From the NCBI RefSeq assembly GCF_000223215.1, contig NC_017243.1:2294001-2358000 (forward strand): 64,000 bases of DNA, given 5' to 3'. Shown here piece after piece: positions 1 to 64,000 of the stretch. Origin of the DNA: Brachyspira intermedia PWS/A (GTDB taxonomy: Bacteria > Spirochaetota > Brachyspiria > Brachyspirales > Brachyspiraceae). Each line of letters opens with the position of its first letter. Position 1 is the first letter of the stretch. The position numbers were made by a program, and so were the translations under genes. The notes beneath the pieces are model-generated. The model made no database searches. It worked only from the letters and a program-made list of their open reading frames with translations, and was not told where the DNA came from.

Positions 1-780
1 AGCATTTTTGATACTAGAAACATCTAAAAGAGGATTTTCAAAGGCATTAGTTATAGCTTTTTGAAGTCTGTCATCGCCTTTACCTACTCCTATACCTAAA
101 TGAGCTCTTCCATTAGATAAAGAAATCATAGTTTTTACATCAGCAAAGTCAACATTGATGAATCCTGTTTGAGTAATTATATCAGATATACCTTGTACGC
201 CCTGACGAAGTATATCATCTACTACAGATAAAGCTTCTTCATAGCTGTAATCGTCCATATCAACCATATCATAAAGGTTTTCATTAGGTATTATGATAAG
301 AGAGTCCACTACTGAAAGCATTTTATCTATACCAGATTCAGCACGGCTCATTTTTAATTTACCTTCATATTCAAAAGGTTTAGTAACAACACCTATAGTT
401 AAAGCTCCAGCCTTTTTAGCAGCTTCAGCAACTACCGGACTTGCTCCTGTTCCTGTACCGCCTCCAAAACTGCTGGCAATAAATACCAAATTAGCTCCGC
501 TTACAACTTCTTCTATATTAGCAATATCTTCTCTGGCAGCTTCAGCACCTTTATCTGGATCTGTACCTGCTCCCAAACCTTGAGTTACTCTGTCTCCCAA
601 AACTATTCTTGTAGGAGCATTAGAACGAGATAATGCCTGAGCATCTGTATTCATGGCAATAAACTCTACATCTTTTAAACCTTCTTCTATCATTCTGTTT
701 ACAGCATTACATCCGCCGTTTCCGACTCCTATTACTTTTATTACTGTATCCAATGATGAAGAATCATTCTTAAATGCCAT
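1..780 (-). CDS. ftsZ: Cell division protein FtsZ (3' part lies outside the window)
   Basis: FtsZ is the tubulin-like GTPase that polymerises into the cytokinetic ring at midcell. The first 260 residues are visible. The N-terminal nucleotide-binding segment reads KVIGVGNGGCNAVNRM, and the tubulin signature loop SFGGGTGTGASP follows near residue 105; DFADVKTMI matches the later GTPase core. The gene runs off the left edge, so the T7 loop end, linker and C-terminal peptide are not seen. The chosen ATG has GGGAG seven bases upstream. A second in-frame ATG at position 834 also has a good GGGGAG site and would add 18 residues; the extension uses codons that are rare here (CGC, GGG), so the shorter form is preferred. 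Family assignment is certain; the start is not. Confidence 0.96.
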   Translation of the reverse strand, partial: MAFKNDSSSLDTVIKVIGVGNGGCNAVNRMIEEGLKDVEFIAMNTDAQALSRSNAPTRIVLGDRVTQGLGAGTDPDKGAEAAREDIANIEEVVSGANLVFIASSFGGGTGTGASPVVAEAAKKAGALTIGVVTKPFEYEGKLKMSRAESGIDKMLSVVDSLIIIPNENLYDMVDMDDYSYEEALSVVDDILRQGVQGISDIITQTGFINVDFADVKTMISLSNGRAHLGIGVGKGDDRLQKAITNAFENPLLDVSSIKNA

Positions 781-907
781 TTTTTCGCTCCCTTTCATAT
801 TATCTGCCAATTGTATGCGATAGTTAGGATTCATTGCAGCTCCCCTTACTATATATTAGATTTTTTAATCAAAATTTCTTTAAATTTATAATAAACATAT
901 TTCAATA

Positions 908-935
908 AACATAATTATATTAACATAACTGTCAA
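908..935 (-). promoter_or_regulatory. Candidate sigma-70 promoter of ftsZ
   Basis: On the minus strand TTGACA (930-935) is followed after 16 bases by TATGTT (908-913), upstream of ftsZ. The rest of the 355-base interval between ftsZ and mtaB is AT-rich sequence in which nothing else was recognised. Confidence 0.45.
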
Positions 936-1135
936 ATTCCGCAAGTAGTAAAAATAAAAAAATATGTTATTATGTTAATCGGATTTTTTAACTTTTAATT
1001 ATAAAAATATTATGTTAATTGTTTTTTATTGTTTGTATTATTCTTATTTTAAATATATACTAATAGATAACTAATATTACTTTTAAATAAAAAATAATAA
1101 CAATAAAACAACAATAATATACAAAGAGAATATTT

Positions 1136-2389
1136 ATGAATATACATATACATACTTTTGGATGCCGACTCAATCAATATGAAAGTGAGAAAATATCATA
1201 CGAATTAAAAAACTTAGGGGCAAATATAACCGAATTAGACAATGCAGAAGCTATAGCTATAAATACATGCACTGTTACTAATGACAGTGATAAAAAACTC
1301 ATATCATATTTAGAAAAATTGGGAGATATACAAGATAAAAAAGTATTTCTAATAGGATGTTATGTTTCAAAAAAAGATAAAGATTCTTCTATATTTAAAG
1401 ATAATATTGTATTGATACCAAATGAAAAGAAAGAAGAGGCCTCTGAAATAATATTCAATACTTTACATAATAATTCAAACAATAAAATAGACAATCCAAT
1501 ATTCTTTCCTCAGGAACAGAGCAGAGCCTATTTAAAAATACAGGACGGATGCAATGTTTTTTGTACCTATTGTATAGTATCAAGGGTAAGAGGAAGTCAC
1601 AGAAGTGTTGAGCCTTCAAAAATATATGATGCTATAAAAATTGCTAATGATTACAATTATAAAGAAATTGTTCTAACAGGCTTAAATCTTGGTTCATATA
1701 ACTATAATAATGAAATAAACTTCACAAAAATACTGCAAAATATACTAGAACATTCATCTAAATATGGTATAAGAATAAGACTTTCATCTATTGAGCCTAT
1801 TTATTTTGATGATGAGCTTATAAGTCTATTTAAAAATGATGATATACTTTGTCCGCATGCTCATATACCTTTACAGTCTGGAAGCAATAAAATATTACAG
1901 CTTATGAACAGAAGATATACAAGGGAAGATTATCTAAATATCACAGAAAAACTGTATAAAACTAATTCAAATATGTCTATAAGCAGTGATGTAATGGTTG
2001 GCTTTCCTCATGAAGATAATAATGACTTTAATGATACTTATGATTTATGCGAAAAGTCAAAATTTATAAAGATTCACATATTCAGATATTCTAACAGAGA
2101 AAATACACCTTCATCAAAGATGGATAATCAGGTGGGATATAGGGCTAAATTAAAAAGAGCTAAAATACTCAATGATTTAAATAACAAACTTAAAGATTTA
2201 TATTACAAAAATGCTGAAGGAAGAGATTTAAAAATAGTAATAGAAAAAGCCTTACAAGATAACAACTATATTGGAACTAGTGCTGAATATTTAAAATGCA
2301 AACTTCATAGTGAAAATACCCTAAACAAAAAGGATCTTGTATCAGCAAAGGCATTGAAATATGAAGGCGGTATTATGATTTGCGAGTAA
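1136..2389 (+). CDS. mtaB: MtaB-type tRNA (N6-threonylcarbamoyladenosine-37) methylthiotransferase
   Basis: This is a radical-SAM methylthiotransferase of the MiaB/MtaB family, which adds a methylthio group to t6A37 in tRNA using two 4Fe-4S clusters. The N-terminal UPF0004 domain shows its cysteines in FGCRLNQ (Cys10), INTCTV and IGCY. The radical-SAM CxxxCxxC motif is at Cys139-Cys143-Cys146, in DGCNVFCTYC. A short TRAM-like tail ends the 417-residue protein, a usual length for the family. FGCRLNQYE at the N-terminus favours MtaB (YqeV) over MiaB or RimO. The start is preceded by a purine-rich AAAGAGAA. It stands alone, divergent from ftsZ. Confidence 0.9.
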   Translation: MNIHIHTFGCRLNQYESEKISYELKNLGANITELDNAEAIAINTCTVTNDSDKKLISYLEKLGDIQDKKVFLIGCYVSKKDKDSSIFKDNIVLIPNEKKEEASEIIFNTLHNNSNNKIDNPIFFPQEQSRAYLKIQDGCNVFCTYCIVSRVRGSHRSVEPSKIYDAIKIANDYNYKEIVLTGLNLGSYNYNNEINFTKILQNILEHSSKYGIRIRLSSIEPIYFDDELISLFKNDDILCPHAHIPLQSGSNKILQLMNRRYTREDYLNITEKLYKTNSNMSISSDVMVGFPHEDNNDFNDTYDLCEKSKFIKIHIFRYSNRENTPSSKMDNQVGYRAKLKRAKILNDLNNKLKDLYYKNAEGRDLKIVIEKALQDNNYIGTSAEYLKCKLHSENTLNKKDLVSAKALKYEGGIMICE

Positions 2390-2447
2390 ATAAATATACT
2401 GAAACAAATATATTTTGTCAAAAATTATTTTATTATTTTTATTATTT

Positions 2448-2549
2448 GTGGGGACTAGCCCCCACACCCCAACTTCTTTTGCCGATTAGGCACCTACTCG
2501 GTGGTGGCCCCATACGCAGTACGCCTTCGGCGAGAAGCAAAAGGGCTAT
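2448..2549. repeat. GC-rich dispersed repeat, copy A
   Basis: This block is strikingly GC-rich compared with its surroundings. It opens with an 18-base hairpin (GTGGGG, five-base loop, CCCCCAC at 2448-2465). It then runs from AACTTCTTTTG (about 2471) to GAGAAGCAAAAG (about 2532-2543). The reverse complement of 6729-6814 has the same frame of motifs (CAACTTCTTTTG at one end, CGAGAA.CAAAAAG at the other, with GC-rich sequence between). The 388-base interval 2390-2777 holds no gene; besides this repeat it contains a CCTGCAG-containing stretch near 2620-2665 and AT-rich sequence. Confidence 0.6.
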
Positions 2550-2777
2550 ATTTTAGCTTAAATTAATAATCTATCTTACATGTAAACGATTTTAGTACTA
2601 ATTTTCAGCGAAGCGTATCCGAGCCTGCAGAGGATATAAAGTTCTTTGACAAAACCTGCAGATTGTGTGCGGTTGGAAAAATTCACTAAAAATTACCAAT
2701 ATTAAAAATTTTCAATATACATAAACATTAAAATTTACATAATTTGACTTTATGTATTCAAAATGTATAATTAATTA

Positions 2778-4172
2778 ATGATCAATACAAATAAAGAACT
2801 AAACAATGAACGTAAACAAAATATTTTAAATCTATTAAATAAATGCAAAGAAACAGATAAAAACTTCAAACAATTTGCATCAGAAAGTCATAAATATAAA
2901 TTAAATCCTCCTATAAATAAAAATAAAGTTATAGAATTAGAAAATAAATATGAATTCAAACTTCCTGAAGATTATTTTTGGTTTATAACAGAGGTTGGAA
3001 ATGGAGGTGCTTGTCATGGCTACAGTATGGATAAATTTGAAGATATGTATTTTGATTATTTGAAATATGATAACAGAATTGATTTAATGATAGAGTATTC
3101 AAAAAAAGTAAATGAAGGAAATGCTAACGATATAGAAGATATAGACTTTGAATATTATGGAATATTAAGGTTTGGAACTTTGGGCTGTTCTTCCTCTATA
3201 GGTTTAATAGTAACAGGAGAAAATAAAGGAAAAGTTATTTATTATGATGATGAATTTTATGAAGAGCCTTTTATCACTTGTTATGATAATTTTGTTGATT
3301 ACTATGAGAATTGGGCTTTGGAAACATCTCTTGATTATAATATGGGTTCTTTTGGGTTAAGATTAAAACTTGAAATTGATGATTTAATTAAATCTTATTA
3401 TGACATATTAAATAATGAAAAAGAAGATAATATTATAAATAAACAAAGTATTATAACAACGATGCATAAATACAAATCATTAGAAGAAAAATATTTAAAT
3501 GAAATATATGATTTATACAATTTGGAAAAAGATGAAAATTATAAATTAAAATTTGCTGTTTTATTAATAAATCATAATTATAAAAATATAGAAAAAAATA
3601 TAAAAGAAGCATTTCAAAATCAAGATATTATAGATTCTTATGTTAAAGTTTTATATTTAAAAGTTCATGCTGACACAAATTTGTTTGTAGGCAATTTTAA
3701 AAAAGAAATTTTTGATTGGACAAATGAAATAAAATCAGCATTGGAATATTATAAAAAAATATATAATGAAGAAAATAAAACAAATAATTACAGACTTCTT
3801 ATTGATATGGCTTTATATCTCTATAAAAATAATTTAATCGATTTTAAAGAATTTGATATATTTATTAATAATAGAAACTCTACTATATTATATATTCTCT
3901 CTATAAATACTTTAGAAAATGATAATATATTCAATATTTACATAAATGAATTTGTAGAAAGCTGTTCAAATAAAAATACTTCTCAAATAAGAAATACGAT
4001 TGCATATTTAGAAAATATTTTAAAAAATAATAAAAAATATAAAAAAGAAATAATTAACACAATAAAAACAGAATATCAAAAATTATTAGAATATTATAAA
4101 ATCAATGAGCCAAAAGATGAATCTATAATACATTTTATAAATAACACTTCAAAAAGAATATTTAATTATTAA
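2778..4172 (+). CDS. SUKH (SMI1/KNR4) domain protein with alpha-helical C-terminal half
   Basis: Residues about 40-185 fit the SMI1/KNR4 (SUKH) fold: an ELENKYEFKLPEDYFWFI segment, then EVGNGG, then a LRFGTLGCSSSIGLIVTG strand and a YYDDEF stretch. SUKH proteins are known in bacteria mainly as immunity proteins against secreted or contact-delivered toxins, and in yeast as a signalling adaptor. The rest (about 190-464) is Lys/Asn/Glu-rich and mostly helical, with no recognised domain. There is no signal peptide, so it should be cytoplasmic. No clear Shine-Dalgarno sequence precedes the ATG. It is 16 bases upstream of the DUF285/DUF4132 gene on the same strand, which suggests co-transcription. 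No toxin gene is next to it, so an immunity role is inference. Confidence 0.72.
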   Translation: MINTNKELNNERKQNILNLLNKCKETDKNFKQFASESHKYKLNPPINKNKVIELENKYEFKLPEDYFWFITEVGNGGACHGYSMDKFEDMYFDYLKYDNRIDLMIEYSKKVNEGNANDIEDIDFEYYGILRFGTLGCSSSIGLIVTGENKGKVIYYDDEFYEEPFITCYDNFVDYYENWALETSLDYNMGSFGLRLKLEIDDLIKSYYDILNNEKEDNIINKQSIITTMHKYKSLEEKYLNEIYDLYNLEKDENYKLKFAVLLINHNYKNIEKNIKEAFQNQDIIDSYVKVLYLKVHADTNLFVGNFKKEIFDWTNEIKSALEYYKKIYNEENKTNNYRLLIDMALYLYKNNLIDFKEFDIFINNRNSTILYILSINTLENDNIFNIYINEFVESCSNKNTSQIRNTIAYLENILKNNKKYKKEIINTIKTEYQKLLEYYKINEPKDESIIHFINNTSKRIFNY

Positions 4173-4188
4173 TATTATAGGAGTAAAT

Positions 4189-6558
4189 ATGAAATATAAA
4201 CCTACAAGCAGGAAAGAATTAAAAGATTTAGTAACAGATGAAAATATTTATTTGGGTGATATTGATACCAGCCTAATAACTGATATGTCAGGCTTATTTG
4301 AGTTTTTTAATAGAGATAATTATGAGGGTATAGAAAATTGGGATACTTCTAATGTAGAAGATATGTCTGGTATGTTTACTGCTAATAGAAATTTCAATAA
4401 AGATATTAGTAAATGGAATGTATCTAAAGTAAAAAATATGTCTAATATGTTTTTCTCGGCTGAAAAATTTAATCAGCCTTTGAATGATTTGGATGTAAGC
4501 AATGTAACAAATATGAATAGCATGTTCATGAATGCTAAAAGTTTTAATCAGCCTATCAATAATTGGAATGTGAGTAAAGTTAAAAATATGGACAATATGT
4601 TTCATAATGCTAATAGCTTTAATCAAGATATAAATGACTGGAATGTAAGCAATGTAGAAAGTATGAATCATATGTTTTCATCTGCTCATAAATTTAATCA
4701 TCCTCTTAATAATTGGGATACTAAAAAAGTAAAAAGGATGTCTGGCATGTTTTCATTAGCTTATGCATTTAATCAAGATATTAATAATTGGAATGTAAGC
4801 AATGTTACTAATATGAGATGCATGTTTATGTTTGCAAGAAATTTTAATCAGCCTCTTAATAATTGGGATACTAAAAAAGTAAAAGATATGGCTGCAATGT
4901 TTTCATCAGCTTATGCATTCAATCAAAATTTAGATGATTGGAATATTGATAATCTTTCGGATATGACTAATTTTAATAAAGATTCTGCATTAGAATTAAC
5001 TATTAAATTCAAAACTTATTTATATGCTTTTACTTTAGATAAAAAAGAAAAAAATAATTTAAATGATTTTATAAAAAACAATGCCGAAGAAGTATACAAA
5101 ACTATAGAAAATAATAAAAATAAAAAAATCAATCTTCTTAAAAGATACTTAATAAATAATTTTTATAATGAATTAAAAGAATTAATACCAAATTATATTG
5201 AAAGTTTTAATAATATAGAAGAAGTTTATGATTATATAGATAAAAACTATAATAAAAAAGATGATAAAAAAGTAAAATTTATAGATGATATAGAAATAGA
5301 AAATATAGATAAAAGAATAATAAAATATATTTACTTATCATATTTAGAATTAAAAAGAGAACCCTACAGAATAAAACAAATAGATTATATTACAAATTTG
5401 CTTGATGAAAAGTCTTTTATAAATGCAATGAAAACAATATATGAAATCACCAATAAAGAAACTTCTCTCATTATGTATGCAATATATGGAGGCGATGAAG
5501 CATTAAGAGAGATTTATAAAAAAGAAAAAGATTCAAAATTATGTTTACTTGTATTTTCTATCAATAAAAACAGTAAATATGCTGTTAATATGCTTTATAA
5601 TGTATTTAGAAAAAGTAAAAAATCTGAAATAAAAGAGATGACAGAAATAATAATTGAGGAGATGGCAAAAGAAAATAATTTGAGTGTTTATGAATTGGGA
5701 TTAAAAGCTGTAGAAAATTTCGGATTTGATAGAAATGCAGAGAAAATAATAAATAATAGTCAATATAAAATAATTTTAAAAAATAATTATACTATAGAAT
5801 TATTTGATATCAAAGAAAATAAAACATTAAAACAAATACCTAAAAATTTTGATGATAGTACAAAAGGAGAAATTAAATACATAAAAAAAGAAATTCCAAA
5901 TATTATAAAAAATCAAAGTAATAATCTAATAAAAATTCTATTAGCAGGAAAAAAGTACGATTTTAATTTTTTTAAAGAAATATTTATTGATAATCCAATA
6001 ATGAATATATTTGCTATTAATTTAGTTTGGAATTTATTTGATGAAAATAATAATTTTATAACAACATTCAGATATTCAGGAGATGGAAGCTATACCAACT
6101 GCGATGATGACACAGTAAATATAAATAATAATTATTTTGTAAGTTTATCAAGCCCTATAGAAATGGAAGAAGAAATTATAGTAAAATGGAAAAAACAGCT
6201 TGAAGACTATGAATTATCACAGCCAATAATGCAGTTTACAAATATAAAAATAAATAATTTAGAAGAAGCATTAAAAAAATTACAAAATATAGAAATAAGC
6301 ATCGGTTCAATAAAAGCATTTTCTCAAAAATATGATATGAATACAGAATATAAAAGCTATTATGAAATTAATGGCTATTCTTATAAAGATTTATATAATA
6401 ATCAAAAGTTTTATATGAAAACAAAAACTCTTAATACTGACACCAATAATAATTATAAAATAAGAATTAATATAAAGTTTAATAATGCTAGTAACAGATT
6501 TATATATACTTGTCTTATACTTTTAATATGTGATTTTGGATTAACTGAAATATACTGA
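4189..6558 (+). CDS. DUF285 (BspA-type) repeat protein with DUF4132-like C-terminal region
   Basis: Residues 51-250 are eight consecutive 25-residue repeats of the pattern W-(N/D)-(V/T)-S-x-V-x-x-M-x-x-M-F-x-x-A-x-x-FNQ, the DUF285 repeat found in Brachyspira and Mycoplasma repeat proteins. Unlike the usual surface forms, this protein has no signal peptide or lipobox. The rest is a large helical region. Its last quarter (around residues 600-690) carries FRYSGDGSYTN and later VKWKKQLEDYELSQPIMQF. This pattern resembles the DUF4132/MolR-like domain, in which a Trp-x-x-x-Leu-x-Asp-Tyr-Glu segment is followed by a Gln-Phe stretch. GGAG precedes the ATG at good spacing. The role is unknown. The DUF285 call is firm; the DUF4132 call rests on motif memory. 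Confidence 0.75.
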   Translation: MKYKPTSRKELKDLVTDENIYLGDIDTSLITDMSGLFEFFNRDNYEGIENWDTSNVEDMSGMFTANRNFNKDISKWNVSKVKNMSNMFFSAEKFNQPLNDLDVSNVTNMNSMFMNAKSFNQPINNWNVSKVKNMDNMFHNANSFNQDINDWNVSNVESMNHMFSSAHKFNHPLNNWDTKKVKRMSGMFSLAYAFNQDINNWNVSNVTNMRCMFMFARNFNQPLNNWDTKKVKDMAAMFSSAYAFNQNLDDWNIDNLSDMTNFNKDSALELTIKFKTYLYAFTLDKKEKNNLNDFIKNNAEEVYKTIENNKNKKINLLKRYLINNFYNELKELIPNYIESFNNIEEVYDYIDKNYNKKDDKKVKFIDDIEIENIDKRIIKYIYLSYLELKREPYRIKQIDYITNLLDEKSFINAMKTIYEITNKETSLIMYAIYGGDEALREIYKKEKDSKLCLLVFSINKNSKYAVNMLYNVFRKSKKSEIKEMTEIIIEEMAKENNLSVYELGLKAVENFGFDRNAEKIINNSQYKIILKNNYTIELFDIKENKTLKQIPKNFDDSTKGEIKYIKKEIPNIIKNQSNNLIKILLAGKKYDFNFFKEIFIDNPIMNIFAINLVWNLFDENNNFITTFRYSGDGSYTNCDDDTVNINNNYFVSLSSPIEMEEEIIVKWKKQLEDYELSQPIMQFTNIKINNLEEALKKLQNIEISIGSIKAFSQKYDMNTEYKSYYEINGYSYKDLYNNQKFYMKTKTLNTDTNNNYKIRINIKFNNASNRFIYTCLILLICDFGLTEIY
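4339..4938 (+). repeat. Eight 75-bp coding repeats (DUF285)
   Basis: A TGG codon opens each unit at exact 75-base steps (4339, 4414 and so on, up to 4939 where a partial ninth unit begins). Units differ in sequence but keep the VxxMxxMF core. Such arrays can gain or lose units by recombination. Confidence 0.9.
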
Positions 6559-6619
6559 AACAAATAAATTTTTACAAAGTTAAAAATTTTCATTTTATAT
6601 TAAAAAAATAATTTTCTAT

Positions 6620-6645
6620 CAACTTTTTCCCGTAGCAAAAAGTTG
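6620..6645. repeat. Hairpin repeat with conserved CCCG(T/C)(A/C)GC loop, copy 1
   Basis: A 9-bp perfect stem (CAACTTTTT / AAAAAGTTG) encloses the 8-base loop CCCGTAGC. The same design with a covarying stem occurs at 11340-11365. It lies 62 bases past the stop codon of the DUF285/DUF4132 gene. It lacks an adjacent T-tract, so a simple terminator role is doubtful. Confidence 0.55.
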
Positions 6646-6728
6646 CAAAAAGTACAAATATTATAGCGTTGTATGTTTTGAATATGATAAACTATATAAT
6701 AATGCCTGTATTTTAATATAAAAAATTC

Positions 6729-6814
6729 AGCTTTTTGTTTCTCGACTGCTGTAGGCACACTTCGTGAGGCGGGCACGCCACAATGACACTTACTTAGGTC
6801 TCAAAAGAAGTTGG
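6729..6814. repeat. GC-rich dispersed repeat, reverse copy of A
   Basis: Read on the minus strand, this block starts with CAACTTCTTTTGAGA, has a GC-rich centre (GTGGCGTGCCCGCCTC) and ends CGAGAAACAAAAAG, matching the layout of the copy at 2448-2549. It sits just beyond the 3' end of the TPR gene. Confidence 0.55.
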
Positions 6815-6832
6815 TTTACACTTAGTTATATT

Positions 6833-8827
6833 TTAATAATCAATATTATTATTTTTCAAGAACTCTATTGCAGGCTCTATATTTTCAGCCGCTAATTCTT
6901 TCATGTTATCCATAATTGCATTTATTTCATATTCATCATTATTTTTTAAAGCTGTTTGATATGATTTATTAAAATACTCTAATGCTTCACCATTTAATTT
7001 ATTATAATTTTCTATATTGTTTTTTTCTTTTAAAGCCAATCTTGATTTCACTTCACCTATATTATTATAAGGCAAAGAAAGTTCAGAATTTATTTCTAAC
7101 GCTTTATAAAAATTTTCTAATGCCTCATCATACTCTTTTAATCTCACATAACAGCCGCCCAAATTATTAAAAGCATAATCATGTTCTTTATTTAATTTTA
7201 TAGTAGTTTGATAATCTCTAAAAGCTTCATCATAATTTTTCAATGCCTCATTAGCAATACCCCTATTATAATATGCTTCATCATAATTCGGATTTAACTC
7301 TATAGCCTTGTCAAAGTCTCTAATAGCCTCTTCATACAAATACAAATCAAGCTCAGCATTTCCCTTATAACTATATATTTCATAATTATCAGGATCTAAA
7401 TCTATAGCTTTGTTATAATCATTAATTGATTCTTTTATTAATCCTGCATTATGTTTGGCAATGGCTCTCTTACAATAACAATCATCTCCAAGCTCTATCG
7501 CCTTAGTATAATTATCTATAGCCTCATCGTAATTTTTTGATATTTCATTTAAAGCAGCTTTTAAAGTATACAAATAAGCTCTATCAGAATCTGACTCTGC
7601 ATCATATAAAGCTTCATCAAAATCTTTCATAGCCTCATCATATAAATTCAAATTAATCTTTGCCATAGCTCTTTCATAATAAGCATCTATATGATCATTA
7701 TCTAATTCTAAAGTTTTATTATAATCTTCAATGGCTTCTTCATAATGTTCTAAATCAAACTTGGCATTTCCTCTATAATAATAAGCATCAGCATAACAAG
7801 AATTAAATTTTATAAATACATCAAAATAATCAATAGCTTCTTCATATCTTTTTAATTCTAAATAACAAATACCTAAACTATAACAAACAAATTCATTATC
7901 CGAATCAATAATAGAATTAAAATCTTCTATAGCTTCCTCAAATAAACCTAAATTCTGTTTGCATAAACCCTTATTATAAACGGCTTCTGTATCATCAGGA
8001 TTTAATTCCAAAACTTTATTATAATCTTCTATAGCTTTATTATATTCTTCTAACTTAAAGTATGTCAAAGCTCTGTTATAATAAGAATCAACATCCATTT
8101 CATTAAGCTCTATAGCCTTAGTATAATCATCTATAGCATTTTTAAACATATTTAAATTAGAATAAACTAAAGCCCTTTCATAATATATATAACTTTCATC
8201 AGGACAATAATCTATAGCAATTGTAAAATCTTCAATGGCTTCTTCCAATAAATTCAAATTATATTTAGATAAACCTCTATAGTAATAATATATATAATTA
8301 ATTTCATTATACTCTATCAATAATGTATTAAAATCATCGACAGCTTCTTTATGTTTATCTATCTTAGCATAAGATAAAGCCCTAATAAAATAAGCATCTT
8401 TAAAATCAGAATCTAATTCTAAAGTTTTATTAAAATTATCTATTGCATCTTCATATAAGCCTAAACCATATTTAGCAACGCCTCTGCTATGATAAGCATT
8501 ACTGTATTTATCATTAAGCTCAATAGTTTTATCAAAATACTTTATAGACTCCTCATACTCTTTTAAATTGCATTTAGAAGTACCTATATTATAGTAAGCA
8601 CTTATCAAAATATTATGCATATCATTAATATCTTCATAATTTGTTTCATCATCATTATTATCATCATCATCACTATAAATAATAAATTCATCATCAGAAT
8701 AAAAAACTAAATCCTTATTATAAATATCAATTATCTTTTCTAAGTTGTAAATAGCTTCTTCATATCTTTTTTCTTTAAAAGCATTTTTTCCTAATTCTAA
8801 TAATTGCTGTATTTCTTTTTTTATCAT
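6833..8827 (-). CDS. Tetratricopeptide-repeat protein
   Basis: A 664-residue protein made almost wholly of 34-residue TPR units (about fifteen), with typical cores such as AYYNRGIANEALKNYDEAFRDYQ and AYYYRGNAKFDLEHYEEAIEDYN. TPR solenoids act as protein-interaction scaffolds. A short acidic insert (DDDDNNDDE) around residues 50-60 interrupts the first repeat. No signal peptide or membrane segment is present, so it is likely cytoplasmic. AGGAT precedes the ATG. No catalytic domain is fused, so the partner is unknown. Confidence 0.92.
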   Translation of the reverse strand: MIKKEIQQLLELGKNAFKEKRYEEAIYNLEKIIDIYNKDLVFYSDDEFIIYSDDDDNNDDETNYEDINDMHNILISAYYNIGTSKCNLKEYEESIKYFDKTIELNDKYSNAYHSRGVAKYGLGLYEDAIDNFNKTLELDSDFKDAYFIRALSYAKIDKHKEAVDDFNTLLIEYNEINYIYYYYRGLSKYNLNLLEEAIEDFTIAIDYCPDESYIYYERALVYSNLNMFKNAIDDYTKAIELNEMDVDSYYNRALTYFKLEEYNKAIEDYNKVLELNPDDTEAVYNKGLCKQNLGLFEEAIEDFNSIIDSDNEFVCYSLGICYLELKRYEEAIDYFDVFIKFNSCYADAYYYRGNAKFDLEHYEEAIEDYNKTLELDNDHIDAYYERAMAKINLNLYDEAMKDFDEALYDAESDSDRAYLYTLKAALNEISKNYDEAIDNYTKAIELGDDCYCKRAIAKHNAGLIKESINDYNKAIDLDPDNYEIYSYKGNAELDLYLYEEAIRDFDKAIELNPNYDEAYYNRGIANEALKNYDEAFRDYQTTIKLNKEHDYAFNNLGGCYVRLKEYDEALENFYKALEINSELSLPYNNIGEVKSRLALKEKNNIENYNKLNGEALEYFNKSYQTALKNNDEYEINAIMDNMKELAAENIEPAIEFLKNNNIDY

Positions 8828-8859
8828 TTATTTATCCTGAATAAAAATTTACAATTCAC

Positions 8860-8887
8860 ATATTAGAATATTTTTATAATTTTTCAA
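8860..8887 (-). promoter_or_regulatory. Candidate promoter of the TPR gene
   Basis: On the minus strand TTGAAA (8882-8887) and TAATAT (8860-8865) are separated by 16 bases, a short distance upstream of the TPR start. On the plus strand, TTGATA (8912-8917) and TATACT (8934-8939) 16 bases apart would serve the divergent SUFU gene. Confidence 0.4.
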
Positions 8888-8966
8888 GTAAAACTATAAT
8901 AAAAAATATTATTGATATATAAATTCTTTCTGTTATACTAATTAACATAATAATTAGGAGTAAAAA

Positions 8967-9629
8967 ATGAGCAAAGAAGAGTTAAACAATAATGAAGAAA
9001 TAAATACTTCCGGTTTTGATGCTATAACTGAAACATTTGAAAAAATATATCCTGAACAAAAAGAACCTTTACATTACAGACCTATAATATCTTATCAGCT
9101 TGGAGGAAAAGACCCGCTTGACGGAATAAGTATTTATAGAGGTAAAGGATATTATCATTTTGTTACTTATGGATTCAGCGAGCTTTATGAAAAAGAATCA
9201 GAAAATAAAGAGTATAGCGGATTTGGTTTTGAACTTACTTTCAAATTAAAAATGAATGAAAAACAGATTAATAATACTAAAGATGATGATACTGCTGATA
9301 ATGAAATAAAAACTGTTGTAGGATTTTTACAGCAATTGGCAAGATATGTATTTGAAAGCGGTGCTGTTTTCAATCCTTATGAATATATATGGACTAAACA
9401 AAAAGAAGGAATAGATGCTGAACAAAAATCAAAGATAACAGGATTTATCACCATACCAGATGAAGCAGGCGAAATAAATACTCCAAATGGAAAAGTAATT
9501 TTTGTTGAGCTTTTAGGTGCTGCAGATTCAGAACTTAATGCTATATATGATAAAAAAATCACAGTAAAAGAATTGGCTCAAAAAATAGGAACCGATATAA
9601 CAGATTATAACAGAGAATCTTTATTATAA
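8967..9629 (+). CDS. Suppressor-of-fused (SUFU) domain protein
   Basis: A 220-residue protein with the bacterial SUFU-domain pattern. An N-terminal helix with YPEQKEPLHYRP is followed by LGGKDPLDGISIYRG, HFVTYGFSELYEKE and FGFELTFKLK, and later by a QQLARYVF helix and a FVELLG strand. The family is named for the animal Hedgehog-pathway regulator; bacterial members are cytoplasmic, often occur near polymorphic-toxin loci and are thought to act as immunity or stress proteins. AGGAG is ideally spaced before the ATG. It ends five bases before the end of the convergent flavoprotein gene. Identification is good; the function here is not shown by the sequence. Confidence 0.82.
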   Translation: MSKEELNNNEEINTSGFDAITETFEKIYPEQKEPLHYRPIISYQLGGKDPLDGISIYRGKGYYHFVTYGFSELYEKESENKEYSGFGFELTFKLKMNEKQINNTKDDDTADNEIKTVVGFLQQLARYVFESGAVFNPYEYIWTKQKEGIDAEQKSKITGFITIPDEAGEINTPNGKVIFVELLGAADSELNAIYDKKITVKELAQKIGTDITDYNRESLL

Positions 9630-9633
9630 TTTT

Positions 9634-11271
9634 TTAATCATTAATATAAATCTTGTTTATTATAGTTTTATTATTTTCTCTTTTTACCTGAAGCTTATAA
9701 ATTTTATCTGATGAATCTTTAAAATCCTCTCTGTAATGTGCTCCCCTGCTTTCTTCTCTATCAAGCATACTCAAGGCAATCATCTTAACACTTTCAATAA
9801 TTAAATAAATTTCTATAGAACCATCTTTAATATTTTCTTTTATGCTGTAATTGCTTCTAATCTCGTCAATCTTTCTTAAAAATTTTTCTATTTTTTCTCT
9901 GCTTCTTACAACAGATAAATTTTCACTTACTAATTCTCTTATTTTTTCAAGCACTTCATTTTTTTTAAGATTGTTTTCTTTATCATCTTTTGAAATATCA
10001 TTTATCCAATCATTAAACTCTTTTTCTATACTATTTAATTTTTTATTATCATTAAATTTATTATTTTTAATATATTTATAAGCATCTTTAACAGCATTAT
10101 TTCCAAACACCAAAGCACCGCCAACAGAATTTCCGCCTAGCCTATTAGCTCCTTCTATAGCAGATGATAATTCGCCAATAGCATAAAGCCCATTAACACC
10201 GGTAAATCCATTGCTGTCTATTTTTATGCCTCCATTACAGCTATGAGCAAAATGAGTTATTAAAGTTTCATCTTTAAGTAAATCAATATTCATTTCTTTC
10301 TTAAGCCAATCCAAATAAACAGTATAAAATTCTTCTTTGTCTTTATATAAATCTTCAGAATATTTTAATTTTACTCCGCTGTAAGGTATTTTTAAATCTA
10401 TTTCACTGCTTTCAAAATCTATACTAAAAGGAGCATAAGCACTTCTTTCAATCCATAATTTTTTATTTTTATCATCGTTTATTCCTTCCAAAATTAATTT
10501 ATTATCTTCATCATACATGCCAATACAATATTTAAGAGTATGCTCTCCAAACAAAACGTTATATTTAGGCTTTAAATATGCAGGTATAAATTGAATAAAC
10601 TCCATATTTTGTGCATAAGCTCCAGCATCTAATGCAGTTATATGACAAGTACCATTAATTTTTTTTGGATACAAGCTATTTTTATAATTTCCTGCAATTC
10701 CACCTGCAGCTAAAATTATCATTTTAGATTTTATAAAGAAAAATTTATCTTTATTTTGAAATATTGCTCCATAAACTTTATCATTATTTTTTATGATTCT
10801 TATTAAAGAACTTTCTTCAAATATTTTCAGTCTTTTATTTTTTCTGAAAATTTTATTAGCTCTTTTTCTAGCCCCATTCCAATCATTAATCAAAAAAATA
10901 TTTCTTGAGTATTTAGCAAAACATGCAGGTCTTGAATCCTTTCTAAGCCAAGGTTTAAAACCGATTCTTTTTAGAAGATAAACATCTCTTTTAATATTTT
11001 TTATATAAGTTTTTATAAGCTCTGGATTTTCAACACCTTTACCCATATTAGTAATATCTTCATAATATTTATCATAATCATTTTCATCTTTTGTTGCCTG
11101 TATGCCTAATGTAGCTTTCAAAGGAAAATAAGAAGCTCCAGAACAAATCTTAGAAGAATCAGCAATGCATACTCTTTTAAAAACTTTCAATGCTCTTTCA
11201 GCAGCAATAAGCCCAGCTATTCCTCCGCCTACAATCAATACATCACAATAAAATTTTTTGTTTATATTCAT
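9634..11271 (-). CDS. FAD-dependent oxidoreductase of the fumarate reductase / L-aspartate oxidase family
   Basis: The N-terminus holds the dinucleotide-binding motif VLIVGGGIAGLIAAERA (residues about 11-27). A second FAD-contact block is IILAAGGIAGNY. The C-terminal part of the flavoprotein domain reads GLYAIGELSSAIEGANRLGGNS, typical of SdhA/FrdA/NadB. ESRGAHYREDF near residue 510 matches the C-terminal helical domain shared by SdhA and NadB. THFAHSCNGGIKID corresponds to the dicarboxylate-binding area. At 545 residues it fits either NadB or a soluble fumarate-reductase-type flavoprotein. No nadA, nadC or iron-sulphur subunit is adjacent, so the substrate stays open. Confidence 0.8.
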   Translation of the reverse strand: MNINKKFYCDVLIVGGGIAGLIAAERALKVFKRVCIADSSKICSGASYFPLKATLGIQATKDENDYDKYYEDITNMGKGVENPELIKTYIKNIKRDVYLLKRIGFKPWLRKDSRPACFAKYSRNIFLINDWNGARKRANKIFRKNKRLKIFEESSLIRIIKNNDKVYGAIFQNKDKFFFIKSKMIILAAGGIAGNYKNSLYPKKINGTCHITALDAGAYAQNMEFIQFIPAYLKPKYNVLFGEHTLKYCIGMYDEDNKLILEGINDDKNKKLWIERSAYAPFSIDFESSEIDLKIPYSGVKLKYSEDLYKDKEEFYTVYLDWLKKEMNIDLLKDETLITHFAHSCNGGIKIDSNGFTGVNGLYAIGELSSAIEGANRLGGNSVGGALVFGNNAVKDAYKYIKNNKFNDNKKLNSIEKEFNDWINDISKDDKENNLKKNEVLEKIRELVSENLSVVRSREKIEKFLRKIDEIRSNYSIKENIKDGSIEIYLIIESVKMIALSMLDREESRGAHYREDFKDSSDKIYKLQVKRENNKTIINKIYIND

Positions 11272-11339
11272 ACAATCACTCTTAGATAATTTTTATAATT
11301 GAATATACTAAAAATTTTTAAGTTTGTCAATTTTTTGTT

Positions 11340-11395
11340 GTTCTTTTTCCCGCCGCAAAAAGAACCAGACAAAGTCCGCCTTTGGCGAAAGTGCA
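11340..11395. repeat. Hairpin repeat copy 2 plus GC-rich palindrome
   Basis: GTTCTTTTT and AAAAAGAAC (11340-11365) form a 9-bp stem around CCCGCCGC, the partner of the hairpin at 6620-6645 with two compensated stem changes. About seven bases on, TCCGCCTTTGGCGAAAGTGC contains a CGCC/GGCG palindrome that also occurs, inverted, inside the nuclease pseudogene at 35334-35354. Confidence 0.55.
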
Positions 11396-11545
11396 AGGAT
11401 AAAATTAGTACTAAATAATACTAAAGTTGTCTTACATATAAGATAATTTATTAAATTAAAAAATTATTTTGAAAAAATATAGTTGTTTGGTATATATTAA
11501 CATTTCATTATATCATTACAATATTAGAATAATTATATAAAATAA

Positions 11546-12889
11546 TCATTCTGTAAGTAATATATCAGCACTTCTATTTTTATATAATGCAAAAGATACT
11601 ATCAAAGTGGCTATCTCGCTTATAGGCAAAACCAAAACCAAACCTATAAATCCGAAAATATTTGGAAGAGTTAATACCAATACAACAGGAAGAATCATAC
11701 TCCTTAAAGCAGCAACAATTGCAGAAGCACCAGCCTTTTGAACTGAAGTATAATATGCACTCATTATGATATTTATTCCAACACCTATGAATGTAGGTAT
11801 AGAAGTTCTTACAAAAAATAAAGCATCATCAAAAGTTTGATTATCAACGTCTTTTAAAAGCGTATTAACAAGAAGACTAGGATCAATTAAAAGTATAATA
11901 GAACTTAATACCGATATAAAAGTAATTAAAAATACTGATATCTTTAAAAAATCTTTCATTCTGTTTTTATTTCTAGCGCCATAAGAAACACTTACTAAAG
12001 GCTCTAATGCCTCGCCTATTGAATATGCAAGCATTATAAAAAACATTATTGCATAATTAGCAACTGAATATACTAGTATGCCTCTGTTTCCTGAAATATT
12101 ATATGCTGTTATATTAAAAAGCCAAGGAATGAGTCCTGATGAAAAATTACTTAAAAACTCAGAAAATCCATTAAATGCAGCTTTTAGTATATATATCCAG
12201 CCTCCGTAAATTTTTATTATCTTTAATCTGCAATTAGGTTTGAAGAAATATAATAATCCCATCAAAAAAGCTATTATCTGTGATATTGCAGTAGCCCAAG
12301 CAGCTCCGGCAATTCCAAAATGAAAAGCTATAATGAAAAGAGGATCCAATACCATATTGGCCAAAGATGATATTATAAACATTGCAGAAGCAAATCTAGG
12401 AGAACCATTGAGCCTTACAAACTGACTTAAAACATAAGCCATTCCCCAAAAAAATGTTGCAAATAGTACACCCTCTACATAATCCAATGATAATTCATAA
12501 ACTTCTCCATGTGCTCCAAAAAAAGGAAGAAGACTCTCTCTAAATATATATGCTATAATCAAAGGAAAACTAGCTATAGTAAGAACAACAATTAAAGTTT
12601 GAGTAAATATTAAATTTGCACGTCTTATATTATTCTCACCTATACATTTTCCGGCAAGAGCAACAGAACCTATAGTGAGCATTACATAAATACCGAAAGA
12701 TAAAGCAGTTATAGGCCATACTATATTTATTGCAGTAAAAGCCTCTGCTGATATAAAATGTGCTACGAAAAAACCATCTACAAATACAGCAGCACTTCCC
12801 ATTATCATGCCCAATATGCTAGGTATTGCAAATTTTGAAAATAAATTAATACTGCTATTTTCTATTAAAGTTCTATTATTAAGTTCCAT
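11546..12889 (-). CDS. MATE-family multidrug/Na+ antiporter
   Basis: A 447-residue integral membrane protein with about twelve hydrophobic segments in two related halves, as in the MATE family, which exports cationic drugs or metabolites against Na+ or H+. The N-terminal half has FSKFAIPSILGMIMGSAAVFVDGFFVAHFI and the second half repeats this layout after about residue 230, with SVSYGARN as the typical inter-helix loop. AAAGGAAT precedes the ATG. It is a single-gene unit. The substrate cannot be inferred. Confidence 0.9.
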   Translation of the reverse strand: MELNNRTLIENSSINLFSKFAIPSILGMIMGSAAVFVDGFFVAHFISAEAFTAINIVWPITALSFGIYVMLTIGSVALAGKCIGENNIRRANLIFTQTLIVVLTIASFPLIIAYIFRESLLPFFGAHGEVYELSLDYVEGVLFATFFWGMAYVLSQFVRLNGSPRFASAMFIISSLANMVLDPLFIIAFHFGIAGAAWATAISQIIAFLMGLLYFFKPNCRLKIIKIYGGWIYILKAAFNGFSEFLSNFSSGLIPWLFNITAYNISGNRGILVYSVANYAIMFFIMLAYSIGEALEPLVSVSYGARNKNRMKDFLKISVFLITFISVLSSIILLIDPSLLVNTLLKDVDNQTFDDALFFVRTSIPTFIGVGINIIMSAYYTSVQKAGASAIVAALRSMILPVVLVLTLPNIFGFIGLVLVLPISEIATLIVSFALYKNRSADILLTE

Positions 12890-13006
12890 TAATTATTCCT
12901 TTAAAATAAAAAGAAAAAATATTATAAGAATTATAAAAACATATACTAAAGAAAAAGATTAAGATATAAAAATAAATTATTAATAGTATGTTTTTTGACT
13001 AAATAT

Positions 13007-13035
13007 ATTATAGTCATATTATTATTTTATGTCAA
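13007..13035 (-). promoter_or_regulatory. Strong sigma-70-type promoter of the MATE gene
   Basis: On the minus strand perfect consensus TTGACA (13030-13035) and TATAAT (13007-13012) are separated by 17 bases, upstream of the MATE ATG at 12889. The long leader of about 110 bases is AT-rich with no recognised structure. Confidence 0.7.
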
Positions 13036-13105
13036 GCTTATAAAATCTTATTGCATAATAATATTTTATTAATATAATGATTCAATACTATTAAAAGGAA
13101 TAAAA

Positions 13106-13575
13106 AATGCATATAATAAAATATATTAAAAAAAATTTGAAAATATGAATGACACTATAGAAAAAGCTATATATTTTCCTAAGACAGAAACATTATCCAA
13201 CGAGGAAAAAGCCAATAAATATTTCAGCTTACAAGACTATACAGGTATTTCTGTAGATAATGATAAAGTTTTTGGTGTATATATACTTCATCCGAATAAT
13301 ATAGGAAAATGCGGACATATATCAAATGCCTCTTATGAAGTAAGTAAAGAATCAAGAAGAAAAAGAATAGTAGAAGCATTAGTTAGAGATTCTATGAAAC
13401 AAGTCAAGAAATTAGGATATAAAATACTTCAATTTAATGCCGTTGTAATATCAAATATTAATGCTCATAAACTATATAAAAAAAATTGGGTTTAATAAAA
13501 TAGGTATAGTTAAAAGGATACATCAATAAAAATAATGAGTATGAGGATATTGTACTTTATTATATAGATTTATAA
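13106..13575 (+). pseudogene. GNAT-family N-acetyltransferase, broken by three short frameshifts
   Basis: The middle part reads as a GNAT acetyltransferase, with GVYILHPNNIGKCGHISNASYEV followed by a helix and YKILQFNAVVISNINAHKLY. Three frame changes, each at a run of A, interrupt it. The 5' end (ATG at 13106 with AAGGAAT upstream) is out of frame until the A8 run before 13140. The frame shifts again in an A8 run near 13484, after which IGFNKIGIV follows in another frame. A third shift in an A4 run near 13511 restores GYINKNNEYEDIVLYYIDL up to the stop at 13575. The open stretch 13145-13495 is thus only a fragment. Either this is a decayed gene or the A-runs are miscounted in the assembly. 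Confidence 0.75.
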
Positions 13576-13582
13576 ATATAAA

Positions 13583-13625
13583 AAAACAAGGGAGATAATT
13601 ATTTAATTACCACCCTTGTTTTATA
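13583..13625. terminator. Bidirectional Rho-independent terminator
   Basis: AAAACAAGGG and CCCTTGTTTT flank an AT-rich loop, with A/T tracts on both sides. It can end both the GNAT remnant (plus strand) and the rnf operon (minus strand). Confidence 0.75.
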
Positions 13626-13643
13626 ATTTTCAATTAATAGTTC

Positions 13644-14486
13644 TTATGCTTTTTTTAAAGGCACAGGAAGGCTTTTTACAGAATTTACTTTTTCATTAGT
13701 AATGGCTTTAGTAGGACATTTAGCTATACTTTCATCTGTAACAGCATAGTCCTCATAATTAACTATAGCAAGATAATTATCAACCTTCATACCGCCTTCT
13801 TTAGTATTTTTAACACATATATTACATCCAATACATGCTCTGTCGCAAGCTTTTTTAGCTATAGGACCTTTATCTTTAGATTTACAATAAACATGTATAT
13901 CTTGTGAAGCTGGGTGAATCTCAATAAGTTTCTGAGGGCAAGCTTTAACACAAGCACCGCAAGAAACACATTTATCTTCAACTATAACAGGCATTCCTGT
14001 TTCTTCATCTTTAACGATAGCACCAAACTCGCAAGCGTTCATACAGTCATAAAAACCAACACAACCATAAGAACATTCTTTAGTTCCTCCAGCCATAACA
14101 GCAGAAACACAAGTAGGAGCACCTTTATAAACCTTATTAGATTTAGCTATTCCATTATGTCCATGACAGAAAATATATGCTCTTGTTTTTTCTTTTTGTT
14201 CAGGAGCTACTTTACCTAAGAAGTCTGCAACTTTAGCAGCAGTATCAGGACCTCCAACAGAACAACCGTCTACAGGAGCTTTATCATCAACTAAAGCCTT
14301 AGCAAACTGTGCACAACCAGCAAAACCGCATCCTCCGCAGTTAGCACCTGGAAGCATTTCAGTAAGTGTTGTAACTCTCTCATCAACTTCAACTTTGAAA
14401 ATTTTTGAAGAAAATATCAATAAAACAGCCAATATCAAAGCAATTAAGCCTGAAGATATTGAAGCTACTAAAACAGATGTCATCAT
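13644..14486 (-). CDS. rnfB: Rnf electron transport complex subunit B
   Basis: RnfB is the iron-sulphur subunit that passes electrons from ferredoxin into the membrane-bound Rnf complex, which couples ferredoxin:NAD+ oxidoreduction to ion transport. An N-terminal membrane segment (residues about 4-27) is followed by the 4Fe-4S domain with ANCGGCGFAGC and a later Cys in VDGCSVGG. Ferredoxin-type motifs follow, including CVSCGACVKACP and CIGCNICVKN. The length of 280 is normal. It is the last gene of rnfE-rnfA-rnfB, 37 bases after rnfA. A terminator follows. Confidence 0.95.
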   Translation of the reverse strand: MMTSVLVASISSGLIALILAVLLIFSSKIFKVEVDERVTTLTEMLPGANCGGCGFAGCAQFAKALVDDKAPVDGCSVGGPDTAAKVADFLGKVAPEQKEKTRAYIFCHGHNGIAKSNKVYKGAPTCVSAVMAGGTKECSYGCVGFYDCMNACEFGAIVKDEETGMPVIVEDKCVSCGACVKACPQKLIEIHPASQDIHVYCKSKDKGPIAKKACDRACIGCNICVKNTKEGGMKVDNYLAIVNYEDYAVTDESIAKCPTKAITNEKVNSVKSLPVPLKKA

Positions 14487-14523
14487 TTTTATTATCCTTA
14501 TAAAATACTTCTAACACTCAAAA

Positions 14524-15105
14524 TCATATTTTTATTATTCCGGAAAAACCATAGAAAATAAGTGCAAGTATACCTGCAGTAATGAAAGGCATAGCAGGAC
14601 CTTTAAAAGCTTCCGGTATATCTGCAGTCATTAAACGTTCTCTTATGCTAGCCATTATAACTAAAGCTAATGTAAAACCAACGCCTGCACCTAAAGCAAA
14701 TACTATATTTTGTATAAAGTTATATTTGTATAAAACACCAAATAAAGCCAATCCTAATACACAGCAGTTAGTAGTAATAAGAGGAAGATAAATACCCAAA
14801 GAAAGATATAAACTTTCACTAGTTTTTCTTACTACCATCTCAACAAATTGTACTAAAGCTGCGATTACAATAATGAAAAGAATAGTTTGTAGGAATTCGA
14901 TTTTAAAAGGAACTAATATGTAATACTGTATCATCCAGCTAACAGCAGCAGTCAAAACCAATACAAAAGTAACGGCAATACCCATACTGATTGCTGAATC
15001 TAGCTTGTTTGATACTCCCAAAAACGGACATATACCCAAAAATTTAGTTAAAACAAAATTATTAACTAAAACTGTTGCTACAAATAATAAAATTAAATTA
15101 ACCAT
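14524..15105 (-). CDS. rnfA: Rnf electron transport complex subunit A
   Basis: A 193-residue membrane protein with six hydrophobic segments, matching RnfA (homologous to NqrE). It shows the family motif LTKFLGICPFLGVS near residue 20 and TTNCCVLGLALF in the second half; the Cys residues in these loops bind a shared intramembrane iron-sulphur cluster with RnfE. It overlaps the rnfE stop by one base (TAATG) and uses a GGAGG site inside the rnfE coding end, so the two are translationally coupled. RnfA and NqrE are close relatives; RnfB next door settles the choice. Confidence 0.95.
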   Translation of the reverse strand: MVNLILLFVATVLVNNFVLTKFLGICPFLGVSNKLDSAISMGIAVTFVLVLTAAVSWMIQYYILVPFKIEFLQTILFIIVIAALVQFVEMVVRKTSESLYLSLGIYLPLITTNCCVLGLALFGVLYKYNFIQNIVFALGAGVGFTLALVIMASIRERLMTADIPEAFKGPAMPFITAGILALIFYGFSGIIKI

Positions 15106-15758
15106 TAAGCTTTTCCTCCTCTAGCGTCTATAGCTCTTTTGATAGCAATTAAAGTTCCTAAAGTGAAGAAAGCACCAGGAGCCATAATCATAACAACCCA
15201 AGGAGTAGTAATTTCATTATATGCATTCAAAGCGAAAGGCATAGCAGACTCAAAGAAACCTCTTAAAGTACCTACTATATCAAAACCAAGCCAAGTACCA
15301 TTACCCAAAATCTCCCTGATAGAAGCAAGTAATGTCAAAGCAATAAAGAAACCTACACCATTACCTAAAGCATCAAAAATACTAGGAATAATTCCGTTTT
15401 TATTAGCAAAAGCCTCTGCTCTTCCTAATATAATACAGTTTACAACTATAAGCGGAATATATGGACCTAATGCCAAAGACAATGTATAAAACTTAGCTTT
15501 CATAACAATATCTGTTAAAGTAACGAAAGCTGCTATAACCACTATGTATCCCATAATTCTAACTTCATTAGCGTAAATCTTCTTAATAAGAGAGATTAAG
15601 GCAGAAGAACAAACCAAAACGAATATAGTAGCTACTGACATACCTATAGCATTCATTACACTGCTTGTTACTGCCAAACTAGGACACATACCAAGAACCT
15701 GAACGAAGGTAGGATTATTTTTCCAAACACCTTCCATAAATACCTGAGAATTTTTCAT
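15105..15758 (-). CDS. rnfE: Rnf electron transport complex subunit E
   Basis: A 217-residue polytopic membrane protein homologous to RnfE/NqrD, with NNPTFVQVLGMCPSLAVTSS near the N-terminus and VVNCIILGRAEAFA in the middle. Together with RnfA it forms the core of the ion-translocating pair. It is the first gene of this short operon, with AAGG before the ATG. In most bacteria rnfE follows rnfC, rnfD and rnfG; none of these is present upstream, where a chemoreceptor gene lies instead. Confidence 0.95.
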   Translation of the reverse strand: MKNSQVFMEGVWKNNPTFVQVLGMCPSLAVTSSVMNAIGMSVATIFVLVCSSALISLIKKIYANEVRIMGYIVVIAAFVTLTDIVMKAKFYTLSLALGPYIPLIVVNCIILGRAEAFANKNGIIPSIFDALGNGVGFFIALTLLASIREILGNGTWLGFDIVGTLRGFFESAMPFALNAYNEITTPWVVMIMAPGAFFTLGTLIAIKRAIDARGGKA

Positions 15759-15807
15759 AATAATTTAACCTTGATTTAATTAAGATTATACTTGTATATT
15801 ATATAAT

Positions 15808-15840
15808 AAATCATAATTTTTTCAAGTAAAATTATGATTT
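15808..15840. promoter_or_regulatory. Inverted repeat over the rnfE promoter
   Basis: A perfect 13-base inverted repeat (AAATCATAATTTT / AAAATTATGATTT) has a 7-base centre. On the minus strand the centre supplies TTGAAA, which is followed 16 bases on by TATAAT, a plausible promoter for rnfE. The position over the -35 box suggests an operator. A hairpin ending the upstream chemoreceptor transcript is the alternative, but no T-tract follows. Confidence 0.45.
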
Positions 15841-15905
15841 ACAGCCTTTTAATTATTATTTTAATTCTTCAACAAAATATGGACAAAAGCATACATCAAT
15901 ATAAT

Positions 15906-17834
15906 TTATAGTTTACCATCATCTTTTATTTTGAAAAATGACATAGCATCTTCCAATTTGATAGATAATTCCTCTAATTCCTCTGAAATTTCGCTAACAT
16001 CCTCTGCCAATTTAGTGTTATTTTTAGAACTATCTTCTATATTAATTATATGAGAACTAATAGAATCTATACCATCTTTCTGTAATTTCAAAGCACTGTT
16101 AAAATTAGAAAGCAAAGAATATGCTTTTTCTATCTTTTCTTTCATGTCATTGAATAATTCTTTAGATTGATTAGTAGATTTAGCAGCTAGCTCTATACGT
16201 TTCTGACTTTCTTCTATAAGAGATGATATATCTTTTACGGATCCTGATGTACTTTGTGCTAAATTTCTAACCTCATTTGCTACAACAGAAAAACCCCTTC
16301 CATTTTCTCCAGCTCTTGCAGCTTCAACAGAGGCATTCAAAGCTAATATATTTGTTTGAAAAGCAATATTTTCTATAACATTTGTTATATCTTTTATTTT
16401 GTTACTAGCTTCACTTACAGAATTAGCATTATCAGCTGCTTCCGAAATACTGCTGTCAGCCATATCTATGGAACTATTAGCTTCTTTCATTATATTAATA
16501 AGTTCATTAGCATAATTAGTAGTTTCTAATACAGAATTTCCTATATTATTAGTTATGCTAGAAGTTTCCTGCATTTTATAAGAATTACTTTCTGTTTCTG
16601 CATGAAGTTTACTATTTTTTGAAGATATTTCTCCGGCTTTATCCTTTGCATCAACAGCTATACTATTGGCAACATTGACTGCATTTATTAATGCTGATTT
16701 CATATTATAAAAACTACACATTAATTTACCTATTTCATCTTTTCTAGTACTGCAAGAAACATTATCATTATTAACTATATAACCTTTAGATATATTGTCA
16801 GCTTCATTTACAACCATATTAAGAGGTAAAATTATAGATCTAGCTATCAATTTACCAATAAAACAAATAATCATAGCCATAACAATAGCTATAATTACAA
16901 CTATCTTTGTAAGTCTATTTTTATCTCCATAAATTTCATCTTGGCTGTAACTTACTATCAAGTACCAAGGTGTATTATGTATAGGATTAAATAATGCTAT
17001 TTCAGACACATTGTTATCATCTACATATTCCAAAATACCTTCTTTAGCATCCAAAACATGTTGAAAGAATTCATCTTCTTTAGCTCTTATAGTTTCCGGC
17101 TTTCTTTCATAAGCTGAAGTACCTATTATATTACTCTCATATATATACAATTTATTTGTATCATTATGAGCTATTATATTTTTATTCTTATCGATTATCA
17201 TTATAGAACCTGTCTCTCCTAATTGACTAGGCATAATATAATCTGCTATAAATTTCATCCAATTAATAGAGCTATTTAATACTCCTACAACTTTTCCGTT
17301 TTCATCTTTAACACCTTTCCATATAACACATATAGCATTAAGTGGATTAGCTGAAGAAGGCTGAATCAAATCTCTTCCCGCAAAATCGAATCCTGTATCT
17401 CTAAATCTAGTCCAATCTGATGAATTTTTACCATAATTAATATGAAGTAATTTTCCGCCTATAGAATCAAGTACTATATTAGCATCAAAATTAACTAAAG
17501 AATAATTATAGAAAACCTGTGTATCGGCAACTTCTCTAGTAAATTCCTTCAACGATTCTTCTGCCGCCAATTTATTTTCTTCGCTTGGATCAACTAGATA
17601 TTTTGCTAGATTAGGATCTTTAGAATATAAATCCATAACTAATCTTTTTTCAGTGAAATATAAATCTATCATATCTGAATATGATTTTGCTGCAACTCTT
17701 AATCCCTTTATAGCTGTATCTTCTATAGAACGGGAACTTATTATTGTAATTATTAATACAATAATTGACATACATAGTATAAACATAATAGAAATTATAA
17801 AAGGTATCCTAAAAGAAAGATTATTTATTTTCAT
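15906..17834 (-). CDS. Methyl-accepting chemotaxis protein with periplasmic cache domain
   Basis: A 642-residue transmembrane chemoreceptor. Membrane segment 1 is at about residues 9-32. A large periplasmic dCache-like sensor follows (about 35-300), containing [13 protein letters not shown] and SYSQDEIYG. Membrane segment 2 is near 307-330. A HAMP domain and a cytoplasmic signalling hairpin come next, whose tip reads [19 protein letters not shown] and binds CheA/CheW. The C-terminal end is [11 protein letters not shown], related to the YFKL tails of the other receptors here. It differs in sequence from the array at 56.6-64 kb. The ligand is unknown. Confidence 0.93.
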
Positions 17835-18089
17835 AATAACAAAACCATACTAAAAAAAATTTAGATATTTTTCAAAAAACTAATTATTTTTTATATTCTA
17901 TAATATAATCGAAAAATAAAAAAAAATCAAATTCTAAATATAAATAATTTAATTTTAATACATAAAAATACTACCAGTGATACTTTATATATAAAACAAT
18001 CATTTAATGTAAATAAAAATCACAAATAACAAATTAAAATTAAAATTTGATTACTAAAATAGATAATTTACAAAGATAATTTAAATTTA

Positions 18090-18201
18090 TACACATATCC
18101 CACCCCCATAAACTTTAAAGTTTTTTTATGATTTTATAATCATATTATTCTTTTATATCAACTTAGAAAAAGCATACCCGCCCCAATTTTTATTAAATTA
18201 A
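18090..18201 (+). repeat. Intergenic repeat copy R1 (about 105 bp)
   Basis: Runs from ACACATATCCCACCCCCATAA to AGCATACCCGCCCCAATTTT. The family has a C-rich box at each end and an AT-rich middle. R1 is closest to R5 (22946-23050), sharing AGAAAAAGCAT.CCC.CCC. Together with R2 it makes an inverted pair inside the 596-base gene-free interval 17835-18430. Confidence 0.65.
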
Positions 18202-18309
18202 CAATTTCCACACCGCACGCAGAGTAAGGCTGTAAATATATGCCAATTATCAATTCTAATTTTTATTATATTTGAAATTTTGTTCACCGTGCGTAGAGAA
18301 GATTTTTAA

Positions 18310-18416
18310 ATTTTAAAAAACTAGGGCGGGCAGCTATAATTTCTTGATAAAGCATTAAGAAAATTGTAAGTAAAAATGTTAAAATATATAACAAACCTAA
18401 AGGGCGGGGAATGAGA
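18310..18416 (-). repeat. Intergenic repeat copy R2, inverted relative to R1
   Basis: Runs from CTAGGGCGGGCAGCTATAA to CCTAAAGGGCGGGGAATGAG. Its first part matches R3 (CTATAATTTCTT.ATAAA.CAT.AA). Between R1 and R2 lie two related GC-richer boxes, CCGCACGCAGAGTAAG (about 18213) and CCGTGCGTAGAGAAG (about 18286). Confidence 0.7.
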
Positions 18417-18430
18417 AAAAATTAAAAAAC

Positions 18431-20581
18431 TTATTTACCATATTTTTTTAACATATCTTTCATTTCATCTTCAAACTCTATATAGAATTCTAAATCTTCA
18501 CTATTTATAGATGAGTCTGCTCCGTTTTTTAATAAAAGCTCAAATATATCATATTTGTGATTTTGAGCAGCTACAATTAATGCAGTATTTCCTTCAGGAT
18601 CTGTCATATTAAGATCAGCATTATTTTTTATAAAGAATTCTACAAGATTTATATTATCTCTCCTTACAGCCATCATTAATGGAGTATATCCATCCCTTCC
18701 TTTTTTATTAATGTCTGCATTATTATCTAATAATATCTTTGCAATCTCTATCTTCTCTACAACAGTTAAAGCTGTAAGTCCTCCATCATCTTGAAAGTTA
18801 ACATCCCCTCCTTCAGATATATATTTATTTATTTCATCAGTTTTGGAATATAAAACATCAAAAATAAATTGACTACTTTTTTTATATTCATCATCATGAT
18901 AATTCCTAAAAATTTTATACATCTCATCATTCCAATTTTCATCTGCATAATATGAACATCTTCTTCCATAACCATCTCTTGCAGATACATCAGCTTTATT
19001 TTTTATTAAAATTTTCACTATATTAATATGATTATGCATAGCAGCAAGAATTAAAGCAGTGTAGCCTAATTTAGTTTGAATATTAATATCAGCATTATGC
19101 TCTATTAATAAGTTTAATATTTTTTTAGCATTATGGGAAGCGGCATACATTAAAGGTGTAGCATTTTCATTATCTACCGCATTTACATCGGCTCCCCTCT
19201 TTATAAACTCTACAGCAATATCAAAATTATTATCATTATTAGCAACATATTCTAAAGCTGTTTTATTTAAATAATTTTTAAAATTGACATCAACATTATT
19301 CTCTAATAATATTTTTATTATTTCTTTATGATGAAACTGTGAAGCTAAAAGCAGAGCATTAGAACCTATTGAGTCATCTGATTCATCTATAGTATTATTA
19401 ATATCAATTCCTTCAGCAATATATTTTAAAACCTTATCAGCATTATTTTCAGCAGCAGCATATAAAAATTGTATTTCTCTTGATGATGATTCTTTTATTA
19501 AATCTGTTATTTCTTTTACATAATTATTTCTATTGTATGCTATATCTAATGCAGTTTTTCCAGATTCATTTTTTAATGTTAAATCAGGTTTATATTTCAA
19601 AAGAAGTTCTACAATTTTTGTATTTCTTTCATATACTGCATACATTAGAGGAGTTTCTTTTCTGTGATCTGATAAATTAATATCAGCATTATGCTCTAAT
19701 AATATTTTTACCATATCATAAGAATTAGCATCACAGGCTAATATTAAAGGAGTTTTTTTAAATTCATCTTGCACATTTATATTAGCATTATACTCAAGAA
19801 GAACTTTAACTCCTTCAATATTTCTTCGTTCGCATGCATTAAGTAAGGCTGTATTTTGATTGAAATTATTTTTTATTTCAGTATCAGCACCGTTTTCTAA
19901 TAAAGTCATCATAAAATCTTTTTTTTCTTCATTGTAAGAAGCAAGCATTAATGCTGTAGAGCCTTTGCTATTTGTAGAATTTATATCTGCACCATATTCT
20001 AATAATATTTTTATTATTTCTGTACTAAGTTTATCATTTTTTATAAAGGAATAATATATTAACGCTGTTTCTCCTTTTTTATTTTTATAATTAGGATCAT
20101 AGCCATTTTCAAGTAATATTCTCACTATTTCAGCATAATTTTGACTGCAGGCTATCATCAATGCAGTTAAATAATTATTTTCTAATTTAGTTTCTATATA
20201 CATATCAGCTTTGTGTTCAAGAAGAATTTTTACCACATCTGCTCTGCCGTAAATACATGCATATATCAAAGCTGTATAATTATCATCATTAGTCATATCT
20301 ATAGAGGCATTATACTCTAATAAAAGTTTTACTATATCAGTATTTCCTTTATAAGAGGCAATCATTAAAGGAGTGCATCCATCTTTATTCTTAAAATCAA
20401 TTTCAATATCTTTTTTTTCAATAACATTTTTATTATTTTCATGTTCAATTAATATTTTTGCTATTCCAAATACATTTATATTTATATAATTATTTTTATT
20501 CAATAAATATTTTATTTGCTGAATATCGCCGTCTTCTATAGCATTGAAAAATTCAATTTTTTCTTTATCTGTAAACATCAT
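18431..20581 (-). CDS. Ankyrin-repeat protein
   Basis: A 716-residue protein of roughly eighteen 33-residue ankyrin repeats. Typical units contain GCTPLMIASYKGNTDIVKLL, TALMLASYNEEKKDFMMTLL and NIVKILIKNKADV. There is no signal peptide, membrane segment or fused enzymatic domain, so it is probably a cytoplasmic protein-binding scaffold. Large ankyrin proteins are common in Brachyspira. Intergenic repeats flank it on both sides. The partner is unknown. Confidence 0.93.
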   Translation of the reverse strand: MMFTDKEKIEFFNAIEDGDIQQIKYLLNKNNYININVFGIAKILIEHENNKNVIEKKDIEIDFKNKDGCTPLMIASYKGNTDIVKLLLEYNASIDMTNDDNYTALIYACIYGRADVVKILLEHKADMYIETKLENNYLTALMIACSQNYAEIVRILLENGYDPNYKNKKGETALIYYSFIKNDKLSTEIIKILLEYGADINSTNSKGSTALMLASYNEEKKDFMMTLLENGADTEIKNNFNQNTALLNACERRNIEGVKVLLEYNANINVQDEFKKTPLILACDANSYDMVKILLEHNADINLSDHRKETPLMYAVYERNTKIVELLLKYKPDLTLKNESGKTALDIAYNRNNYVKEITDLIKESSSREIQFLYAAAENNADKVLKYIAEGIDINNTIDESDDSIGSNALLLASQFHHKEIIKILLENNVDVNFKNYLNKTALEYVANNDNNFDIAVEFIKRGADVNAVDNENATPLMYAASHNAKKILNLLIEHNADINIQTKLGYTALILAAMHNHINIVKILIKNKADVSARDGYGRRCSYYADENWNDEMYKIFRNYHDDEYKKSSQFIFDVLYSKTDEINKYISEGGDVNFQDDGGLTALTVVEKIEIAKILLDNNADINKKGRDGYTPLMMAVRRDNINLVEFFIKNNADLNMTDPEGNTALIVAAQNHKYDIFELLLKNGADSSINSEDLEFYIEFEDEMKDMLKKYGK

Positions 20582-20610
20582 ACCACACCTAATATATATT
20601 ACCTCACTAT

Positions 20611-20639
20611 AGTATAGTAAAATTAATACTTTTAGTCAA
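20611..20639 (-). promoter_or_regulatory. Promoter of the ankyrin gene
   Basis: On the minus strand TTGACT (20634-20639) and TATACT (20611-20616) are 17 bases apart, about 30 bases upstream of the ATG at 20581. Confidence 0.6.
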
Positions 20640-20674
20640 TTTAATTAAAAATCTAATAAACATAATATATTTAA

Positions 20675-20776
20675 TTAAAGCTTGGGCAGGCATCTATAAT
20701 TTCTTAATAAATCATCAAAAAAAAATTATCAAAAATTTCAAAGCAGATAAAAAATATAAAGGGTGGGGAATTAGAG
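20675..20776 (-). repeat. Intergenic repeat copy R3
   Basis: Starts AAAGCTTGGGCAGGCATCTA and ends AAAGGGTGGGGAATTAG. With R4 it forms a tail-to-tail inverted pair only about 14 bases apart, which could fold into a long hairpin. Confidence 0.7.
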
Positions 20777-20789
20777 TAAATTTAAAACC

Positions 20790-20905
20790 TATTTACACAC
20801 CCCACCCTTTTATATTTTCTGCTTTATTTTTTTTATTATAAGTTTTATTTATTTTTTAGCTTCATTAGAAATTACAGCACCCGCCCAAGATTTTATTAAA
20901 TATAA
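20790..20905 (+). repeat. Intergenic repeat copy R4
   Basis: Starts TTTACACACCCCACCCTTT and ends GCACCCGCCCAAGATTTTAT. It mirrors R3: both share CCCCACCCTTT.ATATTTT and TCTGCTTT when read in the same direction. The remaining part of the gene-free interval 20582-21197 is AT-rich and carries the flaB promoter region. Confidence 0.7.
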
Positions 20906-21119
20906 ATAGTTTATTAACCGCACAATGAATGCATTTTTTATAAACAATAAAATATTAAAATAAAATGAATTTAATTAATAGATATTAATATATAGTAGAT
21001 ATAAGAAACTAAGTTATTTGAGATTAACATAATAATATTAACATAATAGTATTAACATAATATTAAAATATATTTTTAAATAAAACTGAAGAAAAAATTT
21101 TTATTTAACTAAAAAAAAT

Positions 21120-21146
21120 TAATAATTAAAAAACGATAACCGATAA
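21120..21146 (+). promoter_or_regulatory. Candidate sigma-28 (FliA) promoter of flaB
   Basis: TAAT (21120-21123), 15 bases, then ACCGATAA (21139-21146) closely fits the flagellar sigma-28 consensus TAAA-N15-GCCGATAA. It lies about 50 bases before the flaB ATG. Confidence 0.6.
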
Positions 21147-21197
21147 TAATTGTGTGTTCAGGGAAGAACACATACAAATAATTCATGGAGGAACCAT

Positions 21198-22070
21198 ATG
21201 GTTATCAACAATAATATAAGTGCTATAAATGCACAACGCACACTTAAATTCCGCCAAGTAGATCTTAAAAAAGACGCTGCTCAAATTTCTAGCGGTATGA
21301 GAATCAATCAAGCTGGAGATGATGCTTCTGGATTAGCAGTATCTGAGAAAATGAGAACTCAGATTCGTGGTTTACGTATGGCTGAAAGAAATACTCAAGA
21401 CGGTATATCTTTCATTCAAACTACTGAAGGATACTTAGAAGAAACTACTAACATTCTTCAAAGAATTCGTGAATTAGCTATACAAGCTGCTAACGGTATC
21501 TATACTGACGAAGACAGACTTTATGTACAAATCGAAGTTTCTCAGTTAGTAGACGAAATCGACAGAGTTGCTTCACAAGCTCAATTCAACAAACTTAACA
21601 TGTTAACTGGAAGATTCGCTAGATCTACAGGTGAAAATGCTCCTGCAGCTTCTATGTGGTTACACATCGGTGCTAATATGGACGAAAGAAAACGCGTTTA
21701 TATCGGTACTATGAACAGCCAAGCTCTTGGACTTAAAAACCCAGTTGGACCTGCTGTTACAGCTACATTCATCAGCGTTTCTAGCCCATCTAAAGCTAAC
21801 TCTGTTATCGGTATGGTAGACGAAGCTCTTCTTAAAGTATTAAAACAAAGATCTGACTTAGGTGCTTATCAGAACAGATTAGAAATGACAGCTCAAGGCT
21901 TAATGGTTGGATTCGAAAACATGCAGGCTTCTGAAAGCAGAATTCGTGATACAGATATGGCTGAAGCATCAGTTAAACTTGCTAAAGATCAAATTCTTAA
22001 CCAAGCTAACTTGTCTATGCTTGCTCAAGCTAATCAGTTACCACAAGGTGCTCTTAGATTATTACAATAA
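21198..22070 (+). CDS. flaB: Periplasmic flagellar filament core protein FlaB (flagellin)
   Basis: A 290-residue flagellin of the spirochaete FlaB class, which forms the core of the periplasmic flagella. The N-terminal D0/D1 segment ([16 protein letters not shown], then [22 protein letters not shown]) and the C-terminal segment ([14 protein letters not shown], ending PQGALRLLQ) are conserved; the middle is short, as in spirochaetes. The ATG at 21198 is set by GGAGG eight bases upstream. A longer reading frame from 21150 would add a non-homologous N-terminus and lose this site. Codon use is richer in C-ending and CGT codons than in neighbouring genes, as expected for a highly expressed protein. 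Brachyspira has several flaB paralogues; which one this is was not decided. Confidence 0.96.
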
Positions 22071-22105
22071 TTAATATTCAATTAGTTTTGTAATATTAAC
22101 CATAT

Positions 22106-22148
22106 AAAGGGGGACATTCTTAATCGGATGCCTCCCCTTTTATTTTTA
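22106..22148 (+). terminator. Rho-independent terminator of flaB
   Basis: AAAGGGG pairs with CCCCTTT around a loop of about 18 bases, followed by TTTTATTTTT. The stop codon of the convergent HTH gene (22120-22122) lies inside the loop. Confidence 0.75.
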
Positions 22149-22551
22149 AACTATATACTATAAAATTCTTATAATCATATATTAATAACCATATTAAACT
22201 GCTTGGATATCTCTTTTTTATAACGCTTAAATACTGAGATACAGCAGACTGAGTTACATTAAGCTTTTTTGCTAACTCCCCCTGACTTTTTCCCTCTGCA
22301 AATAATTTCATTATTCTTTTTTGTTTTGGTGTAAGTATAGCTATTATTAAATTTGAAACCCTGCTATATTCACTATCAGTCAAAGCGTTTGTATAAAGTA
22401 TATTATCCAAATCATCATTTGTTAATATACTCTCTCTGCTGTCTGTTCTATCAGAATTAATTTTCCTAGTTCCCAAACTTTTATTAATCTCTTTTAAAAC
22501 ATCATTACAAAGTTTTTTACAGGTATCATATTTAGAACATAAATTGCACAT
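22120..22551 (-). CDS. Small helix-turn-helix regulator, sigma-70 region 4-like
   Basis: A 143-residue protein. The N-terminus is Cys-rich (MCNLCSKYDTCKKLC), a possible metal or redox site. The C-terminal half has LTPKQKRIMKLFAEGKSQGELAKKLNVTQSAVSQYLSVIKKRY, a helix-turn-helix like those of sigma-70 region 4 and LuxR-type proteins. It likely binds DNA. It is the second gene after the 74-residue ORF (4 bases apart) and is convergent with flaB. A palindrome upstream of the pair may be its own operator. No close family name is recognised. Confidence 0.7.
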   Translation of the reverse strand: MCNLCSKYDTCKKLCNDVLKEINKSLGTRKINSDRTDSRESILTNDDLDNILYTNALTDSEYSRVSNLIIAILTPKQKRIMKLFAEGKSQGELAKKLNVTQSAVSQYLSVIKKRYPSSLIWLLIYDYKNFIVYSLKIKGEASD

Positions 22552-22555
22552 TATA

Positions 22556-22780
22556 TTAATACTCCTTTAAAATACATAATATTTTATCAAGAATTTCAGG
22601 TTTATAATTTTCTGTATCAACATCTTCTAATTGTCTTATGGCATTCTTAATATCAACACGCATTATAACCCATTCCTCCCAATTAGTTTTTTTGTTGTAA
22701 AAATAATCATCCTCCTTAATATTATCTAATATGTTTTTTATGAGTCTCTTATAATAGATTGTGCTTTGAAATTTATTCAT
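22556..22780 (-). CDS. Small hypothetical protein, first gene of the HTH operon
   Basis: A 74-residue acidic/basic mixed protein with no recognised domain: NKFQSTIYYKRLIKNIL at the start and LEDVDTENYKPEILDKIL near the end, mostly helical. AAGGAG at ideal spacing before the ATG and tight coupling to the HTH gene support that it is real. Confidence 0.65.
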   Translation of the reverse strand: MNKFQSTIYYKRLIKNILDNIKEDDYFYNKKTNWEEWVIMRVDIKNAIRQLEDVDTENYKPEILDKILCILKEY

Positions 22781-22790
22781 TACGAACTCC

Positions 22791-22833
22791 TTATACAGTA
22801 TATATAAATACTGTATAAATATTTATACAGTAT
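22791..22833. promoter_or_regulatory. Palindromic operator candidate upstream of the HTH operon
   Basis: A perfect 26-base palindrome occupies 22808-22833 (half-site ATACTGTATAAAT). A further inverted TACAGTA half-site at 22794-22800 overlaps it, so three ACTGTAT-type half-sites occur in 43 bases, directly upstream of the first ATG of the operon. Confidence 0.55.
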
Positions 22834-22945
22834 AAATAAATTTATTTCAACCTACTATAATGTATGTTTGTATACTATAATAGTATTTTGTAATTATATA
22901 TAAAAAATACAATACAATTCATACAAATTTTATAAAAGAGCATTA

Positions 22946-23050
22946 TTTACATACCCCGCCCTTTAGGCTTTTTAGATAAATTTGAATTTTTAATTTTATT
23001 TATATTTGATACTTATACAGAAAAAGCATGCCCACCCAAGCTTTTTTTAA
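22946..23050 (+). repeat. Intergenic repeat copy R5
   Basis: Starts TTTACATACCCCGCCCTTTAG and ends GCATGCCCACCCAAGCTTTT. It lies between the HTH operon promoter and the rpoD terminator; nothing else is recognised in the gene-free interval 22781-23131 besides these and the palindrome. Confidence 0.65.
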
Positions 23051-23069
23051 AATTTATGACTTTGTATAC

Positions 23070-23100
23070 AAAAAAAGGAAGCAGAAAACTGCTCCCTTTG
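23070..23100 (-). terminator. Rho-independent terminator of dnaG-rpoD
   Basis: On the minus strand AAAGGGAGCAG and CTGCTTCCTTT pair around a four-base loop, with one mismatch, and a run of T follows. Confidence 0.8.
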
Positions 23101-23131
23101 TAGATTCTAGATTCTAGATTTTTAATTGATA

Positions 23132-24895
23132 TTAAGAGTCAAGAAAATCTTTTAACTCTTTTTTCTTAGATTGTGCTCTTAATCTCCTTATAGCTTTTGC
23201 CTCTATCTGACGAATACGTTCTCTAGTAACCTTGAATACATATCCCACCTCTTCAAGAGTATGAGAATAACCATCAACAAGACCGAAACGCATTCTTATA
23301 ACCTTTTGTTCTCTGTCAGGCAAGCTGTCAAGTATTGAATCAATCTGCTTTCTTAATATTTTGAAAGTAGTAATATTTTGAGGACTTTCAAATTCTTTAT
23401 CTTCGATAAGTTCACCCAAAATGGTATCTTCTTCATCACCTATAGGAGCATTCAAAGAAACAGGGTCTTTAGCAACATTTCTTACACTTTTTACCCTACT
23501 TTCAGGCCAACTTAAAGCCTTTGCTATCTCTTGAATAGAAGGCTCTCTTCCATGTTGCTGCATATACTGTCTTAATACTCTTTGAACCTTATTAATCTGC
23601 TCTATCATATGAACAGGAACCCTTATAGTTCTAGCTTGATCACTTATAGAACGTGTAATAGCCTGACGAATCCACCAAGTAGCATATGTAGAAAATTTAT
23701 AACCCTTTTTGTATTCAAATTTATCTACAGCCTTGATAAGTCCTATATTTCCCTCTTGTACCAAATCGAAGAAATGAAGCCCTCTATTAACATACTTTTT
23801 AGCTATAGCAATAACAAGTCTTAAATTAGCCTTAACAATATGATCTTTAGCCTGAGCAATTTTTCTTCTTGATGAATCTATTTTACGAACCCATTCCACT
23901 AAAGTCTCTTTATCAATGCGAACTTCATCATAAATATCAGCCATACGAACCTGTGCTTTATGGAAACTAGTTATTACAGCTTCTATAGCTTCAGGAGTAA
24001 TATTAAATTCATCTACAAGTCTTATATATATATCCTTGTTTCCAGATTCTATCTCTTTGTAATAATTTTCAAAGTCTGATATTTCTTTATAGTATCTTTT
24101 TTTAAGTTTTTCAAAATACTCTTCTATCTGATTTATTCTATGCAAATAGAACTTTAGCTTTTCAGCTATTCTGTCTATTTCCATTCTGTTTAATCTTACT
24201 TTTGTTAAAAGTTTTACTATATTTTCTTTAACTTCCTCTTGTTCTTTAGTAAGAGCTTTAATAGTCTTTTGTGTAGTAATCTTTTTTATTCTCTTATCTA
24301 AAGCTAGATATTTTTCAGCTAATGCAACATACTCTTTTTCAAAGTTTTTATACTTTCTTTCTAATTTTCTTTTCTCCTGAGTAGAAACATTATATATCCT
24401 AGGAGGTTCTAATATTTCATGTATAGAAACTTTTCCTATCTGCACATTTTTGATAGTATTTAATACTTCCCCTACTACAAGATGAGTATTCAAGATTATA
24501 CTTTCTATTTCAGTTTCTCCTGATTCAATCTTTTTTGAATAATCAACCTCATCATCATGAGTAAGCAGACTCACCTTTCCAATTTCTTTAAGATAAAGCC
24601 TTATAGGATCATCATTGTTGCCAACCTTATCCTCAACATGTATGAATTTTGCGGCATCATCAATCTTATTTTGATTCTTAGAAAGGCTTTCAAACTCTCT
24701 TTTGTCTTCAACGATAACAATTTTTCTTGCAGCTAATAATTGAAAAAGTATATCCATTACATCAGTATCCATATTATCAATGGCACCGTTAATCTCTTTA
24801 AATGTAAGATATTTATTGGCATTTCCTTTTTCAAGTAATTTTCTAATCTTTTCATTATTTTTAATCAAAAGATCGCAATCTTCTTCTGTCATCAT
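23132..24895 (-). CDS. rpoD: RNA polymerase primary sigma factor
   Basis: The housekeeping sigma factor (587 residues). Region 1.2 is seen as [17 protein letters not shown]. Region 2 has [39 protein letters not shown] and [11 protein letters not shown], which recognise and melt the -10 element. Region 3 follows with [11 protein letters not shown]. Region 4 has [21 protein letters not shown] for the -35 element. A long coiled non-conserved region lies between 1.2 and 2. Its ATG overlaps the dnaG stop by four bases (ATGA), so it is translationally coupled to dnaG. Confidence 0.97.
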
Positions 24896-26694
24896 AAATC
24901 ACTTCCTTGATGTAATTTTTCTTTTTGCTTATTAAGTAAACTTATTCTACGAGCTGCTTCATAAATATTATCTAAATTATCCAAATTTATATTATTTTGT
25001 AATTCTTTTTTTTCGGAGTCTATGCAGCCGCTTTTAATTTTAATAATAAGCTCCTCCAGTTTTTCATATATATTTTCACTATATAGTTTTTTCTTGCTTA
25101 AAATCTGATTGGCTATATGCTCATTTCCTAATACATTAAGAGCATCTTCAACACTTGCTTCTTTATTAAGAGTTAAGAGCCTTATATAAAATTCTCTTGT
25201 TATATCTTTCTTAATAAGATCAACACTAATTTCTCTTTCTGCCTCTTTAATCAAAGAAGGATTCAAAGCAAGCAAATATATTAAACTATTTTCATAGTAA
25301 AATTTGTTATCTGTATTATTTTTTACTTTTTTATCATATTTTATACCGGAAGCATACTGATTTGCATTATATGTGTTCAAATAGTCTTTGTTAAAAGCTT
25401 CTCTATCAACATTAAGTTTTGAAGCTACGTATGAAATTATCATCTGTTTCTCTGTTTCACTTTTCACAGCATCTAAATACTTATAAAAACTATTAATAAC
25501 ATTTAATTTTTCTGCTATAGATAAAGAAGAAATATCCTTTTTTATTTCAGTATCTATAACAAAATCATACCAATTAAGTTTATTATTATACAATATATCA
25601 AACCGGCTTCTACCATAAACTGTAAAAAATTCATCTAAATCTTTAGTTTCTTGTATAGAAAGTATAGTCAACTTTAAATCAAACTTCAAGAGCGTAATTA
25701 TAGCAGATTTTGCCGCTTTTATGCCTGCTTCATCGCTATCTAATGCTAATACTACATTTTTAGTGTATTTTTTTATTTCTCTAGCATGTTCTTCTGTAAT
25801 TGCCGTTCCTAAAGTGCCGACAACATTTTTTATACCCATTTTATGGCATGCTATTGTATCCATATAACCTTCAACAAGCATTATTTCATCTTGCTTCATT
25901 ACATACGATTTAGCAATATTTATACCATATAATGAAGATTTCTTTTTAAATATGAGGCTTTCTTTAGAATTTAGATACTTAGGCTCCTTACCATCTATAC
26001 TTCTGCCTCCAAAACCAACTATCTCTTCACGTTCATTTATTATAGGAAACATTATCCTATTAACAAATGTATCATAATAATGATTAGGATTATTCTTGCT
26101 TACACCTACTAAGCCTAATATATTCATATTATTTACTGTAATTTTATTCTCTGTTAATGCATTCATTAAAGCATTCCAACTAGGAGGAGCATAGCCTATC
26201 TTAAATTCCTTTATAATGCTGAATGGTATTTTTCTTGATTTCAAGTATTTTTCAGCATCTTTATAGAAGTAATCTCCATTTTTATCTTTTAAAAACAGAC
26301 TTTTACCAAAAAAGTTGCATGCTATTCTGTTAATTCTTCTGCTTTCTAAATATATTTTATCTTTTTGTGTAGTCTTTGCAGAAAAAAATCCGCTTACATC
26401 AACCGAAAACCTATTGCCTAAATACTGCACAGCCTCTTTGAATGATTTATTTTCTTTTTCTTTGAGGTATGTAATAACATTGCCTTTAGCACCGCATGTA
26501 AAGCATTTATATATACCCTTTGAATCATCAACAGACATAGAAGGATTTGTTTCCTGTCCGTCTTTATGAAAAGGGCATTGAACGGTATATTGACTTCCGC
26601 CTCTATGTATTACTTTGTATCTATCTCTTAATATATCAACAAGAGATACTCTAGACAATAGATTATTTAATTTTTCAATAAATAAATTATCCAC
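24892..26694 (-). CDS. dnaG: DNA primase
   Basis: DnaG makes RNA primers at the replication fork. The N-terminal zinc finger is CPFHKDG...CFTCGAKGN. The TOPRIM domain holds the acidic motifs [10 protein letters not shown] and [11 protein letters not shown]. The C-terminal part is a DnaB-binding helical region. The reading frame is open back to a TTG at 26709, but no ribosome-binding site fits there; the GTG at 26694, which gives [13 protein letters not shown], resembles the usual DnaG N-terminus and is preferred. The dnaG-rpoD order is the conserved macromolecular synthesis operon, here without rpsU. Confidence 0.95.
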
Positions 26695-26877
26695 AATAAA
26701 TAAGCTCAAACTCTAATATCCATATATAATCGGATATTAAAATATTAAAAATTAAACATTATCCCCACAAATAAATATCCATAAATATAAAAATATTTTA
26801 AAAAAAGTCAAGTATTTTTAATATTTTTTAATCAAAATAATATTAGTTAAAATCAATTTATTTTACATATTTATTAC

Positions 26878-26908
26878 TTGACAAAATTCTGTTTTTTATT
26901 ATTATAGT
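26878..26908 (+). promoter_or_regulatory. Promoter of the 353-residue unknown gene and Nudix gene
   Basis: TTGACA (26878-26883) and TATAGT (26903-26908) are 19 bases apart, just upstream of the GTG start at 26935, leaving a short leader. Confidence 0.5.
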
Positions 26909-26934
26909 GTGAACATGTTTTGCGGAGACTTATT

Positions 26935-27981
26935 GTGTTTAGTTATTTTGAAAAAAGTCAGAGAAGAAGAAGGATCTTAAATAACATAAAATCAAGAAGG
27001 ATTATAATAGATAAATTTAATATTCCATTAGGTATAGTACCTAGCGAATATGTATACCCAATAGAGGGTACAAAAATAGAATTAAAAAATACTGATAACG
27101 GAGATGTATATTCATATAAAATATCCGTTTCTGCAGAAAAAATATTTTCATTGTATATGAAATTATTAAAATTATTTCCATCTTATGGCACCATGATCAT
27201 AGAAAGAATCAGCGAAGATGTTAACAGAGATTTCGATGTTCTTATGAGCGATCCTGATGTTTCATTAAATGAAATAAGAAAAGTATTTAGAAGATATAAT
27301 GAATTATGGGTTGAATGCGGTTTTGTAGGTTTTGGTGTTATAGATGAACTTACAGAATTTGAAATTTTTATAAATTTAGATAAAGAAATAGAAATTAACA
27401 CTTCATATAAAAATATGAAGCAAATTAATCGTATATTGCGTTCATATAAACTTCTTAATGATAATGTTTCTTTTATCAGCGATTATGAACATATGCATTA
27501 TTCTCTATCATCTATAGTTGCAGATGAAGGATGTTCTGAAGCTGATGAATATGTTTTTGATTATTATGATATTATAAATAATCTTAAATCAACTTATGGA
27601 TTCACTACTATTAATTTAAATGATGTTAATAATATTATAAAAACCCCTAAATGGTGGAATGTTACAGTTAAGGGTTTGGGTAAATGTCAAAAAAGAACCT
27701 TTATATCTACTTATTATATAGTAGCAAACACCATAGAAGAAATGGAAACATTAATAGACGAAAAAATGAAAGATATGAACGTTGATTATTATTATATATA
27801 CGATTTTTATAATGTTGATCCTAATGATTATAATTATGAAAGCGTGAATGTTACTAATATTCAAAATGTATCTTTTGAAAAAGCACCTTTTGGTATATGG
27901 GGACAGTCTGATGTATTTATATGTAAAGCTAAAAATATAGCTTCATATTATATTAATAAGAATTATGCAAGAACATACTAA
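26935..27981 (+). CDS. Hypothetical protein, no family recognised
   Basis: A protein of about 348 residues, rich in Tyr, Asn and Asp, with a basic N-terminus (SQRRRRILNNIKSRR). No signal peptide or membrane segment is seen. The middle has EIRKVFRRYNELWVECGFVGFGVIDELTEFEIFI and the end has KWWNVTVKGLGKCQKRTFISTYYIVANTIEEME, suggesting alpha/beta domains. The GTG at 26935 is chosen because CGGAG stands seven bases upstream. The 3' end overlaps the Nudix gene by 17 bases, so the two are likely expressed together. Function unknown. Confidence 0.75.
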   Translation: MFSYFEKSQRRRRILNNIKSRRIIIDKFNIPLGIVPSEYVYPIEGTKIELKNTDNGDVYSYKISVSAEKIFSLYMKLLKLFPSYGTMIIERISEDVNRDFDVLMSDPDVSLNEIRKVFRRYNELWVECGFVGFGVIDELTEFEIFINLDKEIEINTSYKNMKQINRILRSYKLLNDNVSFISDYEHMHYSLSSIVADEGCSEADEYVFDYYDIINNLKSTYGFTTINLNDVNNIIKTPKWWNVTVKGLGKCQKRTFISTYYIVANTIEEMETLIDEKMKDMNVDYYYIYDFYNVDPNDYNYESVNVTNIQNVSFEKAPFGIWGQSDVFICKAKNIASYYINKNYARTY

Positions 27982-28531
27982 TGATAATTTTACAAATGCT
28001 TTAAAAATAAAAGAACATGTTAAATATCAATTTAAATATTGCCCTTATTGCGGTGAAAAAGATTCTTTTATTTTTAATGATGTAAAAATTTTTCAATGCT
28101 CAAAATGCAAAAGAACATACTTTACTAATCCTGCATCTGCTGTAGGCGTTATAATAGAAACTCCTAATGGTATAGTATTTGTTGAAAGAGGAATAGAACC
28201 TAAAAAAGGTTATATAGATATGCCTGGAGGTTTTTGTGAGCCTTATGAAAGAGTTGAAGATACCGCTGTTAGGGAAGTTCTTGAAGAAACAAATATAAAA
28301 TTAAATGATATACATTTTTTAATAAGCGGAGCTAATGAATACATATATGATGGTATCATGTATGTTACAACAGACATATTCTTCTATTCAAAATTAGACT
28401 ATGTTCCAGATGCTGCTCCAAACGATGATGCTTCAAAAGTAATTTTTATAAAAAGAGAAAATATTGATTTTGAAAAAATAGCTTTTGAATCTGCCAAAGA
28501 GGCTTTTTCTTATTATATTAAAAATTTTTAA
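27965..28531 (+). CDS. Nudix hydrolase with N-terminal zinc ribbon
   Basis: A 188-residue Nudix enzyme, which hydrolyses a nucleoside diphosphate linked to another group. The Nudix box reads GGFCEPYERVEDTAVREVLEETNI at about residues 90-113, with the catalytic REVLEE intact. A zinc ribbon (CPYCG at about 25, CSKCK at about 44) precedes it, as in NudC-type NADH pyrophosphatases and related zinc-ribbon Nudix proteins. It is shorter than NudC and lacks its full N-terminal domain, so the substrate is open. Confidence 0.88.
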   Translation: MQEHTNDNFTNALKIKEHVKYQFKYCPYCGEKDSFIFNDVKIFQCSKCKRTYFTNPASAVGVIIETPNGIVFVERGIEPKKGYIDMPGGFCEPYERVEDTAVREVLEETNIKLNDIHFLISGANEYIYDGIMYVTTDIFFYSKLDYVPDAAPNDDASKVIFIKRENIDFEKIAFESAKEAFSYYIKNF

Positions 28532-28560
28532 TTTTTTATTAATATTAAAATAATTCAATT

Positions 28561-29091
28561 ATGACAAATAAAAGACAAATTTTAGAAATAATATTGGCTT
28601 CGTTAAGTGCAATTTTAATAGCAGGATTTATTAGAATATTTTTCTTTGATACTTATATAGTTACTAATAAATCTATGGAGCCTACTTTTTTTGAAGGCGA
28701 TCAGATACTTCTTTTGAAAAAAAATTTTGTATTTAATAGAATTAAAAACTTTGATGTTATAGTATTCAATTATAATGATACCAATCTTGTAAAAAGAGTT
28801 ATAGGAACAGAGGGCGATAAAGTAGAAATAAAAGACGGCGGACTTTATTTGAATGATAAATTAATAGAACATGAATATTATATATTTTCAAATGAAGATA
28901 ACGGACTATATATTTTGGGCAATAATCAATATTTTGTTTTGGGCGATAATATAAAAGTGAGTGAGGACAGCAGGTATTTTGGGCTTATAGATGAAAAAGA
29001 CATAAAAGGACAGGTTATACTAATATTCAGCCCCAAAAAAAGATTTCAGCTATTTAACAATATTTTTCATAATAATAATATTTCAGAATAA
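28561..29091 (+). CDS. lepB: Signal peptidase I
   Basis: A 176-residue type I signal peptidase that removes signal peptides at the outer face of the inner membrane. One N-terminal membrane anchor (about residues 7-27) is followed by NKSMEPTFFEGD with the catalytic Ser, and by VKRVIGTEGDKVEI with the general-base Lys. GDN and DSRYFG form the C-terminal boxes (FVLGDN, SEDSRYFG). It is short, as in Gram-positive and many spirochaete forms. No strong ribosome-binding site is visible; it begins 29 bases after the Nudix gene. Confidence 0.93.
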   Translation: MTNKRQILEIILASLSAILIAGFIRIFFFDTYIVTNKSMEPTFFEGDQILLLKKNFVFNRIKNFDVIVFNYNDTNLVKRVIGTEGDKVEIKDGGLYLNDKLIEHEYYIFSNEDNGLYILGNNQYFVLGDNIKVSEDSRYFGLIDEKDIKGQVILIFSPKKRFQLFNNIFHNNNISE

Positions 29092-29096
29092 ATTTA

Positions 29097-29426
29097 TTAT
29101 ACAAATATCACTTGCACCAAAAACATATAAAGTACAGTACCTGCCCCTATACTTATAAGTACATTTCTTTTTATTATATGCAAAACAACTATAACTGCTA
29201 TAGATATTAATTCAGGTATAGCATAAGGAAATTTTATTATATTAATATCCTTAAGACAATACACCACTAGAAGTGCTATCATAGAATAAGGAAGTACTTT
29301 ACCTAAAAACTGCACATATTTATTTTCAGATAATGATTTATTTATTATAAGAAAAGGAAGAAACCTAAGAAAAGCAGTTCCAATTACAATCATCAAAGCA
29401 GTTATTAACATTTCTGTATTATTCAT
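29097..29426 (-). CDS. azlD: AzlD-family branched-chain amino acid export subunit
   Basis: A small four-helix membrane protein of about 109 residues, with GTAFLRFLPFLII and VLPYSMIALLVVYCL typical of AzlD. It partners AzlC to export branched-chain amino acids and analogues. The ATG at 29426 is preferred over 29444 because CGGA lies before it; it overlaps the azlC stop by 8 bases. Confidence 0.88.
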   Translation of the reverse strand: MNNTEMLITALMIVIGTAFLRFLPFLIINKSLSENKYVQFLGKVLPYSMIALLVVYCLKDINIIKFPYAIPELISIAVIVVLHIIKRNVLISIGAGTVLYMFLVQVIFV

Positions 29427-30135
29427 ATATTTTTCCGTCTTCATTATTATATTTATAAACTATGCTTATGGATATGAATATTAACACCATAGCAAGTATT
29501 ATAAATATATTAGTTTTAAATATTAAAATAGGTATTGAACAAATAAGCCCAATCAAAGCACCTCTATGATCTTTACTTTCAAGCCATTGTTCTGTAAATA
29601 TCACAACGAATAAAGCAGTTAAAACAAAATCAAGCCCTTTAGTATTAAAAGTTATAAAAGAGCCTATTAAACAGCCTAACAATGTACCTATATTCCAATA
29701 CATATGATTTATGAAGGCCACAAAGAAAAGAAAGGCATTTTTATTGATATTTTCCGGTATATCAGCAGAACATAGTATCGAAAAAGTTTCATCGCTTAAG
29801 GCAAATATCAAATAAGGTTTTATAATTCCTGTATTTTGAAATTTTGATACAAGAGATATTCCATAAAAACCTACTCTTGAATTAACTATTAATGTGAGTA
29901 TGAAAGCATATAGAGGATTAAAAGGAGCTAAAAACAAATAATTAATAGCCGTATACTGCATGCTTCCGCAATAGGCAAATAAACTTAAAAAAACTGCAAG
30001 CCAAGTATCAAAACCTTTAGCTTTCATGAGTACACCATAAGCCATACCCAAAAATATATACCCTACAAGAACAGGTATAGTATAAGGAAATGCATATTTT
30101 AATGCTGGAATTAAATCATGTTTTTTAGTATTCAT
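29419..30135 (-). CDS. azlC: AzlC-family branched-chain amino acid exporter
   Basis: A 238-residue membrane protein with AFPYTIPVLVGYIFLGMAYGVLM near the N-terminus and FLSLFAYCGSMQYTAINYL, the AzlC hallmark. SRVGFYGISL and LSDETFSIL are also typical. It forms the large subunit with AzlD. It starts one base after the cutC stop, within one operon cutC-azlC-azlD. Confidence 0.92.
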   Translation of the reverse strand: MNTKKHDLIPALKYAFPYTIPVLVGYIFLGMAYGVLMKAKGFDTWLAVFLSLFAYCGSMQYTAINYLFLAPFNPLYAFILTLIVNSRVGFYGISLVSKFQNTGIIKPYLIFALSDETFSILCSADIPENINKNAFLFFVAFINHMYWNIGTLLGCLIGSFITFNTKGLDFVLTALFVVIFTEQWLESKDHRGALIGLICSIPILIFKTNIFIILAMVLIFISISIVYKYNNEDGKIYE

Positions 30136-30136
30136 A

Positions 30137-30874
30137 TTATAACTTTGATTTTATATTCTTCACTTTATTTTCATCAGTATATTTAACGCTGAACTCAGGA
30201 GGTCTTAAAGCTGCTCCCATAAATACATTTTCATTTCTATATTCCATTAAACTATTAACTGTTTTATTTGCTGTCATATGATATTCATTAGCTTTTACGG
30301 TGTCTTTTATATATTCAATATTTCTTTCATTTATTCCGCTTCCAGGCATTATTATTATTTTATCATTATATTTTTCAACCAATTCTTTTAATTTTATTAT
30401 ACCGCTCATAACATTAGCCTCTCCGCCTGAAGTGAGTATTCTCTCAAAACCTAATGATATTATGTCTTCACATGCTTCATTTAAATCACGGCTTACATCT
30501 ATTGCCCTATGAAATGTTGCCTTACTGCTTCCCCATAAATCTAGTAATTTAGAACATCTTTCTTTATCAACTCTACCCTCTTTTGTAAGTATACCGAATA
30601 CTATTCCGTCAATTTTTAATTCTTTCATGAGTTTTATTTCTTTTTTCATTATTTCAAACTCAATATCATCATAGCAGAAATCTCCCCCTCTAGGACGAAC
30701 CATTGCATATATTGTAGCATTTACTTTTTCTCTTGCTAATTCTAAAACGCCATAACTAGGAGTAGTGCCTCCTTCAAACATATTGCCGCAAAGCTCAAGT
30801 CTGTCAGCTCCGCCTTTTTCAGCATTTATGCAAGACTGAACAGAATCAACACATATTTCTATTTTTGTATTCAT
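30137..30874 (-). CDS. cutC: CutC family protein (TIM-barrel, copper homeostasis family)
   Basis: A 245-residue CutC TIM barrel. Conserved parts are EICVDSVQSCINAEKGGADRLELC at the N-terminus, YAMVRPRGGDFCY, TFHRAIDV, RILTSGGEAN and IMPGSGINERNI. CutC was linked to copper tolerance in E. coli, though a direct metal role is disputed, and CutC proteins occur in most bacteria. It is the first gene of the operon with azlC and azlD. Confidence 0.94.
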   Translation of the reverse strand: MNTKIEICVDSVQSCINAEKGGADRLELCGNMFEGGTTPSYGVLELAREKVNATIYAMVRPRGGDFCYDDIEFEIMKKEIKLMKELKIDGIVFGILTKEGRVDKERCSKLLDLWGSSKATFHRAIDVSRDLNEACEDIISLGFERILTSGGEANVMSGIIKLKELVEKYNDKIIIMPGSGINERNIEYIKDTVKANEYHMTANKTVNSLMEYRNENVFMGAALRPPEFSVKYTDENKVKNIKSKL

Positions 30875-30909
30875 AATAATGCCCTTTATAAATTAATTAA
30901 AACGTATAG

Positions 30910-30938
30910 ATTATAACTAAACATAATAATTCTGTCAA
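30910..30938 (-). promoter_or_regulatory. Consensus sigma-70 promoter of cutC-azlCD
   Basis: On the minus strand TTGACA (30933-30938) and TATAAT (30910-30915) are perfect and 17 bases apart, about 35 bases upstream of the cutC ATG. Confidence 0.75.
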
Positions 30939-31076
30939 AGTTATTATTAAAATAAGTTATTTTGTAATAGAAAATTTTCAATAATTTTGAAAAAATACAT
31001 ATTAAATATTGACTTTTAACATGTTTACTATATGATTTTTCCATAGTTTTAATATTTAATTATAAAAGGTTATATA

Positions 31077-31193
31077 ATGTATAATAAATCGCATCGCATC
31101 GCATCGCATCGCATCGCATCGCATCGCATCGCATCGCATCGCATCGCATCGCATCGCATCGCATCGCATCGCATCGCATCTAATTTCAACTAA
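31077..31193 (+). CDS. Short ORF containing the GCATC array (doubtful gene)
   Basis: An ATG with AAAGG seven bases upstream opens a 38-codon frame: MYNK, then six turns of a five-residue SHRIA repeat encoded by the pentanucleotide array, then SNFN and a stop. Because the unit is five bases, gain or loss of one unit changes the frame. With one more unit the frame would instead run on into about 25 mostly hydrophobic residues (beginning LISTKHFIIYIF). No homology is known. It could be a phase-variable small protein or merely a chance frame over a microsatellite. Confidence 0.25.
   Translation: MYNKSHRIASHRIASHRIASHRIASHRIASHRIASNFN
31091..31180. repeat. Pentanucleotide tandem repeat, 18 x GCATC
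   Basis: Eighteen perfect head-to-tail GCATC units with no interruption, preceded by a partial ATC. At 60 percent GC it stands out from its AT-rich surroundings. It lies in the 524-base interval between cutC and the first LRR lipoprotein gene, 219 bases upstream of that gene's ATG. Nothing else is recognised in the interval except AT-rich sequence and a strong GGAGG site at 31323-31327 before an ATG-ACA-TAG mini-frame (31335). Confidence 0.97.
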
Positions 31194-31398
31194 ACATTTC
31201 ATAATTTATATATTTTATATTCTTTTTTCGTATTGCATAAAAAAATTTACGCTATAACAAAATATTTTATTCTATATATTATTAAGCAAATAAATATTGA
31301 TATAAAAATATTATTTCAATTTGGAGGTTTGCTTATGACATAGTTATACTTTTTTATTTAAATGAAAATATTACTAAAAAATTAAATGGAGTAAAATT

Positions 31399-32592
31399 AT
31401 GAATATTAAAAAACTATTATCTATTTTATTTATATGTATAATGTTTGTTGTATCTATGACATCATGCAATAACAGAGTAAATGACCCAACACAAAATGCG
31501 GGCGGAAATGATTCAGGCAATAATGGGAATGATAATGGAAATAATAATAACGGACAAATAGAGCCTACAGTTATAAATATAAATTTGAATGAAAAAATTG
31601 ATGATGCAACATTAACAGAAAAATTTGCCAATTCCAAAAATCAGTATAATAAATATCAGCTTTCAATAGTAGGAGACGTTACAGCTGAAGATTTAAAAAC
31701 TTTAAATCTTTTTCTTGGAGGTAAATATGCTAAAGGAGAATATACACTGCCATTGATATTAGATTTCAAAAAAGCAAATTTTGAAAACAATACTATAAAT
31801 GATTTTGGGAAAAGTTTCGGAATTTATTTGGAAAAAATCACTTTTCCTGATACTTTAAGAACGATAGGCAAAAAAGTATTTGAAGATGTTGAAAATCTTA
31901 AAGAATTAAATTTGCCTGATTCTTTAATTTCAATAGGTGATTTGTCATTTTCTGACATAGCATCACTTGAAAGACTTGTAATACCTGATTCTGTAATGTC
32001 TATTGGAAATGTAGTTTTTACAAGAACATATTTTATCAAAGAACTTAAACTTTCTAAATCTCTCAGAACAGTAGGATTTTCTTCCATAAATTTAAGCTAT
32101 GATGCTACTGCAGTTTTAGATGAAATAAATCTCCCAAATTTAACTTATGTAGATGCTAGTGGTCTTTCTGGAATAAAAACTAAAAAACTCGTACTTCCTG
32201 AAACTTTAATCTATGTTGGACCTAGAGCTCTTGATATTAGCACATCTGAAATGATAAAAAATGAACTTAGAATACCAAAAAGTTTAAAAAGAATAGAAGA
32301 ATATTCTTTTTATGGTACTGATGTTATTTATCTTTATGACACAATAGAGCATATTGATATGACTTATTCAACTAAAGCAGTTGTATATTATGGAACTGAC
32401 CCTAATAAAACGGTAACAGGCGGCGGGATATATGCTTATGATTACAGTGTAGCATTGTATTTGCCTAATGTAAAAGTAGGAGATCCAAATGCTAATCCTG
32501 CAATTTGGGAAACTTTTCTATTAGATAAAAGCAGAGGATATAAATTCCTTCCTCAAAATATACATTTCGGTACAGAGCCTGCACAAAATTAA
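31399..32592 (+). CDS. Leucine-rich-repeat (BspA/LRR_5 type) lipoprotein 1
   Basis: A 397-residue secreted lipoprotein. The signal peptide (about residues 1-23) ends in the lipobox SMTSC, and an Asn/Gly-rich linker follows. Residues about 135-320 hold LRR_5/BspA-type repeats with the pattern FPDTLRTIGKKVFEDVENLKEL and IPDSVMSIGNVVF. Such proteins in oral and gut bacteria are surface-exposed and bind host or bacterial ligands. GGAG precedes the ATG. It is 14 bases from a paralogue, and the two are likely one transcript. The GCATC array lies upstream. Confidence 0.88.
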   Translation: MNIKKLLSILFICIMFVVSMTSCNNRVNDPTQNAGGNDSGNNGNDNGNNNNGQIEPTVININLNEKIDDATLTEKFANSKNQYNKYQLSIVGDVTAEDLKTLNLFLGGKYAKGEYTLPLILDFKKANFENNTINDFGKSFGIYLEKITFPDTLRTIGKKVFEDVENLKELNLPDSLISIGDLSFSDIASLERLVIPDSVMSIGNVVFTRTYFIKELKLSKSLRTVGFSSINLSYDATAVLDEINLPNLTYVDASGLSGIKTKKLVLPETLIYVGPRALDISTSEMIKNELRIPKSLKRIEEYSFYGTDVIYLYDTIEHIDMTYSTKAVVYYGTDPNKTVTGGGIYAYDYSVALYLPNVKVGDPNANPAIWETFLLDKSRGYKFLPQNIHFGTEPAQN

Positions 32593-32606
32593 ATTAGGAG
32601 TAAAAT

Positions 32607-33758
32607 ATGAAGCATAAAATTCTTACAGCTATTTTTTTAATATTATTAATTGTATCTTGCAAAAATAATACTATGGATCCGTCATCTTCAAATAATGATA
32701 ATGATAATAATAACAAACCGCCTATAGAAAATCCTATAAAAAGTACTGTTATTAATATAACTTTGGGTGAAAAGGTAGATTCAGAAACTATCAATACAAA
32801 ACTTGATAATTCATTTAATGAAACAGGAAAATATGAAATAGAAATAATAGGAGATATGACTGATACTGATTTGAAGGCTTTAAACTCTGCATTAAAAGCT
32901 AAATTTACAAGCCCTTCTATAAAATTAAGTTTGAAATTGAAAGAAGCTAATATACCTAATAATACTATAACTAGCAGTTTTGGAGAAGGTTATTTATCAT
33001 CTATAGAAAAATTAATACTTCCGGACAGTGTTTCCATGATAGAAAATGACTCTCTTAGCCTACTACCCAATTTAACAGAATTAGAACTTCCTGAGAATTT
33101 AATTATAGTAGGAAATAATGTATTTAAAGATATAAGTAAATTAACAAGTCTTAATATGAAAAATCAGATTCTTGAAATAGGAGATAATTCATTTTGCCAG
33201 CTTTCATCTTTAACATCAATTAATATTTCTGATTCTTTAAAAATTATAGGAAGATATTCTCTTTCAGGAGCTAAAAATATTAAAACAATTACATTGCCTT
33301 ATTATTTAAGCTATATAAAAGAGTATGCATTTTCTGATTGGACTTCATTAACAGAAGTAATATTTAATGAAAATACAGCTATTATAGAAAGTTATGCATT
33401 TAATAACTGCACTTCTTTAAAAATTATAAATTTTGAAAAAGCATCTGCTTTATTTACATATGTATTTGTCAATGCATTTTCAGGAATAAATGGATTAGAT
33501 AAGTTATATATTCATTCTTCTGCACAAGTAAAAATAGATGATAATGTTTTTAATAATGTAAAAAATATTATTATAAAAGGAAATAGAAATGATTTTGTTT
33601 CTCTCACAATAGGAGGGGATTTATCATCTTCCAAAATTTATTTTCCAGATATAAGAAATGGAAGCACGTATCAAAATTATGAACTTTGGAAAGGTTTTTT
33701 AAGGAAATCTGGAGAGTTATGGAGAGAAGATCAAATATTATATAACCAGACTATATAA
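32607..33758 (+). CDS. Leucine-rich-repeat (BspA/LRR_5 type) lipoprotein 2
   Basis: A 383-residue paralogue of the preceding gene with the same layout: signal peptide ending in LLIVSC, an Asn/Asp-rich linker, a related domain beginning VINITLGEKVD, then LRR_5 repeats such as LPDSVSMIENDSLSLLPNLTEL and LSYIKEYAFSDWTSLTEV. AGGAG precedes the ATG. The shared domain before the repeats (IGDMTDTDLKALN against VGDVTAEDLKTLN) shows tandem duplication followed by strong divergence. A terminator follows. Confidence 0.88.
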   Translation: MKHKILTAIFLILLIVSCKNNTMDPSSSNNDNDNNNKPPIENPIKSTVINITLGEKVDSETINTKLDNSFNETGKYEIEIIGDMTDTDLKALNSALKAKFTSPSIKLSLKLKEANIPNNTITSSFGEGYLSSIEKLILPDSVSMIENDSLSLLPNLTELELPENLIIVGNNVFKDISKLTSLNMKNQILEIGDNSFCQLSSLTSINISDSLKIIGRYSLSGAKNIKTITLPYYLSYIKEYAFSDWTSLTEVIFNENTAIIESYAFNNCTSLKIINFEKASALFTYVFVNAFSGINGLDKLYIHSSAQVKIDDNVFNNVKNIIIKGNRNDFVSLTIGGDLSSSKIYFPDIRNGSTYQNYELWKGFLRKSGELWREDQILYNQTI

Positions 33759-33781
33759 TTTTAATATATAAAATTAATATT

Positions 33782-33832
33782 CCAAAATAATATAATAGGC
33801 AAAAATGCTTACTATATTATTTTGGATTTTTT
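33782..33832 (+). terminator. Rho-independent terminator of the LRR lipoprotein pair
   Basis: CCAAAATAATATA and TATATTATTTTGG form a long stem with a loop of about 18 bases, followed by ATTTTTTTA. Confidence 0.85.
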
Positions 33833-33948
33833 TATTTAATATTATAAATATTTTTTAACTATAATAATAAATATACTATAAATTTGCTAATTGTCAAAAT
33901 ATATCATACAATACCAGCCACATCTATTTTATAATAAGGACTAAGTTT

Positions 33949-35067
33949 ATGAAAAAATTATTTATAATGTTATTACTTAATATAATTTACATATCTGCTT
34001 TTGCTGATACTACCGATATAACAAAGCATTTATTTTTTACTCTTGAAGGAAGCATTGATAAATACCCTATTACAATAAATATACATATTGAAAATCCTGA
34101 TAATATTACAGAAAATAAAAAGTCTAATATAGACGGATATTATCAATACAATAACGTTAATACTCCAATACCTATAGACGGAGAAATGGATAAAAATATT
34201 ATTAAATTTACTGCCTTTGATTATGATAATTCTAATAAAAAAGAAGAATTCAGATTTAAAATAAATAGTAGTCAGTTAAATAATATTATTAATTTAGGAA
34301 ATGGTAAAAAGAATATTAATTTAGGAAATGGTAAAAAGAATATTAATTTAAAAGGAAGCTGGCAAAATAACAATAAAAAATTAAGCTGTAATATAGATAC
34401 TGTAAAACCTTTAGGAGATAAAATACATACTGTTTATGATATATATGTTTCTAAAGAATATAAAGATAATACTTATGGTTTATCAGCACTTTATATAGAA
34501 AATTTAAAATCATCTATATATGAAGGTAAAATCATAAACAAAATAAACAATACCAATGAAATGATAAAAAAAATTAATGATGATATTGCTAAAGTAAATC
34601 TTAATGAAGAAGAAATTTTTTACGAAGTTAATTTTTATAATTTTTATAACAAATTTTTTAATGATAATATTTTATGTTTTACAAGCAGTACAGAATACTA
34701 TTATGGAGGAGCATATCCTGATACTGCAATATCACATTTGACATTAGATATTAATAAATTAGAAATAAAAGTATTAACTTTATCAGATTTTGTAAATGAC
34801 AGCGATAAATTTAGAAAAGCTTTGCAAAGCGAAATAGATAAACATTATAAAGAAATTGGAGAAGATGATTTTACTATTGATGTAATAAATAAATCTGATA
34901 GTTATTATGCTGAAACTTTAATGTCAAGAAATGTTGCAATTACCAGACATTCTGACGGCATTAGTTTGCATATAAAGTTTGAGCTTCCTCATGTTGTTAG
35001 AGCACTTGATGATTTTGAAATATCTTTTGAAAAATTAAAGCCTTATTTAAAAAAGAATATCTATTGA
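33949..35067 (+). CDS. Secreted protein with DUF3298-like C-terminal domain
   Basis: A 372-residue protein with a cleavable signal peptide (residues 1-19, ending SAFADT) and therefore periplasmic or exported. The C-terminal half has YEVNFYNFYNKFFNDNILCFTSSTEYYYGGAYPDTAISHLTLDIN and LTLSDFVND, the DUF3298/RsiV-like pattern of a YxGGAHP-type loop followed by a strand and a helix. The N-terminal half is a beta-rich region with no recognised family. AAGGA precedes the ATG. A 27-base perfect tandem duplication in the middle adds nine residues. Confidence 0.72.
   Translation: MKKLFIMLLLNIIYISAFADTTDITKHLFFTLEGSIDKYPITINIHIENPDNITENKKSNIDGYYQYNNVNTPIPIDGEMDKNIIKFTAFDYDNSNKKEEFRFKINSSQLNNIINLGNGKKNINLGNGKKNINLKGSWQNNNKKLSCNIDTVKPLGDKIHTVYDIYVSKEYKDNTYGLSALYIENLKSSIYEGKIINKINNTNEMIKKINDDIAKVNLNEEEIFYEVNFYNFYNKFFNDNILCFTSSTEYYYGGAYPDTAISHLTLDINKLEIKVLTLSDFVNDSDKFRKALQSEIDKHYKEIGEDDFTIDVINKSDSYYAETLMSRNVAITRHSDGISLHIKFELPHVVRALDDFEISFEKLKPYLKKNIY
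34291..34344 (+). repeat. 27-bp perfect tandem duplication inside the DUF3298 gene
   Basis: Two identical 27-base units (34291-34317, 34318-34344) encode NLGNGKKNI twice in frame. Exact identity points to a recent event. Confidence 0.92.
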
Positions 35068-35333
35068 TTATTTTGCCGCTTTAATAATAAATAATCAAAA
35101 CTTTACTTTTATAGTTATTTTTTTGTATAATAAAATTATATGAAAGATTTATATAAATTAAAACAAATATTAAATGAATCAGTTACTATTGAAAATTTAA
35201 ATAGAATCAATGATTATTTTGTACGCTATTTATTTTCCCATTCAGGCAATGAAAATATAGCTTTAAATTTCATTAATGCAGTATTTAAAGATTTAAACTT
35301 TGAAACTTTTAAAAATATAGAAATACTAAATCC

Positions 35334-35354
35334 TTCGCCAAAGGCGGGCAGTCG
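35334..35354. repeat. GC-rich palindromic insert inside the nuclease gene, in frame
   Basis: TCGCCAAAGGCGGGCAGTCGC contains CGCC-AAA-GGCG and interrupts the expected NP-(F)NL-ENY stretch of the family, adding about seven residues. Inverted, it resembles the CCGCCTTTGGCGAA box at 11377-11390. Confidence 0.5.
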
Positions 35355-35670
35355 CCTTAACATAGCGGAGAACTACGATGAGAAAGAGTCTATAGTTTAT
35401 ATCAAGGCTACTACAGAAACAGGTATAACTGTTTTAATAGAAATACAATCTAAAGGAAATGAAGACTTTATAAAAAGAGCTTTATACTATCGGGCTTATA
35501 ATTATAGTTCTAGTTTAAATAGAGCTTCTTTTTATGATGAATTAAAACCTGCTGTAAGTATTAATATTACAAATTTCGTTTTAACTGATGAAGATAAAGT
35601 ACATAGCTGTTATATTTTTAAAGAATTAAATAATAATAAAATTCTAACAGATCATTGTCAATTACATTTT

Positions 35671-35693
35671 GCACCGAAGGTGGGCTTTGCCCC
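35671..35693. repeat. GC-rich double hairpin insert causing the frameshift
   Basis: CACC-GAA-GGTG (35672-35682) and GGGC-TTT-GCCC (35682-35692) abut. The flanks CATTGTCAATTACAT (35653-35667) and CATTTGCAGATACAT (35693-35707) are alike at 11 of 15 positions and lie 40 bases apart, as if a 15-base target had been duplicated. Confidence 0.5.
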
Positions 35694-36129
35694 ATTTGCA
35701 GATACATATAATAGAATTAAAAAAATTCAAGAAAAACATATTAACTAAAGATTTAAATTGTTGGTTAAAAATATTTACAAGTAAAAATTTGGAGGGTTCT
35801 ATGTCAGAAATAGTAAAAGAAAAGCCTATAATGGAAGAAGTACAGAAAAAATATAATAATTTTATAAAAAGCAGATTAATGATGATGGAATATGAGAAGA
35901 AAGAGGCATATTTACATGGTAATCAAATAATGCTTGATGAGGAGAGAAGATTAGGTATTGAACAAGGAATGGAGAAAGGCATAGAACAAGGTAGGAAGGA
36001 ATAGCAAATATCTATAGCTAGAAGTTTAAAAAATGCAGGTATAGATATAAAAATCATAAGCGAAAACACAGGATTAAGTATAGAAGAAATAGAAAAACTA
36101 TAATAGATATAAATTTATTTTAAAAATAA

Positions 36130-36170
36130 AAAGAGCTTCTATATAACAATATATAAAAGCTCTTAATTTT
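36130..36170. terminator. Bidirectional Rho-independent terminator
   Basis: AAGAGCTT and AAGCTCTT flank an AT-rich loop with T or A runs on each side; it can end the glutathione peroxidase transcript (minus) and the nuclease remnant (plus). Confidence 0.75.
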
Positions 36171-45692: not shown

Positions 45693-48600
45693 ATGCATAA
45701 TAATGAATCAATATATACTGAATTAATAGAAAGATTTTCAAAAAGCGAAGAATTTTTAAATTTCGATATAAAAACTGTAAAAAGTTTAACAGGACTTAAA
45801 GGCGGAAGCGATTCTTTATTTTTCGCATCTCTTTTTAATAATAATGAAGAAAGTATTTTAATAATCAAAGAAAATGAAAGCGATGCTATGCTTTTAAGCC
45901 AATCTTTAAATTTTTACAATATACCTAATTATTATTTCCCTGATTATGACACTGTTCCTTTTACCAAAATGTCTCCTGTTACAGATATAGCACAGGATAG
46001 AATAAATATTTTATATAAATTAATAAATAAAGAAAAATGTATCATAATAACAACTATAAATGCTGTAACTAGAAAATTACCTAATAGAAATGATTTGAAA
46101 AAACTGCCTATATATTTAAATGTAGGCGATAAATTGGATTTAGATAATTTAAGATTAACATTATATGATTTAGGATATGTTATAGAGAGAGAAGTTGCTG
46201 AAAAAGGCACTGCTTCTGTGAGAGGAAGTATAGTAGATGTATTTTCTGTAGAATATGATAATCCCATTAGAATAGAATTATTTGATGAGGAAATAGAAAG
46301 TATAAGACTATTCAATATAGAAGATGGAAGATCTTTCAAAAGCGTAGAAAATATAATTATTTATCCCGTTAGAGAAGCTATTTACAGTGATTCGGCGGTA
46401 AGCGAATTTTTAAATAATAATGAAATTGAAGATGAACTAAAAGACAATATAACAAAAAGAAAGTATTTCGCCGGAAGTGAAACATTACTGCCTATTTTTT
46501 ATAATGATTTAGAAACTATATTTGATTATTTTGATTATGGTTATATATTCATTGATGATGCTTTAAAATTAAAAAATAAACTCATAACTATTATAGATAC
46601 TATAAAAGAAAATTTTAATGATATAGATAATATGTTTACTATAATAGAAGATATTTATAAACTTTATATTGATAATAATTATTTTTCTGAAATAGTAAAA
46701 AAATCAATAAATATATCACCTTTTATAACGGACATAGATATATATAAATTTCATTTTGAAGAAGGTGTTTCTTTTAAATCTAGATTAACAGATTTTCTTG
46801 ATTATGTCAAAGAATATAGAGAAAAAGATTATTTAATTATACTTTCTACAGGACATCATGATCAGGCATTGAGATTTTATAAGATAATGCAGGATTTATC
46901 GCCTACTATCATAACTGAAAATGAAATAGAAGATGAAGAAAAAGATTCTGAAGATAAAGAAATAACTGATAATAAAGAAATAAACAATAATGATAATTTA
47001 GAAAATTCTGAAAATAATGAAGATAATAAAGAAATAATTCTTGAGGATACTAATAAAAAAGAAGAAATAATAAAAGATTATTCAAAAAATGAAAATAATT
47101 TTTATATAATAACAACTCAGGCATCATCAGGCTTCATAAAGAATGATATAAAAACAATATTCATAGCAGATTGGGAAGTATTTGGAAGAAAAAGAAAAAA
47201 GGTAAGAAAGATCCCAAAAGTTAATAAAAACTTAATAGAAACATTTGTAGATTTGAATGTTGGAGATTATGCTGTTCATGTTAATTATGGTATAGGAAAG
47301 TATTTAGGACTAACAAGAAAAATGTCCAATGGTAAAGAAAAAGATTATATCACATTGGAATATGCCAAAGGAGATAAACTTTATATACCTGTAGAGCAAA
47401 TGAACTTCGTACAGAAATATATATCCGGTCATGGAGAAGCCCCAAAATTAACACAGTTAGGCGGAAGTGCTTGGGATAAAATAAAGAGCAAGGCAAGAGA
47501 AGATGCATTAGCTACTGCAAGAGAATTAATAAAGCTTTATGCCATAAGATCCAATATCCGAGGAAATGTTTATGGACCTGACACTCAATGGCAGGACGAT
47601 TTTGAAGCTTCATTTCGTTATGAGGAAACAGTTGATCAGTTGAGGGCTATAAATGATATAAAAGAAGATATGGAAAGTGGCAAGATGATGGATAGGCTTG
47701 TATGCGGCGATGTAGGATTTGGAAAAACAGAAGTCGCATTCAGAGCTGTATTTAAAGCTATAATGGCAGGAAAACAATGTGCTATACTCTGCCCTACTAC
47801 AATATTATCACAGCAGCATTATAATAACGCTAAAAAAAGATTTGAAGACTTCCCTATTAGAATAGAAGTTTTAAATAGATTCGTTACAAGCAAACAAACA
47901 AAGAAGAATAAAGAATTATTAAAAACAGGTTCATGCGATTTGATAGTTGGAACTCATATGCTTTTATCAAAAGATGTGGAGTTTAAAAATCTAGGACTTA
48001 TAGTTATAGATGAAGAGCAGAGATTTGGAGTTAAACATAAAGAGGCATTAAAAAAATTAAGATTAGAAACTGATGTTCTTACACTTTCAGCTACTCCTAT
48101 ACCTAGAACTTTAAATATGGCTTTAACAGGAATAAGAGATATAAGCATAATAGAAACTCCTCCATTAAACAGAATACCTGTAAAAACTTTCGTTACAGAG
48201 TTCACAGAAGATGCTGTTGTAAATGCAATAGAAAGAGAATTGAAAAGAGATGGACAAGTATTTTATCTTTATAACAGAATAGATACTATAGAATCATTTG
48301 CACTTATGATAAAAAAACTTTGTCCTAAAGCCAGAATATGCGTTGCCCATGGAAGAATGACAGGACATCAGCTTGAAAAAATAATGGGCGATTTTATTAA
48401 TCATAAATATGATATATTAGTTTCCACTACCATAATAGAAAACGGAATAGATATACCTAATGCCAATACTATACTAATAGATAATGCAAATAAATTAGGA
48501 TTATCCGAGCTTTATCAATTAAGAGGAAGAGTGGGAAGAAGCGACAGAGAGGCTTATGCTTATATGTTCTATCCTAGCGATTTAGCATTAACAGAAGTTG

Positions 48601-49427
48601 CATATAAAAGACTTGAAGCTATATCCGAACATACAGATTTAGGTGCGGGTTTTAAAATAGCTATGCGTGATTTAGAAATTAGAGGTGCAGGAAATATTTT
48701 AGGTAAAGAACAATCCGGTATGATATATCAAGTTGGTTATGAATTATATACTCAAATGCTAGAAGAAGCTGCAAATGAATATAAAGGCGAAATAAAAGAA
48801 GTAACATTCGATACTGTTATAGACTTAAAGCATAATTTATTTATTCCTGATTCTTATATAGCCGATTCAAAAGAAAAAATATCCGCTTATAAATTAATAA
48901 TGCGTTCACAAAGCGATGAAGATATTGAATATGCTAAAGAGTTTATGATAGATAAATATGGCAAACTTCCGAAAGAATTAGAAGATATTTTCGATATTGC
49001 CAAATTAAAAATTATATTAAAAAGAATGAGAATATTATCTGTTATAGAAGGACAGTATAATATATATCTTAAACTTGATAAACTCTCAAAAATAGATACT
49101 GACAAACTTGTAAAATTAATCAATACAAAAAATTCAGGAGTTTATTTTGATAAAGATAATCTTAATCAATTAATAATACCGGTTATACATGAAAAAGAAA
49201 ATGATATAGAATGGAAATTAGAAAAAATAAAAAATGTAATTCTAGAAATAGAAGGTGAAAATTATGCACCAGATACTAATTCAAAAAATGATAAGAATAT
49301 AAATGATAATCAAGAAGAGCATTCTAAAATGAGCGTCGCAGAAGCTAATATAAAAAATAATAAAAACAATAGAAAAAGAACTGTATCAAGAAGATCGCCT
49401 AAATTAATAAAAGTAAATAAAAAATAA
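45693..49427 (+). CDS. mfd: Transcription-repair coupling factor
   Basis: A 1244-residue Mfd, which removes RNA polymerase stalled at DNA damage and recruits UvrA. The UvrB-like N-terminal part has LTGLKGGSDSLFFASLF and RGSIVDVFS. The RNA-polymerase-interacting domain shows VGDYAVHVNYGIGKYLG. The RecG-like helicase has Walker A CGDVGFGKTEVAFRA, the DEEQRFG box, SATPIPRTLNMAL and QLRGRVGRSDREAYAY. A TRCF domain follows. An acidic, Asn/Glu-rich low-complexity insert (about residues 408-470) lies between the N-terminal part and the polymerase-binding domain. The last 40 residues are a basic tail. Confidence 0.96.
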   Translation: MHNNESIYTELIERFSKSEEFLNFDIKTVKSLTGLKGGSDSLFFASLFNNNEESILIIKENESDAMLLSQSLNFYNIPNYYFPDYDTVPFTKMSPVTDIAQDRINILYKLINKEKCIIITTINAVTRKLPNRNDLKKLPIYLNVGDKLDLDNLRLTLYDLGYVIEREVAEKGTASVRGSIVDVFSVEYDNPIRIELFDEEIESIRLFNIEDGRSFKSVENIIIYPVREAIYSDSAVSEFLNNNEIEDELKDNITKRKYFAGSETLLPIFYNDLETIFDYFDYGYIFIDDALKLKNKLITIIDTIKENFNDIDNMFTIIEDIYKLYIDNNYFSEIVKKSINISPFITDIDIYKFHFEEGVSFKSRLTDFLDYVKEYREKDYLIILSTGHHDQALRFYKIMQDLSPTIITENEIEDEEKDSEDKEITDNKEINNNDNLENSENNEDNKEIILEDTNKKEEIIKDYSKNENNFYIITTQASSGFIKNDIKTIFIADWEVFGRKRKKVRKIPKVNKNLIETFVDLNVGDYAVHVNYGIGKYLGLTRKMSNGKEKDYITLEYAKGDKLYIPVEQMNFVQKYISGHGEAPKLTQLGGSAWDKIKSKAREDALATARELIKLYAIRSNIRGNVYGPDTQWQDDFEASFRYEETVDQLRAINDIKEDMESGKMMDRLVCGDVGFGKTEVAFRAVFKAIMAGKQCAILCPTTILSQQHYNNAKKRFEDFPIRIEVLNRFVTSKQTKKNKELLKTGSCDLIVGTHMLLSKDVEFKNLGLIVIDEEQRFGVKHKEALKKLRLETDVLTLSATPIPRTLNMALTGIRDISIIETPPLNRIPVKTFVTEFTEDAVVNAIERELKRDGQVFYLYNRIDTIESFALMIKKLCPKARICVAHGRMTGHQLEKIMGDFINHKYDILVSTTIIENGIDIPNANTILIDNANKLGLSELYQLRGRVGRSDREAYAYMFYPSDLALTEVAYKRLEAISEHTDLGAGFKIAMRDLEIRGAGNILGKEQSGMIYQVGYELYTQMLEEAANEYKGEIKEVTFDTVIDLKHNLFIPDSYIADSKEKISAYKLIMRSQSDEDIEYAKEFMIDKYGKLPKELEDIFDIAKLKIILKRMRILSVIEGQYNIYLKLDKLSKIDTDKLVKLINTKNSGVYFDKDNLNQLIIPVIHEKENDIEWKLEKIKNVILEIEGENYAPDTNSKNDKNINDNQEEHSKMSVAEANIKNNKNNRKRTVSRRSPKLIKVNKK

Positions 49428-49449
49428 TTATAATATTTGATTCATTTAA

Positions 49450-49503
49450 ACTATATTAAGTATGATTATATGCTACAAATTATACTTAATATAGTTTTTT
49501 TAT
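49450..49503 (+). terminator. Rho-independent terminator of mfd
   Basis: ACTATATTAAGTAT and ATACTTAATATAGT pair perfectly over 14 bases around an 18-base loop, followed by a T-run. Confidence 0.85.
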
Positions 49504-49510
49504 GTATTTT

Positions 49511-49550
49511 TTGATTGAAATTGATTATTTTTGATTGATTTTGATTGATT
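49511..49550 (+). promoter_or_regulatory. Four TTGATT repeats at exact 10-base steps (operator candidate)
   Basis: TTGATT begins at 49511, 49521, 49531 and 49541, each unit one helical turn apart, and lies in front of TATAAT (49567-49572). DeoR-family regulators are known to bind short direct repeats spaced about one turn, so this is probably the operator for the adjacent regulator and fru operon. Confidence 0.6.
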
Positions 49551-49607
49551 TTTATCGTTTTTTTGATATAATTATTAATATAAAGATTAGAAAAAGGAAT
49601 GATAAAG

Positions 49608-50351
49608 GTGCTAAAAGTAAGCAGATACGAATTGATTTTTGAAGTTATAAAAGAGAAAAAGAACATCAAAATTGAAGAATTGATTGAAAGGCTTAACGTT
49701 TCAGAGGCAACAATTAGAAGAGATTTAACTTTTCTTGAAAAAGCAGGAAAGATAAGAAGAGTTCATGGCGGTGCTATATTAGTTGATACTCAGGAAGAAA
49801 GTTTAATATACAAAAAAGAAATATACTCAGAAGAAAAAGAAAAAATAGGAAAGTTTGCTGCTTCATTAGTTGAAAGCGGTAATACAATATATTTAGATGC
49901 AGGAACAAGTGTTTTTGCTATGATTAAATATTTAGCCGGCATAGAAAACATAAAAGTAGTAACTAATGGATTAAGTCATATAGAAGAGCTTTATAACAAA
50001 AAAATAGAAACATACTTAATAGGCGGAAAGATGAAAATGCTTACAGGTGCTTTAGTTGGAGCTAGTGCCGTTTTATCAATAAAGAATTTTAATTTTGATT
50101 TGGCATTTATGGGAGCGAATGGAATAGATATTGACGGCTACTCTACTCCTGACAGTGAAGAAGCTTTGATAAAAAGTGAAGCTGCTTCAAAAGCAAATAA
50201 AACTTATTTTCTATGCGATGAATCAAAATTAAAAAAGAAAAGTTTAATTAATTTTTATCACTTGGAAGATTCTTATTTGATAACAAATGCAAAAGAAATA
50301 GATGATAATATAAAAAATAAATTAAAAGATTTATACATTGTCAATTCATAA
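49608..50351 (+). CDS. fruR: DeoR-family transcriptional regulator of the fructose operon
   Basis: A protein of about 247 residues. The N-terminal helix-turn-helix is VSRYELIFEVIKEKKNIKIEELIERLNVSEATIRRDLTFLEKAG. The DeoR signature IRRVHGGAIL follows. The sugar-phosphate sensor domain contains IGKFAASLVESGNTIYLDAGTS and GANGIDIDGYSTPD. The GTG at 49608 is preferred because AAGGA fits it; an ATG at 49599 would begin just after that site. Its place before fruK-fruA implies it senses fructose 1-phosphate (inference). Family certain, symbol from context. Confidence 0.88.
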   Translation: MLKVSRYELIFEVIKEKKNIKIEELIERLNVSEATIRRDLTFLEKAGKIRRVHGGAILVDTQEESLIYKKEIYSEEKEKIGKFAASLVESGNTIYLDAGTSVFAMIKYLAGIENIKVVTNGLSHIEELYNKKIETYLIGGKMKMLTGALVGASAVLSIKNFNFDLAFMGANGIDIDGYSTPDSEEALIKSEAASKANKTYFLCDESKLKKKSLINFYHLEDSYLITNAKEIDDNIKNKLKDLYIVNS

Positions 50352-50368
50352 AAAGTGAGGGATTATTT

Positions 50369-51316
50369 ATGATATATACTTTAACATTAAATCCGGCTGT
50401 AGACTATTATATAGACATGAATAACTTTGAAGAAGGAGATCTAAACAAAGTTAATAATGCCTATACATTGGCCGGAGGAAAAGGAATTAATGTTTCCAAA
50501 GTTTTAAAAAATTTCAATATTGATTCTATTGCTTTGGGATTCTGCGGAGGCTTTACAGGAGATTATATAAAAAAGCATCTTAAAGGATACGGCATAAAAG
50601 AAAATTTTATTTATTTAGAGGAAGATACAAGAATCAATATAAAATTAAAAACAAATAAAACAGAAAGCGAAATAGCAGGAAAATCTCCTAATATTTCAAA
50701 AGAAAAAGTTAATGAACTATTAAACTATATAAAAAACAATATAAAAGAAAATGATATATTGGTTTTATCTGGAAGCGTTCCTAATTCTATTGACAGTTCT
50801 ATATACAAAGATATTATAGCAAATGCAAATAAAAATATAAAAGTGATATTAGATGCAAGAGATGAAGCATTCAAATTCGGATTAAAAGAAAAAGTATTTC
50901 TCACAAAACCTAATAAAAAAGAATTAAGCGAATACTTTAATAAAAATATAGAATCAGCAGATGATATCATAAAATATGCAAGAGAACTAATAAAAGAAGG
51001 AAGTGAAAATGTAATAGTTTCTTTAGGAAAAGATGGTTCTATACTTGTAACAAAAGATAAGGCATATATAGGAAATGCTCCTGATGGAAAATTGATTAGT
51101 TCTGTAGGTGCCGGAGATTCCATGGTGGCTGGTATAGTTTACGGTATAAGCAATAATTTAAATATAATTGATTCTTATAAATATGCTATAGCAAGCGGAA
51201 GCTCTACAGCATGTTCTGAAGGGTTAACTACATTTGAAAATATGAATAAATTTCTAGAAAAAGTAGAAATAAAAAAATTAATTAAAGTTTATAAAGTTAA
51301 TATAAATGGAGGCTAA
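50369..51316 (+). CDS. fruK: 1-phosphofructokinase
   Basis: A 315-residue PfkB/ribokinase-family kinase that converts fructose 1-phosphate to fructose 1,6-bisphosphate with ATP. MIYTLTLNPAVDYYIDM is the typical FruK N-terminus. LAGGKGINVSKVLKNF is the PfkB signature 1, and SSVGAGDSMVAGI holds the catalytic Asp with the anion hole (signature 2). GAGGG precedes the ATG. It is 17 bases after fruR and ends two bases before fruA, so the three form an operon. Confidence 0.95.
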   Translation: MIYTLTLNPAVDYYIDMNNFEEGDLNKVNNAYTLAGGKGINVSKVLKNFNIDSIALGFCGGFTGDYIKKHLKGYGIKENFIYLEEDTRINIKLKTNKTESEIAGKSPNISKEKVNELLNYIKNNIKENDILVLSGSVPNSIDSSIYKDIIANANKNIKVILDARDEAFKFGLKEKVFLTKPNKKELSEYFNKNIESADDIIKYARELIKEGSENVIVSLGKDGSILVTKDKAYIGNAPDGKLISSVGAGDSMVAGIVYGISNNLNIIDSYKYAIASGSSTACSEGLTTFENMNKFLEKVEIKKLIKVYKVNINGG

Positions 51317-51318
51317 AA

Positions 51319-53199
51319 ATGCTAAAAGATGTTATAACTTTAGATTGTATTAATACAGATCTAAAGGGAACAACTAAATCAGAAATTATAGATGAAATGG
51401 TAGATATTCTCTATAATAATGGTAAATTAAATGACAGAGAAGAGTATAAACAAGAAATACTAAAAAGAGAAGCACAAAGCTCAACAGGTATGGAAGAAGG
51501 AATAGCAATACCTCATGGTAAAACTAAAGCCGTGAAAATTCCTACTGTTGCAATAGGTATTTCAAAAAAAGGCGTTGATTATGAATCATTAGACGGAGAG
51601 CCTTCTCATTTATTTTTTATGATAGCAGCTCCTGAAAACTCAAATGATTCTCATATAGAATTATTATCAAAAATCACTACCCTACTTCTTGAAGATGATA
51701 TAAGAGAGGCACTTTTAAATGCTAAAAGCAAAGAAGAAGTTTTAGATATATTAATAAAAAATGCTGAAAAAGATAATGAAAACTCATCATTAAATCATGA
51801 AACTAATAACAGCAATGATTCATATCAAGTATTAGCAGTAACAGCCTGCCCTACTGGAATAGCACATACCTATATGGCTGCCGATGCCTTGCTTAAAAAA
51901 GGTAAAGAACTTGGTATTACTATAAAAGTAGAAACTAATGGTTCAAGCGGTGTAAAAAATGAACTTACAAAAGATGAAATAAAAAATGCCAAAGGTATAA
52001 TAGTAGCTGCTGATAAAAATGTTGCTATGGAAAGATTTGCAGGAAAGAATGTTGATATAGTGGGAGTAAAAGAGGCAATAAAAAATCCTGAACAATTAAT
52101 AAAAAATGCTATGAATCAAACAGCTCCTATATATCATAGTAATGAAGATAATACTCAAACTTCAAATAAATTTGCTAAGAAACCAAAAACAGGCGTATAT
52201 AAACATTTAATGTCAGGTGTATCAAATATGCTTCCATTCGTTGTAGGCGGAGGTATATTAATAGCATTTTCATTTATGTTTGGTATTAATGCCAGCAATC
52301 CGAATGATCCTTCATACAATTATTTTGCTAAACTTTTAAATGATATAGGAGGAGGAAATGCATTCTTCCTAATGGTTCCTGTAATGTCAGCATTCATTGG
52401 TATGAGTATTGCTGACAGACCGGGATTTGCTCCTGCTATGGTTGGAGGATTAATATCATTAAACAGCGGCGGCGGATTTTTAGGAGGTTTGATAGGAGGA
52501 TTTTTAGGCGGATACATCACTCTTTTATTAAAAAAAGTATTTAATAAGTTGCCTGAAAGTTTAGACGGAATTAAACCTGTTTTACTATATCCTTTATTTG
52601 GTATATTCATTACAGGTGCTATAATGTATTTATTCATTGTTAATCCTATAGCTGCAATCAATACAGGAATTTCAAATTTCTTGAAAAACTTGGGAACAGG
52701 AAACTTAATATTATTAGGTGCTTTACTAGGTGCCATGATGTCCACTGATATGGGAGGCCCTATAAATAAAGCTGCTTTCACATTCGGTATAGCTATGATA
52801 GCTTCAGGACAGTACGCTCCTCATGCTGCAGTTATGGCTGGCGGAATGGTTCCTCCTTTGGGAATAGCTTTGGCTACTACAATATTCAGAAATAAATTCT
52901 CTGCTGATGAAAGAGATGCCGGAAAAACATGCTATGTTATGGGACTTTCATTCATTACTGAAGGAGCCATACCATTTGCCGCATCAGACCCTATAAGAGT
53001 AATACCATCTTGTATGATAGGTGCTGCAATTTCAGGTGCTTTAACTATGGCTTTTCATATAGAACTTAGAGCCCCTCATGGCGGAATATTCGTTTTGCCT
53101 ATAGTTAATAATCCTGTAATGTATTTACTTGCTATAGTAGTTGGTTCTGTAATAACTGCTCTTTTACTTGGATTTATTAAGAAACCTGCTGAAAATTAA
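51319..53199 (+). CDS. fruA: PTS fructose transporter subunit IIABC
   Basis: A 626-residue fused PTS permease that imports fructose as fructose 1-phosphate. EIIA (about 1-150) has the active His in GIAIPHGKTKAVKIP. EIIB (about 172-270) has the phosphorylated Cys in VTACPTGIAHTYMAADAL. EIIC (about 290-620) has eight or more hydrophobic helices and MSTDMGGPINKAAF. GGAGG precedes the ATG. HPr and EI are not in this window. Confidence 0.95.
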   Translation: MLKDVITLDCINTDLKGTTKSEIIDEMVDILYNNGKLNDREEYKQEILKREAQSSTGMEEGIAIPHGKTKAVKIPTVAIGISKKGVDYESLDGEPSHLFFMIAAPENSNDSHIELLSKITTLLLEDDIREALLNAKSKEEVLDILIKNAEKDNENSSLNHETNNSNDSYQVLAVTACPTGIAHTYMAADALLKKGKELGITIKVETNGSSGVKNELTKDEIKNAKGIIVAADKNVAMERFAGKNVDIVGVKEAIKNPEQLIKNAMNQTAPIYHSNEDNTQTSNKFAKKPKTGVYKHLMSGVSNMLPFVVGGGILIAFSFMFGINASNPNDPSYNYFAKLLNDIGGGNAFFLMVPVMSAFIGMSIADRPGFAPAMVGGLISLNSGGGFLGGLIGGFLGGYITLLLKKVFNKLPESLDGIKPVLLYPLFGIFITGAIMYLFIVNPIAAINTGISNFLKNLGTGNLILLGALLGAMMSTDMGGPINKAAFTFGIAMIASGQYAPHAAVMAGGMVPPLGIALATTIFRNKFSADERDAGKTCYVMGLSFITEGAIPFAASDPIRVIPSCMIGAAISGALTMAFHIELRAPHGGIFVLPIVNNPVMYLLAIVVGSVITALLLGFIKKPAEN

Positions 53200-53219
53200 C
53201 ATATATCTTCTTACAAAAA

Positions 53220-53255
53220 AGGCTGTATCCTCAAATAAAGATACAGCCTAACTTT
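53220..53255. terminator. Bidirectional Rho-independent terminator
   Basis: AGGCTGTATC and GATACAGCCT form a perfect 10-bp stem, with T-runs on both strands, between fruA and the convergent oppA-type gene. Confidence 0.9.
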
Positions 53256-53281
53256 TTACTTCATAATAAAATTATATAAAA

Positions 53282-54883
53282 CTATTCTAAATAACAATGA
53301 TGGAATCTATGAAATCCTAGAGGATCATAATAAACGCCTTTTAATTTAGGAGATACAAGCAAAGGTTCTGTATAATAATATATAGGTATTATGGCTTCTT
53401 CTCTCATTAGCATTTCTTCTGCCTTATGCATAGTCTGCATTCTAAACTTTTGATCTCCTGAAAGCATAACTTGATTTATTATATCATCATAAGCCTTATT
53501 ACTATAAACGCTGTAATTATTAGGAGAATAACTTAAACATAAAGTCATAAAGTTTATAGGATCATCAAAATCTCCGTTCCATGCTCCTCTTGCCATAGTG
53601 ATGTTTCTGTCGTATCTTGTCTGCAAAAATACTGCCCATTCTTCCTGAGTCAAAGTTACATCAATACCAAGATTCTCTTTCCACATCTGCTGAACTGCTT
53701 CAAATATTTTTACATGCAGTCCCGGATCTGTTTTAAACTCCATAACAGGAAAGCCTTCTCCATTAGGATATCCTGCCTCAGCCATTAATTTCTTAGCTTC
53801 CTCAACATTTTTAGCATATCCATTTTCAGTTATATCTATATATTCTCCACCGTTTTTTCTGAAATCTCCCTCATAGTCAGATATTCCAAAAGGAACTAAA
53901 GCACCTGCTGGCTTCTCACCTCCTCTTGTAATTTGCTCCACTATATAATTTCTATCAATGGCAAGAGATAATGCTCTTCTTACTCTTACATCTTTCAATA
54001 TCTCATTAGTTAAATTCAAGCAGTAATAATATGAAGATATTCTAGGTTCTATTACTATTAGTCCTTCTTTTTGAAGTGTCTTTATATCCTGTCTTGGGAA
54101 AGATCTTGCAAAATGCAAAGAACCTGCTTTAACTCCTGCAACAGAAGCAGTTTCATTTTCCATAAGAACAAATGTAATCTTATCAGGAACTATATCTTCT
54201 ACATTCCAATAATTGGTATTTTTTACCATTACAAGACTTTCATCTCTGTTTCTTTCTATAAGTTTAAAAGCACCATTTCCTATATAAGTATCTGCATTTA
54301 AAGTCCATTCATCTCCGTACTGTTCTATAATATCTTTTCTAAGAGGATAGAATGTAGGAAAACTTAAAAGCTCTAAAAAATATGCTGTAGGAGCTTCAAG
54401 CTGAACTTCTAAAGTATAATCATCTATTGCTTTTATACCTAAACTTTCTTTAGGCATAGTGCCTGCTGTTATAGCTTTAGCATTTTTTACAGGTTCATGC
54501 TGATATCCGTATTGACTTCCTGTAGCAGGATCAACAACCCTTTGCCAAGAATAAACAAAATCGCTTGCAACAACTGGCTTTCCATCTGTCCATTTTGAAT
54601 TAGTTCTAAGTTTGAATGTATAAGTAAGTCCGTCCTCACTTATCTCCCAGCTTTCAGCCACTCCTGGAGTCAATTTTCCTTCAGAGTCTTTTTCTATTAA
54701 TCCTTCAAATGTATGCATCAAATAAAATACTGCATCCGAAGTTACATTTATACTGGGGTCTATAGTATTTGGTTCAGGACCAGTATTAATAAATATAGAT
54801 ATACCATCTTCTGATTTATTATTATTTGAACATGATATTATAAATGATATAAAAATCATAAATAAAATAAATATTTTTTTCAT
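53282..54883 (-). CDS. OppA-type peptide-binding lipoprotein 1
   Basis: A 533-residue solute-binding protein of the OppA/SBP_bac_5 class. The signal peptide ends in the lipobox FIISC. Typical parts are INTGPEPNTIDPSINVTSDAVFYLMHTFEGL, VASDFVYSWQRVVDPATGS and VRRALSLAIDRNYIVEQI. It would hand oligopeptides to an Opp-type ABC permease; none is present here. It is 34 bases downstream of a close paralogue and downstream of a run of receptor genes. Confidence 0.93.
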   Translation of the reverse strand: MKKIFILFMIFISFIISCSNNNKSEDGISIFINTGPEPNTIDPSINVTSDAVFYLMHTFEGLIEKDSEGKLTPGVAESWEISEDGLTYTFKLRTNSKWTDGKPVVASDFVYSWQRVVDPATGSQYGYQHEPVKNAKAITAGTMPKESLGIKAIDDYTLEVQLEAPTAYFLELLSFPTFYPLRKDIIEQYGDEWTLNADTYIGNGAFKLIERNRDESLVMVKNTNYWNVEDIVPDKITFVLMENETASVAGVKAGSLHFARSFPRQDIKTLQKEGLIVIEPRISSYYYCLNLTNEILKDVRVRRALSLAIDRNYIVEQITRGGEKPAGALVPFGISDYEGDFRKNGGEYIDITENGYAKNVEEAKKLMAEAGYPNGEGFPVMEFKTDPGLHVKIFEAVQQMWKENLGIDVTLTQEEWAVFLQTRYDRNITMARGAWNGDFDDPINFMTLCLSYSPNNYSVYSNKAYDDIINQVMLSGDQKFRMQTMHKAEEMLMREEAIIPIYYYTEPLLVSPKLKGVYYDPLGFHRFHHCYLE

Positions 54884-54917
54884 CTATAGTTAACTCCTAA
54901 CATTTATATAAAGAAAA

Positions 54918-64000: not shown

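Follow-up and report, generated by a model that had tools for sequence, protein, structure and literature searches.

The GCATC array of the window, by which we mean the whole 64,000-nucleotide stretch of Brachyspira intermedia PWS/A DNA analysed here, is in our judgement likely to be the part that varies in a phase-variable leader ORF, which would control the operon behind it through translational coupling or by averting premature termination. The reading frame of this leader probably decides whether the downstream surface-protein genes are made.

Tandem Repeats Finder places an array of period 5, with 18.6 copies and 100% matches, at positions 31088-31180, of which 31091-31180 are filled by exactly 18 perfect GCATC units; a four-unit GCATC pattern gave 15 overlapping matches, as against 0 in 100 shuffles. 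The eighteen perfect units of the preliminary description are borne out by this repeat call, the exact unit count and the shuffle control. Its placing of the array in intergenic DNA is not, as the array lies within a small ORF with its start codon at ATG 31077. Upstream, on the forward strand like the other features of the window listed here, lie a promoter-like site, TTGACT-16-TATGAT (31009-31036; 10 of 12 consensus positions, and hence a consensus match rather than a mapped start), and a Shine-Dalgarno (SD) sequence, AAAAGG (31064-31069), which is positioned 7 nt before the ATG, with related leaders laid out alike. In its present frame, the leader ORF (31077-31193, 38 codons) reads MYNKSH(RIASH)n...NFN and terminates at the TAA of 31191-31193; the repeat reads RIASH in all three frames, and the array is without stops in any of them. 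The exit region (31181-31257) holds the stops of the three frames at 31183, 31193 and 31257, the last being the end of the long (ON) frame. By frame arithmetic, 18 units lead to the stop at 31193, 19 units to the longest frame and 17 to the shortest, and at 18 units the locus is predicted to be OFF. Because the array sits within a short ORF, the gain or loss of a unit alters the reading frame, and the likely switch in a translated leader is this change of frame rather than a change in promoter spacing. The window combines a perfect short-unit array of sufficient length for slippage with a consequence for the reading frame, which are among the marks of a slipped-strand contingency locus. Phase variation by slippage ahead of surface genes, as proposed from the first reading of the sequence, fits these features well and gains strength from the genus comparison, although that reading had overlooked the leader ORF.

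The first gene that the leader would control starts at ATG 31399, 218 bases 3' of the array, with a GGAG SD at 31388-31391. It encodes a putative lipoprotein of the LRR_5 (BspA) type (31399-32592; Pfam PF13306, E = 4e-24) and is followed by a second operon gene for a putative lipoprotein of the same type (32607-33758; PF13306, E = 1.5e-51). Both ORFs begin with a stretch that resembles a signal sequence and lipobox by eye, in agreement with the two LRR lipoproteins previously announced at this position. The search for orthologues of the window lipoprotein returned similarity at the LRR level only (31% to its own neighbour and at most 46% over short stretches elsewhere), and there is therefore no orthologous locus for comparison.

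The leader itself could be compared across the genus, for which we used one genome per species from 26 Brachyspira species. GCATC arrays of at least three units are present in 19 of the 26, and the reversed pattern in none; pattern scans found ACAGTCT arrays in 16 species and AGAAATC arrays in five, each with 0 for the reversed control. Heptamer leaders, the first of which were those of L230 (ACAGTCT) and of L257 and L258 (AGAAATC), were reached by a search with the DNA of one leader and a model of the conserved leader element described below. Arrays of none of the three units occur in four genomes (G001, G007, G010 and G019). These three units are the ones covered and others may be missed; the number of repeat units is at least three.

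The GCATC sample consists of the window and 37 further array stretches with their flanks, 38 in all; a single array split between two contig ends probably accounts for both L151 and L152. Wherever no contig end cuts the array, it sits just after a start codon. In 35 of the 38, two of the exits reach a stop in at most 24 nt and the third is longer, extending from 75 nt up to an in-frame fusion with the gene, as occurs at L147, L160, L174 and L176; the ON frame is the one entered in just six stretches, below one third. Among 63 distinct leaders, drawn from every repeat type, 94% are preceded at a similar distance by a sigma-70-like promoter that matches at least 10 of 12 positions, compared with 15% of shuffles. 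The heptamer loci share the anatomy of the GCATC leaders, often in a cleaner form, with exits at +2/+3 and +6/+7. The repeat unit is for this reason interchangeable, and what is kept is a 5- or 7-nt unit inside a leader ORF. Furthermore, unit number differs between close relatives, with 22 units in one genome and 10 in another whose upstream DNA is 97.9% identical, and 13 and 19 in a further pair of close species.

The end of the long frame corresponds to the position of the gene behind it. Of 31 representative loci, 28 have a long frame that extends to within 35 nt of the gene start or past it, a distance attained by a mean of 7.5 and a maximum of 15 loci in 400 rounds with shuffled leaders; the combined P of 1e-14 is not to be taken literally, since some of the representatives are related and the gene starts were chosen by us from SD and ORF. 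The remaining three fall short by more, with a gap of 141 nt in the window, 76 nt at L161 and 78 nt at L328. An ATGA overlap between long frame and gene is found at L143, L149, L167 and L171 and, among the heptamer loci, at L325, L327, L332, L334, L343, L346 and L301. The products of the first genes behind the leaders include lipoproteins, glycosyltransferases (GT2, GT11, GT61 and DXD type), an MBOAT acyltransferase, FkbM-type and other methyltransferases, an OMP-barrel-like protein (a weak match), an MGDG-synthase-like protein, a chemoreceptor, TM2/zinc-ribbon proteins and radical SAM proteins, together with metabolic cases, a glycine reductase component and a creatininase. Most of the predicted targets, not all, are surface related. 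One of the metabolic cases, L161 (G015), has a leader with 24 GCATC units 263 nt upstream of a glycine/sarcosine/betaine reductase component gene and is apparently a phase-variable metabolic operon.

Beyond the array, the leaders share a conserved element, which in the window is TTTTCGTATTGCATAA (31225-31240), recognised by the pattern TTTTNGYATTGCAWAA and by enrichment of ATTGCA. The pattern has a single occurrence in the 3.3-Mb genome, in the window leader. Of 73 leaders, 40 have ATTGCA in the 200 nt that follow the array, where 3.1 would be expected, and the leaders that carry it differ in their repeats and their genes. Every copy within 130 nt lies inside the long frame, yet in all three registers, because of which the element looks like a nucleic-acid signal; a peptide motif is ruled out, since every register with respect to the ON frame is represented. 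We also considered a conserved hairpin around it (AATGCC...GGCATT), for which covariation was not above that of shuffles. The element is conserved as primary sequence.

In the switch that we propose, the promoter would drive a single transcript in which the lipoprotein operon follows the short leader ORF. Repeated GCATC has no stop codon in any frame, and five is not divisible by three; each unit added or removed by slipped-strand mispairing would therefore divert the ribosome translating the leader into one of three exit frames. Two of these would stop at once, leaving the operon OFF, while the third would take the ribosome through the ATTGCA element towards the first downstream gene start; in this ON state, gene expression would be raised via translational coupling or by the prevention of premature termination. 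We infer that slippage takes place within the strain, that it affects expression and that coupling is the means, the last being favoured because of the ATGA overlaps and because ON frames stop at gene starts. The OFF state is accounted for neither by a terminator in the window leader nor by a general masking of the SD. Such masking was seen in L143, L145, L169 and a few others, and is overall not significant (P = 0.14). Known RNA families were sought in the window leader, and none was found.

The window is an atypical copy of this design. In a coupled gene pair, the upstream ORF ends at or overlaps the next start, whereas the long frame of the window ends well short of the gene, at 31257. An A7 run (31239-31245) lies where this frame overlaps a second open frame, and may mark a register break or a sequencing error. 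The second open stretch (31194-31343, 49 codons), which is in the present leader frame, ends just beyond a GGAGG (31323-31327) and an ATG ACA TAG (31335-31343). The PWS/A genome, a 3,304,788-bp chromosome with a 3,260-bp plasmid, was sequenced with Roche 454 only (PMC3163572), and because the early stop of the ON frame adjoins a homopolymer in such an assembly, the window copy may be misread or decayed. PWS/A has a second GCATC array, of four units and upstream of a lipoprotein gene (L141, G000:C2:2860967), and the leader there is out of register with its relatives L147 and L160 near a T run. That there are two such register breaks, in an assembly made from 454 reads alone, suggests homopolymer errors; true decay is possible. 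That the switch has decayed at the window locus in PWS/A, the design being real in the genus and this copy failing to reach its gene, is suggested by the missing 141 nt and by the second leader being likewise out of register, but we hold it to be doubtful, as both breaks lie near homopolymers and the array, promoter, SD and ATTGCA element of the window are intact.

The closest known system is that of the Streptococcus gallolyticus pil1 and pil3 loci, in which read-through of a terminator is governed by GCAGA repeats within the gene for a leader peptide (PMC3894217). The window shares with it a pentanucleotide array in a leader ORF that lies downstream of a promoter and is equipped with an SD and ATG of its own and, by sequence logic only, the setting of leader frame and length by unit number; as with the long pil1/pil3 leaders, those of the Brachyspira model would switch on downstream surface genes. 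This raises the alternative of classical attenuation, in which a long leader disrupts a premature intrinsic terminator and the switch is purely transcriptional. Attenuation has been demonstrated for pil1 (PMC3894217), and the GCATC leaders of Lachnospiraceae-type MAGs, described below, end at or in strong terminators. Within Brachyspira, one group of leaders, family C (L150, L158, L159, L162 and L177), has a hairpin and T-run inside the long frame, and attenuation may therefore serve some loci. For the window it is unlikely, as its leader, in common with most Brachyspira leaders and unlike pil1, lacks a premature intrinsic terminator, and the gene start, rather than a terminator, is what the frequent ATGA overlaps indicate. 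The Brachyspira long frame typically ends at the start of the downstream gene, which the pil1 leader does not. Rho-dependent termination in an untranslated OFF leader is a possible variant. Further differences from pil1/pil3 are the GCATC unit and the two heptamers, the dozens of loci and the conserved ATTGCA element.

It might also be supposed that the array alters the spacing or accessibility of promoter or regulator sites, as in transcriptional phase variation or through a repeat-binding protein. A weaker promoter-like sequence, TTAATA-18-TATAAT, does end at 31078, adjoining the array, and the TAACTGA heptamers of Beggiatoaceae, which are similarly multi-locus repeats upstream of genes with a proposed translational action, are thought to be bound by a regulator near start codons (PMC4679880). 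Those units contain a TAA, lie mostly within several nucleotides of the start codon and are proposed protein-binding sites, whereas the Brachyspira repeats would be frame-shifting leaders. The array begins only after the end of the conserved promoter, and the 5- and 7-nt units, which have no sequence in common, show one and the same exit-frame pattern, as neither binding nor spacing predicts; this reading is therefore very improbable. Equally little probability attaches to a neutral microsatellite without a role: unit number does differ freely between species, but promoter, start codon, exit pattern, ATTGCA and target position are conserved across unrelated loci with three repeat units. Finally, the preliminary description drew attention to each GCATC, which we take to be an SfaNI site, as one of a tandem series of methylation or cleavage sites. 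An epigenetic action of these sites found no support and has next to no likelihood, given that heptamers lacking GCATC form the same architecture, and that GCATC is not confined to the array (the window has 66 GCATC and 32 GATGC in total).

The frame-switching leader that we favour also resembles phase variation by simple sequence repeats within coding genes, such as the tetranucleotide repeats of Haemophilus influenzae (PMC2651432), in which units that are not a multiple of three shift the frame of mainly surface-related targets. There the repeat resides in the switched gene, whereas in Brachyspira it resides in a separate leader ORF, except at the fusions L147, L160, L174 and L176. The literature searched, which leaves most subscription papers outside it, contains no account of repeat-based phase variation in Brachyspira. 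Taken as a group, the Brachyspira leaders resemble a pil1-like switch varied at genus scale, of which the window locus would be a putative copy.

A broader proposal is that of a genus-wide phasome, in which one design of promoter and leader cassette with interchangeable repeats would switch dozens of mostly surface-related operons by coupling, with the shared ATTGCA serving a common factor; we offer it tentatively, with the balance somewhat against it. Brachyspira includes pathogens of pigs and poultry, and the roughly 70 candidate switches would amount to a readable list of surface genes able to vary, which bears on surface differences among isolates and among clones of one strain. In one group of leaders, family A (L146, L149, L153, L157, L163, L167 and L172), the leader is near-identical up to ATTGCA, and the genes behind it change from species to species, as though an exchange of genes or of cassettes had taken place there; because of this pattern, cassettes may be exchanged between operons.

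GCATC arrays are also found in MAGs of Lachnospiraceae, Eubacterium and Oribacterium, in a conserved leader ORF, M(R/Q)KSDTLN(RIASH)n (L097, L101, L102, L103, L113, L122, L125, L126, L133 and L138). The scan samples only part of these leaders, since its pattern began with AATCGC. In six of them (L097, L101, L102, L103, L125 and L138), one of the exit frames runs up to or into a strong intrinsic terminator with a dG of about -27 to -35, and judged by this layout they are candidates for a textbook pil1-type attenuator built with the repeat unit of the window. The comparison suggests that pil1-like leader-ORF switches form a wider class in unrelated gut bacteria, whose outputs number at least two: disruption of a terminator and coupling to the gene start. 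The genes that follow the MAG terminators, where readable, encode a secreted protein, in some cases a large one, or an acyltransferase.
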